A stretch of DNA of 38,763 nucleotides from the NCBI RefSeq assembly GCF_030145185.1, contig NZ_JAQYWB010000056.1, positions 1 to 38,763 of the forward strand. The letters run 5' to 3'. Both the position numbers and the translations under genes were made by a program. The notes beneath the pieces are model-generated. The model made no database searches and was not told where the DNA came from. It worked only from the letters and a program-made list of their open reading frames with translations. Below, piece after piece: positions 1 to 38,763 of this stretch (the first letter of the stretch is position 1; the number at the start of each line of letters is the position of its first letter). This DNA is from Desulfoluna sp. (GTDB lineage: Bacteria; Desulfobacterota; Desulfobacteria; Desulfobacterales; Desulfolunaceae).

Positions 1-50
1 CAAGAAAAATCTTCCTTTTTTGTCCCAAAAAAGAGTATTTTTCTTGACCC
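1..50. repeat. Palindromic REP-like hairpin at the window edge
   Basis: Bases 1-21 and 27-46 are imperfect inverted repeats, each beginning or ending with CAAGAAAAAT/ATTTTTCTTG. The right arm runs on into TTGACCCC, so the left arm probably starts with GGGGTCAA outside the window. A short hairpin ending in TGACCCC resembles REP elements mobilised by REP-associated tyrosine transposases, but no transposase is in view and the family is not established. Confidence 0.4.
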
Positions 51-96
51 CATGCTCACTTCGGATTTGAGAAAAGCGTGGTTTTTGAGGAGGAAA

Positions 97-423
97 TTAA
101 TATTTGCCCTTGAGGCCCTTACCCACTCCAAATGGAAAGGAGCCCATATTATCAAGATGCTTTTGTTTTCTGTGAGTGTACGTATCCTTAAAAATTAAAG
201 CGTAATCAATAATGATAAGTATCAGAACCAAAATGATTAAAATCTGCCAAACACAAAAAGCCAATAATTGGTTTTCAGAAAAAAACTTGGACAGAGAGCT
301 CATTGGTAATGCTTTTGTCAGCTTATCTGAGGCTATAGGTGTCCCAAGCAACGCAAGTAGCGACCACTGAATAACTTTAGTCGGGAACATTCTTCTTAGA
401 ATTGAGACTTCTTCTTTATTCAT
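97..423 (-). CDS. Small hypothetical membrane protein (cassette-borne)
   Basis: The 108-residue product is not recognised. It has one convincing membrane segment at about residues 54-76 (rich in I, L and V), a weaker hydrophobic stretch at 18-33, and a basic C-terminal tail, so it is probably an inner-membrane protein. Its ATG lies only about 8 bases after the end of the attC-like site at 431-492, the spacing usual for integron gene cassettes. The gene is AT-rich, unlike the sequence beyond 2.8 kb. No attC is seen after its stop; a palindromic hairpin lies there instead. The function is unknown. Confidence 0.6.
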   Translation of the reverse strand: MNKEEVSILRRMFPTKVIQWSLLALLGTPIASDKLTKALPMSSLSKFFSENQLLAFCVWQILIILVLILIIIDYALIFKDTYTHRKQKHLDNMGSFPFGVGKGLKGKY

Positions 424-430
424 ATTCCCT

Positions 431-492
431 CATAACGACGCTTTTCAGCGGGCGTGGCTTTTTGCGCTCCGCTGAAAAAGCCTTGTTAGCTG
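431..492 (-). other. attC: Integron attC-like recombination site
   Basis: On the minus strand this 62-bp site starts with CAGCTAAC and ends with CGTTATG. Between them are imperfect inverted arms (AAGGCTTTTTCAGCGG and CCGCTGAAAAGCGTC) that differ by an extra T, and a short variable loop. This is the layout of a folded attC: outer R''/R' boxes, inner L''/L' boxes, an extrahelical base and a terminal loop. It lies directly after the stop of the SEC-C gene and before the ATG of the next gene. TCAGCTAAC at its start is the exact complement of GTTAGCTGA at 1981-1989, the other end of the SEC-C cassette. That complementarity is expected of a cassette. Structural scoring was not run. Confidence 0.7.
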
Positions 493-493
493 A

Positions 494-1945
494 TTATAAA
501 CAACATTTTTTATATTTTTTGCCAGAGCCACAAGGACAAGGAGAATTGCGACCAATTTTGAGTTTTTTGCTTTTGCTTTTTGGCTTAGGGAACTCTGTAG
601 AAGTTTGTTTGTATTGCTTCATATTGCTTGTACTAAAAAAATTCCAATCTTCATTTAATTTTTCATAATATTGTTTTTGCTCAATAGGCCAATCTGAACA
701 ATCCATTAGAATAAAATCTTCTGAATTTGATTCTGAAAACTTCGGAGCATCAATTGCAATACCGACGATTTTTGTAAAATTTTGAAATTTATTTTTTGCC
801 GAACCACAAGCAATTTCAAGGAGTGTACGCCTTTTTTCTCGATATACTTCGTAAGAGTCTTTATTATCAGGTATGTGAAGCTGCATAAAAACATATGCAG
901 TACTTTTTATAAATGATGGCATAAAGGATACTTTTCTTGAAAGTTGAGATCCATCATTTGGAAAAGTTTTAATCGATTCAATAATTTTATCTGAAAGTGA
1001 ACGGCGGTGAAATCTAGGTTCTTTTGCCATTTCATGAATGGCACTTTTGCCGTTAAGGGGGCTTTCACCGAGTATGGTACCTTCTAAAGTGAAATTACTG
1101 GTTCTTTGAATAATTTCGTCCCAGAAATATGAATTCCTATCAGCTCTTTTTTTTCTAAGATATACTTGGCTTTTACAGAATGCGTACCATTCCCCTTCAC
1201 TGATGAATATTCCATTGACCTTTTTATCGAGTGTGCCTATATAATGTTGATTTTTGGAATCATCGAAGTTCGAGTAATAATGTGCTAATAAATCTTCTTC
1301 CCCACAATATGAAATAATTGTGTACTTTTCTAAAGCTGATTCTTTTGAAGTTAAATAGGCCGTAAAATCATAATAAGTATCTAATTCGGATAATATCATT
1401 TCTAAATTCTGACTATCAAAAACATGTACTGGCTTATCTCTCTCTAATTCTAAGAAAAAAGGGATCGTTGCTCTAGTGCGTCTATCACCGTAAGCAATTG
1501 CTAAGATACCATATACATTGTCTCTTGATGCATTCTTACATGCTTCTTTTGCACCATGAGCAACAATAATTTTATGAAAAACAAATTCATTACTATCAAT
1601 GTATAGAGGAAAAGGTTTGGAGAGATCTTTGTCTAAAAATATACCTCTACCACTTTTTATGTATCTTTCCGCTCCATGAGCAGTTTTAATTTGGGCTGTA
1701 ATAGATTTTTTTACCCATCTTTTCCATGCTACTTCAGAGTCTTGAATTCCCTTTTTCAGAGAAAGATTTTCTCGGTCAAAAAAAATAAAGACATGTTTAT
1801 CAAAGACAGCAATAAGATCGCACAACTCATCTTTATTTTCATTAAATGGGTTGGGGTATGACCATAATTTTAAAAAAGTACGATCACACAAATCAGATAA
1901 TAGTTTTTCTGTTTCAGTAAAACCTTCAGATTTTTGAATATTCAT
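494..1945 (-). CDS. SEC-C motif protein of unknown function (cassette-borne)
   Basis: This 483-residue protein ends in a classic SEC-C zinc-binding motif (about residues 464-483: RNSPCPCGSGKKYKKCC), as at the C-terminus of SecA and of many otherwise unrelated proteins. The remaining ~460 residues are not recognised; they are charged and lack membrane segments, so a soluble protein is likely. The ATG at 1945 has only a weak upstream ribosome site. The gene fills a segment bounded by GTTAGCTGA at 1981-1989 and the attC at 431-492, so the whole unit looks like one integron cassette. It is AT-rich compared with the rest of the window. SEC-C supports metal binding, possibly protein or ribosome contact, but does not give a function. 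Confidence 0.75.
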   Translation of the reverse strand: MNIQKSEGFTETEKLLSDLCDRTFLKLWSYPNPFNENKDELCDLIAVFDKHVFIFFDRENLSLKKGIQDSEVAWKRWVKKSITAQIKTAHGAERYIKSGRGIFLDKDLSKPFPLYIDSNEFVFHKIIVAHGAKEACKNASRDNVYGILAIAYGDRRTRATIPFFLELERDKPVHVFDSQNLEMILSELDTYYDFTAYLTSKESALEKYTIISYCGEEDLLAHYYSNFDDSKNQHYIGTLDKKVNGIFISEGEWYAFCKSQVYLRKKRADRNSYFWDEIIQRTSNFTLEGTILGESPLNGKSAIHEMAKEPRFHRRSLSDKIIESIKTFPNDGSQLSRKVSFMPSFIKSTAYVFMQLHIPDNKDSYEVYREKRRTLLEIACGSAKNKFQNFTKIVGIAIDAPKFSESNSEDFILMDCSDWPIEQKQYYEKLNEDWNFFSTSNMKQYKQTSTEFPKPKSKSKKLKIGRNSPCPCGSGKKYKKCCL

Positions 1946-1980
1946 TTAACTATCCGTTTCTATATATTGTTACTACATAT

Positions 1981-1989
1981 TCAGCTAAC
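1981..1989 (-). other. Cassette boundary (R'-type core site)
   Basis: On the minus strand this reads GTTAGCTGA, close to the integron core GTTRRRY. It is exactly complementary to TCAGCTAAC at the attC of the same unit (485-493). It would be the upstream recombination point of the SEC-C cassette. I see no second attC stem to its right, so the neighbour is either an attI or an unrelated insertion site. Confidence 0.55.
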
Positions 1990-2000
1990 AATTATTAGCG

Positions 2001-2240
2001 GACAATTCCGTCCCATATCCCCCTCTCAGGGGTAAATACAGACAGAATTGTCGCATATATTCCCTTCATTTTATGGAATATGCGATAAAAGTGTCCCGTA
2101 TTCCATTTTTATTAGACATTTCTGCCTGATAACACCCTCTCAAGGATAAAAACAGACATTTTTGTCCTCTATTCCGCTTATGGCAAGAATACGGGACAAG
2201 AACGTCCTATATTCCCCGTGTTTCGCGTTTTTTCAGACAC
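2001..2240. repeat. Array of ~40-bp degenerate double-palindrome units
   Basis: Units start near 2001, 2041, 2084, 2115, 2154 and 2195, with a last partial one near 2235. Each has GACA-N4/5-GTC (a small palindrome) followed by a TATTCC-like block, and in several units a partner such as GGAATA or GGGTAA that can close a second hairpin. Spacing is 31-43 bp, mostly 39-41. At a larger scale 2001-2104 and 2115-2215 align as two imperfect direct copies. The units are too diverged for a CRISPR. They could be iterated protein-binding sites, remains of an attI region or a decayed repeat element. Confidence 0.6.
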
Positions 2241-2529
2241 GACTCAGTGAGATGAATTTGTTTTCAATCATCAACAGTGTTCCCTTAACGGCCCGAATAA
2301 TGAGCACAAAACAGGCCCATACCTTTGTATTCACAAAGATTTAATCTTTACTCTCTGCCCCCTGCAATTGCAAGAAGGTATTTTTAAATTCCTCTCCACG
2401 CGCCCAATGTCTTGACGAGGTACGACAAAACATCCGTTTCAAACACGGCCCGAGAACCGCTATTCGGTTGAACAAAGGAACCCAAATAACCTCACGGACG
2501 TGGCCATACACACCGCAATACCAACCCCG

Positions 2530-2671
2530 ACAACTCCTGCATCTTGCGACGCACGAGGCATTCCCTCACCCTCCACGCGAATGCGGACGCATTTCAGCCC
2601 GAAGTGACGTCACCCGTAGCGCATTCGCAAACCCGCTTTCAAGGTGGCTCCACCTTGCCGCCGGAGGCTTC
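2530..2671 (-). repeat. Gene-bracketing repeat, long copy 1
   Basis: Read on the minus strand it begins GCCTCCGGCGGCAAGGTGG, then a hairpin (AAGGTGG-AG-CCACCTT) and GAAAGCGGGTTTGCG, followed by a second stem GCGAATGCG...CGCATTCGC and a GC-rich tail. The GCCTCC end faces the downstream DUF2339 gene. It is closely similar to the copies at 9239 and 25464. Confidence 0.85.
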
Positions 2672-2998
2672 TCTTCGTATCATTTCATTTCCCCACCCCC
2701 TCTCAAATCACAGCCTATTGACAAGAACGTTGAAAGTTGATTTGGAAACGGGGATGAAAGTGCGATTGCAACTCTCTTTGGACCTGTTTATGATGAAGAC
2801 GCGTTGACGCTCTTCGCGGCTGAAATAATTCAGAAGACAACCGCTTTCACCGTGCTTCCGGTGGGATCGCTTTTCGGTACATTTTATGTTCCTCGGCCCT
2901 TCACAAGGCCTCTCTGGTCGAGCGCAGTGATGGGCTACCCGGGAGCCCTTGACGATCGATCATTCTTCTCAGCTTTTGGCCCTTTTTATGGAGCCCCC

Positions 2999-5900
2999 AT
3001 GACCCTCTTCCTCCTCATCATTTTTGCTCTTTGCGTTTTTATAAAGATGAAAAGCATTAACAAAGCGCTCTCAAAACGCATCGACGCTCTTGAACAGGAT
3101 GTGCAGCGGCTTTACGCCACGCGCGTTGATCCGGGGATAGGCGATGCGGAGCCTTCGGCGACCGAGGCCGAAGAACCGACGCCGCCCTCTCCCCGGGAGG
3201 CACCGGTGCGGGAGATGATTCTTGAAAAGGAAGTGGCGGCGAGACCGGTTTCATTGCCGCCAAAACCGGCGCGACAGCGCGTGATGCGGGGGCTTCTTTT
3301 GACGCCTCCGGGGCTTTTTATCAAAGTCGCGGACCGGCCTTCGACAGAGGCCCTGTCGGCTCCCAGCGCCCCGCAATCCACCTGGGCCTCTCAGTGGCAG
3401 AGTTTTAAAAAGAACGTGGACTGGGAGCTCTTTGCCGGGGCGCGACTCTTTGCGTGGATGGGGGGGCTTGCTCTTTTTATCGCGGCTGGATTCTTCGTCA
3501 AATACTCCATCGACAACAACCTCATCCCCGCCCAGCTGCGACTCGCCATCGGGGCTGTGACCGGCATGGTTCTGTTGATCTCCTCGGGCCGCATAAAAAC
3601 CGAGCGGTATGACATCCTGCGGCAGACTCTTGCCTCCGGGGGCATCGGTGTTCTGTACAGCGTGGTTTTTGCCGCCACCCTCTATTATCAGTACATTCCG
3701 AAAACATTCGGGTTTGGCCTTCTCTCCCTGATCTCGGCCACGGCCTTTGCGCTCTCGGTCTTTTACAAACGCATCTCCATTGCCATTTTGGGTGCCCTGG
3801 GTGCCTTTGTCACCCCGCTTCTGGTAAGCAGCGGCCGGGGCGACCTCATTCTTCTTTTTCTCTACCTGGCCGTTGTCAGCATCGGGCTCCAGCGGGTCTC
3901 GCGCTACTTGGCCTCGCCCTTTCTGCTGTTGGTTGCCGCCGCAGGCACCCTGTTCACCGCAGGATGCGCCACCTTCGCCTCTTTCGCTTCGTATGGATCC
4001 AGCTCGGCCCTTTCCATGGCCGTGATGTGGAGCGCCATCCCCGTCCTTTTTGCCCTCTTTCTCTCGCCCGGTGACCTCATGCCGGAGAAGAACCAATCTA
4101 TTCGATGGGCGGGATTTTTATCCTTTCTGCCCTCCCTGGCCGTGGCGATGGTCATGATCCTGGACCGATCAGGCTGGCACCCCCTGCTCATCCTCACCGC
4201 CGCCTCAGCCGCTGCTCTGGCCCTGGGACTCCAGAACAAAGGGTGGCACCCGAAGGTCGTCCCCTTCTCCGTCCTCACCTTTGTGCCCGCCCTTGCCTGG
4301 GCCGCCACCCGGTTCAATGCCCAAAGCGCCTCGGTGAGCTACCTTCTCCTGCTGATCTACGGCGTCACCGGCGGCCTCGGCCCCGTGGCCCTGATGATCC
4401 GCCACGGACACAACCCCACCATGCTCCGCTGGCTGAAACTCTTTCCCGCAGCGGTGGTGGGCGCCTCCCTTCTGAGCCTTTTCAGCACCCCCTTTCACAG
4501 TGTTCTCTTCTGGCCCGTCATGCTGGTCCTTCAGCTGGCAGGCATCGGGGTAAGCCTGGTGGTCGGTGCCGTTTTTCAGGTGCTGATCCTGATCCTTCTC
4601 TTTATCGGAGGAGGCTTGTTCTGGCTCTTCTCCAGCCCCCCGGAATTCATCGGGATGGGTTTCTTCCTCTTTCTCCTGATCGCAGGTGGCCTCCTCGCAG
4701 CGGGCATGATCGCCTTTATCAAGATGCTCCCCAAAATCGCCGCATCCCTGAAGATCCCAGCTATCCCGGGGAAAAAGCCACGCATTCCCAACATGGACCA
4801 ATGGCTCACCGCCGCCCCGTCCGTGGGCGTTTTTCTCCTTCTGGGGGCGGCCTTTGCCGTGCCGCATCCCCACTACCCTCATGCCGGTATGGTCACCCTG
4901 GTGGCCTTCCTCGGACTCTCTCTCTTCTTCAGCCGAAGAGTGCGCTTTCAGCCCTCCGGGATCATCGCCATCCTCGCTGCGGCCACCGCCCAATCGGCCT
5001 GGGTCTTCAGTCATGGAGGGACGGAGCTCCTTTTTTCTGCTGTGGCCTGGTCCTCCGTCCTCTTCCTTGCCGCCCTGGTCCTCCCCTTTGTCTTCTTCCG
5101 AAAAGAAGACGAATGGCACGGCATCTGGAACAGCGCCGCCCTTTTTGAGGTGGCGGAGATGCTCTTTCTTCTCTACGCCGCCAAGCGCCTCTGGCCCGGA
5201 GACCTCTCCGGATGGCTGCCGCTCATCCCGGCCCTTTTAAAACTCGGCCCCGTGGCGCTTCTTTTAAAAAGGCTGGAAAATACCCCCCATCGAAACAGCA
5301 TTTTAGCGTTTCACGGCGGAGCCCTGCTCTTTTACCTCTCCACCCTCCCCGTGCTTCTGCTCCCCCATGGCTGGATCGGTGTGGCCCTTGTCTTTGAAGC
5401 CTCTCTTCTCCTCTGGCTCAACCGGCGCATCGAGCACTCCGGCCTCCGATGGGTGGCCCTTTTCATGGCCCCCTCCGGCCTTTTGGTCCTCTTCACCGCC
5501 CTGCCCCTCATGAAAGCGGCGGGGAGCCTTCCCGTCTTGAACCCGGCCTTTTTCTCCGTCGCCGCCTGCACCGCGGCCCTGGGCGCTGCCGTGAAACTCA
5601 GCCCCTGGCCCACACGCAAACTCCGTCGTCTGGACCTGCCCAACACCTTTCTCTGGATGAGCCTCGGCACCGGCTTCTATCTCGTCAACCTGGCCATAGC
5701 CGACCTCTTCTCCGGCCCGAGCGAGGCCTTTACACTTATCCCCCAGGGGGATTTTAGCCACTGGGCCACTTACGCCCTGGCCTGGGCAGGCTTCGGCGCC
5801 ATCACCTGGCGCATCACCCGGCTCCACATCGCCATGAGAATCGCAGGGCTCCTCCTCTTCATCTCCGGCAGCTCCGGCCTCCTCCTCCTGCCCATGCTGC

Positions 5901-6850
5901 TCCCCGAAGCCATCGCCACCATGGGCCCCTGGGTGAACCCCGCCCTTTTCATCTACCTGGCCCTCATCGCCATGATTTACCTGACCTTCAAAAAGGAGCC
6001 TTGGAGCGCTTTTGGCGGTCTCTCCCGCAACCTCTTTCTGGCCTTTCTCCTATTGGCCGGTTTTATGCTCCTCGCCTTGGCGTCCAGCACCACCTTAGCC
6101 ACCGGCCACGCGTTCAGCGCTTTTTTGAGCCAAACGCCCCAACGTGCCGTGGCCGCTGCCGCCGCCTGGATTCTCTACGGAACCGCCATGCTCTTCTGGC
6201 CCAAACGCCTGGATCGCCCCTTTCGATTCACCGGCCTGATTCTCATCTTCATTGGCCTTCTGAAAAGCCTCGCCTTTCCCTTGAGATTCAGCACCGCCTT
6301 CGGCCTCATGACCCCGCTGGTCAACACCCCCACTCTCCTCTACGCAGGCATCTTAACCCTGTTGACCCTTTTCACCGCCCAACCCCGGGCCACCCCCTGG
6401 CCCCTCCCCAAGCTGGAGCAAAAACCCTTCTGGGGCGTCACCCTCGCCCTCACCGGCTTTGCTATCCTGAACATTGAAATCGCCAGCTTCTTCGCCACCA
6501 CAGGCCAACGATTCAGCTTCCTCACCCAGGGAAGCCTCTCCAAACAACTGGCCTACAGCATCGGCTGGATGCTCTTCTCCATGGGCCTCCTCGCCGTGGG
6601 CGTTAAAGGGAAAGACCCCAAAATCAGATGGGCCGCCATCGCTCTTCTGGGCATCACCTGCCTTAAAATATTCATCCGAGACCTCTGGTCCCTCGGCCAA
6701 CTCTACCGCGTCGGCTCCTTTGTGGGCCTGGCCATCGTCATGATCCTCGTCTCCGTCATCTACCAGAAGTTTCTTTCGGAAGAGGATGGAAATGGGCAGA
6801 AAAACGGGAATGGACAGAAAAACGAAGAGCGGCCTCCGGCGGCGAGGTGA
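2999..6850 (+). CDS. DUF2339 polytopic membrane protein
   Basis: This is a very large membrane protein of the DUF2339 family (COG5373-like). I start it at ATG 2999, 6 bases after a GGAG. The frame stays open to 2804, but the extension looks non-native. From this start the 1283 residues run: an N-terminal membrane helix, a short coiled coil (about 17-40), an acidic Pro-rich linker (40-160), then some 30 hydrophobic segments to near the C-terminus. The family has no proven biochemical function. It is followed by a DUF3999 gene, a pairing I recall as common, which suggests a joint envelope role. The last residues (RPPAAR) and the stop codon are encoded by a copy of the GC-rich repeat, so the native end was probably altered by insertion. 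Confidence 0.85.
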   Translation: MTLFLLIIFALCVFIKMKSINKALSKRIDALEQDVQRLYATRVDPGIGDAEPSATEAEEPTPPSPREAPVREMILEKEVAARPVSLPPKPARQRVMRGLLLTPPGLFIKVADRPSTEALSAPSAPQSTWASQWQSFKKNVDWELFAGARLFAWMGGLALFIAAGFFVKYSIDNNLIPAQLRLAIGAVTGMVLLISSGRIKTERYDILRQTLASGGIGVLYSVVFAATLYYQYIPKTFGFGLLSLISATAFALSVFYKRISIAILGALGAFVTPLLVSSGRGDLILLFLYLAVVSIGLQRVSRYLASPFLLLVAAAGTLFTAGCATFASFASYGSSSALSMAVMWSAIPVLFALFLSPGDLMPEKNQSIRWAGFLSFLPSLAVAMVMILDRSGWHPLLILTAASAAALALGLQNKGWHPKVVPFSVLTFVPALAWAATRFNAQSASVSYLLLLIYGVTGGLGPVALMIRHGHNPTMLRWLKLFPAAVVGASLLSLFSTPFHSVLFWPVMLVLQLAGIGVSLVVGAVFQVLILILLFIGGGLFWLFSSPPEFIGMGFFLFLLIAGGLLAAGMIAFIKMLPKIAASLKIPAIPGKKPRIPNMDQWLTAAPSVGVFLLLGAAFAVPHPHYPHAGMVTLVAFLGLSLFFSRRVRFQPSGIIAILAAATAQSAWVFSHGGTELLFSAVAWSSVLFLAALVLPFVFFRKEDEWHGIWNSAALFEVAEMLFLLYAAKRLWPGDLSGWLPLIPALLKLGPVALLLKRLENTPHRNSILAFHGGALLFYLSTLPVLLLPHGWIGVALVFEASLLLWLNRRIEHSGLRWVALFMAPSGLLVLFTALPLMKAAGSLPVLNPAFFSVAACTAALGAAVKLSPWPTRKLRRLDLPNTFLWMSLGTGFYLVNLAIADLFSGPSEAFTLIPQGDFSHWATYALAWAGFGAITWRITRLHIAMRIAGLLLFISGSSGLLLLPMLLPEAIATMGPWVNPALFIYLALIAMIYLTFKKEPWSAFGGLSRNLFLAFLLLAGFMLLALASSTTLATGHAFSAFLSQTPQRAVAAAAAWILYGTAMLFWPKRLDRPFRFTGLILIFIGLLKSLAFPLRFSTAFGLMTPLVNTPTLLYAGILTLLTLFTAQPRATPWPLPKLEQKPFWGVTLALTGFAILNIEIASFFATTGQRFSFLTQGSLSKQLAYSIGWMLFSMGLLAVGVKGKDPKIRWAAIALLGITCLKIFIRDLWSLGQLYRVGSFVGLAIVMILVSVIYQKFLSEEDGNGQKNGNGQKNEERPPAAR

Positions 6851-6880
6851 GCCACCTCGAAAGCGGGTTGCGACAGCGGG
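6831..6880 (+). repeat. Gene-bracketing repeat, short copy 2
   Basis: GCCTCCGGCGGCGAGGTGAGCC followed by CACCTCGAAAGCGGGTTGCG. The hairpin arms carry compensating changes (GAGGTG/CACCTC instead of AAGGTG/CACCTT), which suggests that the stem is maintained. The copy supplies the C-terminal codons and stop of the DUF2339 gene. Confidence 0.85.
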
Positions 6881-7020
6881 AAAATGAGCCGGGTTGGTCG
6901 GCGTTACCGTACGAAAGGATGTGTGAGGGGGGGGATTTTTTTGATGAAATGGAAAGGACGTTTGTGATGCATCCGCCTTCGTACTCTTCGTATTAAATAC
7001 GATTTATATCACACAACTTG

Positions 7021-7064
7021 TTCCCAGGCTCCGCCTGGTAACGCGCTCCGGAGGCTCTGCCTCC
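7021..7064. repeat. Two-hairpin repeat (CCAGGCTCCGCCTGG type)
   Basis: Two adjacent perfect hairpins, CCAGGCTCCGCCTGG and GGAGGCTCTGCCTCC, joined by TAACGCGCT. This pattern resembles a palindromic repeat scattered through many bacterial genomes. It is distinct from the GCCTCCGGCGGC family although both carry GGAGGC-like blocks. Confidence 0.6.
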
Positions 7065-7162
7065 ATGGTGAATGCTCTCAAGATAGATTTATCTCGACAC
7101 GCACCTTGTTCGACGCCCGTTGCCCACACATCAACGGTGAAACCACACAAACCCTAAATCAC

Positions 7163-7240
7163 TGCGGTTGCGCTTGGCCCCTCAGGGCTAAGCGCAACCG
7201 CAACCCGCTTTCAAGGTGGCCCACCTTGCCGCTGGAGGCT
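7163..7240 (-). repeat. Gene-bracketing repeat, copy 3 with a different second stem
   Basis: On the minus strand: GCCTCCAGCGGCAAGGTGG, CCACCTTGAAAGCGGGTTGCG, then a second stem GCGGTTGCGCTTAGCC...AAGCGCAACCGC. The second stem has another sequence than in copies 1, 4, 5 and 12, but again forms a hairpin. It ends about 18 bases before the DUF3999 ATG, with the GCCTCC end toward the gene. Confidence 0.8.
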
Positions 7241-7258
7241 CTTTTATTTGGAGTTCAT

Positions 7259-9214
7259 ATGAAACAAACGCAGACCCTTTTCATCCTTTTTATCCTGCTT
7301 CTCACCGCCCTTCCCCTTCATGCTGATGAGGCGTGGAAAACCAGGGCCTATGTCCATGCGGCTAAAGCTGAAATCACCGAAGCGGTGTTGCCGCCCGAGC
7401 TTTTCATGGCGGTGGAGACGATGCAGGGGCGGGATCGGATTGATCTGGCCCTTGCGGGGCCGGACGGAAGGCAGCGGTCCTTTGAGCTGTTCTGGGGAGA
7501 CCCCTCGCGGGTGGTCCGGTTCAGCCTGAAGCCAGAGCGGATGGAGCTGACCGATGAGGGGGAGTTTATCTGGGAAGGAAAAGCCCCCAAGCCTGAAATT
7601 GAGACTCTTTATGTGACCATCAGAGATCAAAAATTTGTGGGGCAGGTGGATGTGGAGGCAAAAAGCGGCAATGCGTGGGCCGTGCTGGCCAAAAACGCGG
7701 CGCTTTTCAGGTCCGGGGGGCAAACGCGGGCTGAAATAGCCATCAAAGCGGGGCAGTATCAAAAAATACGGCTGAGGTTCAGAAGCTTTGATCGGGCATT
7801 CAAGATGAAAGTCCTGCCCGTAGACAGGGTAACAGCGTCAGGAAAAACAACGGGCCGTGATGATGCCAAAAAGACCATTACCCCAGAATTTCATACCGCC
7901 GAATCCGGAGAAATCACCGAGATTCGAACCCTTCTTCCCGGCTCCGGCCTTTTTATCGATACGGTAAACATGATCACCGAAACCCAGTTCCAGGGCCACT
8001 GGCGCGTCGGGCGGGAGATTATTCAAAACGGCGAGCGCACCTTTGTGCCGGTTCAAAACGGCTCCATCTCTACCGTCACCGCCAAGGGCAACGCGTTGTC
8101 CTTTAAGATCAATAAAAAATGGCTGGGGAAATCCCTGGTCATCAAGCTCGATCCACAGGGAAAGTATCTGGGAACCCCCACCGCCTTTACCGTGGGCCTT
8201 TTTCTCCCCCGCATCGTCTTCTCCGCCGACAAACCCGGCAAGTACATGGCCGTTACCGGCACCGGAGAAAAGGAAAAAATCCTCTCAAGACCCGGCTCGA
8301 ATACCAGAAAAATCGACCAGTCCCTCTTCTTCTCCAAGCCCGAGATCAACCCCAACCTCACCGAGCTCGCCCTCACCGACAAATACCAACTCAAAGGCGG
8401 CCCCTTTAAAAAGGATGGCTTCACCTGGACCGCTGCCATTCCCATCGACACCCCCGGATACTACCGGCTCTCCTTTCCCGTGGAGGCGAGTCTTGCCCCC
8501 AACCGGACAGGGGTTCGGCTCGCACAGGATAAGACGCAAATCCCCTTCTTCATGGATCGCACGGAAAACGTCACACTCCCTCTCACCCCGGCCCCCGAGT
8601 ACGACGAAACGCTCAACCAGACCACCTGGCCCCTCACCCTTCCCCAGGCCTCTCCCTGGTGGGTCTCCCTCAACCTGAGCACCACGGGGATCTTCAAACG
8701 CACCGTCACCCTCCAGGTCCCCAAGCCCGGGCAGATGGGCTGGGAAACCAGGCGCGTGCTATCCTGGGAAAACCCCACAGACGAAAAAACCACCCTTAAA
8801 ATTCCCCTCTCCCACTTCCCCAAAGACCAGGACCAACTGCGCATCGTTATCAACCACAACGACAACCAACCCCTCTCCATCAACACCATCGAAGCCGTCT
8901 ACACCGCCCCGGCCATCTGCTTCCTCGCCCATGCCCCCGGCACCCTCACCCTCAACGGCGGACACCCCACCCTTACATCGCCCACCTATGACCTCTCCCT
9001 CGTCCAAACAAAACTCCTGGAAACCCTTCCCACCCCCATCCAGGCCGAAATCATCACGGAGGTCTCAAAACCCTTCTGGTCCGGCGACTGGATGAAACAA
9101 TTCCAGGCCAAAGGCTGGGGTCTCTACGCAGCCCTGGGACTCGTGGCGGTGGTCTTGCTCGGAATCATCGGAAAAATGCTGCCGGCTGCAGAAAAAGAGG
9201 GGGATAAGAGATAA
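7259..9214 (+). CDS. DUF3999 family exported, membrane-anchored protein
   Basis: From ATG 7259, which follows TTTGGAGTTCAT, this encodes 651 residues. The frame is open further upstream to 7106, but that part is repeat sequence. Residues 1-22 (MKQTQTLFILFILLLTALPL, then HADEA) form a signal peptide. A long, mostly beta-like soluble part follows, and one membrane helix near the C-terminus (about residues 625-643) ends in a charged tail. This is the usual plan of DUF3999: exported, with a C-terminal anchor. The gene follows DUF2339 in the same direction. The family has no known reaction; a shared envelope role with DUF2339 is inference. The original gap between the two genes has probably been expanded by repeats. 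Confidence 0.8.
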   Translation: MKQTQTLFILFILLLTALPLHADEAWKTRAYVHAAKAEITEAVLPPELFMAVETMQGRDRIDLALAGPDGRQRSFELFWGDPSRVVRFSLKPERMELTDEGEFIWEGKAPKPEIETLYVTIRDQKFVGQVDVEAKSGNAWAVLAKNAALFRSGGQTRAEIAIKAGQYQKIRLRFRSFDRAFKMKVLPVDRVTASGKTTGRDDAKKTITPEFHTAESGEITEIRTLLPGSGLFIDTVNMITETQFQGHWRVGREIIQNGERTFVPVQNGSISTVTAKGNALSFKINKKWLGKSLVIKLDPQGKYLGTPTAFTVGLFLPRIVFSADKPGKYMAVTGTGEKEKILSRPGSNTRKIDQSLFFSKPEINPNLTELALTDKYQLKGGPFKKDGFTWTAAIPIDTPGYYRLSFPVEASLAPNRTGVRLAQDKTQIPFFMDRTENVTLPLTPAPEYDETLNQTTWPLTLPQASPWWVSLNLSTTGIFKRTVTLQVPKPGQMGWETRRVLSWENPTDEKTTLKIPLSHFPKDQDQLRIVINHNDNQPLSINTIEAVYTAPAICFLAHAPGTLTLNGGHPTLTSPTYDLSLVQTKLLETLPTPIQAEIITEVSKPFWSGDWMKQFQAKGWGLYAALGLVAVVLLGIIGKMLPAAEKEGDKR

Positions 9215-9238
9215 GGGATAAGGGTAAGGACAGGGGCA

Positions 9239-9394
9239 GGCCTCCGGCGGCAAGGTGGAGCCACCTTGAAAGCAGGTTTGCGAATGCGCATCGGGGGTCG
9301 TCACTCCGGGCTGAAATGCGTCCGCATTCGCGTGGAGTGCGTGGAAACGCACAGTGCGTCGCAAGTGCAGGATCTGCCGGTGATTCTGTATGGG
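9239..9394 (+). repeat. Gene-bracketing repeat, long copy 4
   Basis: Full-length copy starting 25 bases after the DUF3999 stop, with the GCCTCC end toward the gene. It is nearly identical to the next copy, from which it is offset by 186 bp. Confidence 0.9.
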
Positions 9395-9424
9395 CGAAGG
9401 GAGGAAGGGATAAGGAAAAGGGCA

Positions 9425-9580
9425 GGCCTCCGGCGGCAAGGTGGGGCCACCTTGAAAGCAGGTTTGCGAATGCGCATCGGGGGTCGTCACTCCGGGCTGA
9501 AATGCGTCCGCATTCGCGTGGAGTGCGTGGAAACGCACAGTGCGTCGCAAGTGCAGGATCTGCCGGTGCTTCTGTATGGG
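9425..9580 (+). repeat. Gene-bracketing repeat, long copy 5 (tandem)
   Basis: Direct tandem duplicate of 9239-9394, with only a few differences (GGTGGGGCC for GGTGGAGCC, GGTGCTTC for GGTGATTC). The near identity implies recent duplication of the 186-bp unit. Confidence 0.9.
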
Positions 9581-9600
9581 TGAAGGGAGAGGAAAAGCGG

Positions 9601-9645
9601 GCCTCCGGCGGCGAGGTGGGCCACCTCGAAAGCGGGTTTGCGAAG
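9601..9645 (+). repeat. Gene-bracketing repeat, short copy 6
   Basis: GCCTCCGGCGGCGAGGTGGG plus CCACCTCGAAAGCGGGTTTGCG, then divergence. It completes a run of three head-to-tail copies after DUF3999. Confidence 0.85.
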
Positions 9646-9857
9646 GGACAGGTGCCAAGCGCTCATAAAGGCCGCGAGATACCCGTGGCCGCTATGATAC
9701 AGAAGGGAAATATAACTCCAGGCATGGATCCCCGGTCACTTGGTGATACAAGAGGTGGCGAGTATCGGGCTGTAAAACGGCACAACCGAATCCATTTTCC
9801 CGGGCAGCCGGGGAAGACGAGGAGGGACGGAAGGTATCATGCTCTGTACCCTTTTTT

Positions 9858-9980
9858 CGCCCGGCCTTTGTCTTGTCCACGCCGGCCTGTATCTTTCCCA
9901 CGCCGGCCTGTATCTTTCCCACACCGTCTTCGTCTTTCCCACACCGGCCTGTATCTTTCCCACGCCGTCTTCGTCTTTCC
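9858..9980. repeat. 20/21-bp minisatellite with two alternating unit types
   Basis: Five clear units follow one diverged unit: type A CACGCCGGCCTGTATCTTTCC (21 bp; 9878, 9899, 9940) and type B CACRCCGTCTTCGTCTTTCC (20 bp; 9920, 9961), in the order A A B A B. The last unit runs directly into a CCCGCGAAGGCGGG hairpin, so the array seems to have grown from the flank of that element. Confidence 0.85.
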
Positions 9981-9999
9981 CGCGAAGGCGGGAACCCAT
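9976..9999. repeat. REP-like hairpin CCCGC-GAAG-GCGGG
   Basis: TTTCCCGCGAAGGCGGGAA is a short palindrome of a type that is very widely dispersed in proteobacterial genomes. It abuts the minisatellite. Confidence 0.55.
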
Positions 10000-10039
10000 C
10001 TTGGTTAGAAGAGACTGCCGGGCTTTATGAAACGGGTGT

Positions 10040-10125
10040 TGATTTAAACGCAAAATGCATCCGAAACCTGCTTTCAAGGTGTTTTTGCCTGAGTGCCTTC
10101 CGCCACCCTTGCCGCCGGAGGCTTC
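10040..10125 (-). repeat. Gene-bracketing repeat, copy 7 with an expanded loop
   Basis: On the minus strand: GCCTCCGGCGGCAAGGGTGG, about 25 extra bases, then ACACCTTGAAAGCAGG. The extra bases interrupt the first stem. The GCCTCC end points toward the cyclophilin gene, which starts ~200 bp away. Confidence 0.75.
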
Positions 10126-10329
10126 TTTTGGAACGGAACAGTTACAACTGTAACGTTGGAGCCTCGGTATGTTTAAAAACTGTTTATCAAACTTTTCAAA
10201 AGTTTGGCCCCCGGCAAGGCCGCCGGAGGCATCCCGGCCCTAATTTTTTTTCGATTTGTAATTTTAAAGGGTGTACGATAACTTTCACGAAAATCAGAAA
10301 TTGCTGCACAAACCTATCAGGAGAGAAAT

Positions 10330-10941
10330 ATGAAACTTTTTAAATCGTTGGTGGTCTTCAGCCTGGGTATTTTTATCTTATTTTCCTCTGTCGCCCTGGC
10401 CGATGAAACAAAAAAAACCACGGGAATAAAAGCCGTGATTGAAACCAGTCAAGGCGTGATCAATTTAACTCTTTACGCAGAAAAAGTGCCCCTCACGGTT
10501 GCCAACTTTGTGAACCTTGCCAACCGAGGCTATTACGATGGGTTGACATTTCATCGCGTCATGAACAACTTCATGATTCAGGGTGGATGCCCCCTGGGAA
10601 CAGGAACCGGAAACCCGGGCTACAAATTTAAAGATGAATTTCATCAGGCGCTTATTCACGACAAGCCAGGAATCCTTTCCATGGCAAACGCGGGTCCGAA
10701 CACAAACGGGAGCCAGTTTTTTATTACCCACAAAGCAACGCCGTGGCTGAATGGAAAACATTCCGTTTTCGGTGCGGTTGTCAGTGATAAAGACATGGCT
10801 GTTGTGAATAAAATCAGGCGCGGCGATAACATCATAAAAATCACCATCACAGGCGATACAACGGCCCTGTTAGAAAAAGAAAAGGCCGCTGTCGCAGCCT
10901 GGAACACGGTCTTGAATGTTTCCTATCCGGCAAAAAAATAG
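10330..10941 (+). CDS. Periplasmic cyclophilin-type peptidyl-prolyl isomerase
   Basis: This 203-residue protein catalyses cis-trans isomerisation of X-Pro bonds in exported proteins. Residues 1-24 form a signal peptide ending ALA-DE, so it acts in the periplasm. The cyclophilin core follows: FHRV with the catalytic Arg (about 74-77), FMIQGG (81-86), NGSQFFIT (126-133) and [10 protein letters not shown] (139-148). The length fits the PpiA group plus about 20 C-terminal residues. The start is supported by AGGAGAG a few bases upstream. It appears to be a single-gene unit bracketed by repeat copy 7 upstream and copy 9 downstream. No partner gene is adjacent. Confidence 0.93.
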
Positions 10942-10984
10942 CCCCGACCGCTTGGGTGACTGGAAATAAATCAACGAAAAAAAA

Positions 10985-11017
10985 GCCTCCGGCGGCAAGG
11001 TGTACCACCTTGCCGCC
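10985..11017. repeat. Gene-bracketing repeat, palindromic double copy 9
   Basis: GCCTCCGGCGGCAAGGTG joined by TAC to CACCTTGCCGCC. The two halves are mirror images, so this looks like a head-to-head junction of two short copies, one facing the cyclophilin stop and one facing the acyl-CoA synthetase gene. Confidence 0.8.
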
Positions 11018-11071
11018 CTGAATGTCCCTCGACTCGTCTTCACCCCCCATGCCCTCCGTTTTGATCCTTCC

Positions 11072-11116
11072 TTGCCATTTTGAGTAATCATGTTCTATTA
11101 TTGAAACGATGATTAC
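11072..11116 (+). promoter_or_regulatory. Promoter and dyad operator of the acyl-CoA synthetase gene
   Basis: TTGCCA (11072-11077), an 18-bp spacer and TATTAT (11096-11101) form a good sigma-70 promoter 40-65 bases before the ATG at 11140. GTAATCAT (11084-11091) and ATGATTAC (11109-11116) are perfect inverted 8-mers straddling the -10 box, the position expected of a repressor site. A fatty-acid-responsive regulator would be a reasonable guess; none is encoded nearby. Confidence 0.55.
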
Positions 11117-11139
11117 ACTTATTACCCAAAAGGCATCAT

Positions 11140-13017
11140 ATGACATCCCACCACCCCGCTGAATTTCAGGCGTATCTCCACCGCGAGCAGCACATGGCCC
11201 GTATGATTCGACGACGCATCCCCGTGTACGGCAGCAAAGTGGCCTTAAAGGACCGGGCAGACGGCCCCTGGATATCGGTGACCTGGAAAGAAATGGGAGA
11301 GATGGCGGACGGTCTTGGCCGGGCGCTGCTCGCCTGTGGCGTGGATGTGGGAGACCGGGTCGGGATTTTTTCTCAGAACCGGGCGGCGTGGACCCTGGCG
11401 GATCTGGCGATTCTTTCGGTGCGGGGGGTCACGGTGCCGATCTACCCGACCGACTCGGCGGCGGAGGCCGCTCATATCATCCGCGATGCCGGTATCAAGG
11501 TCCTCTTTGTCAACGACCAGGAGCAGTACGACAAGGCCCTTCAGGTGATGGAATCCAGCGCGGTGCTGCGCATTCTCGTGGCTTTTTCTCCAAACGTGCA
11601 GTTCAAAGAAGGCACGGAGAGTTTTTCCTTTACCGATTTTCTCTGCCGAGACCTGAACAAGGCCTTTCAAGAGGTCCTGGAGAGCCGTCTGGACGAAGCG
11701 GCCACCTCGGATCTCTACACCCTGATTTATACCTCAGGCACCACCGGCACGCCCAAGGGGGCGATGCTCACCCACGAAAACATCCTCGCATCCCTTTACG
11801 GCACGGGCTATCCCATGCCCGTGGGAGACAAAGACGTCTCGTTTGCCCTCCTGCCTTTAAGCCACATCTTTGAAAGGAGCTGGACCTGGTTCATGCTCTC
11901 CCTCGGCGCGGAGAACCATTACTGTCATGACCCCCGTCAGGTGGAGGATTTTCTTGCCGAGGTGAAGCCCCATTACATGGCCAGCCCCCCGAGGGTCTGG
12001 GAAAAAATATACGGTACCCTCCAGGAGAAGATTCAACGGGCATCGAAGCAAAAACAGGCCTTTTTTCACTGGGCCATCAAAACGGGTGGGGCGTACCACG
12101 GGCTCCTGAATTCAAAACACCGCCCCAGGCGTTTTCTTTCGCTGAAGTATGCCATCGCAGACAAGCTGGTGTTATGGAAAATTCGGGAGAGGGTGGGGGG
12201 ACGGGCCAAGTTCTTCCATGTGGGTGGAGCGGCCTTAAACCCAGAGATCAATCAGTTTTTCATCAGTGCAGGCATTCGACTCGGGGTGGGCTACGGCCTG
12301 ACGGAAATTTTCCCCATCTGCGTCTGTGCCCCCAAAGACATTGGTTTCGGCACCAGCGGCAGGCCCATCCCCCTGGTGTCTGTACGGATCGCCCAGGACG
12401 GAGAGATCCAGGCCAAAAGCCCTTCTTTAATGCAAGGCTACTGGAACAATCCCGAGGCCACGGCCGCCTGCCTGACCTGTGACGGATGGTTCAAAACCGG
12501 AGACCTCGGAGAAATCACCCACCAGAGCCACCTCCGGGTCACTGACCGCATCAAAGAACTCCTCATCACCGCCGGGGGCAAAAACATCTCCCCCCAGGCC
12601 ATAGAAGCAGCCATCACAGAAGATCTCTATGTGGAGCAGGCCATGGCCATTGGAGACGGCAGGCCTTACATCTCGGCCCTGGTGGTCCCCTCCCTCCCCA
12701 TGCTCGACGCCCTGGCCGAAGTCCTGGGACTTCCAGAGATGCCCAACGAAGAGCTTGTCACCCACCCGGAGGTTATCGCCTTCTACCGGGGACGCATCAC
12801 CGATCACACCCGCCACCTGGGCCGCGTTGAACAGATCAAACGCTTTGCCCTCCTGCCTGCCGAGCTCACCCAGAAAGCAGGGGAGCTCACCCCCACCGCC
12901 AAACTCAAGCGCAAGGTTATCTTAGCGCACTATGCCGATACCATTGAGGCCATGTACATCGAACCTCACGAAAAAGCGTCACAGGAGAAAAAACAGCCTC
13001 CGGCGGCCAGGGAATAA
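11140..13017 (+). CDS. Long-chain-fatty-acid--CoA ligase (AMP-forming)
   Basis: This 625-residue enzyme of the adenylate-forming superfamily activates fatty acids with ATP and CoA at the membrane or in the cytoplasm. Seen motifs: P-loop YTSGTTGTPKG (197-207), YGLTE (385-389), the adenylate-binding TGD (453-455) and GGKNISP near 479-485 in the hinge and C-terminal domain. The overall plan matches bacterial FadD15/FAA1-like long-chain synthetases of about 600 residues. The start has only a weak ribosome site (AAAGG). The C-terminal QPPAARE is encoded by the beginning of repeat copy 10, as in DUF2339. Substrate length cannot be read from sequence alone. The gene is monocistronic and has a clear promoter with an operator-like dyad. 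Confidence 0.9.
   Translation: MTSHHPAEFQAYLHREQHMARMIRRRIPVYGSKVALKDRADGPWISVTWKEMGEMADGLGRALLACGVDVGDRVGIFSQNRAAWTLADLAILSVRGVTVPIYPTDSAAEAAHIIRDAGIKVLFVNDQEQYDKALQVMESSAVLRILVAFSPNVQFKEGTESFSFTDFLCRDLNKAFQEVLESRLDEAATSDLYTLIYTSGTTGTPKGAMLTHENILASLYGTGYPMPVGDKDVSFALLPLSHIFERSWTWFMLSLGAENHYCHDPRQVEDFLAEVKPHYMASPPRVWEKIYGTLQEKIQRASKQKQAFFHWAIKTGGAYHGLLNSKHRPRRFLSLKYAIADKLVLWKIRERVGGRAKFFHVGGAALNPEINQFFISAGIRLGVGYGLTEIFPICVCAPKDIGFGTSGRPIPLVSVRIAQDGEIQAKSPSLMQGYWNNPEATAACLTCDGWFKTGDLGEITHQSHLRVTDRIKELLITAGGKNISPQAIEAAITEDLYVEQAMAIGDGRPYISALVVPSLPMLDALAEVLGLPEMPNEELVTHPEVIAFYRGRITDHTRHLGRVEQIKRFALLPAELTQKAGELTPTAKLKRKVILAHYADTIEAMYIEPHEKASQEKKQPPAARE
12996..13011 (+). repeat. Gene-bracketing repeat, truncated copy 10
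   Basis: Only GCCTCCGGCGGCCAGG remains. It encodes the last residues of the acyl-CoA synthetase (PPAAR), and the stop follows two codons later. A further fragment (GGCCTCCGG) lies at 13034-13042. Confidence 0.7.
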
Positions 13018-13073
13018 TCCCCTGAACCCCATAAGGCCTCCGGTTCGATCCGTCTTATCCGCCCCTTCCCCTT

Positions 13074-13129
13074 AAAATAAAAAAGCCAAAACCCTTTCCC
13101 CCATGCAAGGAGGGGAAAGGGTTTTGGCT
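13074..13129 (-). terminator. Strong rho-independent terminator of the sulfite reductase gene
   Basis: A perfect 18-bp stem (13084-13101 with 13112-13129, AGCCAAAACCCTTTCCCC) has a 10-base loop. On the minus strand it is followed by TTTTTTATTTT. On the plus strand no T-run follows, so it serves the minus-strand gene that ends at 13213. Confidence 0.9.
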
Positions 13130-13164
13130 ATCGAGAAATCTTTGCAGCTTATCGCGGCGACGAC

Positions 13165-13206
13165 GCAAACCCGCTTTCAAGGTGGCTCACCTTGCCGCCG
13201 GAGGCC
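13165..13206 (-). repeat. Gene-bracketing repeat, short copy 11
   Basis: Minus strand: GGCCTCCGGCGGCAAGGTG, AGCCACCTTGAAAGCGGGTTTGC. It lies between the sulfite reductase stop and its terminator, with the GCCTCC end toward the gene. Confidence 0.85.
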
Positions 13207-13212
13207 CTTTTT

Positions 13213-13884
13213 TTAAGCGGCCGCTTTTTCGCCGGCCACGGCAGCCTTCACGACATCAAGGCCGACACGATCGATCATGCGACCCAGGCGTTCGAGTTTT
13301 TTGCCGTTCTCTTTGTAGTAGGTGACCAGGCGGTCGAACATGGCCAGTGCCTCTTCGGTCTCAAGGTTTTCGGCGATGATGTCGGCCAGGCGGGGACGCC
13401 CGCTGCCGATGCCACCGGCCATGAGGGTCCAGCCGTTTTTTGTACCGGCCAGGGAGGCATCTTTGATGCAGTTCTCGGCGCACTGGTTCTGGCAGCCGGA
13501 GACGCTCATCTTGGTTTTGCTGGGCAGCTCCATGCCGTGGTATTTTTCATCCAGGGTCATGCCGAGGGTGAGGGCGTCCTGCTTGGCCATGGAGCAGAAG
13601 GTGGTACCGGGGCAGGCTTTGATGCTTCGCACGACTTTGCCCACGGCCTGGCCGGGGACCATGGCGAGGTCTTCCCAGGCTTTGGCCACGTCCTCTTCCT
13701 TGAGGCCCACGATGGCGATACGGGCGGCGCTGGTGATTTTAAGAGCGGCGGCCTCATATTTTTCAGACACATCCGCAATTTTACGGAGGGTGTCGGGGGT
13801 AATCACCCCGCAGGGTACGTGGGGAACCACGGCGTAGGTCTCTTTGTCTCTCTGGCGAACGATGGAATTTTCCTGGATTGTCAT
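13213..13884 (-). CDS. Small assimilatory-type sulfite reductase (siroheme, 4Fe-4S)
   Basis: This 223-residue protein has one nitrite/sulfite reductase half-domain followed by the siroheme and [4Fe-4S] segment. The cluster motif is C91-x5-C97 (CPGTTFC) and C131-x3-C135 (CQNQC), with another Cys at 139. Length and layout match the low-spin single-subunit assimilatory-type sulfite reductase known from Desulfovibrio (about 218 residues). The likely reaction is six-electron reduction of sulfite to sulfide in the cytoplasm, although the true role and donor of this small class are uncertain. The ATG is preceded by AGAGGGACAAG. The gene stands alone: repeat copy 11 and a strong terminator follow, and no reductase partner or siroheme gene is near. 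It is not a dissimilatory DsrA or DsrB, which are about twice as long. Confidence 0.85.
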   Translation of the reverse strand: MTIQENSIVRQRDKETYAVVPHVPCGVITPDTLRKIADVSEKYEAAALKITSAARIAIVGLKEEDVAKAWEDLAMVPGQAVGKVVRSIKACPGTTFCSMAKQDALTLGMTLDEKYHGMELPSKTKMSVSGCQNQCAENCIKDASLAGTKNGWTLMAGGIGSGRPRLADIIAENLETEEALAMFDRLVTYYKENGKKLERLGRMIDRVGLDVVKAAVAGEKAAA

Positions 13885-14009
13885 AACTCTTGTCCCTCTG
13901 AACGAATAAATTTTATCTTGTTAACTATGGAAGCGGCCACTGGAGCCCCGAATAAACGCCGAGGCGTCACTGAATCACGCTAAAAAATGCACGCACAATA
14001 CCTTAGATC

Positions 14010-14149
14010 AAAAAAATAAAAGCCCTCAGGTGAGGGCGGTAAGCCCCCGATGAAAGCGGGGTGCCCATGGCGGTCCTGCAGGGCATCACAGCGTACCGAG
14101 GCCCGACGGCTGCCTCTGGCAGCTGTCGGGCCGACTTTACACAGGCCCC
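14010..14149 (-). ncRNA. Predicted stand-alone small RNA, about 140 nt
   Basis: A sigma-70 promoter (TTGTCA and TAAGAT, 17-bp spacer) fires into a GC-rich segment with several stems. The largest pairs GCCCGAC-A-GCTGCC with GGCAGC-C-GTCGGGC. Then come GCCC/GGGC around a 14-base loop, CCCCGCTTTCATCGGGG and finally GCCCTCACCTGAGGGC (14022-14037) followed by TTTTATTTTTTT. A promoter, structured body and intrinsic terminator within 170 bp, and no ORF with a ribosome site, strongly suggest a non-coding RNA. I do not recognise 6S, SRP, tmRNA, RNase P or a known riboswitch in it. Confidence 0.6.
14022..14037 (-). terminator. Intrinsic terminator of the predicted small RNA
   Basis: The GCCCTCA/TGAGGGC stem has a two-base centre and on the minus strand is followed by TTTTATTTTTTT. 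It may also stop transcripts from the small ORF at 14509-14682. Confidence 0.8.
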
Positions 14150-14153
14150 CATG

Positions 14154-14182
14154 ATCTTAGGGGTTTTATAAAATTCTGACAA
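14154..14182 (-). promoter_or_regulatory. Sigma-70 promoter of the predicted small RNA
   Basis: On the minus strand TTGTCA (14177-14182), exactly 17 bp, then TAAGAT (14154-14159). Transcription would begin near 14147, at the run of G residues that opens the structured segment. Confidence 0.6.
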
Positions 14183-14225
14183 AAAAATCAAATAGGGAGA
14201 GTGCCTTCAGGCATCACACACCCAG

Positions 14226-14469
14226 CCCGGATATTTCACGAGTCGAGGACACCCATATTCAAGGCATCAGAGCTGCAGATGTAGTGGTTTACCTCAAAGC
14301 TCTGATAACGAAGAAGATGGGTGCCCTCGGCTCGCCCGAAGGGTGAGAAAAGCGATCAGAAAACCGTGAATTACATTTTCCATTTTTGAAATATCTAAAT
14401 TTTTACAGTATATACTTGTAATAACATAGGATTGATTTGGTATGATCGTTTTCTCATGAAATATCCGGG
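14226..14469. mobile_element. MITE-like element with inverted ends and internal hairpin
   Basis: The ends are near-perfect 17-bp inverted repeats (CCCGGATATTTCACGAG at 14226-14242 and its complement, with one change, at 14453-14469). They are flanked directly on both sides by CCAG (14222-14225 and 14470-14473), a possible 4-bp target duplication. Inside is a long hairpin, 14240-14256 with 14317-14333 (15 of 17 pair) plus 14266-14274 with 14298-14306 (9 of 9). A second paired block, 14344-14358 with 14442-14456, extends the outer stem. The middle is AT-rich and non-coding. No transposase is present, so it would be moved in trans; the parent IS family is not identified. Confidence 0.55.
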
Positions 14470-14508
14470 CCAGGGACACGGCGCGTGAAATGCACCCCCC
14501 CTCGCTGT

Positions 14509-14682
14509 TCAGCAAGAGCGCAGGCGGGCATTTCCCTGCCGGAGAATCTGATTCACGACGTGGGGGATAATCGCCTCCTCACCGGGTTCGATAGATTCAC
14601 TGACGGCGGCAATCAAGGACTCCAGGGTTACCTCTTCCAGGGACACTTCATATGGGGTCGTTCGGGATTCGATGGCGTTCAT
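14509..14682 (-). CDS. Small unknown protein, 57 residues, sigma-54 controlled
   Basis: From ATG 14682, 5 bases after a strong GGAGGTG, the frame gives 57 residues starting MNAIESRTTPYEVSLEEVTL and ending RLRSC. It is acidic in the first 40 residues, basic at the end, and has no membrane segment or signal peptide. I do not recognise it. Support for a real gene comes from the ribosome site and from a good sigma-54 promoter ~50 bases upstream. The MITE-like element starts only ~40 bp after its stop, and an open frame shifted by one base continues through that element to 14294, so the gene may be a truncated or frameshifted remnant of a longer one. It is followed by the predicted small RNA. Confidence 0.55.
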   Translation of the reverse strand: MNAIESRTTPYEVSLEEVTLESLIAAVSESIEPGEEAIIPHVVNQILRQGNARLRSC

Positions 14683-14943
14683 GCCTCACCTCCGAGTTGG
14701 GGTTAATGATAATGATGCCTAAATCTTAATGCATATGCCGTGCCAAACAAGAAAATTAAAAATAAAGCGACGTAAATCCAAGTTCTTACGCACGGTTTCC
14801 ATCAAACCGAACCCTGTCTCTCTCCTGCATCAAGACAAAGCTGTCTCATCTCCTTGTGACACTGAGTAAAAAAAACACACACCCGCCAAGCGGTGAGAAA
14901 AATCACCCCAGACCACCGCAGGCCTGGATAGAAAAGAGACAGT
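14683..14943. other. Intergenic region upstream of the sigma-54 promoter
   Basis: About 260 bp, AT-rich near 14700-14770. Apart from the sigma-54 promoter and the dyads listed with it, nothing is recognised. No clear terminator for the GGDEF gene is seen. Confidence 0.5.
14727..14746 (-). promoter_or_regulatory. Sigma-54 (RpoN) promoter of the small ORF
   Basis: Minus strand TTGGCACGGCATATGCATTA matches TGGCACG-N4-TTGCA with one mismatch and has the required GG-N10-GC spacing. It lies ~50 bases before the ATG at 14682. Upstream dyads CGTAA/TTACG (14770-14789) and CGGTTT/AAACCG (14793-14809) could be activator sites. A sigma-54-dependent activator is encoded at 24084-25436, but a link is only a guess. 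Confidence 0.65.
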
Positions 14944-16131
14944 TTAGCGATCCACCCGATAGATTTCGACCCGATTGCGCCCCCTGCTTTTGGCTTTGTA
15001 CAAGGCGGCATCGGCGCGATTCAGCATCCCTTTCACCGAATCTTCCTGATCTATTTGTACCTCGGTCACGCCCATGCTGACCGTCAGCGAGAAACGCAGC
15101 ACGCCGGTATGAATCACATGGGCCGCCACCTGCTGACGAACACGTTCGGCCAGCATCCAGGCTTCATCCTGGCGGGTTTCCGGGAGCAGTATCGCAAACT
15201 CCTCGCCCCCGAGACGCACCAGCAGATCTGAACACCTGAGCTGCTTTTCCACCACCCGAGTCAACTCGCAAAGGGCGATGTCGCCTCCCTCGTGACCGTA
15301 TCGATCGTTCACCTTCTTGAAATAATCAATATCGAGCATCACCAGAGAAAAGAACACCCCGTATCGGCAGGCACGACGCCGCTCCATCTCCGCCACCTCC
15401 AGAAACTTGCGCCGGTTCCCCACGCCGGTAAGGCTGTCGGTGATGGCCAGGTGCTCCAGGTGACGATTGATTTCGTTTCTCTCCTCCACGTCCCGACGCA
15501 GGGATTCGTTCGACCGCTGAATGGCCTCCATCTCGAAAAAGCGCTGCCTTCGCCATCGGGCCATCTGAATAAACAGGGCAAAGCCGAGGCCGTTGACGAC
15601 ACACAACAGGAGAATAAGTGGAAACAGGTCTGCCCAGGTGCGCCCCCCCCAAAGGGTCAGGATGGCAAGACAAAGCACCGAGATAAGACCCGCCGCAGCC
15701 AGGATATACCGCCAGGCAAGGGGAGCCACAAAATAGAAGAGGAACACAAACAGGAGGGTAAAAGGGATGGAATTCCCGGCCCACGGCCGGTGGATAAACA
15801 CGGAGGTGATCGATTCGCAGGCCCCGACGCACAGGATAAAAAAAGCCATGACCCCGGGAACTCTCCGCAGGACATGGCCTCGCGCCAGAAGCATCAGAGG
15901 AACAAGCCCCATGGCGGCCGTCACCCCACGCAGACAGGAGAGGACACGGACGGTGGGGCCCCAGCCCTGTTCGACAGGCAAAGCAAACCCTCCAAGGAGA
16001 AACCCCAGCGCCAGGAGGACACAGATACGGGAGAGCCCACGCACCATCTCCGGCCAGAAAGAGCCCCGGTACGCACTCTCCGTCTCCCTGTCGGCAAACT
16101 CACCGACCCATGTAAACCGTAAATCACCCAT
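14944..16131 (-). CDS. Membrane-bound diguanylate cyclase (GGDEF)
   Basis: This enzyme makes c-di-GMP from two GTP at the inner membrane. I start it at ATG 16131 (395 residues); a GTG at 16239 would add 36 residues of unlikely composition. About six membrane helices span residues 30-200, then a short coiled coil, then the GGDEF domain (about 230-390). The active-site motif is GGEEF in RLGGEEFAILL, with DSLTGVGNRRKF and DIDYFKKVNDRYGH upstream, so it should be active. RCSD sits five residues before GGEEF, the inhibitory I-site, so product feedback is expected. The membrane part is not a sensor family I can name. The gene appears monocistronic, with a possible promoter at 16213-16241. Confidence 0.88.
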   Translation of the reverse strand: MGDLRFTWVGEFADRETESAYRGSFWPEMVRGLSRICVLLALGFLLGGFALPVEQGWGPTVRVLSCLRGVTAAMGLVPLMLLARGHVLRRVPGVMAFFILCVGACESITSVFIHRPWAGNSIPFTLLFVFLFYFVAPLAWRYILAAAGLISVLCLAILTLWGGRTWADLFPLILLLCVVNGLGFALFIQMARWRRQRFFEMEAIQRSNESLRRDVEERNEINRHLEHLAITDSLTGVGNRRKFLEVAEMERRRACRYGVFFSLVMLDIDYFKKVNDRYGHEGGDIALCELTRVVEKQLRCSDLLVRLGGEEFAILLPETRQDEAWMLAERVRQQVAAHVIHTGVLRFSLTVSMGVTEVQIDQEDSVKGMLNRADAALYKAKSRGRNRVEIYRVDR

Positions 16132-16212
16132 CACAGATAAACTCTTCGAGAAAAGTGGAAGGGATCCCTTCAAACAGGTATAAAAACAAGCATGACGCCC
16201 CCTGTCCAGGAA

Positions 16213-16266
16213 ACGATAACAGCCTAAAAATCCATTCACAATCTACACATGCGACCCCACGCATGT
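16213..16266 (-). promoter_or_regulatory. Possible promoter and upstream dyad of the GGDEF gene
   Basis: Minus strand TTGTGA (16236-16241), 17 bp, TATCGT (16213-16218). Just upstream is a perfect dyad ACATGCG-N6-CGCATGT (16247-16266), where an activator would bind. The boxes are only moderate matches. Confidence 0.35.
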
Positions 16267-16632
16267 CCGAACAACTCTGGGTATCAAATTTATCATCTGT
16301 TCTCAACACCCCTTTTTTTTTCAGAGCATTGACTCTTCCTGTATCAGATAAATCACGCCAGGGGGGGAAGAAACGGTGTCACCCATTGAATCTGTTTACT
16401 TTACCTTCAAATTTGATATTCTGTTTCCGTTGTGTTCCCCCCATGGTGGTGACCACAAATAAATCACAGCATCCCTCGGCCCTTCTTGCTTACAACACGC
16501 CGGAAAAATCAGGATGCAGACCTCAACTGGCAACACCACGACGCCTCATCGTCCCTTTGATTACCGGCATGAGGTGTTTTACATTTAGGGGGCAAAACAG
16601 CCGCGAACCCTCGACAACAAAGGAGTCACACC
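16267..16632. other. Intergenic region before the U32 gene
   Basis: About 365 bp without a supported gene. It contains a T-run near 16312-16321 and an AT-rich patch at 16390-16430 that could hold the U32 promoter (TTTACT-16-TATTCT), but the match is poor. Confidence 0.4.
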
Positions 16633-18627
16633 ATGCCGGAAAACGGCATCACACATAATCCGCCTAAAATCCTGGCCCCGGCCGGAAGCAAAGACGCGTT
16701 TCTCGCGGCCCTGGCCGCCGGAGCCGACGCCGTCTACTGCGGCCTGAAGAGCTTTTCCGCCCGCATGGAGGCCGATAACTTCTCCATGGAGGAGCTCGCC
16801 GCCCTGACACGCCTCGCCCATGAAAAAAATGCCGAGGTGTACGTCACCATGAACACCCTGCTCAAGGAGCATGAGCTGGAGCGGGCCTTAAGCCAGCTCG
16901 AAAAACTCGCCCGACTCGTGCAGCCAGACGCCATCATCTTCGCCGATCCAGCCATCCCTGCCCTGGCCGCAGCCGCCGGGTTCAAAGGGGAGCTGCACCT
17001 CTCCACCCTGGCCAACGTCTCCTTTACGCAAGGATTTTCCGAAGCAGTCGCCGCCACAGGTGCCAAGCGCATCGTCTTGCCCCGGGAGCTCAACGTCGAA
17101 GAGATCAAAGCGGCGGCCGAAGCGGTCCCCGACGGCATCGACCTGGAGGTCTTTATCCACGGCGCCCTCTGCTATGGGGTTTCGGGACGCTGTTACTGGA
17201 GCAGCTACATGGGCGGCCGAAGCAGCCTGCGCGGACGTTGCGTCCAGCCCTGCCGACGGCTCTACAAGCAGGGCCACAAAAATGAGCGGTTCTTCTCCTG
17301 TCAGGACCTCTCCCTGGACACCCTGGTCAAGGTCCTCCTGGAGATCCCCCAGGTCACCACCTGGAAGATCGAAGGGCGTAAAAAAGGGCCTCATTACGTC
17401 TACTATACCACGCTCGCGTACAAGATGCTGCGGGACAACGGCAAAGACCCACAGGCCAAGAAAAGCGCTCAGGGCCTATTAGAGCTGGCCCTGGGACGCC
17501 CCAGCACCCACTACAACTTTCTTCCCCAGCGCCCCTTCAATCCCGTAGACACCAAGGCTCAAACGGCCTCAGGCCTCATGATCGGCAAGCTTCAGGGCTC
17601 TTACAAAGAGGCCTCGTTCAGCCCACGGGAAGCCCTGCTCCCCGGCGATCTCCTGCGGATCGGCTATGAAGATGAAAGAGGGCACCTCATCCGCCGCGTC
17701 AAGGGCAGCGTGCCCAAGCGGGGCACATTCAACATCGCCCCGCAAAAAGAACGCATCCCGGCCAAGGGGACCCCTGTCTTCCTCATCGACCGCCGTGAAA
17801 AAGGCTTGAAAGATGCCATCGCAGCCCTCGCCAAAGAGGCCGACGCCTTCACCATCGAGCCCGTGTCCGCCGCAACGGCCAAGCTCCCCAAAGTGATGCG
17901 CTACAAGCCCAAACGAGGTGACCGATCCACCACGCTCTATCTCTTCCGTGAGGATCGACACGGCCCCAAGAATACCGAAACGGCCACCTGGATCTCTGAA
18001 AAATCCGTCCCCAATACCCGCAAAGCTGGCGTGGGCGGACGCTGGTGGTGGCTCTCCCCCGTCATCTGGCCCGACGAAGAGAAGGACTATGCGGCCCTGG
18101 TCAAACGTCTGGTCAACTTCGGCGCCAAAAATTTTGTACTGGGTGCCCCCTGGCAGATCGCCCTCTTCCCCGAGGCCAAGCGAAAAGGACTCCACCTCTG
18201 GGCGGGTCCTTTCTGCAACATCGCCAACACCCTGACGGCGGATGCCCTCAAAAAAAGGGGCTTCACCGGAATCATGGCCTCTCCAGAGCTCTCTGAAGAA
18301 GATTTCAGAGACCTGGCCCAGGCCTCCCCCCTGCCCACGGGCGTGGTGGTGGCCGGCTACTACCCCTTGACCATCGCCCGGACCCTGACCCCCGACTTGA
18401 ACCCCCACGAACCCTTTGCCAGCCCCAAAGGCGAAGAGGCCTGGGTGGCCAAACACGGAGAGAACCACTGGATCTACCCCAACTGGCGAGTGGACATCAC
18501 CGATAAATCCTCCGACCTTAAAAAATGGGGGTACTCCCTCTTTGTCCATATGCACGAACCCATTCCCAAAACCGTGAAGCTTAAAAAACGACCCGGAGAG
18601 TGGAACTGGAATATCCGGCTGCTATAG
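16633..18627 (+). CDS. U32 family protein (probable tRNA/rRNA modification enzyme)
   Basis: The 664 residues belong to the peptidase U32 family, whose best-studied members (RlhA, TrhP/YegQ) hydroxylate RNA bases rather than cut proteins. A TIM-barrel-like N-terminal domain (about 10-260) carries the U32 signature around EVFIHGALCYGVSGRCYWSS (about 173-192) and two further Cys in RGRCVQPCRR; these four Cys probably bind iron-sulfur or metal. The C-terminal half is long, as in the larger U32 subgroup with an extra domain. ATG 16633 follows AAAGGAGTCACACC. An AMMECR1 gene follows, separated by a strong hairpin. The exact RNA target is unknown. Confidence 0.85.
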   Translation: MPENGITHNPPKILAPAGSKDAFLAALAAGADAVYCGLKSFSARMEADNFSMEELAALTRLAHEKNAEVYVTMNTLLKEHELERALSQLEKLARLVQPDAIIFADPAIPALAAAAGFKGELHLSTLANVSFTQGFSEAVAATGAKRIVLPRELNVEEIKAAAEAVPDGIDLEVFIHGALCYGVSGRCYWSSYMGGRSSLRGRCVQPCRRLYKQGHKNERFFSCQDLSLDTLVKVLLEIPQVTTWKIEGRKKGPHYVYYTTLAYKMLRDNGKDPQAKKSAQGLLELALGRPSTHYNFLPQRPFNPVDTKAQTASGLMIGKLQGSYKEASFSPREALLPGDLLRIGYEDERGHLIRRVKGSVPKRGTFNIAPQKERIPAKGTPVFLIDRREKGLKDAIAALAKEADAFTIEPVSAATAKLPKVMRYKPKRGDRSTTLYLFREDRHGPKNTETATWISEKSVPNTRKAGVGGRWWWLSPVIWPDEEKDYAALVKRLVNFGAKNFVLGAPWQIALFPEAKRKGLHLWAGPFCNIANTLTADALKKRGFTGIMASPELSEEDFRDLAQASPLPTGVVVAGYYPLTIARTLTPDLNPHEPFASPKGEEAWVAKHGENHWIYPNWRVDITDKSSDLKKWGYSLFVHMHEPIPKTVKLKKRPGEWNWNIRLL

Positions 18628-18659
18628 GGCAGAGTCACCACGAAAGTAAAAGACAAATG

Positions 18660-18704
18660 GCCATGGCATTTTCCCCCTCGCACCGGGGGATAAAATGCCA
18701 TGGC
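18660..18704. terminator. Large hairpin between the U32 and AMMECR1 genes
   Basis: GCCATGGCATTTT-CCCCC pairs with GGGGG-AT-AAAATGCCATGGC around a 7-base loop. The stem is long but followed only by TTTG, so termination may be partial and it may instead act on mRNA stability. Because the upstream ATG at 18700 lies inside this stem, the start at 18730 is preferred for the next gene. Confidence 0.6.
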
Positions 18705-18729
18705 TTTGAATGATAATCAGGAGGTCCCC

Positions 18730-19314
18730 ATGGCAACCGCCCCCATCCCCCCCCTTGACCGAACCCAGGGCATGGCCCTTGTAAAGCTGGCGCGCAGAAC
18801 CCTGGCCGAAGCCCTCCACATCCCCTGGGACCTGACAGAAGCGGAGCCCCTTTCTACAGATCCCTCCCTTGAAGAAAAACAGGCCACCTTTGTGACTTTA
18901 AAACGACAAGGGAAGCTGAGAGGCTGCATCGGGACCCTGCTTCCCGTCACCACCCTTCGGAACTCGGTGAAAGACAACACCTTTGCCGCCGCATTCCGCG
19001 ATCCTCGGTTTAACGCGGTGCAATCGGGCGAATTTGATGAGATCGAGATCGAAATCAGCCTCCTCACCTCACCGGCCCCCCTCGCCTTTGACTCCCCCAA
19101 GGCCCTTCTCATGAACCTGCGCACAGGACTTGACGGGGTCATCATAAAAAAAGGCGGCGCATCGGCCACCTTTCTCCCCCAGGTCTGGGAACAAATCCCC
19201 AACCCGGAAACCTTTCTCTCTCAGCTCTGCCTCAAAGCCGGCCTCTCCAAGCAGGCCTGGCAGGAGCCCGGACTGGACGTCTTCACGTATCAGGTTCAGT
19301 ATTTTCACGAATAG
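18730..19314 (+). CDS. amrA: AMMECR1 domain protein (AmmeMemoRadiSam system protein A)
   Basis: The product is a 194-residue AMMECR1 family protein, with the hallmark LRGCIG hexapeptide (about 61-66) and the conserved region that follows it. The start at 18730 is fixed by AGGAGG 5 bases upstream; an in-frame ATG at 18700 lies inside a hairpin. In many prokaryotes this domain occurs with Memo-like and radical SAM proteins (AmmeMemoRadiSam), a set of unsettled function. Neither partner is in this window, so its setting here is atypical. The gene overlaps the convergent dehalogenase-like gene by 32 bases at the 3' ends. Confidence 0.88.
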   Translation: MATAPIPPLDRTQGMALVKLARRTLAEALHIPWDLTEAEPLSTDPSLEEKQATFVTLKRQGKLRGCIGTLLPVTTLRNSVKDNTFAAAFRDPRFNAVQSGEFDEIEIEISLLTSPAPLAFDSPKALLMNLRTGLDGVIIKKGGASATFLPQVWEQIPNPETFLSQLCLKAGLSKQAWQEPGLDVFTYQVQYFHE

Positions 19315-20185
19315 CGATCGTATCAAAGACCCGCCCCAAAGCAGCCACAATTTTTTCCGGGCAGTCCTCCTGAAGGTAATGGGAGGCATCGTTCACGCGC
19401 TCAACAAAAATATCGGGGAAATAACTCCGCCACCTGTGAATATACGCATCGCTGCCAAACGCCGGATCCTTCGTGGCCCAGACCATCTCTTTGGGTACCG
19501 GCTTCAACAGCTTCAACTGGTTTTCAATGGCGGCCAGCCAGGCGCTGGACTTTCGAATCTGATACGGAAACTCGGCGGTCCCCCGCCGGGACTCGTAGGT
19601 AGAGAAAGGCGAAAGGTAGGCATCGATCACGTCCGGGTCATACTTCGACGACCCGGCGATACCCCAGGGCAGCACCTTACGGGCAAACACATTGTGTTTC
19701 TGATGCATCCATTCCCGAAACGGCCCCCCCATGACCCACGAAAAGAGGCGGGCGTTCATCAGGGGAGCCCAACACCAGGTGTTTAACAACAGCATCCCCG
19801 CCACCTTCTCCGGTGCCTCCACGGCGATGGAAAGACCAATGGGCCCGCCCCAGTCCTGCATCACCAGCACATACCGATCCAGCGCAAGGTGAGCCAGCAG
19901 GGCCTTGACCCAACCGGCATGCTCCGGCGGGGTGTACCCATAGCCCTTGGGATGATCCGAAAACCCAAACCCAGGATAATCCGGTGCAATGCATCGGCAG
20001 GTCCCGCGCAGCTGCCGAATCACCTTCCGATAAAGAAAGGACCAGGTCGGATTGCCATGAAGCATCACCACAGGCATCCCTTCCCCCTCATCGATATAGT
20101 GCATGCACGCCCCATCCCATTCATACCAATGCGATTCAAACGGATAAAGAACATCATCCACCTCAAAACGACGTACACCGGGCAT
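19283..20185 (-). CDS. Haloalkane dehalogenase-like alpha/beta hydrolase
   Basis: ATG 20185 follows AGGAGG; the frame is open 81 bases further without a site. The 300 residues have an alpha/beta-hydrolase fold with the haloalkane dehalogenase residue set: HGNPTW (43-48) with Asn45, nucleophile Asp111 followed by Trp112 in VMQDWGGPIG, Asp240 (ATKDPAFG) as the acid and His269 (DASHYLQED) as the base. Asp-His-Asp with an Asn-Trp halide pair is the pattern described for subfamily HLD-III. The likely reaction is hydrolytic removal of halide from alkyl halides in the cytoplasm. Closely related non-dehalogenase hydrolases exist, so the substrate is uncertain. No transporter or alcohol dehydrogenase is adjacent. 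Confidence 0.8.
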   Translation of the reverse strand: MPGVRRFEVDDVLYPFESHWYEWDGACMHYIDEGEGMPVVMLHGNPTWSFLYRKVIRQLRGTCRCIAPDYPGFGFSDHPKGYGYTPPEHAGWVKALLAHLALDRYVLVMQDWGGPIGLSIAVEAPEKVAGMLLLNTWCWAPLMNARLFSWVMGGPFREWMHQKHNVFARKVLPWGIAGSSKYDPDVIDAYLSPFSTYESRRGTAEFPYQIRKSSAWLAAIENQLKLLKPVPKEMVWATKDPAFGSDAYIHRWRSYFPDIFVERVNDASHYLQEDCPEKIVAALGRVFDTIAIRENTEPDT

Positions 20186-20602
20186 AGCCGCCTCCTGATT
20201 ATCGGTTGGAAAACATGGATGGCTTCTGTTGGGGATATTCCGTATAAGATACCTCTTTTTAAGCAAAAATGAAACACTGCGTCAGAGGCATCACCTATAC
20301 CCCCGGCGGCACGACCCACGGCAAAGGCAGGAGAACCGCGGGAGAGGTCCACGCCTCCAGCCTCCCATGCCCCTTGACCCGCCCCGCCAATACAGTTAAA
20401 CTATTCAGTAAAGAAAATAGCCTGTAAAATCAGGCCATGCCACACAGCCCCCCCTGCCCAGCGCCTCACACAGTCCCCCTGCCTGTCCAAAAAATGCAGC
20501 CGGAACGCCTGACGTCACACAGCCTGTTCATAAGACATCCCGTTGATCATAAGTCCCGGTCCACCCGACCGCCCCCCTGCACCCCAAGGTTAAGGGCACA
20601 CC
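20186..20602. other. Divergent intergenic region
   Basis: About 417 bp between the dehalogenase-like gene and the hybrid kinase. It holds a promoter toward the kinase (20374-20402). 20280-20370 and 20440-20590 are C-rich on the plus strand with no ORF or structure that I can support. Confidence 0.5.
20374..20402 (+). promoter_or_regulatory. Sigma-70-like promoter of the hybrid kinase operon
   Basis: TTGACC (20374-20379), 17 bp, TAAACT (20397-20402). The start codon is ~200 bases downstream, so the mRNA would have a long leader. The boxes are reasonable, the assignment tentative. Confidence 0.4.
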
Positions 20603-23158
20603 ATGTCGCTGAAACCCAGCCCTTTAGAACTCGAACACCGAATTAAACAACTCGAACAGCAAAGGGACACGTACAAGCAAGCGGCCACCGAGCTGACCCT
20701 GAGCGAAGCGCGATATCGCACCATTGTGGAGAGTATCGAGGACAGTTATCTGGAGGTCGATCTCAAAGGCAATTTTCTCTTTTTCAACAACGCCTTCTGC
20801 CGCCTCCTGGGATTTTCAAAAGAAGACCTCACCGGGAAAAATTACCAGGACTTTCTGGACCCGGCCAACACCCAAAAGGTGTTTGAAATTTTCACCACCG
20901 TATACAGCACAACCCAACCCGCCATCGGGGCAACCTGGGAGATGATTGGAAAGGACGGGGTCGCCCGGCACGTGGAGACCTCGGTCTCCCTGATCAGAGA
21001 TGAAAGCGAAGAGATTGTGGGTTTTCGCGGCATCGGCAGAGACGTCACCCGCCAGAAACAATCCGAGACGGAGTTAAAGGAGATCAACCAGGAACTCCAG
21101 CAGGCCATCGAACAAGCCCGGGCCATGGCACAACTCGCTGAAACAGCCAACACCGCCAAGAGTGAATTTCTCGCCAACATGAGCCATGAAATCCGTACCC
21201 CCATGAACGGAATCATCGGCATGACAGACCTCGTCCTCGACACCGCCCTGACCGACGAGCAGCGCGACTACCTGGAGATGGCTCAGATGTCGGCCACCTC
21301 TCTCCTGGGCCTGCTCAATGACATCCTCGATTTTTCCAAAATCGAGGCGGGAAAAATGGAATTGGAGGCCATTGAATTCAATCTGCGGGTGACCCTGGAA
21401 AACACCCTCGACACCCTCTCGCTCAAGGCCCGTGAAAAGGGCCTCCAACTGATCTGTGACATTCCCCCCGAGGTGCCCACGGCCCTGATCGGTGATCCGG
21501 GGAGGCTGCGTCAGGTGATCGTCAACCTGGCAGGAAACGCCATCAAATTCACCGACAACGGCGAGGTGGTCGTCCGGGTCGAAAAAGAGCAGGAGACCCC
21601 GACCGGGGTCACACTCCACTTCAGGGTGGCAGACACCGGAATCGGTCTCCCCCCGAGCACCCGGGAATCCATCTTTAAAAGTTTCAGTCAGGTGGACGGC
21701 TCCACCACAAGAAAATACGGGGGGACTGGCCTCGGGCTCTCCATCTCCAGACAGCTGGTGGAGCTGATGGGTGGAGAGATTCACGCCGAAAGCCCGAACC
21801 CATGTCTTAAAGCCCCCCCCTTATCCCCAGAAAACGAGGACGCTCAAAAAAACGGGGTGGGAAGCGTTTTCCACTTTACCGCGCATTTTGAGCTGAACGG
21901 TCCAGAAGAGACAGCGCCCCGCCCCCTTAAGCGCCAGGACCTGGCGGGACTGCCCGTCCTTGTGGCGGAGGGCAACGCCATCATCCGAGCCCTGCTCCAG
22001 GAAAGGCTCACCACCTGGGGCCTGGTGCCCACCTCCGCGGCCACAAGCCAAGAGACACTGAATCTGGCCGCCCAGGCCTTTCATGACGGAACCCCATACC
22101 GCTTGGCTCTGCTGGACAGACACATGCCGGACATCGACGGATTTCAGCTGGCCCGGCTGATCAAGGACGCACCCTTTGGTCAGGGGATAAAACTCATCCT
22201 GCTCTCTGCCACTGGCGAGAAGGGAGAGGGCCAGCGCTGCCGGGAACTCGGCATCGAAGGCTATGTATCCAAACCCGTCAAGGCCTCAGAATTCCTCGAC
22301 ACCCTCCTCATCACCCTGGGGCTGCCGGAAGATGAAAAAAGGGGCGTTATCACGCGACACACGGCATGTGAACTTCGAAAGCAGCTCACCATCCTGCTGG
22401 CGGAAGACAACCAGGTCAACCAAGCCCTGGCCGTCAACCTCCTCCAATCCAGAGGGCACCAGGTGACCGTGGCGGTCAACGGCAGAGACGCCGTGGAGGC
22501 CTTTCACCGAGGTCACTTCGACCTGATCCTCATGGACGTTCAAATGCCTGAAATGGACGGTTTTGAAGCGACCCGGGCCATTCGGCAGTCGCCTCCCAAA
22601 GGGCCGACCATTCCCATCGTAGCCATGACAGCCCACGCCATGAAAGGCGATCAGGAAAAATGCCTTGGGGCAGGCATGGACGATTATGTCCCCAAGCCCA
22701 TCAAACCTGAGATTCTTTTCCGCGTGATAGAGGCTCTGACCCAAGACATCACGGAGAAGAAAGGCCGTGAGGGGATATCCCCGCCAGCCTTTCAACCCCG
22801 AACCTTTGATCTGGCCAAAGCCATGGAGACCGTGCTGGATGATCAAGACATTTTTCAGGAAATTGCCGAACTTTTTTTCCAGGAGCTGCCCGACCTCCTG
22901 AAGCGCATCCGGCAGAACATCGCAGACAAAGACAGCCACGCTCTGGAGCGAATCACCCACAGCCTGAGAGGCTCCGTCAGCAATTTCGACGCCCGAAAAG
23001 CCTGTGACTCTGCCCAGCGCCTTGAAACCCACGCAAAACAAAACAATCTGACGCTGGCTGAAGACGAGTTTTCCACACTGGAAAAAGCACTCGGTGACCT
23101 GACCCATGAACTCAAACTCACCTTACAGGGAATGAATCATGAAAATCCTGATCGCTGA
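20603..23158 (+). CDS. Hybrid sensor histidine kinase, PAS-HisKA-HATPase-REC-REC-Hpt
   Basis: The 851-residue kinase has no membrane segment, so it senses in the cytoplasm. Order: short coiled coil (8-30), PAS (38-155), coiled coil, HisKA with His195 ([12 protein letters not shown]), HATPase (about 285-430; [12 protein letters not shown]), a first receiver (450-570) with Asp505, a second receiver (595-712) with Asp645 ([11 protein letters not shown]), and an Hpt domain with His786 (ITHSLRG). The first receiver has AEGN in place of the usual acidic pair, so it may be poorly phosphorylated. It overlaps the following REC-GGDEF gene by 20 bases, so the two are translated together. A phosphorelay from Hpt to that regulator is the natural inference. 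Confidence 0.92.
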
Positions 23159-24044
23159 AGATGACCCCATATCCCGGCGCGTGCTTCAGGCCAACCTCCT
23201 CAAATGGGGATACGATATCACCGTGGCCGTCAATGGCCGCGAGGCCTTTGACATCATCAAACAACCCGAGCCCCCCAGCCTTCTGATCTCAGACTGGATG
23301 ATGCCCCACATGGACGGCCTGACACTCTGCCGCAACATCCGATCCTTAAATATCACACGCTATATCTACATCATCCTCCTCACCACCAAAGGAGAAAAAC
23401 GAGACATCATTCAGGGCCTGGAAGCAGGGGCCGATGATTTCCTCACCAAGCCATTCAATCAGGAAGAGTTGAAATACCGCATCCTGATCGGCCAGCGCAT
23501 CATCGAACTGGAACACCGGATTCTCCAGCTGGCAAACACCGACCCCCTCACCGGCATGATGAACCGCCGGGCCTTTATGGAGCAGCTGGCCCAGGAGACT
23601 GACAGAGCGCACAGGGGCCAGACGCCACTCTCCTTTCTCCTCACCGACATCGACCATTTTAAACAGGTCAACGACACCTATGGTCATCAGATAGGGGACC
23701 TGGTGCTTCAATGTTTCTCAAAAACCCTGAAAGAGGCACTGCGAACCTATGATTTTCTGGGACGATACGGGGGAGAAGAGTTTGTCATAGCCATGCCGGG
23801 GGCGGATGACACCCAGGCCGAATACATCGCAGAACGTTTGAGGAAAAAGGTGGAGGAGATGGAGATCATCCGGCCCGACACGAAGGAGCTCATCCGAATC
23901 ACCTCAAGCTTCGGTACCGCCGCCTGTTCGCTTTCCCCTCTGGAAACCATCGATTCCCTCATCAAACGAGCCGATGATGCCCTCTACCGGGCCAAGAGTC
24001 AGGGACGAAATTGTGTGTGCCGAGCAGAAAAGCCGAAGGGATGA
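23139..24044 (+). CDS. Response regulator with GGDEF output (diguanylate cyclase)
   Basis: This 301-residue protein has a receiver (1-120) with AEDD (6-9), phosphoacceptor Asp52 (SDWMMP) and Lys104 (TKP), then a GGDEF domain (about 135-300). GGEEF at 211-215 is intact, and RTYD (202-205), five residues upstream, is an I-site. It should make c-di-GMP when phosphorylated and be inhibited by product, like PleD but with one receiver. It starts inside the 3' end of the hybrid kinase gene (20-base overlap), so it is very likely the kinase's output. Confidence 0.93.
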   Translation: MKILIAEDDPISRRVLQANLLKWGYDITVAVNGREAFDIIKQPEPPSLLISDWMMPHMDGLTLCRNIRSLNITRYIYIILLTTKGEKRDIIQGLEAGADDFLTKPFNQEELKYRILIGQRIIELEHRILQLANTDPLTGMMNRRAFMEQLAQETDRAHRGQTPLSFLLTDIDHFKQVNDTYGHQIGDLVLQCFSKTLKEALRTYDFLGRYGGEEFVIAMPGADDTQAEYIAERLRKKVEEMEIIRPDTKELIRITSSFGTAACSLSPLETIDSLIKRADDALYRAKSQGRNCVCRAEKPKG

Positions 24045-24083
24045 AAAACGAAAAACTGGGCGAATCTCTGGCGCCTGGCCCTC

Positions 24084-25436
24084 TCATGCTGTCATGCCAT
24101 ACTTCTCGAGGCGATAAATCAGCACGTGCCGGGGAACACCCAGGAGTCGAGCAGCCTGGGAACGGTTGCCTCCCGAGCGATCAAGCGCCTGGCGGATGAG
24201 ATCCTGTTCAAGGGCCGGGAGGCTGAGCCCCTCCCGAGGGAGGCGGAAGGCCCTGGCCTGGGCGTCACCTGCCGCCCCGACCAGGGCAAGATCCGGGGTG
24301 TCGATCCTCTCACCGACGGCGAGTATGGCGCAGCGCTCCACCACATTTTTGAGCTCACGGATATTGCCGGGCCAGGGGTGGGCAGACAAGGCACGGATGG
24401 CATCCTGGCTGAAAGAGAGGGTTCTGCCGGCGCGCAGGGCAAAGGTGGAAAGAAAATGATGGGCCAGAACCGAGATTTCATCGGGCCGGTCCCGCAAAGG
24501 GGGAATCTGCAGGGGCACCACGCCGATCCGATAAAAGAGGTCTTCGCGAAAGCTCCCGTCGCGAATCGCCACGGGCAAATCTTTGTGGGTGGCAGACAGG
24601 AGGCGAATATCGCAGGAGATGACTTTCTGGCTGCCCACGGGCTCTACCTCTTTCTCCTGGATGGCCCGCAGGAGTTTGGCCTGAATGCTCAAGGGGAGAT
24701 CCCCGATCTCATCGAGAAACAGGGTGCCTCCGTCTGCGGCACGAAACTTTCCGGGCTGATCCTGCACCGCCCCGGTAAAGGCGCCCTTCACATGCCCGAA
24801 GAGCTCACTTTCCACCAGATTTTCCGGAATGGCTGCGCAATTGACGGTGATCAGAGGACCGCGGCTGCGGGAACTTTCCCGATGAATCATACGGGCAACC
24901 ACCTCTTTGCCGGTCCCGGACTCCCCGGTAATCAGAACCGGGGCCTCACTTTTCGCCACACGGACGGCGGTGCTCACAAGCTGCTTCATGGCATCGGAAG
25001 CCACCACAGGGGCCTCGTGCCCCCTCATGGTTTCAATCTCATCAATGAGCTGCCGGTTCTTTCGCTGGAGGGACCCCATCTCCAGCGCCTTGCGACAGGA
25101 GAGCCTTAAGGCGTCCCGGCTGAAAGGCTTGGTAAGAAAGGTAAAGGCCCCGTGCTTCATGGCGTCCACCGCCAACTCAATGGACCCGTGGGCCGTGATG
25201 ACAATCACCGGCACATCCGGGTTGATCTCCTTCACGGCCGAAAGAACCGCCAAGCCGTCCATCCCGGAGAGTTTCACGTCCGTCACCACCAGATCCATCC
25301 ATTCCTTCCGAAACAAAGCCAGACCTTCCTCCCCACTGCGAGCCTCAATGACGGAAAACCCTCCCGTGGTCAGGTTGTGCGAGGTGACGGCCAGAAGGCT
25401 CTCATCGTCGTCAATCAGAAGCAGGGTACCGGTCAT
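24084..25436 (-). CDS. Sigma-54-dependent NtrC-family response regulator
   Basis: From ATG 25436 (GGAGGA 6 bases upstream) this is 450 residues: receiver (1-120) with Asp53 (VTDVKLSGMDG), AAA+ domain (about 145-380) and a Fis-type helix-turn-helix at the C-terminus (about 410-447). Walker A is GESGTGKE (171-178), GAFTGA at 218-223 is the sigma-54 contact loop, and LFLDEIGD is Walker B, so it should activate sigma-54 promoters. The frame runs 78 codons further upstream, but that part is repeat copy 12. The histidine kinase gene just upstream on the same strand is the likely partner. Targets are unknown; the one sigma-54 promoter I see here is at 14727-14746. Confidence 0.93.
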   Translation of the reverse strand: MTGTLLLIDDDESLLAVTSHNLTTGGFSVIEARSGEEGLALFRKEWMDLVVTDVKLSGMDGLAVLSAVKEINPDVPVIVITAHGSIELAVDAMKHGAFTFLTKPFSRDALRLSCRKALEMGSLQRKNRQLIDEIETMRGHEAPVVASDAMKQLVSTAVRVAKSEAPVLITGESGTGKEVVARMIHRESSRSRGPLITVNCAAIPENLVESELFGHVKGAFTGAVQDQPGKFRAADGGTLFLDEIGDLPLSIQAKLLRAIQEKEVEPVGSQKVISCDIRLLSATHKDLPVAIRDGSFREDLFYRIGVVPLQIPPLRDRPDEISVLAHHFLSTFALRAGRTLSFSQDAIRALSAHPWPGNIRELKNVVERCAILAVGERIDTPDLALVGAAGDAQARAFRLPREGLSLPALEQDLIRQALDRSGGNRSQAARLLGVPRHVLIYRLEKYGMTA

Positions 25437-25463
25437 GGAATCCTCCAGAATAAAATCAAAAGC

Positions 25464-25627
25464 GGCCTCCGGCGGCAAGGTGAGCCACCTTGAAAGCGGG
25501 TTTGCGAATGCGAGACGGCTGTCGGTACTCAAAACACCTCGCGTCCGCATTCGCGTGACGGGTAAGGGAATGCATCGTACGTCGCAAGTGCATGAGCTGC
25601 CGGTTTTTCCCTGCCAATTGACGGGAT
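25464..25627 (+). repeat. Gene-bracketing repeat, long copy 12
   Basis: GCCTCCGGCGGCAAGGTGAG, CCACCTTGAAAGCGGGTTTGCG, second stem GCGAATGCG...CGCATTCGC with a different loop, and a tail sharing CGTCGCAAGTGCA with copies 4 and 5. The GCCTCC end is 28 bases from the regulator's ATG. It is 12 kb from the main cluster, so the family is dispersed. Confidence 0.88.
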
Positions 25628-25644
25628 GACATAAACCGGGATAA

Positions 25645-25673
25645 CTCTGGCGGCAAGGTGGCGAAGCCACGGT
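25645..25673 (+). repeat. Gene-bracketing repeat, degenerate copy 13
   Basis: CTCTGGCGGCAAGGTGGCG followed by AAGCCACGGT. Only the core hairpin is recognisable. Unlike most copies, its GCC-type end does not face the nearest gene end. Confidence 0.55.
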
Positions 25674-25707
25674 AGAAAAATCCGTTTTAACCGCTGGGGC
25701 TTAAGGC

Positions 25708-26799
25708 TCAACCCCCCACAGGAAACCGAAATAAAAATTCCGCCCCCCCACCCGAGCGATTCCGGGCCATGAGGCTCCCCCCGAGGCTTTCGGCAATGCG
25801 CCGGGAGATCGAAAGCCCCAGCCCGGTCCCGTCGCCTCGACCGGAGACAAAGGGTTCGAAGAGTTTTGGAAAGAACTCGGGATCAATGCCAGGGCCGTCA
25901 TCCACCACAGCCAGGGTACAGGTGCCCTCCCCCAAGGTCGCCGTCACATGAATGTGGCCCCCTGGCCCCACGGCGTCCGCCGCATTTAAAACAAGGTTGA
26001 TCAACACTTGAGAGACCTTTTCCGCCTCCACCCTCACCCCTGTCGCTTTTCCCTCACAGACCATCTCAAGATCCACGTCCAGGTCTTTCAGGCGGATGGC
26101 CATGGTGTCGGTCACATGCCCCACCACCTCGGCCAGGAGGTGTTCCTCCCCTTCCCGGCCCGACTCACCGGCCGTGGCCATGGAGAGCATCCCGGCCAGG
26201 GTCTTGTCCAGCCGCTCCGTCTCCTTGATCAGAATCCCGGCAAATTTCCGGGAGAGGCCCTCTTCCGGGGCTTCATCCAGAATAATCTCTGCGGCCCCGC
26301 GTATGGCTCCCAGGGGATTCTTGATCTCATGGGCCAGAGACGAGGAGAGCTCTCCGGCCACGGCCCGTTTCTGGCTGATCCGAAGTTGATCTTCAAAACT
26401 CAACAGGGTCCGGGCATCCTCCTTGAGTCGCTCCAGGGTGGATTCCAGCTGGATAGAGATCTTCTGGTATTTTTCGGAAAGCCGACGCTGCCGACCGGAC
26501 AGAATCCCGAGAAGCGCCCCGGCGGAAAAGTAGAGCAGCACCTCGGTCAGCTCGCTCCGATAGGTCATGGGGTTCTTGCCGACAAAGAGAAGCAGATGGG
26601 GAATAAAAGCGATGGAGTTCAGGAGAGCGACCAGGAGTCCACCCCGAAGGCCGTAGAAAATCGCGCCCACGGCGATGGGGAAATAGCTGAGACGCCGCCA
26701 GGTGTCGTGGAGAAACATATCGTGGCCGGGTGTCGCAAAATGGAGCACCCCGATACCACCAGAGATCAGCACAAGAAAAAGGGGGAGAAATCGCTTCAT
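25708..26799 (-). CDS. Membrane sensor histidine kinase (partner of the NtrC-type regulator)
   Basis: ATG 26799 is preceded by AAAGGAACCC; an upstream start at 26823 lacks a site. The 363 residues have about four membrane helices in residues 1-105, a coiled coil (105-145), HisKA with His157 (SLAHEIKNPLG) and a HATPase domain (N box near NLVLNAADAV, DDGPGID, GTGLGLS). The membrane part contains no large periplasmic domain, so it may sense a membrane signal or a small ligand. The H-box form HEIKNPLG is typical of NtrB-like kinases, which fits the sigma-54 regulator downstream on the same strand. Confidence 0.9.
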   Translation of the reverse strand: MKRFLPLFLVLISGGIGVLHFATPGHDMFLHDTWRRLSYFPIAVGAIFYGLRGGLLVALLNSIAFIPHLLLFVGKNPMTYRSELTEVLLYFSAGALLGILSGRQRRLSEKYQKISIQLESTLERLKEDARTLLSFEDQLRISQKRAVAGELSSSLAHEIKNPLGAIRGAAEIILDEAPEEGLSRKFAGILIKETERLDKTLAGMLSMATAGESGREGEEHLLAEVVGHVTDTMAIRLKDLDVDLEMVCEGKATGVRVEAEKVSQVLINLVLNAADAVGPGGHIHVTATLGEGTCTLAVVDDGPGIDPEFFPKLFEPFVSGRGDGTGLGLSISRRIAESLGGSLMARNRSGGGAEFLFRFPVGG

Positions 26800-26840
26800 G
26801 GGTTCCTTTAAGGACACGAGCAAAAAACGATAGCGGGTCT

Positions 26841-26866
26841 AAAAAAAAGGCCTCCGCGCAGGTCTT
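26841..26866 (-). terminator. Weak intrinsic terminator after the XRE gene
   Basis: Minus strand GACCT-GCGCGG-AGGCC followed by eight T. The stem is only five pairs with one wobble, but the T-run and position (70-95 bases after the XRE stop, before the kinase ATG) fit. Confidence 0.35.
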
Positions 26867-26934
26867 GGGAATCCCTTTTTTCGTGCTGACAGCCAGAGAC
26901 ACGGACTGACCGGTTTGTTTGACGGCATCAGGCG

Positions 26935-27315
26935 TCACACGCCAAGGAGGGTTTTGTAATCAAGCACCGCACACTCCCGGCACCGTTTCATCTTATCGTC
27001 CCAGGAGGCCGCGCCCATGTCATCACCGAGGGTCCCTGCAAGAAACCAGCACATGTCCCCGGCCTGGAACTCCCAGGCAGGGCACTTTTTTTTCCGCTCG
27101 GGCTCGCATTGCCGGACCCTCCAACAGGGGGCACCCCCCCCGCCCTTTTGTCGGACCAGCAGAAAAAGGAGCTGCTTCTCCACATGCGCGGGGATGGAAC
27201 GCCACCCCTGCTCGTAGCTGTGGACGGCCTTGACAGAAGTGCCCAGCACCTCCGCCATCCCTTTCTGGGTCCTGGCGAGCCGTTTGCGGATGGTCGCAAA
27301 CTCTTTACTGTCCAT
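26935..27315 (-). CDS. XRE-type helix-turn-helix regulator with Cys-rich C-terminus
   Basis: ATG 27315 has GGAG 6 bases upstream, giving 126 residues; a TTG at 27423 would add 36. Residues 1-50 form an XRE-type helix-turn-helix (IRKRLARTQKGMAEVLGTSV). The C-terminal half has C64-x5-C70-x7-C78-x10-C89 and C112-x2-C115, a likely metal or iron-sulfur site and hence a possible redox, metal or sulfur sensor. It diverges from cysE-cysK. Its own promoter carries a palindrome between -35 and -10, so autorepression is likely. Whether it also controls cysE-cysK is inference. I cannot name the family. Confidence 0.78.
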   Translation of the reverse strand: MDSKEFATIRKRLARTQKGMAEVLGTSVKAVHSYEQGWRSIPAHVEKQLLFLLVRQKGGGGAPCWRVRQCEPERKKKCPAWEFQAGDMCWFLAGTLGDDMGAASWDDKMKRCRECAVLDYKTLLGV

Positions 27316-27431
27316 GCATTCTCCGATAAAATCAGCCCATACGTTCCCAGAAGTATCCTGATTGACATCGGATGAGCCCTCGGGTTTGTATCGGCGAAAA
27401 GAGTCCTTAATTCTGACAGGCAATGTTGCGC

Positions 27432-27461
27432 CATACTACCACAATGTGGTATGTACGTCAA
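27432..27461 (-). promoter_or_regulatory. XRE promoter with an embedded operator
   Basis: Minus strand TTGACG (27456-27461), 17 bp, TAGTAT (27433-27438). The spacer is filled by CCACAATGTGG (27439-27449), extended to the dyad CATAC-TA-CCACAATGTGG-TATG (27432-27453). A repressor bound here would block polymerase. The site is also about 90 bases before the cysE start on the other strand. Confidence 0.65.
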
Positions 27462-27540
27462 ACAAGGCCGGACCGGCCTGAGAGTCGTTTGACCCTTCAG
27501 ACCATGAAAGAAAACCCTTACTCGGAGCACCCCCCATCCC

Positions 27541-28515
27541 ATGGATCAAGTATTCCCCAAAGAGGCAGACCGCTGCCGTTCCGAAAACGAATCCATCACC
27601 CAATTCCGTCAATTGATGCCCGACATCACTCGCAAAATCATCGAGAGCTGCAACGAGCCAGAATGCTTTATGCACGTAGGCTATGAGCCCATTCCGTCCC
27701 GGCATGATGCCAAGAAAATCATCAAGATCGGCATGCAGGTGCTCTTTCCCGGATACTTTGCCGGAAAGAAAATTGACCCCTTAAACCTGACGTACCGCAT
27801 CGGGCAGCTCACCACCACCCTCTTTGATCTGCTCACCGAGCAGGTGGTGCTCTCCTTTCGACACGACTGCTATCGGTACAACAAATCCTGCGTCTCCTGC
27901 GCCAATGAGGGACACCAGGCGGTCATTGAATTTTTCCGGGCCATCCCCGACATCAAACGCATGCTCGCCGATGATGTTCGCGCCATCCGAGACGGCGACC
28001 CCGCCGCCCACAGCGTGGATGAAATCATCTTCAGCTATCCCGGTGTCTACGCCATCAGCGTCTACCGCGTCGCCCACAAACTCTACGAACTCGGGGTGCC
28101 CATTTTACCTCGCATCATGAGCGAAATCGCCCACAGCGCCACCGGCATTGACATCCACCCCGGAGCACAGATCGGCAAACGCTTCGCCATCGACCACGGC
28201 ACCGGCGTCGTCATCGGGGAGACGACCCTTGTGGGAGAAAACGTGCGCATCTATCAGGGTGTCACCCTGGGTGCTCTCTCCCTGCCCCCCGGTGCCGGAG
28301 AGCACCTGAAAGGCAAAAAACGCCACCCCACCATTGAGGACAACGCCATCATCTACTCCGGCGCCACCATCCTGGGCGGGGGCACCACCATCGGGAAAAA
28401 CTGCACCATCGGCGGCAATGTCTGGCTCACCGCATCCGTCCCCCCCGACACCAAAGTCTTCATCGAAACCCCGGAGCTCATCTACGTGGACTCTAACGGA
28501 TCAAAAACGAAATGA
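27541..28515 (+). CDS. cysE: Serine O-acetyltransferase (EpsC type)
   Basis: This enzyme makes O-acetylserine from serine and acetyl-CoA, the first step of cysteine synthesis. The 324 residues have an alpha-helical N-terminal domain (1-185) with Cys in KSCVSCANEG, then a left-handed beta helix of hexapeptide repeats (about 195-310: GIDIHPGAQIG, IDHGTGVVIGE). This longer form is the EpsC type found in many anaerobes. The best ribosome site (GGAG) is 13 bases from ATG 27541, so the start is less certain than the rest. It is followed by cysK after 62 bases, and the two products act in sequence and usually form a complex. Confidence 0.93.
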   Translation: MDQVFPKEADRCRSENESITQFRQLMPDITRKIIESCNEPECFMHVGYEPIPSRHDAKKIIKIGMQVLFPGYFAGKKIDPLNLTYRIGQLTTTLFDLLTEQVVLSFRHDCYRYNKSCVSCANEGHQAVIEFFRAIPDIKRMLADDVRAIRDGDPAAHSVDEIIFSYPGVYAISVYRVAHKLYELGVPILPRIMSEIAHSATGIDIHPGAQIGKRFAIDHGTGVVIGETTLVGENVRIYQGVTLGALSLPPGAGEHLKGKKRHPTIEDNAIIYSGATILGGGTTIGKNCTIGGNVWLTASVPPDTKVFIETPELIYVDSNGSKTK

Positions 28516-28577
28516 ACCACCCCGAGCGCGGGTTCTCGCATGTCCATGGACCTCGCCCAACCCCTTAAGGAGACCCC

Positions 28578-29507
28578 ATGTTCAGATACAACACCGTAGA
28601 CCAAACCATCGGCAGGACCCCTCTGGTACGCCTCACTCGCATAACCGAGGGGTTGCCGGTCGAACTCTATGCAAAGCTTGAATTTTTCAACCCCGGCGGC
28701 AGCGTCAAAGACCGACTGGGCTTTGCCATGCTGGAAGCGGGAATCCGTGACGGGCAGATCAACGAGGAGACCCTCATTGTGGAGCCCACCAGCGGCAACA
28801 CAGGGGTGGCCCTGGCCATGCTCTGCGCACGGCGCGGCCTGCGCCTCTGCCTCACCATGCCCGAGACCATGAGCATCGAACGCCGCAAGCTCTTCAACCA
28901 TTTCGGTTCAGAGCTGATCCTGACCCCCGGAGCCAAGGGCATGCAAGGGTCCATCGATGCCGCCAGGGAGCTGGTCGAAAAAAGCGACAACGCCTTTCTC
29001 CCCAACCAGTTTGAAAACGCCGCCAACCAGGACATTCACCGGAAAACCACGGCACCGGAAATTCTGGCCGCCACCGGAGGTGAGGTGGACATGGTCGTTG
29101 CCGGGGTAGGCACCGGAGGCACCATCTCCGGCATCAGCCAGGTCTTGAAACGGGTCAACCCCCACTTTCAGGCCATTGCCGTGGAGCCTGCCGAGTCGCC
29201 CATTCTGTCCGGCGGTTCTCCGGGGCCCCACAAAATTCAAGGCATCGGTGCGGGTTTCGTGCCGGGTGCTCTCGACATGAGCGTGGTGGATGAGGTGGTC
29301 ACCGTGGCCTCGGAAAACGCCTTTCAAACGGCACGGCTTCTGGCCAAACAGGAAGGACTGCTCTGCGGCATCTCCTCGGGTGCGGCCGTTCATGCCGCCC
29401 TGACCGTGGCCCGACGTCCCGAGTCCAGGGGCAAACGCATGGTGGTCATCCTTCCCAGCACCGGGGAACGTTATCTCTCCACCCCTCTGTTTGAGGCCGT
29501 CCCCTAA
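28578..29507 (+). CDS. cysK: Cysteine synthase (O-acetylserine sulfhydrylase)
   Basis: This PLP enzyme converts O-acetylserine and sulfide to cysteine in the cytoplasm. The 309 residues show the PLP lysine K44 (NPGGSVKDR), the substrate loop SGNTG (about 74-78) and the phosphate-binding GTGGT (about 176-180), all intact; length is normal for CysK/CysM. ATG 28578 follows AAGGAG. It forms an operon with cysE. Sulfide could come from dissimilatory sulfate reduction or the small sulfite reductase at 13213-13884. It ends 25 bases from the convergent HD-GYP gene, and no terminator is visible between them. Confidence 0.95.
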
Positions 29508-29532
29508 AAGCATTCCCTCCGCGTTGCGGCCA

Positions 29533-30600
29533 TCATCCCCCCCGCATCGCGGCATAGATCTGCCGCCACACCAGGGCCTCTTCCACGAGCTCTTTAAACT
29601 CCCGCTCATGCCAGGGCACCAGCACAAAACGATAAATTCCCGCCTGCTCGCGTTGGGCAACCAGCGCCTCCAGGCGATTAAAGGGGCAGAGCATTAATCG
29701 CACGGCGTGGGGCGCAAACTCCCGGCTCATCACCAGGCACTCCGCCCCAGACATGTCCGTGAGGGTCTCCCCCACCAGGATCATCTCCACCGGTCCCGCC
29801 GCCAGAAGGGTCAACACCTCTTCCCCGGAGCGCACCACCGACAACTGGGAGGCTGGAGATGAAAGGGTTCGCGTCAAGCCTCTCCGCAAAGGGCCATCGG
29901 CTTCGGCGACCACGATCGACGGAGTAAACCAGGGGCGAAAAAGCCTGGCGCCCCCTTCCCGGACGCTCACCATCTTCTCTCGAAGCAGGGTCAAAAAAAG
30001 GTCCGTCAAGTCCGGGTCGAAGCGACTCCCCCGGCCACTGCGAATCACGCCCATGGCCGCCTGAACCGGCATGCGCTTCCGATACGGGCGATGGGAGGTC
30101 AGGGCATCAAACACATCGACGATAGAGATAATCCGCGAGCACAGATGAATCTCCTCTTCCGACAAGCCGTCGGGGTACCCCAACCCATCCCAGCGTTCAT
30201 GGTGCTGCCGGATAAAAAGGGAGGCGACCTCTAAAGGCCCCACACAGCGGGTGATGGTGTGCCCCCGTTCGGAGTGAAGGCCCATCAGGCGCATCTGATC
30301 CGGGGTCAGCGCCCCCGGTTTCTGAAGAATATGATCGGAGACCCCGCCCTTGCCACAATCGTGCAGCAGGCTGCCAAACACAAGGTGGGGAAACATCTTG
30401 CGCGGCAACCCCACCCGACGTGCCAGGGCCAGGGCGTAATCCATCACCCTCAGGCTATGCCCCCGGGTCACCGAATCCCGCGGCAAAATGGCCCGAACGA
30501 GGGCAAAGACGGCCTCCAGTTCTTCCAGCGTCAGGCCATGATCTGCCCGACAGGTGCCCCCCACGGATTCTTTAAGAAATCTCACACCATCTTCTTCCAC
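29533..30600 (-). CDS. HD-GYP c-di-GMP phosphodiesterase with C-terminal degenerate receiver
   Basis: The 355 residues start at a GTG after GGGGAGG. The HD-GYP domain (about 30-210) has H80-D81 (LLHDCGK) and HHERWDGLGYPDG (133-145), with the GYP motif intact, so it should hydrolyse c-di-GMP. Residues 220-350 resemble a receiver (VVAEADGPLRRGLTRTL, ILVGETLTDMSG), but the phosphoacceptor Asp is replaced and the acidic pair is altered. Known proteins usually place the receiver first, so this order is unusual. It starts 29 bases after the large hybrid kinase stop and is very probably in its operon, as the output side of that kinase. Confidence 0.88.
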   Translation of the reverse strand: MEEDGVRFLKESVGGTCRADHGLTLEELEAVFALVRAILPRDSVTRGHSLRVMDYALALARRVGLPRKMFPHLVFGSLLHDCGKGGVSDHILQKPGALTPDQMRLMGLHSERGHTITRCVGPLEVASLFIRQHHERWDGLGYPDGLSEEEIHLCSRIISIVDVFDALTSHRPYRKRMPVQAAMGVIRSGRGSRFDPDLTDLFLTLLREKMVSVREGGARLFRPWFTPSIVVAEADGPLRRGLTRTLSSPASQLSVVRSGEEVLTLLAAGPVEMILVGETLTDMSGAECLVMSREFAPHAVRLMLCPFNRLEALVAQREQAGIYRFVLVPWHEREFKELVEEALVWRQIYAAMRGG

Positions 30601-30629
30601 ACGCCCTCCCCGGCCTCTGTGCTGAAAAG

Positions 30630-33600
30630 CTACTCGGCCCCCACCACCCGATTGATCACCTCTTCCAGATCTTTTTTCTTGATGGGCTTGGCAATGTACT
30701 CGTCCATGCCCGCCCCCAGAAAACGCTCCCGATCCCCGGTCATGGCGTTGGCCGTGACGGCAATGATGGGAACGTGCCCCACCTTTTGGCTCAACACCTC
30801 CGGCGTCTCCTTTTCCAGCCGCCGTATCTCCGACGCCGCTTCCAGGCCATCCATCTCCGGCATCTGTCCATCCATCAGGACCAGATCAAAGGCTTCCTCT
30901 GCAAAGGCGCCCACCGCTTCAAGGCCGTTGCTGACCACCCTCACCGTGTGCCCAAGTTTCTTCAGCATATTGACCGCCACACGCTGATTCATGCGGTTGT
31001 CCTCGGCAAGCAGAACATGGATGGAAGGCATCCCTTTCCCTTCTGGGGCCGACGCACCTCGCTCCTCTTCCACCGTCTGTGCCAGGGGAAGAAACCGAGC
31101 CCCTGCCTCCGCCTGGTTCAGAATCTGAATCAACCGCTCATAGAGCTCTTTCTTTCTGACAGGCTTGGTCAGGTAAGCCGCAAAGCCCACCTCTTTCATG
31201 CGCACGGCATCCCCCCGCTGACCGATGGAGGTGGCCATCAGAAGGGGGATCCCCTTTGTGGTCGCCTGCGCCTTGAAGCGACGTCCCAGCTCTTCGCCAT
31301 CCATACCGGGCATCTGCATGTCGATGATGGCGGCATGAAAGGGTATGCCCTCATGAAAAGCCCGATCGGCAACCGCCAGGGCATCCGGCCCCGAGGCTAC
31401 TTCGGCCACACGACATCCCCAGGAGCGGGCATACTCCTTGAACACCAGGCGATTCACCGAGTTGTCATCCACAATAAGCAGATGAATATTCTCCAGGGCG
31501 TTGCTGTGATGAAACCACTCCTCCTGGACATCCACCTGTTTTTCAAACTCAGCAGTGAACCAGAAGGTGGTACCCCAGCCCAGGCGGCTCTCTCCCCCGA
31601 TCTTTCCCCCCATCAAATGGGTCAACTGCTTGGAAATGGAGAGCCCCAACCCGGTCCCCCCATACTTGCGTGTGGTGGACGCATCCTCCTGCGAGAAAGA
31701 GTCAAAAATCCGTGCCAGAGCCTCCTCCCGGATCCCGATGCCTGTATCCACCACCTCAAAAAAGAGCCTCACCCGCTGCGCACATGTCTTTTTCAAGGCC
31801 ACCCGGATCATCACACTGCCCTTCTCCACAAACTTGACGGCATTGCCTGCCAGATTGGTTAAAATCTGCCGAAGCCGAACCGGGTCCCCCAGAAGGTAGA
31901 CCGGCACGTTATCGTGAATCAAACATCCGAAATCAATCGCCTTCTCTCGGGCTTTAATGGCCATCACATCGCTGAGATCCTCCAGGACCGTCCGCAGGTT
32001 AAACTCAATCTCTTCAATATCCAGTTTGCCCGCCTCGATCTTGGAAAAATCGAGAATGTCGTTAATAAGAATGAGAAGGGCGTCGGCACTGGACTTCACC
32101 GATTCGGCGTAATCCCTCTGTTCATGGGTCAATCCGGTATCCAGAAGGATATCAATCATCCCGATAACCCCATTCATGGGGGTCCGGATCTCGTGACTCA
32201 TGTTGGCCAGAAAGGCGCTTTTGGCCCGTGTCGCGGCCTCCGCTTCCTCCTTGGCCCGTTTCAACACCGTCTCGGCATGTTTCTGTAGGCTGATGTCCCG
32301 GCAGATCCAGACAATGCCAATGGGGTTGCCCTGACGATCCGCCATGAGCGATGAGCTCGTCCAGGTAGGAAACTCCCGACCGTTGCGGGACACATGCCCA
32401 ATCTCCCCTTCACAGCTTCCGTATTGCACCACCTTGTTCAGGAAATCCTGAAAATGATCGTCCACCTGGAGACGGGTGTGAAAGGTCTCCAGATTGACCC
32501 CCGTCAATTCATCGGCGCGGTACCCATGCATCTCCGCCCAAGACGGATTGACAAACTCCACCACCCCCTTCAAATCAGCAACGGCGATGCCGTCCACGGA
32601 CTGCTCCATGGCGGCCTTAAAGCGCAGAAGCGAGTTTTCGTTGAGCTTGCGCTCCGTGATATCCTGCACCGTCCCAATGAGGGAAACCACCTCGCCGGAT
32701 CGCGTGAACTCCTTGACCTCCGGCACCTCTGCACGGACCCATCGCTGGGCACCATCGGCTCGAACAATCCGGTATTCCAAGGCATGTCCCTGACCGGTTT
32801 CCACCAACTGGCGCCCCATCCGAATGACGCTCTCCCGGTCATCCGGATGCACCATGCGATGGATCACCTCCTCGAACCGGCCCTCCCGGATATCACTGTC
32901 ACGATCGTAGATCTCCATCATCACTTCCGAGAAAAAAACCTGATCGGCCTTCAGGTCCCACTCCCAGCTCCCAAGCCCGGCAATGCGGTTGGCCCGTTTA
33001 AACGAATTCTCATTCTCCCGAAGCCGTTTTTCTGCAAACCGTTTCTCCTCCAGCTCCTCAACCAGGGTATCATTGACCTTCTCCAGCTGACGGGTCCGCC
33101 GGTTCACCACGTCCTCAAGGGTTTCCCGGTGTTTGGTCAAAATGAGCTCCGCCTGCAGACGCCTGCTGACCGTTCCCCAGAGAACAATGACCGCTGTAAT
33201 CATAATCAGTCCGGACAAATATCCGGCCTGGGTAATCCGCCGCTGACCGAGCGGCAAAGGGGGATAAACATCATTGACAAACAACCCCACCAGGCGCCAC
33301 CGATAAACCGAGACCGGCACCCTCTCAATTCGGTACCGAAGCGCCCCCACCTCGACCTCTTTGTCATCATAGGCCCAGTTCAGACGCCTGAGCGAATGCC
33401 CCACAAACTGCCGCTCAAAATCAAAGGAATCGACCTCTGCCTCGACGGGATGTTGCACGCCATGGTAGAGCCATGCGGGGGTGTTGCCGGAAAAGACCAC
33501 ACCGGCAGCATTGAGAAGGACAACGGGAGACGAGGCCTGGCTGAAAAGCGTATCTACAGGCTCCATGTCCAACTTAAAAACCAGGACGCCCACGGGATCC

Positions 33601-34094
33601 AGCCCCTGCCCCATCACCGGATGAGACAGGTACAGCCCACGACGCAAAGTGGTCACCCCCACGGCTGGAAACACCCTCTTTCTTCCCGTCATGGCATACT
33701 TGAAGTAGGGACGAAATCGGTAATTGTTCCCCGTCAACCGCTGCCCCCCCTCGTACGCAGAGCTCGTAACGACATCTCCCTCGCGGTTCATCAGGTAAAC
33801 AATCGCCACATCTTCCACCGCCGCCAGCACATCAAGCAATCGCTCCATCTCCGACCCCGGAGGTGAGCCTCCCCCTGGGAGCGCCCCCACCACCCGAGGA
33901 TTGCGGCTCAGGCTTTCAAGGGTCTTCCAGCGATAGGACAACATCTCCTCAAGCGCCCCACCGTAGCCGCGCAGCTCTGCCAGGTGGTCCTCTCGACGTA
34001 TTTCACCCTTCAACTGGAACACGCTGAACCAAAGGGCGATAGAAAACACGGCCACCAGAAAAACCCAGCTAAAAATGTAGCGCCATAACTTCAT
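30630..34094 (-). CDS. Hybrid sensor histidine kinase, Cache-PAS-PAS-HisKA-HATPase-REC-REC
   Basis: The 1154-residue membrane kinase has a helix at 8-28, a periplasmic Cache-like domain (30-290) and a second helix at 290-310. A coiled coil (315-360), two PAS domains (about 365-480 and 490-605), HisKA with His634 ([12 protein letters not shown]), HATPase (about 720-850), and receivers with Asp925 (IIDMQMPGMDG) and Asp1075 (LMDGQMPEMDG) follow. No Hpt domain is present, so phosphate may pass to a separate Hpt protein or stay as an internal switch. Cache domains typically bind small organic ligands such as amino or carboxylic acids. The HD-GYP gene follows after 29 bases, so c-di-GMP breakdown is the likely output. 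Confidence 0.92.
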   Translation of the reverse strand: MKLWRYIFSWVFLVAVFSIALWFSVFQLKGEIRREDHLAELRGYGGALEEMLSYRWKTLESLSRNPRVVGALPGGGSPPGSEMERLLDVLAAVEDVAIVYLMNREGDVVTSSAYEGGQRLTGNNYRFRPYFKYAMTGRKRVFPAVGVTTLRRGLYLSHPVMGQGLDPVGVLVFKLDMEPVDTLFSQASSPVVLLNAAGVVFSGNTPAWLYHGVQHPVEAEVDSFDFERQFVGHSLRRLNWAYDDKEVEVGALRYRIERVPVSVYRWRLVGLFVNDVYPPLPLGQRRITQAGYLSGLIMITAVIVLWGTVSRRLQAELILTKHRETLEDVVNRRTRQLEKVNDTLVEELEEKRFAEKRLRENENSFKRANRIAGLGSWEWDLKADQVFFSEVMMEIYDRDSDIREGRFEEVIHRMVHPDDRESVIRMGRQLVETGQGHALEYRIVRADGAQRWVRAEVPEVKEFTRSGEVVSLIGTVQDITERKLNENSLLRFKAAMEQSVDGIAVADLKGVVEFVNPSWAEMHGYRADELTGVNLETFHTRLQVDDHFQDFLNKVVQYGSCEGEIGHVSRNGREFPTWTSSSLMADRQGNPIGIVWICRDISLQKHAETVLKRAKEEAEAATRAKSAFLANMSHEIRTPMNGVIGMIDILLDTGLTHEQRDYAESVKSSADALLILINDILDFSKIEAGKLDIEEIEFNLRTVLEDLSDVMAIKAREKAIDFGCLIHDNVPVYLLGDPVRLRQILTNLAGNAVKFVEKGSVMIRVALKKTCAQRVRLFFEVVDTGIGIREEALARIFDSFSQEDASTTRKYGGTGLGLSISKQLTHLMGGKIGGESRLGWGTTFWFTAEFEKQVDVQEEWFHHSNALENIHLLIVDDNSVNRLVFKEYARSWGCRVAEVASGPDALAVADRAFHEGIPFHAAIIDMQMPGMDGEELGRRFKAQATTKGIPLLMATSIGQRGDAVRMKEVGFAAYLTKPVRKKELYERLIQILNQAEAGARFLPLAQTVEEERGASAPEGKGMPSIHVLLAEDNRMNQRVAVNMLKKLGHTVRVVSNGLEAVGAFAEEAFDLVLMDGQMPEMDGLEAASEIRRLEKETPEVLSQKVGHVPIIAVTANAMTGDRERFLGAGMDEYIAKPIKKKDLEEVINRVVGAE

Positions 34095-34197
34095 AAATCA
34101 TGACACTCCGGCGTTTGGGGGTTGAATAAAGATGAAAAACCGGCGGAAAAGGCCTGTCCGCCAGGGATGTGTGCGACATGCTGATGATTGCCCGATC

Positions 34198-34227
34198 AGT
34201 ATACACGCAGGGACAAGGGGGCGTCAA
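34198..34227 (-). promoter_or_regulatory. Sigma-70 promoter of the hybrid kinase/HD-GYP operon
   Basis: Minus strand TTGACG (34222-34227), 18 bp, TATACT (34198-34203). It lies ~100 bases before the ATG at 34094 and after the helicase stop at 34254, so the kinase operon is separate from the helicase operon. Confidence 0.6.
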
Positions 34228-34253
34228 TTTGTTTGGATTTTCCGGGAGTTGCC

Positions 34254-37118
34254 TTACCAGACAACAGGGAGGCGCACCAGGGTACAGGCTTTGTTCTGGA
34301 AGAGAAGGTGACCTTTTTCGCGACCGTAGAGGTAAAGATCGCGGGTCAGGGCCACGTCTTTCGTACAATACTCTGCGATGAGATCCAGCCGCCCCTCCTT
34401 CCACCAGGCCAGGGCGGTCAGCCCGTCGGCACTTTTTTCAGCGCCCAGGGTGTGAGTGGAGAGGTGATCCAGAGAGAGCCGGTACCCGAGCCGCTTGTGG
34501 ACCTCATCGAGAAGATCCAAGGTGGGAAGGCTGTAGAAATCGACGCCGCAGACGCCGGAGAGCACCTCGTAATCAAAACGCCGGATATTAAACCCCACGA
34601 CCAGATCCATATCCTTAAGGAGCCTGGCCATCTCAGGAATCTGGTCCTCGGTCCAGGTGGAAAAGTCGTTGGTTTTTGAATCGTAGAGCACCGCGCAGCT
34701 CACCCCCATGAATCGGGCGCGTCCCCAGCCCCCCACCTCCTGGGCCGACCGCCGGGTCTCCACGTCCAGAACGGCAAACCGCCCGGGGGCGGCAGGCTGT
34801 TCATCGCCCCTCTCCTTCCGTGGTGCCGGGAACCGAGGCATGGGTTCAGCCGCACGAAGGGCCTCATCCAAAGGGACGTTCAACTTTTCCAGGAGCACCC
34901 GGGCCGCCTCTTTGTCGATGGGCCGGTTTCCTGAGCCGCATTTCGGCGAGTGGACACAGGCCGGGCACCCCGTCTCGCAGGGACAGGCGCTGATCACCGA
35001 AAGAGTCCGGTCAAACAGGGCATCGGCCTCGCCGAACACCCCGCTGCAGATCCCGATGCCCCCGGGAAATCCGTCGTAAATAAACACCGCCCCCTTGCCC
35101 AGCTGGGGATGATGGGGAATGGAGATCCCCCCGATGTCGTTTCGATCGGCCATGGCAAAAAGGGGCAGGATCCCGATGGCAGCATGCTCCACCGCATGAA
35201 TGCCCCCCATGAAATGGCGTTGCTCCGTCTCCATGGCGACCCGCACCGCCTCGGGAACCTCCAGCCAGAGCCCTTCGGTTTCAAAAATCTGGGGCGGCAG
35301 GTCCAGGGGAATCACCGTGAGAAGCCGCTGGCCCTTGACCAGCCGTTTCTCGTAACCGGTGATGGTCTCGGTGACTTTCAACTTCCCCACGCCCACCCAG
35401 GCATTCCCCAAAGGCTTGCGATCCATCACCTCTAAAATCTCTGTCTCTTTGTGGCTGCGGATACGGGTAAAATAATGAACGCGCTGCTTGTGCGCCACGG
35501 CTACGCGCTTGTCCAGGTCCAGCTCCGTCACCACATAGGAGTCGCCCCGATGAATATACACCGCGCCCGGGTAGGTCTCCCGCACGGCCCTGCCCCCGTC
35601 GACGCTGCCGATCAGCTCACCGCTCCCGCCGTCGACGATATCAAAGGTGTCCCCTGTCCCTCGAAGCGCCACCGACCGCTGCGGGAATTTCCGGTGGGAG
35701 AAGAGCATCTCTCCATCTGCGCTGGCCAGAAGGGTTCCGTACGTCTCCATCCGGGAGAGCTTATCGGCCACCGACGCCTGCTGAAACAAAGGCTCACCCC
35801 GACGGATGGGAAGCTCTGCCGCCGCACAGTCCAGGTGCTTGGCCATGAGCACCTCGTTGGCCGGGTTCACCACCGCCTTTTCCGGTTCCATGGAAAAAAA
35901 GAGCTCCGGGTGGGTCATCATGTACTGGTCCAGAGCGTCCTCCTGGGCAATGAGCACCACCAGAGAATCGCGCCCGCTTCGCCCCACACGCCCGGCCCGC
36001 TGCCAGGTGGCCATGATGCTCCCCGGATACCCCACGAGGATGCAGAGATCGAGCCCGCCGATGTCAATGCCCAGCTCCAGGGCGCTGGTAGAGACCACCG
36101 TCAGAAGCTCGCCTTCCGTCATCCTCCGTTCGATCTCCCGGCGCTCCTCCGGCAGAAAGCCGGAGCGGTACGCAGTGATCTTGTCACCGAAGGAAGCCTT
36201 TTTGGACGCCGCCCAGAGGGCAATCAGCTCCGTCATCTTCCGGGACTGACAATAGACGATGGTCCGAAGCTCCCGGTGCATGGCCGAATGGATCAGCTTG
36301 ATGGCCGCCTGGGAAGCCGCTTCCGGGGTGTTGAGCAGGATAAAATGTTTGGTAGACGCCGGGGATCCGCTCTCGGTGATGGCCGACACCTTCACATCGG
36401 CGAGCAAAGAGGTGTGCTCCGCCGGATTGCCGATGGTGGCTGAAGAGAAAACAAAACACGGATCCGAGCCGTAATACCGGCAGATCCGCTTGAGACGCCG
36501 GAACACCCAGGCCATATGAGACCCCATCACCCCTTTTAAGGTATGGACCTCATCCACCACCACAAACCGAAGTCCCCTCAGGAAGGTTGCCCAGGAGGCG
36601 TGGTAGGGGAGAATGGAGAGGTGCAGCATCTCCGGATTGGTCATGAGGATATGGGGAGGCCGGGTGCGGATCTTCTTTCGGGCATGGGGCGGGGTGTCCC
36701 CGTCATAGATGGCGGCACTCACCGGCTCACCGGCGAAGATGGCACCCGTCAGACGCTCCAGGCTCTTCAACTGATCCTGGGCCAGGGCTTTCAGCGGAAA
36801 AAGATACAGAGCCCGGGTGTCCGGGTGTTCCAGCACCTTCTCCACCACCGGGAGATTGTAAATCAAACTCTTGCCGCTGGCCGTGGGGGTGGCCACCACG
36901 GTGTGCTCACCCCGCCGAATCGCTTCGATGGCCGCGACCTGATGACTGTAAAGCCGATCGACCCCCAGCCCCTTCAACGCCACGGCAAGGGCAGGCGGCA
37001 AAGGCGGATCCAGCTCCCCGAGTTTGGATTCCCGTCCGGGAATCACCTTGTGTGCGGCAATCTGGTGAGAAAAGACGGCGTGATGCGTCATGCCCCGGAT
37101 GTAATCATCAATCGCCAT
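34254..37118 (-). CDS. DEAD/DEAH helicase with DUF1998 zinc region fused to a DEDD exonuclease
   Basis: The 954 residues join two enzymes. The helicase part (1-755) has TPTASGKS (77-84), DEVH (189-192), SSAT, ARG-type motif VI (QRAGRVGRSGR) and a Cys cluster C714-x3-C718-x2-C721-x5-C727, the DUF1998/MZB region of the Hrq1/MrfA family. After a Pro-rich linker (about 757-780) comes an RNase H-fold exonuclease (781-945) with DVET (Asp785, Glu787), N844 and Asp849 (GFNIRRFD) and YCTKD (Tyr917, Asp921), a complete DEDDy set. In Bacillus, MrfA and MrfB are separate proteins for mitomycin-type DNA damage repair; here the two activities are one chain. ATG 37118 directly follows the yigZ stop. Confidence 0.9.
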   Translation of the reverse strand: MAIDDYIRGMTHHAVFSHQIAAHKVIPGRESKLGELDPPLPPALAVALKGLGVDRLYSHQVAAIEAIRRGEHTVVATPTASGKSLIYNLPVVEKVLEHPDTRALYLFPLKALAQDQLKSLERLTGAIFAGEPVSAAIYDGDTPPHARKKIRTRPPHILMTNPEMLHLSILPYHASWATFLRGLRFVVVDEVHTLKGVMGSHMAWVFRRLKRICRYYGSDPCFVFSSATIGNPAEHTSLLADVKVSAITESGSPASTKHFILLNTPEAASQAAIKLIHSAMHRELRTIVYCQSRKMTELIALWAASKKASFGDKITAYRSGFLPEERREIERRMTEGELLTVVSTSALELGIDIGGLDLCILVGYPGSIMATWQRAGRVGRSGRDSLVVLIAQEDALDQYMMTHPELFFSMEPEKAVVNPANEVLMAKHLDCAAAELPIRRGEPLFQQASVADKLSRMETYGTLLASADGEMLFSHRKFPQRSVALRGTGDTFDIVDGGSGELIGSVDGGRAVRETYPGAVYIHRGDSYVVTELDLDKRVAVAHKQRVHYFTRIRSHKETEILEVMDRKPLGNAWVGVGKLKVTETITGYEKRLVKGQRLLTVIPLDLPPQIFETEGLWLEVPEAVRVAMETEQRHFMGGIHAVEHAAIGILPLFAMADRNDIGGISIPHHPQLGKGAVFIYDGFPGGIGICSGVFGEADALFDRTLSVISACPCETGCPACVHSPKCGSGNRPIDKEAARVLLEKLNVPLDEALRAAEPMPRFPAPRKERGDEQPAAPGRFAVLDVETRRSAQEVGGWGRARFMGVSCAVLYDSKTNDFSTWTEDQIPEMARLLKDMDLVVGFNIRRFDYEVLSGVCGVDFYSLPTLDLLDEVHKRLGYRLSLDHLSTHTLGAEKSADGLTALAWWKEGRLDLIAEYCTKDVALTRDLYLYGREKGHLLFQNKACTLVRLPVVW

Positions 37119-37712
37119 CTACCCCTCCACCACCCGTGCCATCTGAGACACACGGGAAAAAAAACCGGCTTTCGAAGCCTCCGGCAGCCTCACCGTCACC
37201 CTCACCACCGCCGAAAACGCTTCGCAAACCACCTCTCCCCCATGGGCCGCCAGCTCATGCTTCACCGACTTTAAATCCTCGTAGCCCACCTCCAGCTGCA
37301 CCGGCTCAGAGGTCGCGTAAAAAATCGTCGGCAACGTCTCCAGACACCGCTTCACCATCCCGCCATAGGCCCGAACCAAACCGCCGGTCCCCAGCTTGGT
37401 GCCCCCGAAATACCGGGTCACCACCGCCGCAATCTCGCCGACGCCGCAATGGGTGAGCACCTGATGCATGGGCGGCCCGGCCGTGCCCCGCGGCTCGCCG
37501 TCGTCCCCCATGCCCGAGAGAGAGTCCCCCGGAGGACCCGCCACAAAGGCATGGCAGTTGTGGGTGGCGTCCCTGAATTCCCGCTTCACGGTCTCCAGAA
37601 ACACCCGGGCCTCATCGGAAGAGGCCACCCGACCCGCCGTGGCGATAAACAGACTCCCTCCAATCTTCTCTTCCACCCGGTGCACCCCCACCGGAACCCT
37701 GTACCCATCCAT
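37119..37712 (-). CDS. yigZ: YigZ/IMPACT family protein
   Basis: ATG 37712 lies 10 bases after AGGAGA; a TTG at 37739 is less likely. The 197 residues carry the IMPACT N-terminal domain (about 15-120) with the signature GTAGPPMHQVL and VTRYFGGTKLGTGGLVRAYG, then a short C-terminal alpha/beta domain. Members are related to yeast YIH1/IMPACT, which affects the GCN2 pathway, and bacterial ones may bind RNA or nucleotides, but no activity is settled. Its stop codon is directly followed by the ATG of the helicase-exonuclease gene, so translation is coupled. The joint operon hints at a nucleic-acid role. Confidence 0.9.
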   Translation of the reverse strand: MDGYRVPVGVHRVEEKIGGSLFIATAGRVASSDEARVFLETVKREFRDATHNCHAFVAGPPGDSLSGMGDDGEPRGTAGPPMHQVLTHCGVGEIAAVVTRYFGGTKLGTGGLVRAYGGMVKRCLETLPTIFYATSEPVQLEVGYEDLKSVKHELAAHGGEVVCEAFSAVVRVTVRLPEASKAGFFSRVSQMARVVEG

Positions 37713-38331
37713 GCGTCGTCCGTCTCCTGTGCGTCTCAATACATCAAATCTAAAGCTGTTGGGACTCTGGCCACCTCACGACCTCATTCGCCTGAAGCGT
37801 CAGGGGTTCCACCGTCCTCGCCGAGCCTGAAAGACGCGGCCCTTTTTGAACCCTGCCTACCATACGCATCCCCCGGAAAGGATGCAACCGGCCCCACTTT
37901 TTGTCCTTGGTTTTTTGGCTGTTTCATGGTTCTCTGAGACAGAGAATGATGCCCTGATGAGAACACAGGAGATGACAGACACACGGCACGCCATAAAAAG
38001 CCAGTTTTTGCTGCTGTTTGCAAGGCCGGGAAGAGGTGCCACGCACTCACCGTCGGTTCTGTTGACCCCGGCAACGCACCCCGGATAGACGCGGCAGCAT
38101 TCGCAAAAAATCACCGTTCACCGCACCCCGCAGCAACAGCCCTTGTTATAGGGGCCCCACGTCCTGTTGAATGTCGGTAACGCACATTCGGCCTTTTGCG
38201 AATTCACTGAAAAAATGTTGGCTTCCACAATCTTCTGGTATCTGATATATCAGACAAAGGACAGTCATCACACCAGGACCTCACAGGCACACCCACATTT
38301 AAAAAAAAAGAACCATGAGGAGATGCGATCC
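37713..38331. other. Divergent intergenic region
   Basis: About 620 bp. It contains a small hairpin TTCTCT-GAGAC-AGAGAA (near 37931-37947) and the palindrome at 38241-38254. No ORF with a ribosome site, tRNA or repeat of the GCCTCCGGCGGC family is seen. Confidence 0.5.
38241..38254. promoter_or_regulatory. Perfect 14-bp palindromic operator candidate
   Basis: TCTGATATATCAGA is an exact palindrome about 80 bases before the start of the hydrolase gene, in an otherwise unstructured upstream region. It fits a dimeric repressor site. Promoter boxes around it are weak. Confidence 0.5.
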
Positions 38332-38763
38332 ATGCCCACCCATCACACCATTCGTATTCAAGAATCCGATGTATTTCTTCGAAGAAGCGGCGCAGGAAAC
38401 CGCCAGAGCATCATCTTTCTTCACGGAATGCGCTTTTCATCCCTCAACTGGGAAGAGCTGGGTACCCTTGATCTTCTCGCCGACAAAGGCTTCGACGCCA
38501 TCGCCGTGGACCTGCCCGGATACGGCGAGTCCCCTGCCGCCGATATCGAAAAAGAGGAGGTGCTTCCCCTCATCATTGAAGCCCTCGGCGTCAAAGAGCC
38601 CATCATCGTCGCCCCCTCCTTCAGCGGCGAGTACGCCCTGCCCGTGGTCTCGGAGCACCCCTCGGACTTCACCGCCTTCGTGGCCCCGGCCTCCATCGGC
38701 ATCCCCGAAAACGCCGGCGCCCTCAAAGGCACCACCCTGCCCTTCCTCATCATCTGGGGCGAC
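38332..38763 (+). CDS. ABHD14-like alpha/beta hydrolase (partial, runs off window)
   Basis: Starting at ATG 38332, with GAGGAG 9 bases upstream, 144 codons are visible before the window ends. The sequence has the oxyanion loop HGMRFSSLNWEELGTL (31-46), DLPGYGES and the nucleophile segment APSFSGEYALP, in which Ser-x-Ser-Gly replaces the usual Gly-x-Ser-x-Gly. This arrangement is that of the ABHD14/CIB group (HGIRFSS..., PSLSGMYSLP). ILIIWGD-like sequence at the end is the strand that carries the acid residue. It is a cytoplasmic serine hydrolase of unknown substrate; some ABHD14 proteins act as deacetylases. The C-terminal His lies outside the window. Confidence 0.8.
   Translation, partial: MPTHHTIRIQESDVFLRRSGAGNRQSIIFLHGMRFSSLNWEELGTLDLLADKGFDAIAVDLPGYGESPAADIEKEEVLPLIIEALGVKEPIIVAPSFSGEYALPVVSEHPSDFTAFVAPASIGIPENAGALKGTTLPFLIIWGD

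Follow-up and report, generated by a model that had tools for sequence, protein, structure and literature searches.

A palindrome array at the end of a gene cassette

What is an array of symmetric repeats doing at the very end of a gene cassette in Desulfoluna sp., and which protein, if any, does it serve? The array lies in a contig of 38,763 nucleotides (NCBI RefSeq NZ_JAQYWB010000056.1, assembly GCF_030145185.1), which is called the window here. On the minus strand it runs from position 2216 down to 1991 and stops 2 bp before the junction ..CTAATAATTG|TTAGCTG.. with the cassette. The repeats noticed earlier at this place were confirmed, and six dyad-symmetric sites were identified in 1991–2216. 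They are, all on the minus strand, palindrome c (1991–2022, centre 2006.5), b (2031–2062, centre 2046.5) and a (2074–2105, centre 2089.5), followed by c' (2105–2136, centre 2120.5), b' (2145–2176, centre 2160.5) and a' (2185–2216, centre 2200.5), with centre-to-centre spacings of 40, 43, 31, 40 and 40 bp. Each site is one palindrome of 14+4+14 bp, which takes the form GGAATACG-GGACA-N4-TGTCC-CGTATTCC in relatives. The GACA at positions 4 to 1 from the central gap hardly varies, and the outer arm is rich in A and T. The unit had been described as GACA-N4/5-GTC followed by a TATTCC hairpin half. Both motifs are present, but they are parts of one long palindrome with TATTCC as its outer arm, not two separate elements. 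Of the six to seven units counted at first, six hold; the apparent "seventh" near 2230 is a single half-site, TGTCY-RAAAA, which by eye recurs in relatives.

Six-site arrays consist of a three-site module in two tandem copies. In the window, module 1 (1993–2104, minus strand) and module 2 (2109–2217, minus strand) share 76 identities over 115 alignment columns (0 of 200 mononucleotide shuffles), and no shuffle among 200 aligned as well in the related arrays G002:C27, G005:C19 and G002:C8 either.

The three-site dyad statistic (12-bp arms, 4-bp gap, 40-bp step) reached 25 on 1901–2300, versus 18.8 ± 1.19 in dinucleotide shuffles, of which 2 of 3000 reached 25. The same score was attained by 3 of 384 overlapping 400-bp tiles of the window, all three overlapping the array. 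When the period was left free (24–61 bp), autocorrelation selected 40 bp (z 4.5, 0 of 200 shuffles family-wise). Periodicity beyond that of shuffled sequence was found by both measures, and the predicted period of about 40 bp holds as the best one, although individual steps of 43 and 31 bp are also present. The "four helical turns" proposed for it are only approximate, because 40 bp corresponds to 3.8 turns at 10.5 bp per turn. Within 1900–2400, a repeat finder reported no direct repeat family and one inverted pair inside the array. Tandem Repeats Finder missed the array, its sole call being a 30-bp piece of period 14 at the array edge.

The array is an integron attI site

By its position and by the cut that it has in common with related loci, the array is an integron attI site. 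The aligned cuts of 20 genus loci place the recombination cut G/TT at 1988–1989 on the minus strand (..AATTG, then TTAGC), with G 1989 as the last attI base and T 1988 as the first cassette base. The sequence CTAATAATTG/TTAG at this cut reads as a near-palindrome, whose halves are candidate inverted L and R half-sites. Beyond the cut, the first cassette carries an ORF of 483 aa with a C-terminal SEC-C motif (494–1945, minus strand) and is closed by an attC-like site (430–490, minus strand). The bottom strand of 424–496 folds at −16.1 kcal/mol (z −3.8; 1 of 200 shuffles equal); attC was judged by folding in the window and only by eye at the other genus loci. The second cassette ORF (97–423, minus strand) encodes 108 aa without a Pfam family.

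On the other side of the array, about 350 bp from the cut, a relic of an intI leader and gene start lies at 2343–2446 on the plus strand, divergent from the cassettes. When aligned to the leader and first codons of the intact intI of a sister species (G002:C27), it scored 56 versus 21.9 ± 3.1 in shuffles (0 of 100), and tblastn on the relic by itself was weak (E 0.48). In the window genome (G000, 5.8 Mb), the only traces of type-A integrase that were found are relics, and an insert splits the type-B gene, so no intact integron integrase was found in this assembly, which is 97% complete. The insert is about 150 bp long, has inverted ends and lies between ORFs of 112 aa and 233 aa (G000:C42; about 2110–2256 of locus L007). 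The attI of the window is an orphan with decaying arms, which could work only with an integrase supplied in trans.

Two other repeats were observed in the window. A repeat of about 186 bp is present in 2.4 tandem copies at 9213–9644 and by eye shares a stretch with 2580–2680, just beyond the intI relic; it is probably a dispersed repeat family of the window genome. A short tandem array with units of about 20 bp (TCTTTCCCACACCGG..) lies at 9861–9981.

Related sites in the genus share the plan and the cut

Four of the six genus genomes (G000, G001, G002 and G005) carry at least 21 such attI sites in two sequence families, and no array was found in G003 and G004. Family I has 15 loci and family II five, which use other letters in the same plan; these 20 loci were used in the comparisons. 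A 16th family-I locus, G002:C25, was found by two pattern searches and enters none of the statistics. Since it escaped BLAST, the genus count is a lower bound. This locus is an orphan attI (G002:C25:470707–470811; about 908–1012 of L237) with three palindromes ending ..ATAATCATTG/TTCTGC. Genus attI hold three to six palindromes in full sites and one or two in the most reduced, with up to 12 alternately inverted half-sites per array.

The cuts are near-identical: 19 of the 20 loci read G/TT (in G005:C8 one base further on), and G005:C10 reads G/CT. Behind them are 18 different first-cassette starts, the alike pairs being G005:C19 with G005:C20 and G005:C8 with G002:C29. The latter two (about 5300 in G005:C8, L029; about 245100 in G002:C29, L018) are different attI loci of two species that begin with the same first cassette, which suggests cassette movement between attI sites.

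When integrases were sought near the arrays, an intact divergent intI was found to adjoin a six-site array at 2 of the 20 loci, G002:C27 and G005:C19. In these intact integrons the palindrome centres lie 18, 58, 99, 130, 170 and 210 bp from the cut. In the sequence available, the other 18 loci have no intact intI: six retain a recognisable gene-start piece and five the leader only (one of them on 1 of 100 shuffles), and no significant trace remains at seven. A scan for promoters gave one promoter-like site in G002:C27, versus 1.7 expected. The original suggestion of multiple protein-binding sites, perhaps an unusual attI, is favoured by the intI start relic, by the common cut with differing cassettes and by the two intact intI genes beside six-site arrays.

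The sequence of the array was confined to the genus in our searches, and its layout is wider. Beyond the genus, among 291 genomes of the order, the family-I signature had one 2-mismatch match in each of nine genomes, versus 17 genomes with control matches; by eye, no array preceded the match in seven of the nine (L189 and L197 were left out). GGACA palindromes numbered 32 in 80 IntI loci outside the genus, versus 26–38 for control motifs, so the letters of the array do not travel outside the genus. Viral contigs contained neither the exact unit patterns nor relatives of the SEC-C cassette protein.

An iteron array, a mobile-element end or a plain minisatellite, with no role in recombination, could also produce fixed-period repeats and a tandem module duplication. 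However, the 20 aligned genus copies and the 21st all end at a cassette-type cut, the sequence has no match among 72,556 plasmid and 50,697 phage records, and the register of 18 bp before the cut recurs with unrelated letters in a cyanobacterial attI (L127). No support was seen in these comparisons for the iteron-like control region that had been proposed as the other option, and no copy was noticed away from cassettes or beside a rep gene. We give such an origin hardly any chance.

The proximal palindrome and the L half-site

The 3' arm of palindrome c runs into the L half-site at the cut; this L arm, ATTATTAGCGGACA, occupies 1991–2004 on the minus strand. The centre of palindrome c is 18 bp from the cut. 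Unrelated attI also tend to have a dyad at this distance, and the proximal palindrome is for this reason read, by analogy, as DR1 plus L integrase half-sites, with the remaining palindromes as an extended accessory array. Among 60 attI regions outside the genus, 8 have a dyad with at least 7 of 9 pairs at 18 bp from GTTR, versus 1 of 60 at control sites. Dyads also peak at 30 bp from GTTR (6 loci versus 0 in the control), and the profile has a weak peak at −3 (mean 3.47 versus 3.10). These 60 were taken from 80 loci, the others having too little DNA before intI or no GTTR. The offsets would suit the known L/R pair and the DR1-L pair of attI1.

Between the two families, the L arm undergoes the same change as the other arms. 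Family I typically has ATTATTAGTGGACA as the L half-site and GGTATTATGGGACA as another arm, and family II has AGTATTAGTGTGCA and GGTTTTATGGCGCG; read by eye, GGACA becomes GTGCA/GCGCA in both arms. In 40 loci chosen for a recognisable cut, the L-arm 9-mer recurred upstream in its own attI with a mean of 7.4 of 9 matches, versus 6.1 of 9 in attI of other classes. Control 9-mers taken at these loci reached 6.5 (the L arm exceeded them by only 0.85), and the recurrence was flat or negative in 3 of 11 classes (ATGGAAA +0.19, L235 −0.1, L115 −0.8).

On the IntI tree (94 rows, 19 labelled), the arm classes need 3 changes, which is the minimum, versus a mean of 8.4 when labels were shuffled (0 of 200). 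The tree combines 67 of 80 non-genus loci, 24 of 29 loci of the order and three genus loci; L215 (which repeats L115), L219, L229, L232 and L236 were left out, and L081 and L209, copies of one another, were both retained. The arm labels of L034, L035 and L036 were set by hand, L036 having one exact ATGGAAA, below the cut of three. The GAATTAATTC arm class does not form one clade (2 changes; a count as low in 47 of 500 shuffles), and the TACACC class spans records of Methylobacter, Glaciimonas, Nitrosomonas, Thiobacillus and Halothiobacillus. Because attI and intI are linked, an arm class that tracks IntI phylogeny is partly expected whatever binds. Type-A and type-B integrases, which have different arms, coexist within one genus and also within one genome (G000, where they are relics and a split gene), which argues against a single host factor.

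The type-B attI of the genus have no dyad ladder. Several AAACATGG boxes are found in direct orientation in the type-B attI of L036, L038, L044 and L046, and a like box occurs in inverted pairs in L227, L231 and L233. These three, type-B-like integrons of the order, carry ATGGAAA arms, with pairs about 32 bp apart in L227. The attI of L110 (Thiobacillus sp. 0-1251) holds GGACA-type palindromes, and its integrase is in another clade. Upstream of its intI is a perfect palindrome, GATTATCCGACA-TGTCCGATAATC, much like the family-I arms, which lies upstream of a different proximal palindrome.

Integrase sites, operators or hairpins

We consider it probable that the array forms the accessory region of an integron attI, whose palindromes would be loaded cooperatively by IntI for cassette capture. 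Palindromes are kept at many of the 18 loci without intact intI, which means either that intI was lost recently or that another agent preserves the sites. In an alternative reading, a dedicated dimeric regulator, different from IntI, would bind the palindromes as operators and control the promoters of the cassettes and of the divergent intI. The inverted pairs, whose 4-bp centre is mostly AT-rich, do resemble the operators of dimers, the array fills the gap between intI and the cassettes, and palindromes persist in G001 (six arrays), where no type-A integrase was found and only type-B integrases scored above the family cut-off. LexA of delta-Proteobacteria and Cyanobacteria recognises divergent motifs according to excerpts of PMC3108266, so the control of intI in these groups is open. 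Against such a regulator, the arm and the L half-site at the cut have their sequence in common and change together in most classes. The motif GGACANNNNTGTCC is not enriched genome-wide either, with 6, 12, 11 and 14 sites in G000, G005, G001 and G002 (attI included) versus 11, 8, 9 and 16 for the reversed core motif, and no regulator gene common to the loci was noticed on informal inspection. LexA (SOS) boxes were rejected as a candidate on the same lack of enrichment and on the LexA DNA-binding domain PF01726, which had no match in the four carrier genomes, versus matches in 10 of 14 control genomes. Taken together, a dedicated operator array appears unlikely.

The arms could also be kept to pair mutually, as hairpins in single-stranded DNA or in a cassette leader RNA. 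The folding check proposed with the array showed that it does fold well as RNA (z −5.8), but the long stems join arms of different units, and the intact array of G002:C27 folds less well (z −2.2) than the decayed one. Some covariation was detected at site a, where 10 of 1000 shuffles reach the observed pairing. In contrast, sites c, b, b' and a' pair with their own partner no better than with that of another locus (619, 898, 1000 and 1000 of 1000 shuffles as good). Site c' was left out of this test, as were the window and G002:C8 at one site each, G002:C29 and G005:C20 at another site, and sites judged absent. Although the strand can fold, the arms lack covariation in 4 of 5 site classes, and hairpins as the reason for the array are therefore very unlikely.

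Binding by the integrase remains the reading that we prefer, and from sequence comparison we infer that IntI is the binding protein, that its loading is cooperative and that cassette capture is the purpose. IntI would cut G/TT between the L and R half-sites. The proximal palindrome would consist of the L half-site and, opposite it, an inverted accessory half-site that resembles DR1 of attI1, and further inverted pairs of the same half-site would follow at steps of about 40 bp, up to 12 half-sites. IntI protomers would load cooperatively on these inverted pairs in a fixed register, and the resulting nucleoprotein complex would capture the folded single-stranded attC and favour attI x attC over other pairings. 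The complex may also cover the intI and cassette promoters.

The 40-bp ladder outside the genus

When the free-period test was applied to 90 non-genus attI regions (one fewer than the non-genus loci of the tree, dropped for length), 39–41 bp was the best and a significant period in five: the cyanobacterial records L127 and L156, and L223, L225 and L226 of the same order. L223 has two sites only, L226 is AT-rich, and the register to the cut is not fixed for L225 and L226. In all, 12 of the 90 loci had a best period reached by at most 2 of 200 shuffles, seven of them outside 39–41 bp: 25 bp (L129 and L222, the latter with a masked run), 27 bp (L105, L131), 28 bp (L211), 31 bp (L085) and 32 bp (L227). 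The dyads of L127 lie at −18.5, −59.5, −99.5 and −139.5, which is the register of the window genus with unrelated arms. An earlier dyad-period scan, which flagged 7 of 70 non-genus regions, was discarded; most of these were one strong palindrome or GC-rich sequence (L148). In L218 (G007, same family), a perfect hairpin with 12-bp arms, GTGCATACAGGC..GCCTGTATGCAC, was observed upstream of intI, between intI and the cassettes.

All five loci with a period of 39–41 bp fall in the 28-row part of the IntI tree that contains the genus, whose branch support of 94/91 is just under the mark of the tool. With the genus included, 7 of 28 rows have this period versus 0 of 66 elsewhere (Fisher 1.2e-4, or 1.3e-3 with near-copies collapsed), a test that corrects only crudely for relatedness. 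A broader reading, which we put forward tentatively as somewhat short of probable, is that a superclade of integron integrases from this order and the cyanobacteria uses ladder-type attI at −18 + n x 40 bp. The letters would turn over with each integrase lineage under a conserved register and symmetry, and capture would proceed through a multi-integrase filament of fixed pitch.

Comparison with known attI sites

Beyond class 1 integrons there is no good definition of attI sites, and work continues on the way in which IntI brings together a double-stranded attI and a single-stranded attC. Three to six regular palindromes, in a register that reappears in a distant phylum, would make accessory integrase sites testable by stepwise deletion, and the palindrome ladder offers a signature for finding attI in genomes, including orphan attI without intI. 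A literature search found no multi-palindrome attI in titles or the starts of abstracts, most subscription journals being outside its scope, and the excerpts of PMC8876359 and PMC3108266 mention no such array. Archaeal attI are described only as semi-conserved in the excerpted text of PMC9668308.

The attI1 of class 1 integrons is alike in lying between a divergent intI and the cassettes, in its G/TT cut, in having extra half-sites upstream and probably in its L/R pair at the cut. IntI1 binds L, R, DR1 and DR2 of attI1, as stated in passages of PMC12901181 and PMC3518468. According to passages of PMC8946536, the two additional sites DR1 and DR2 promote attI1 x attC, possibly as a topological filter, and attIA of V. 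cholerae is without them. Whereas attI1 has two direct repeats, the genus arrays have alternately inverted pairs in a 40-bp ladder with up to 12 half-sites. Read by eye, an attI1 oligo (PMC2668188) contains a short dyad, GGGC-AGTC-GCCC, about 16 bp from the cut.

Chromosomal integrons of beta- and gamma-proteobacteria (L088, L094, L101, L114) have a TATACACC-N4-GGTGTATA-like palindrome, also 18 bp from the cut, and a further direct copy about 23 bp upstream, a spacing taken by eye. Unlike the genus arrays, they carry a single palindrome, and no 40-bp ladder was seen in them. The cyanobacterial attI of L127 (filamentous CCP2) and L156 (Leptolyngbya Prado105) have a ladder of 40 or 41 bp as the genus arrays do, but with unrelated arms and central gaps mostly of 1 bp; the dyads of L156 are weak, and only its 41-bp period is clear. 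If the reading of a ladder-type superclade is true, the two-repeat attI1 would be a reduced form of such a site.
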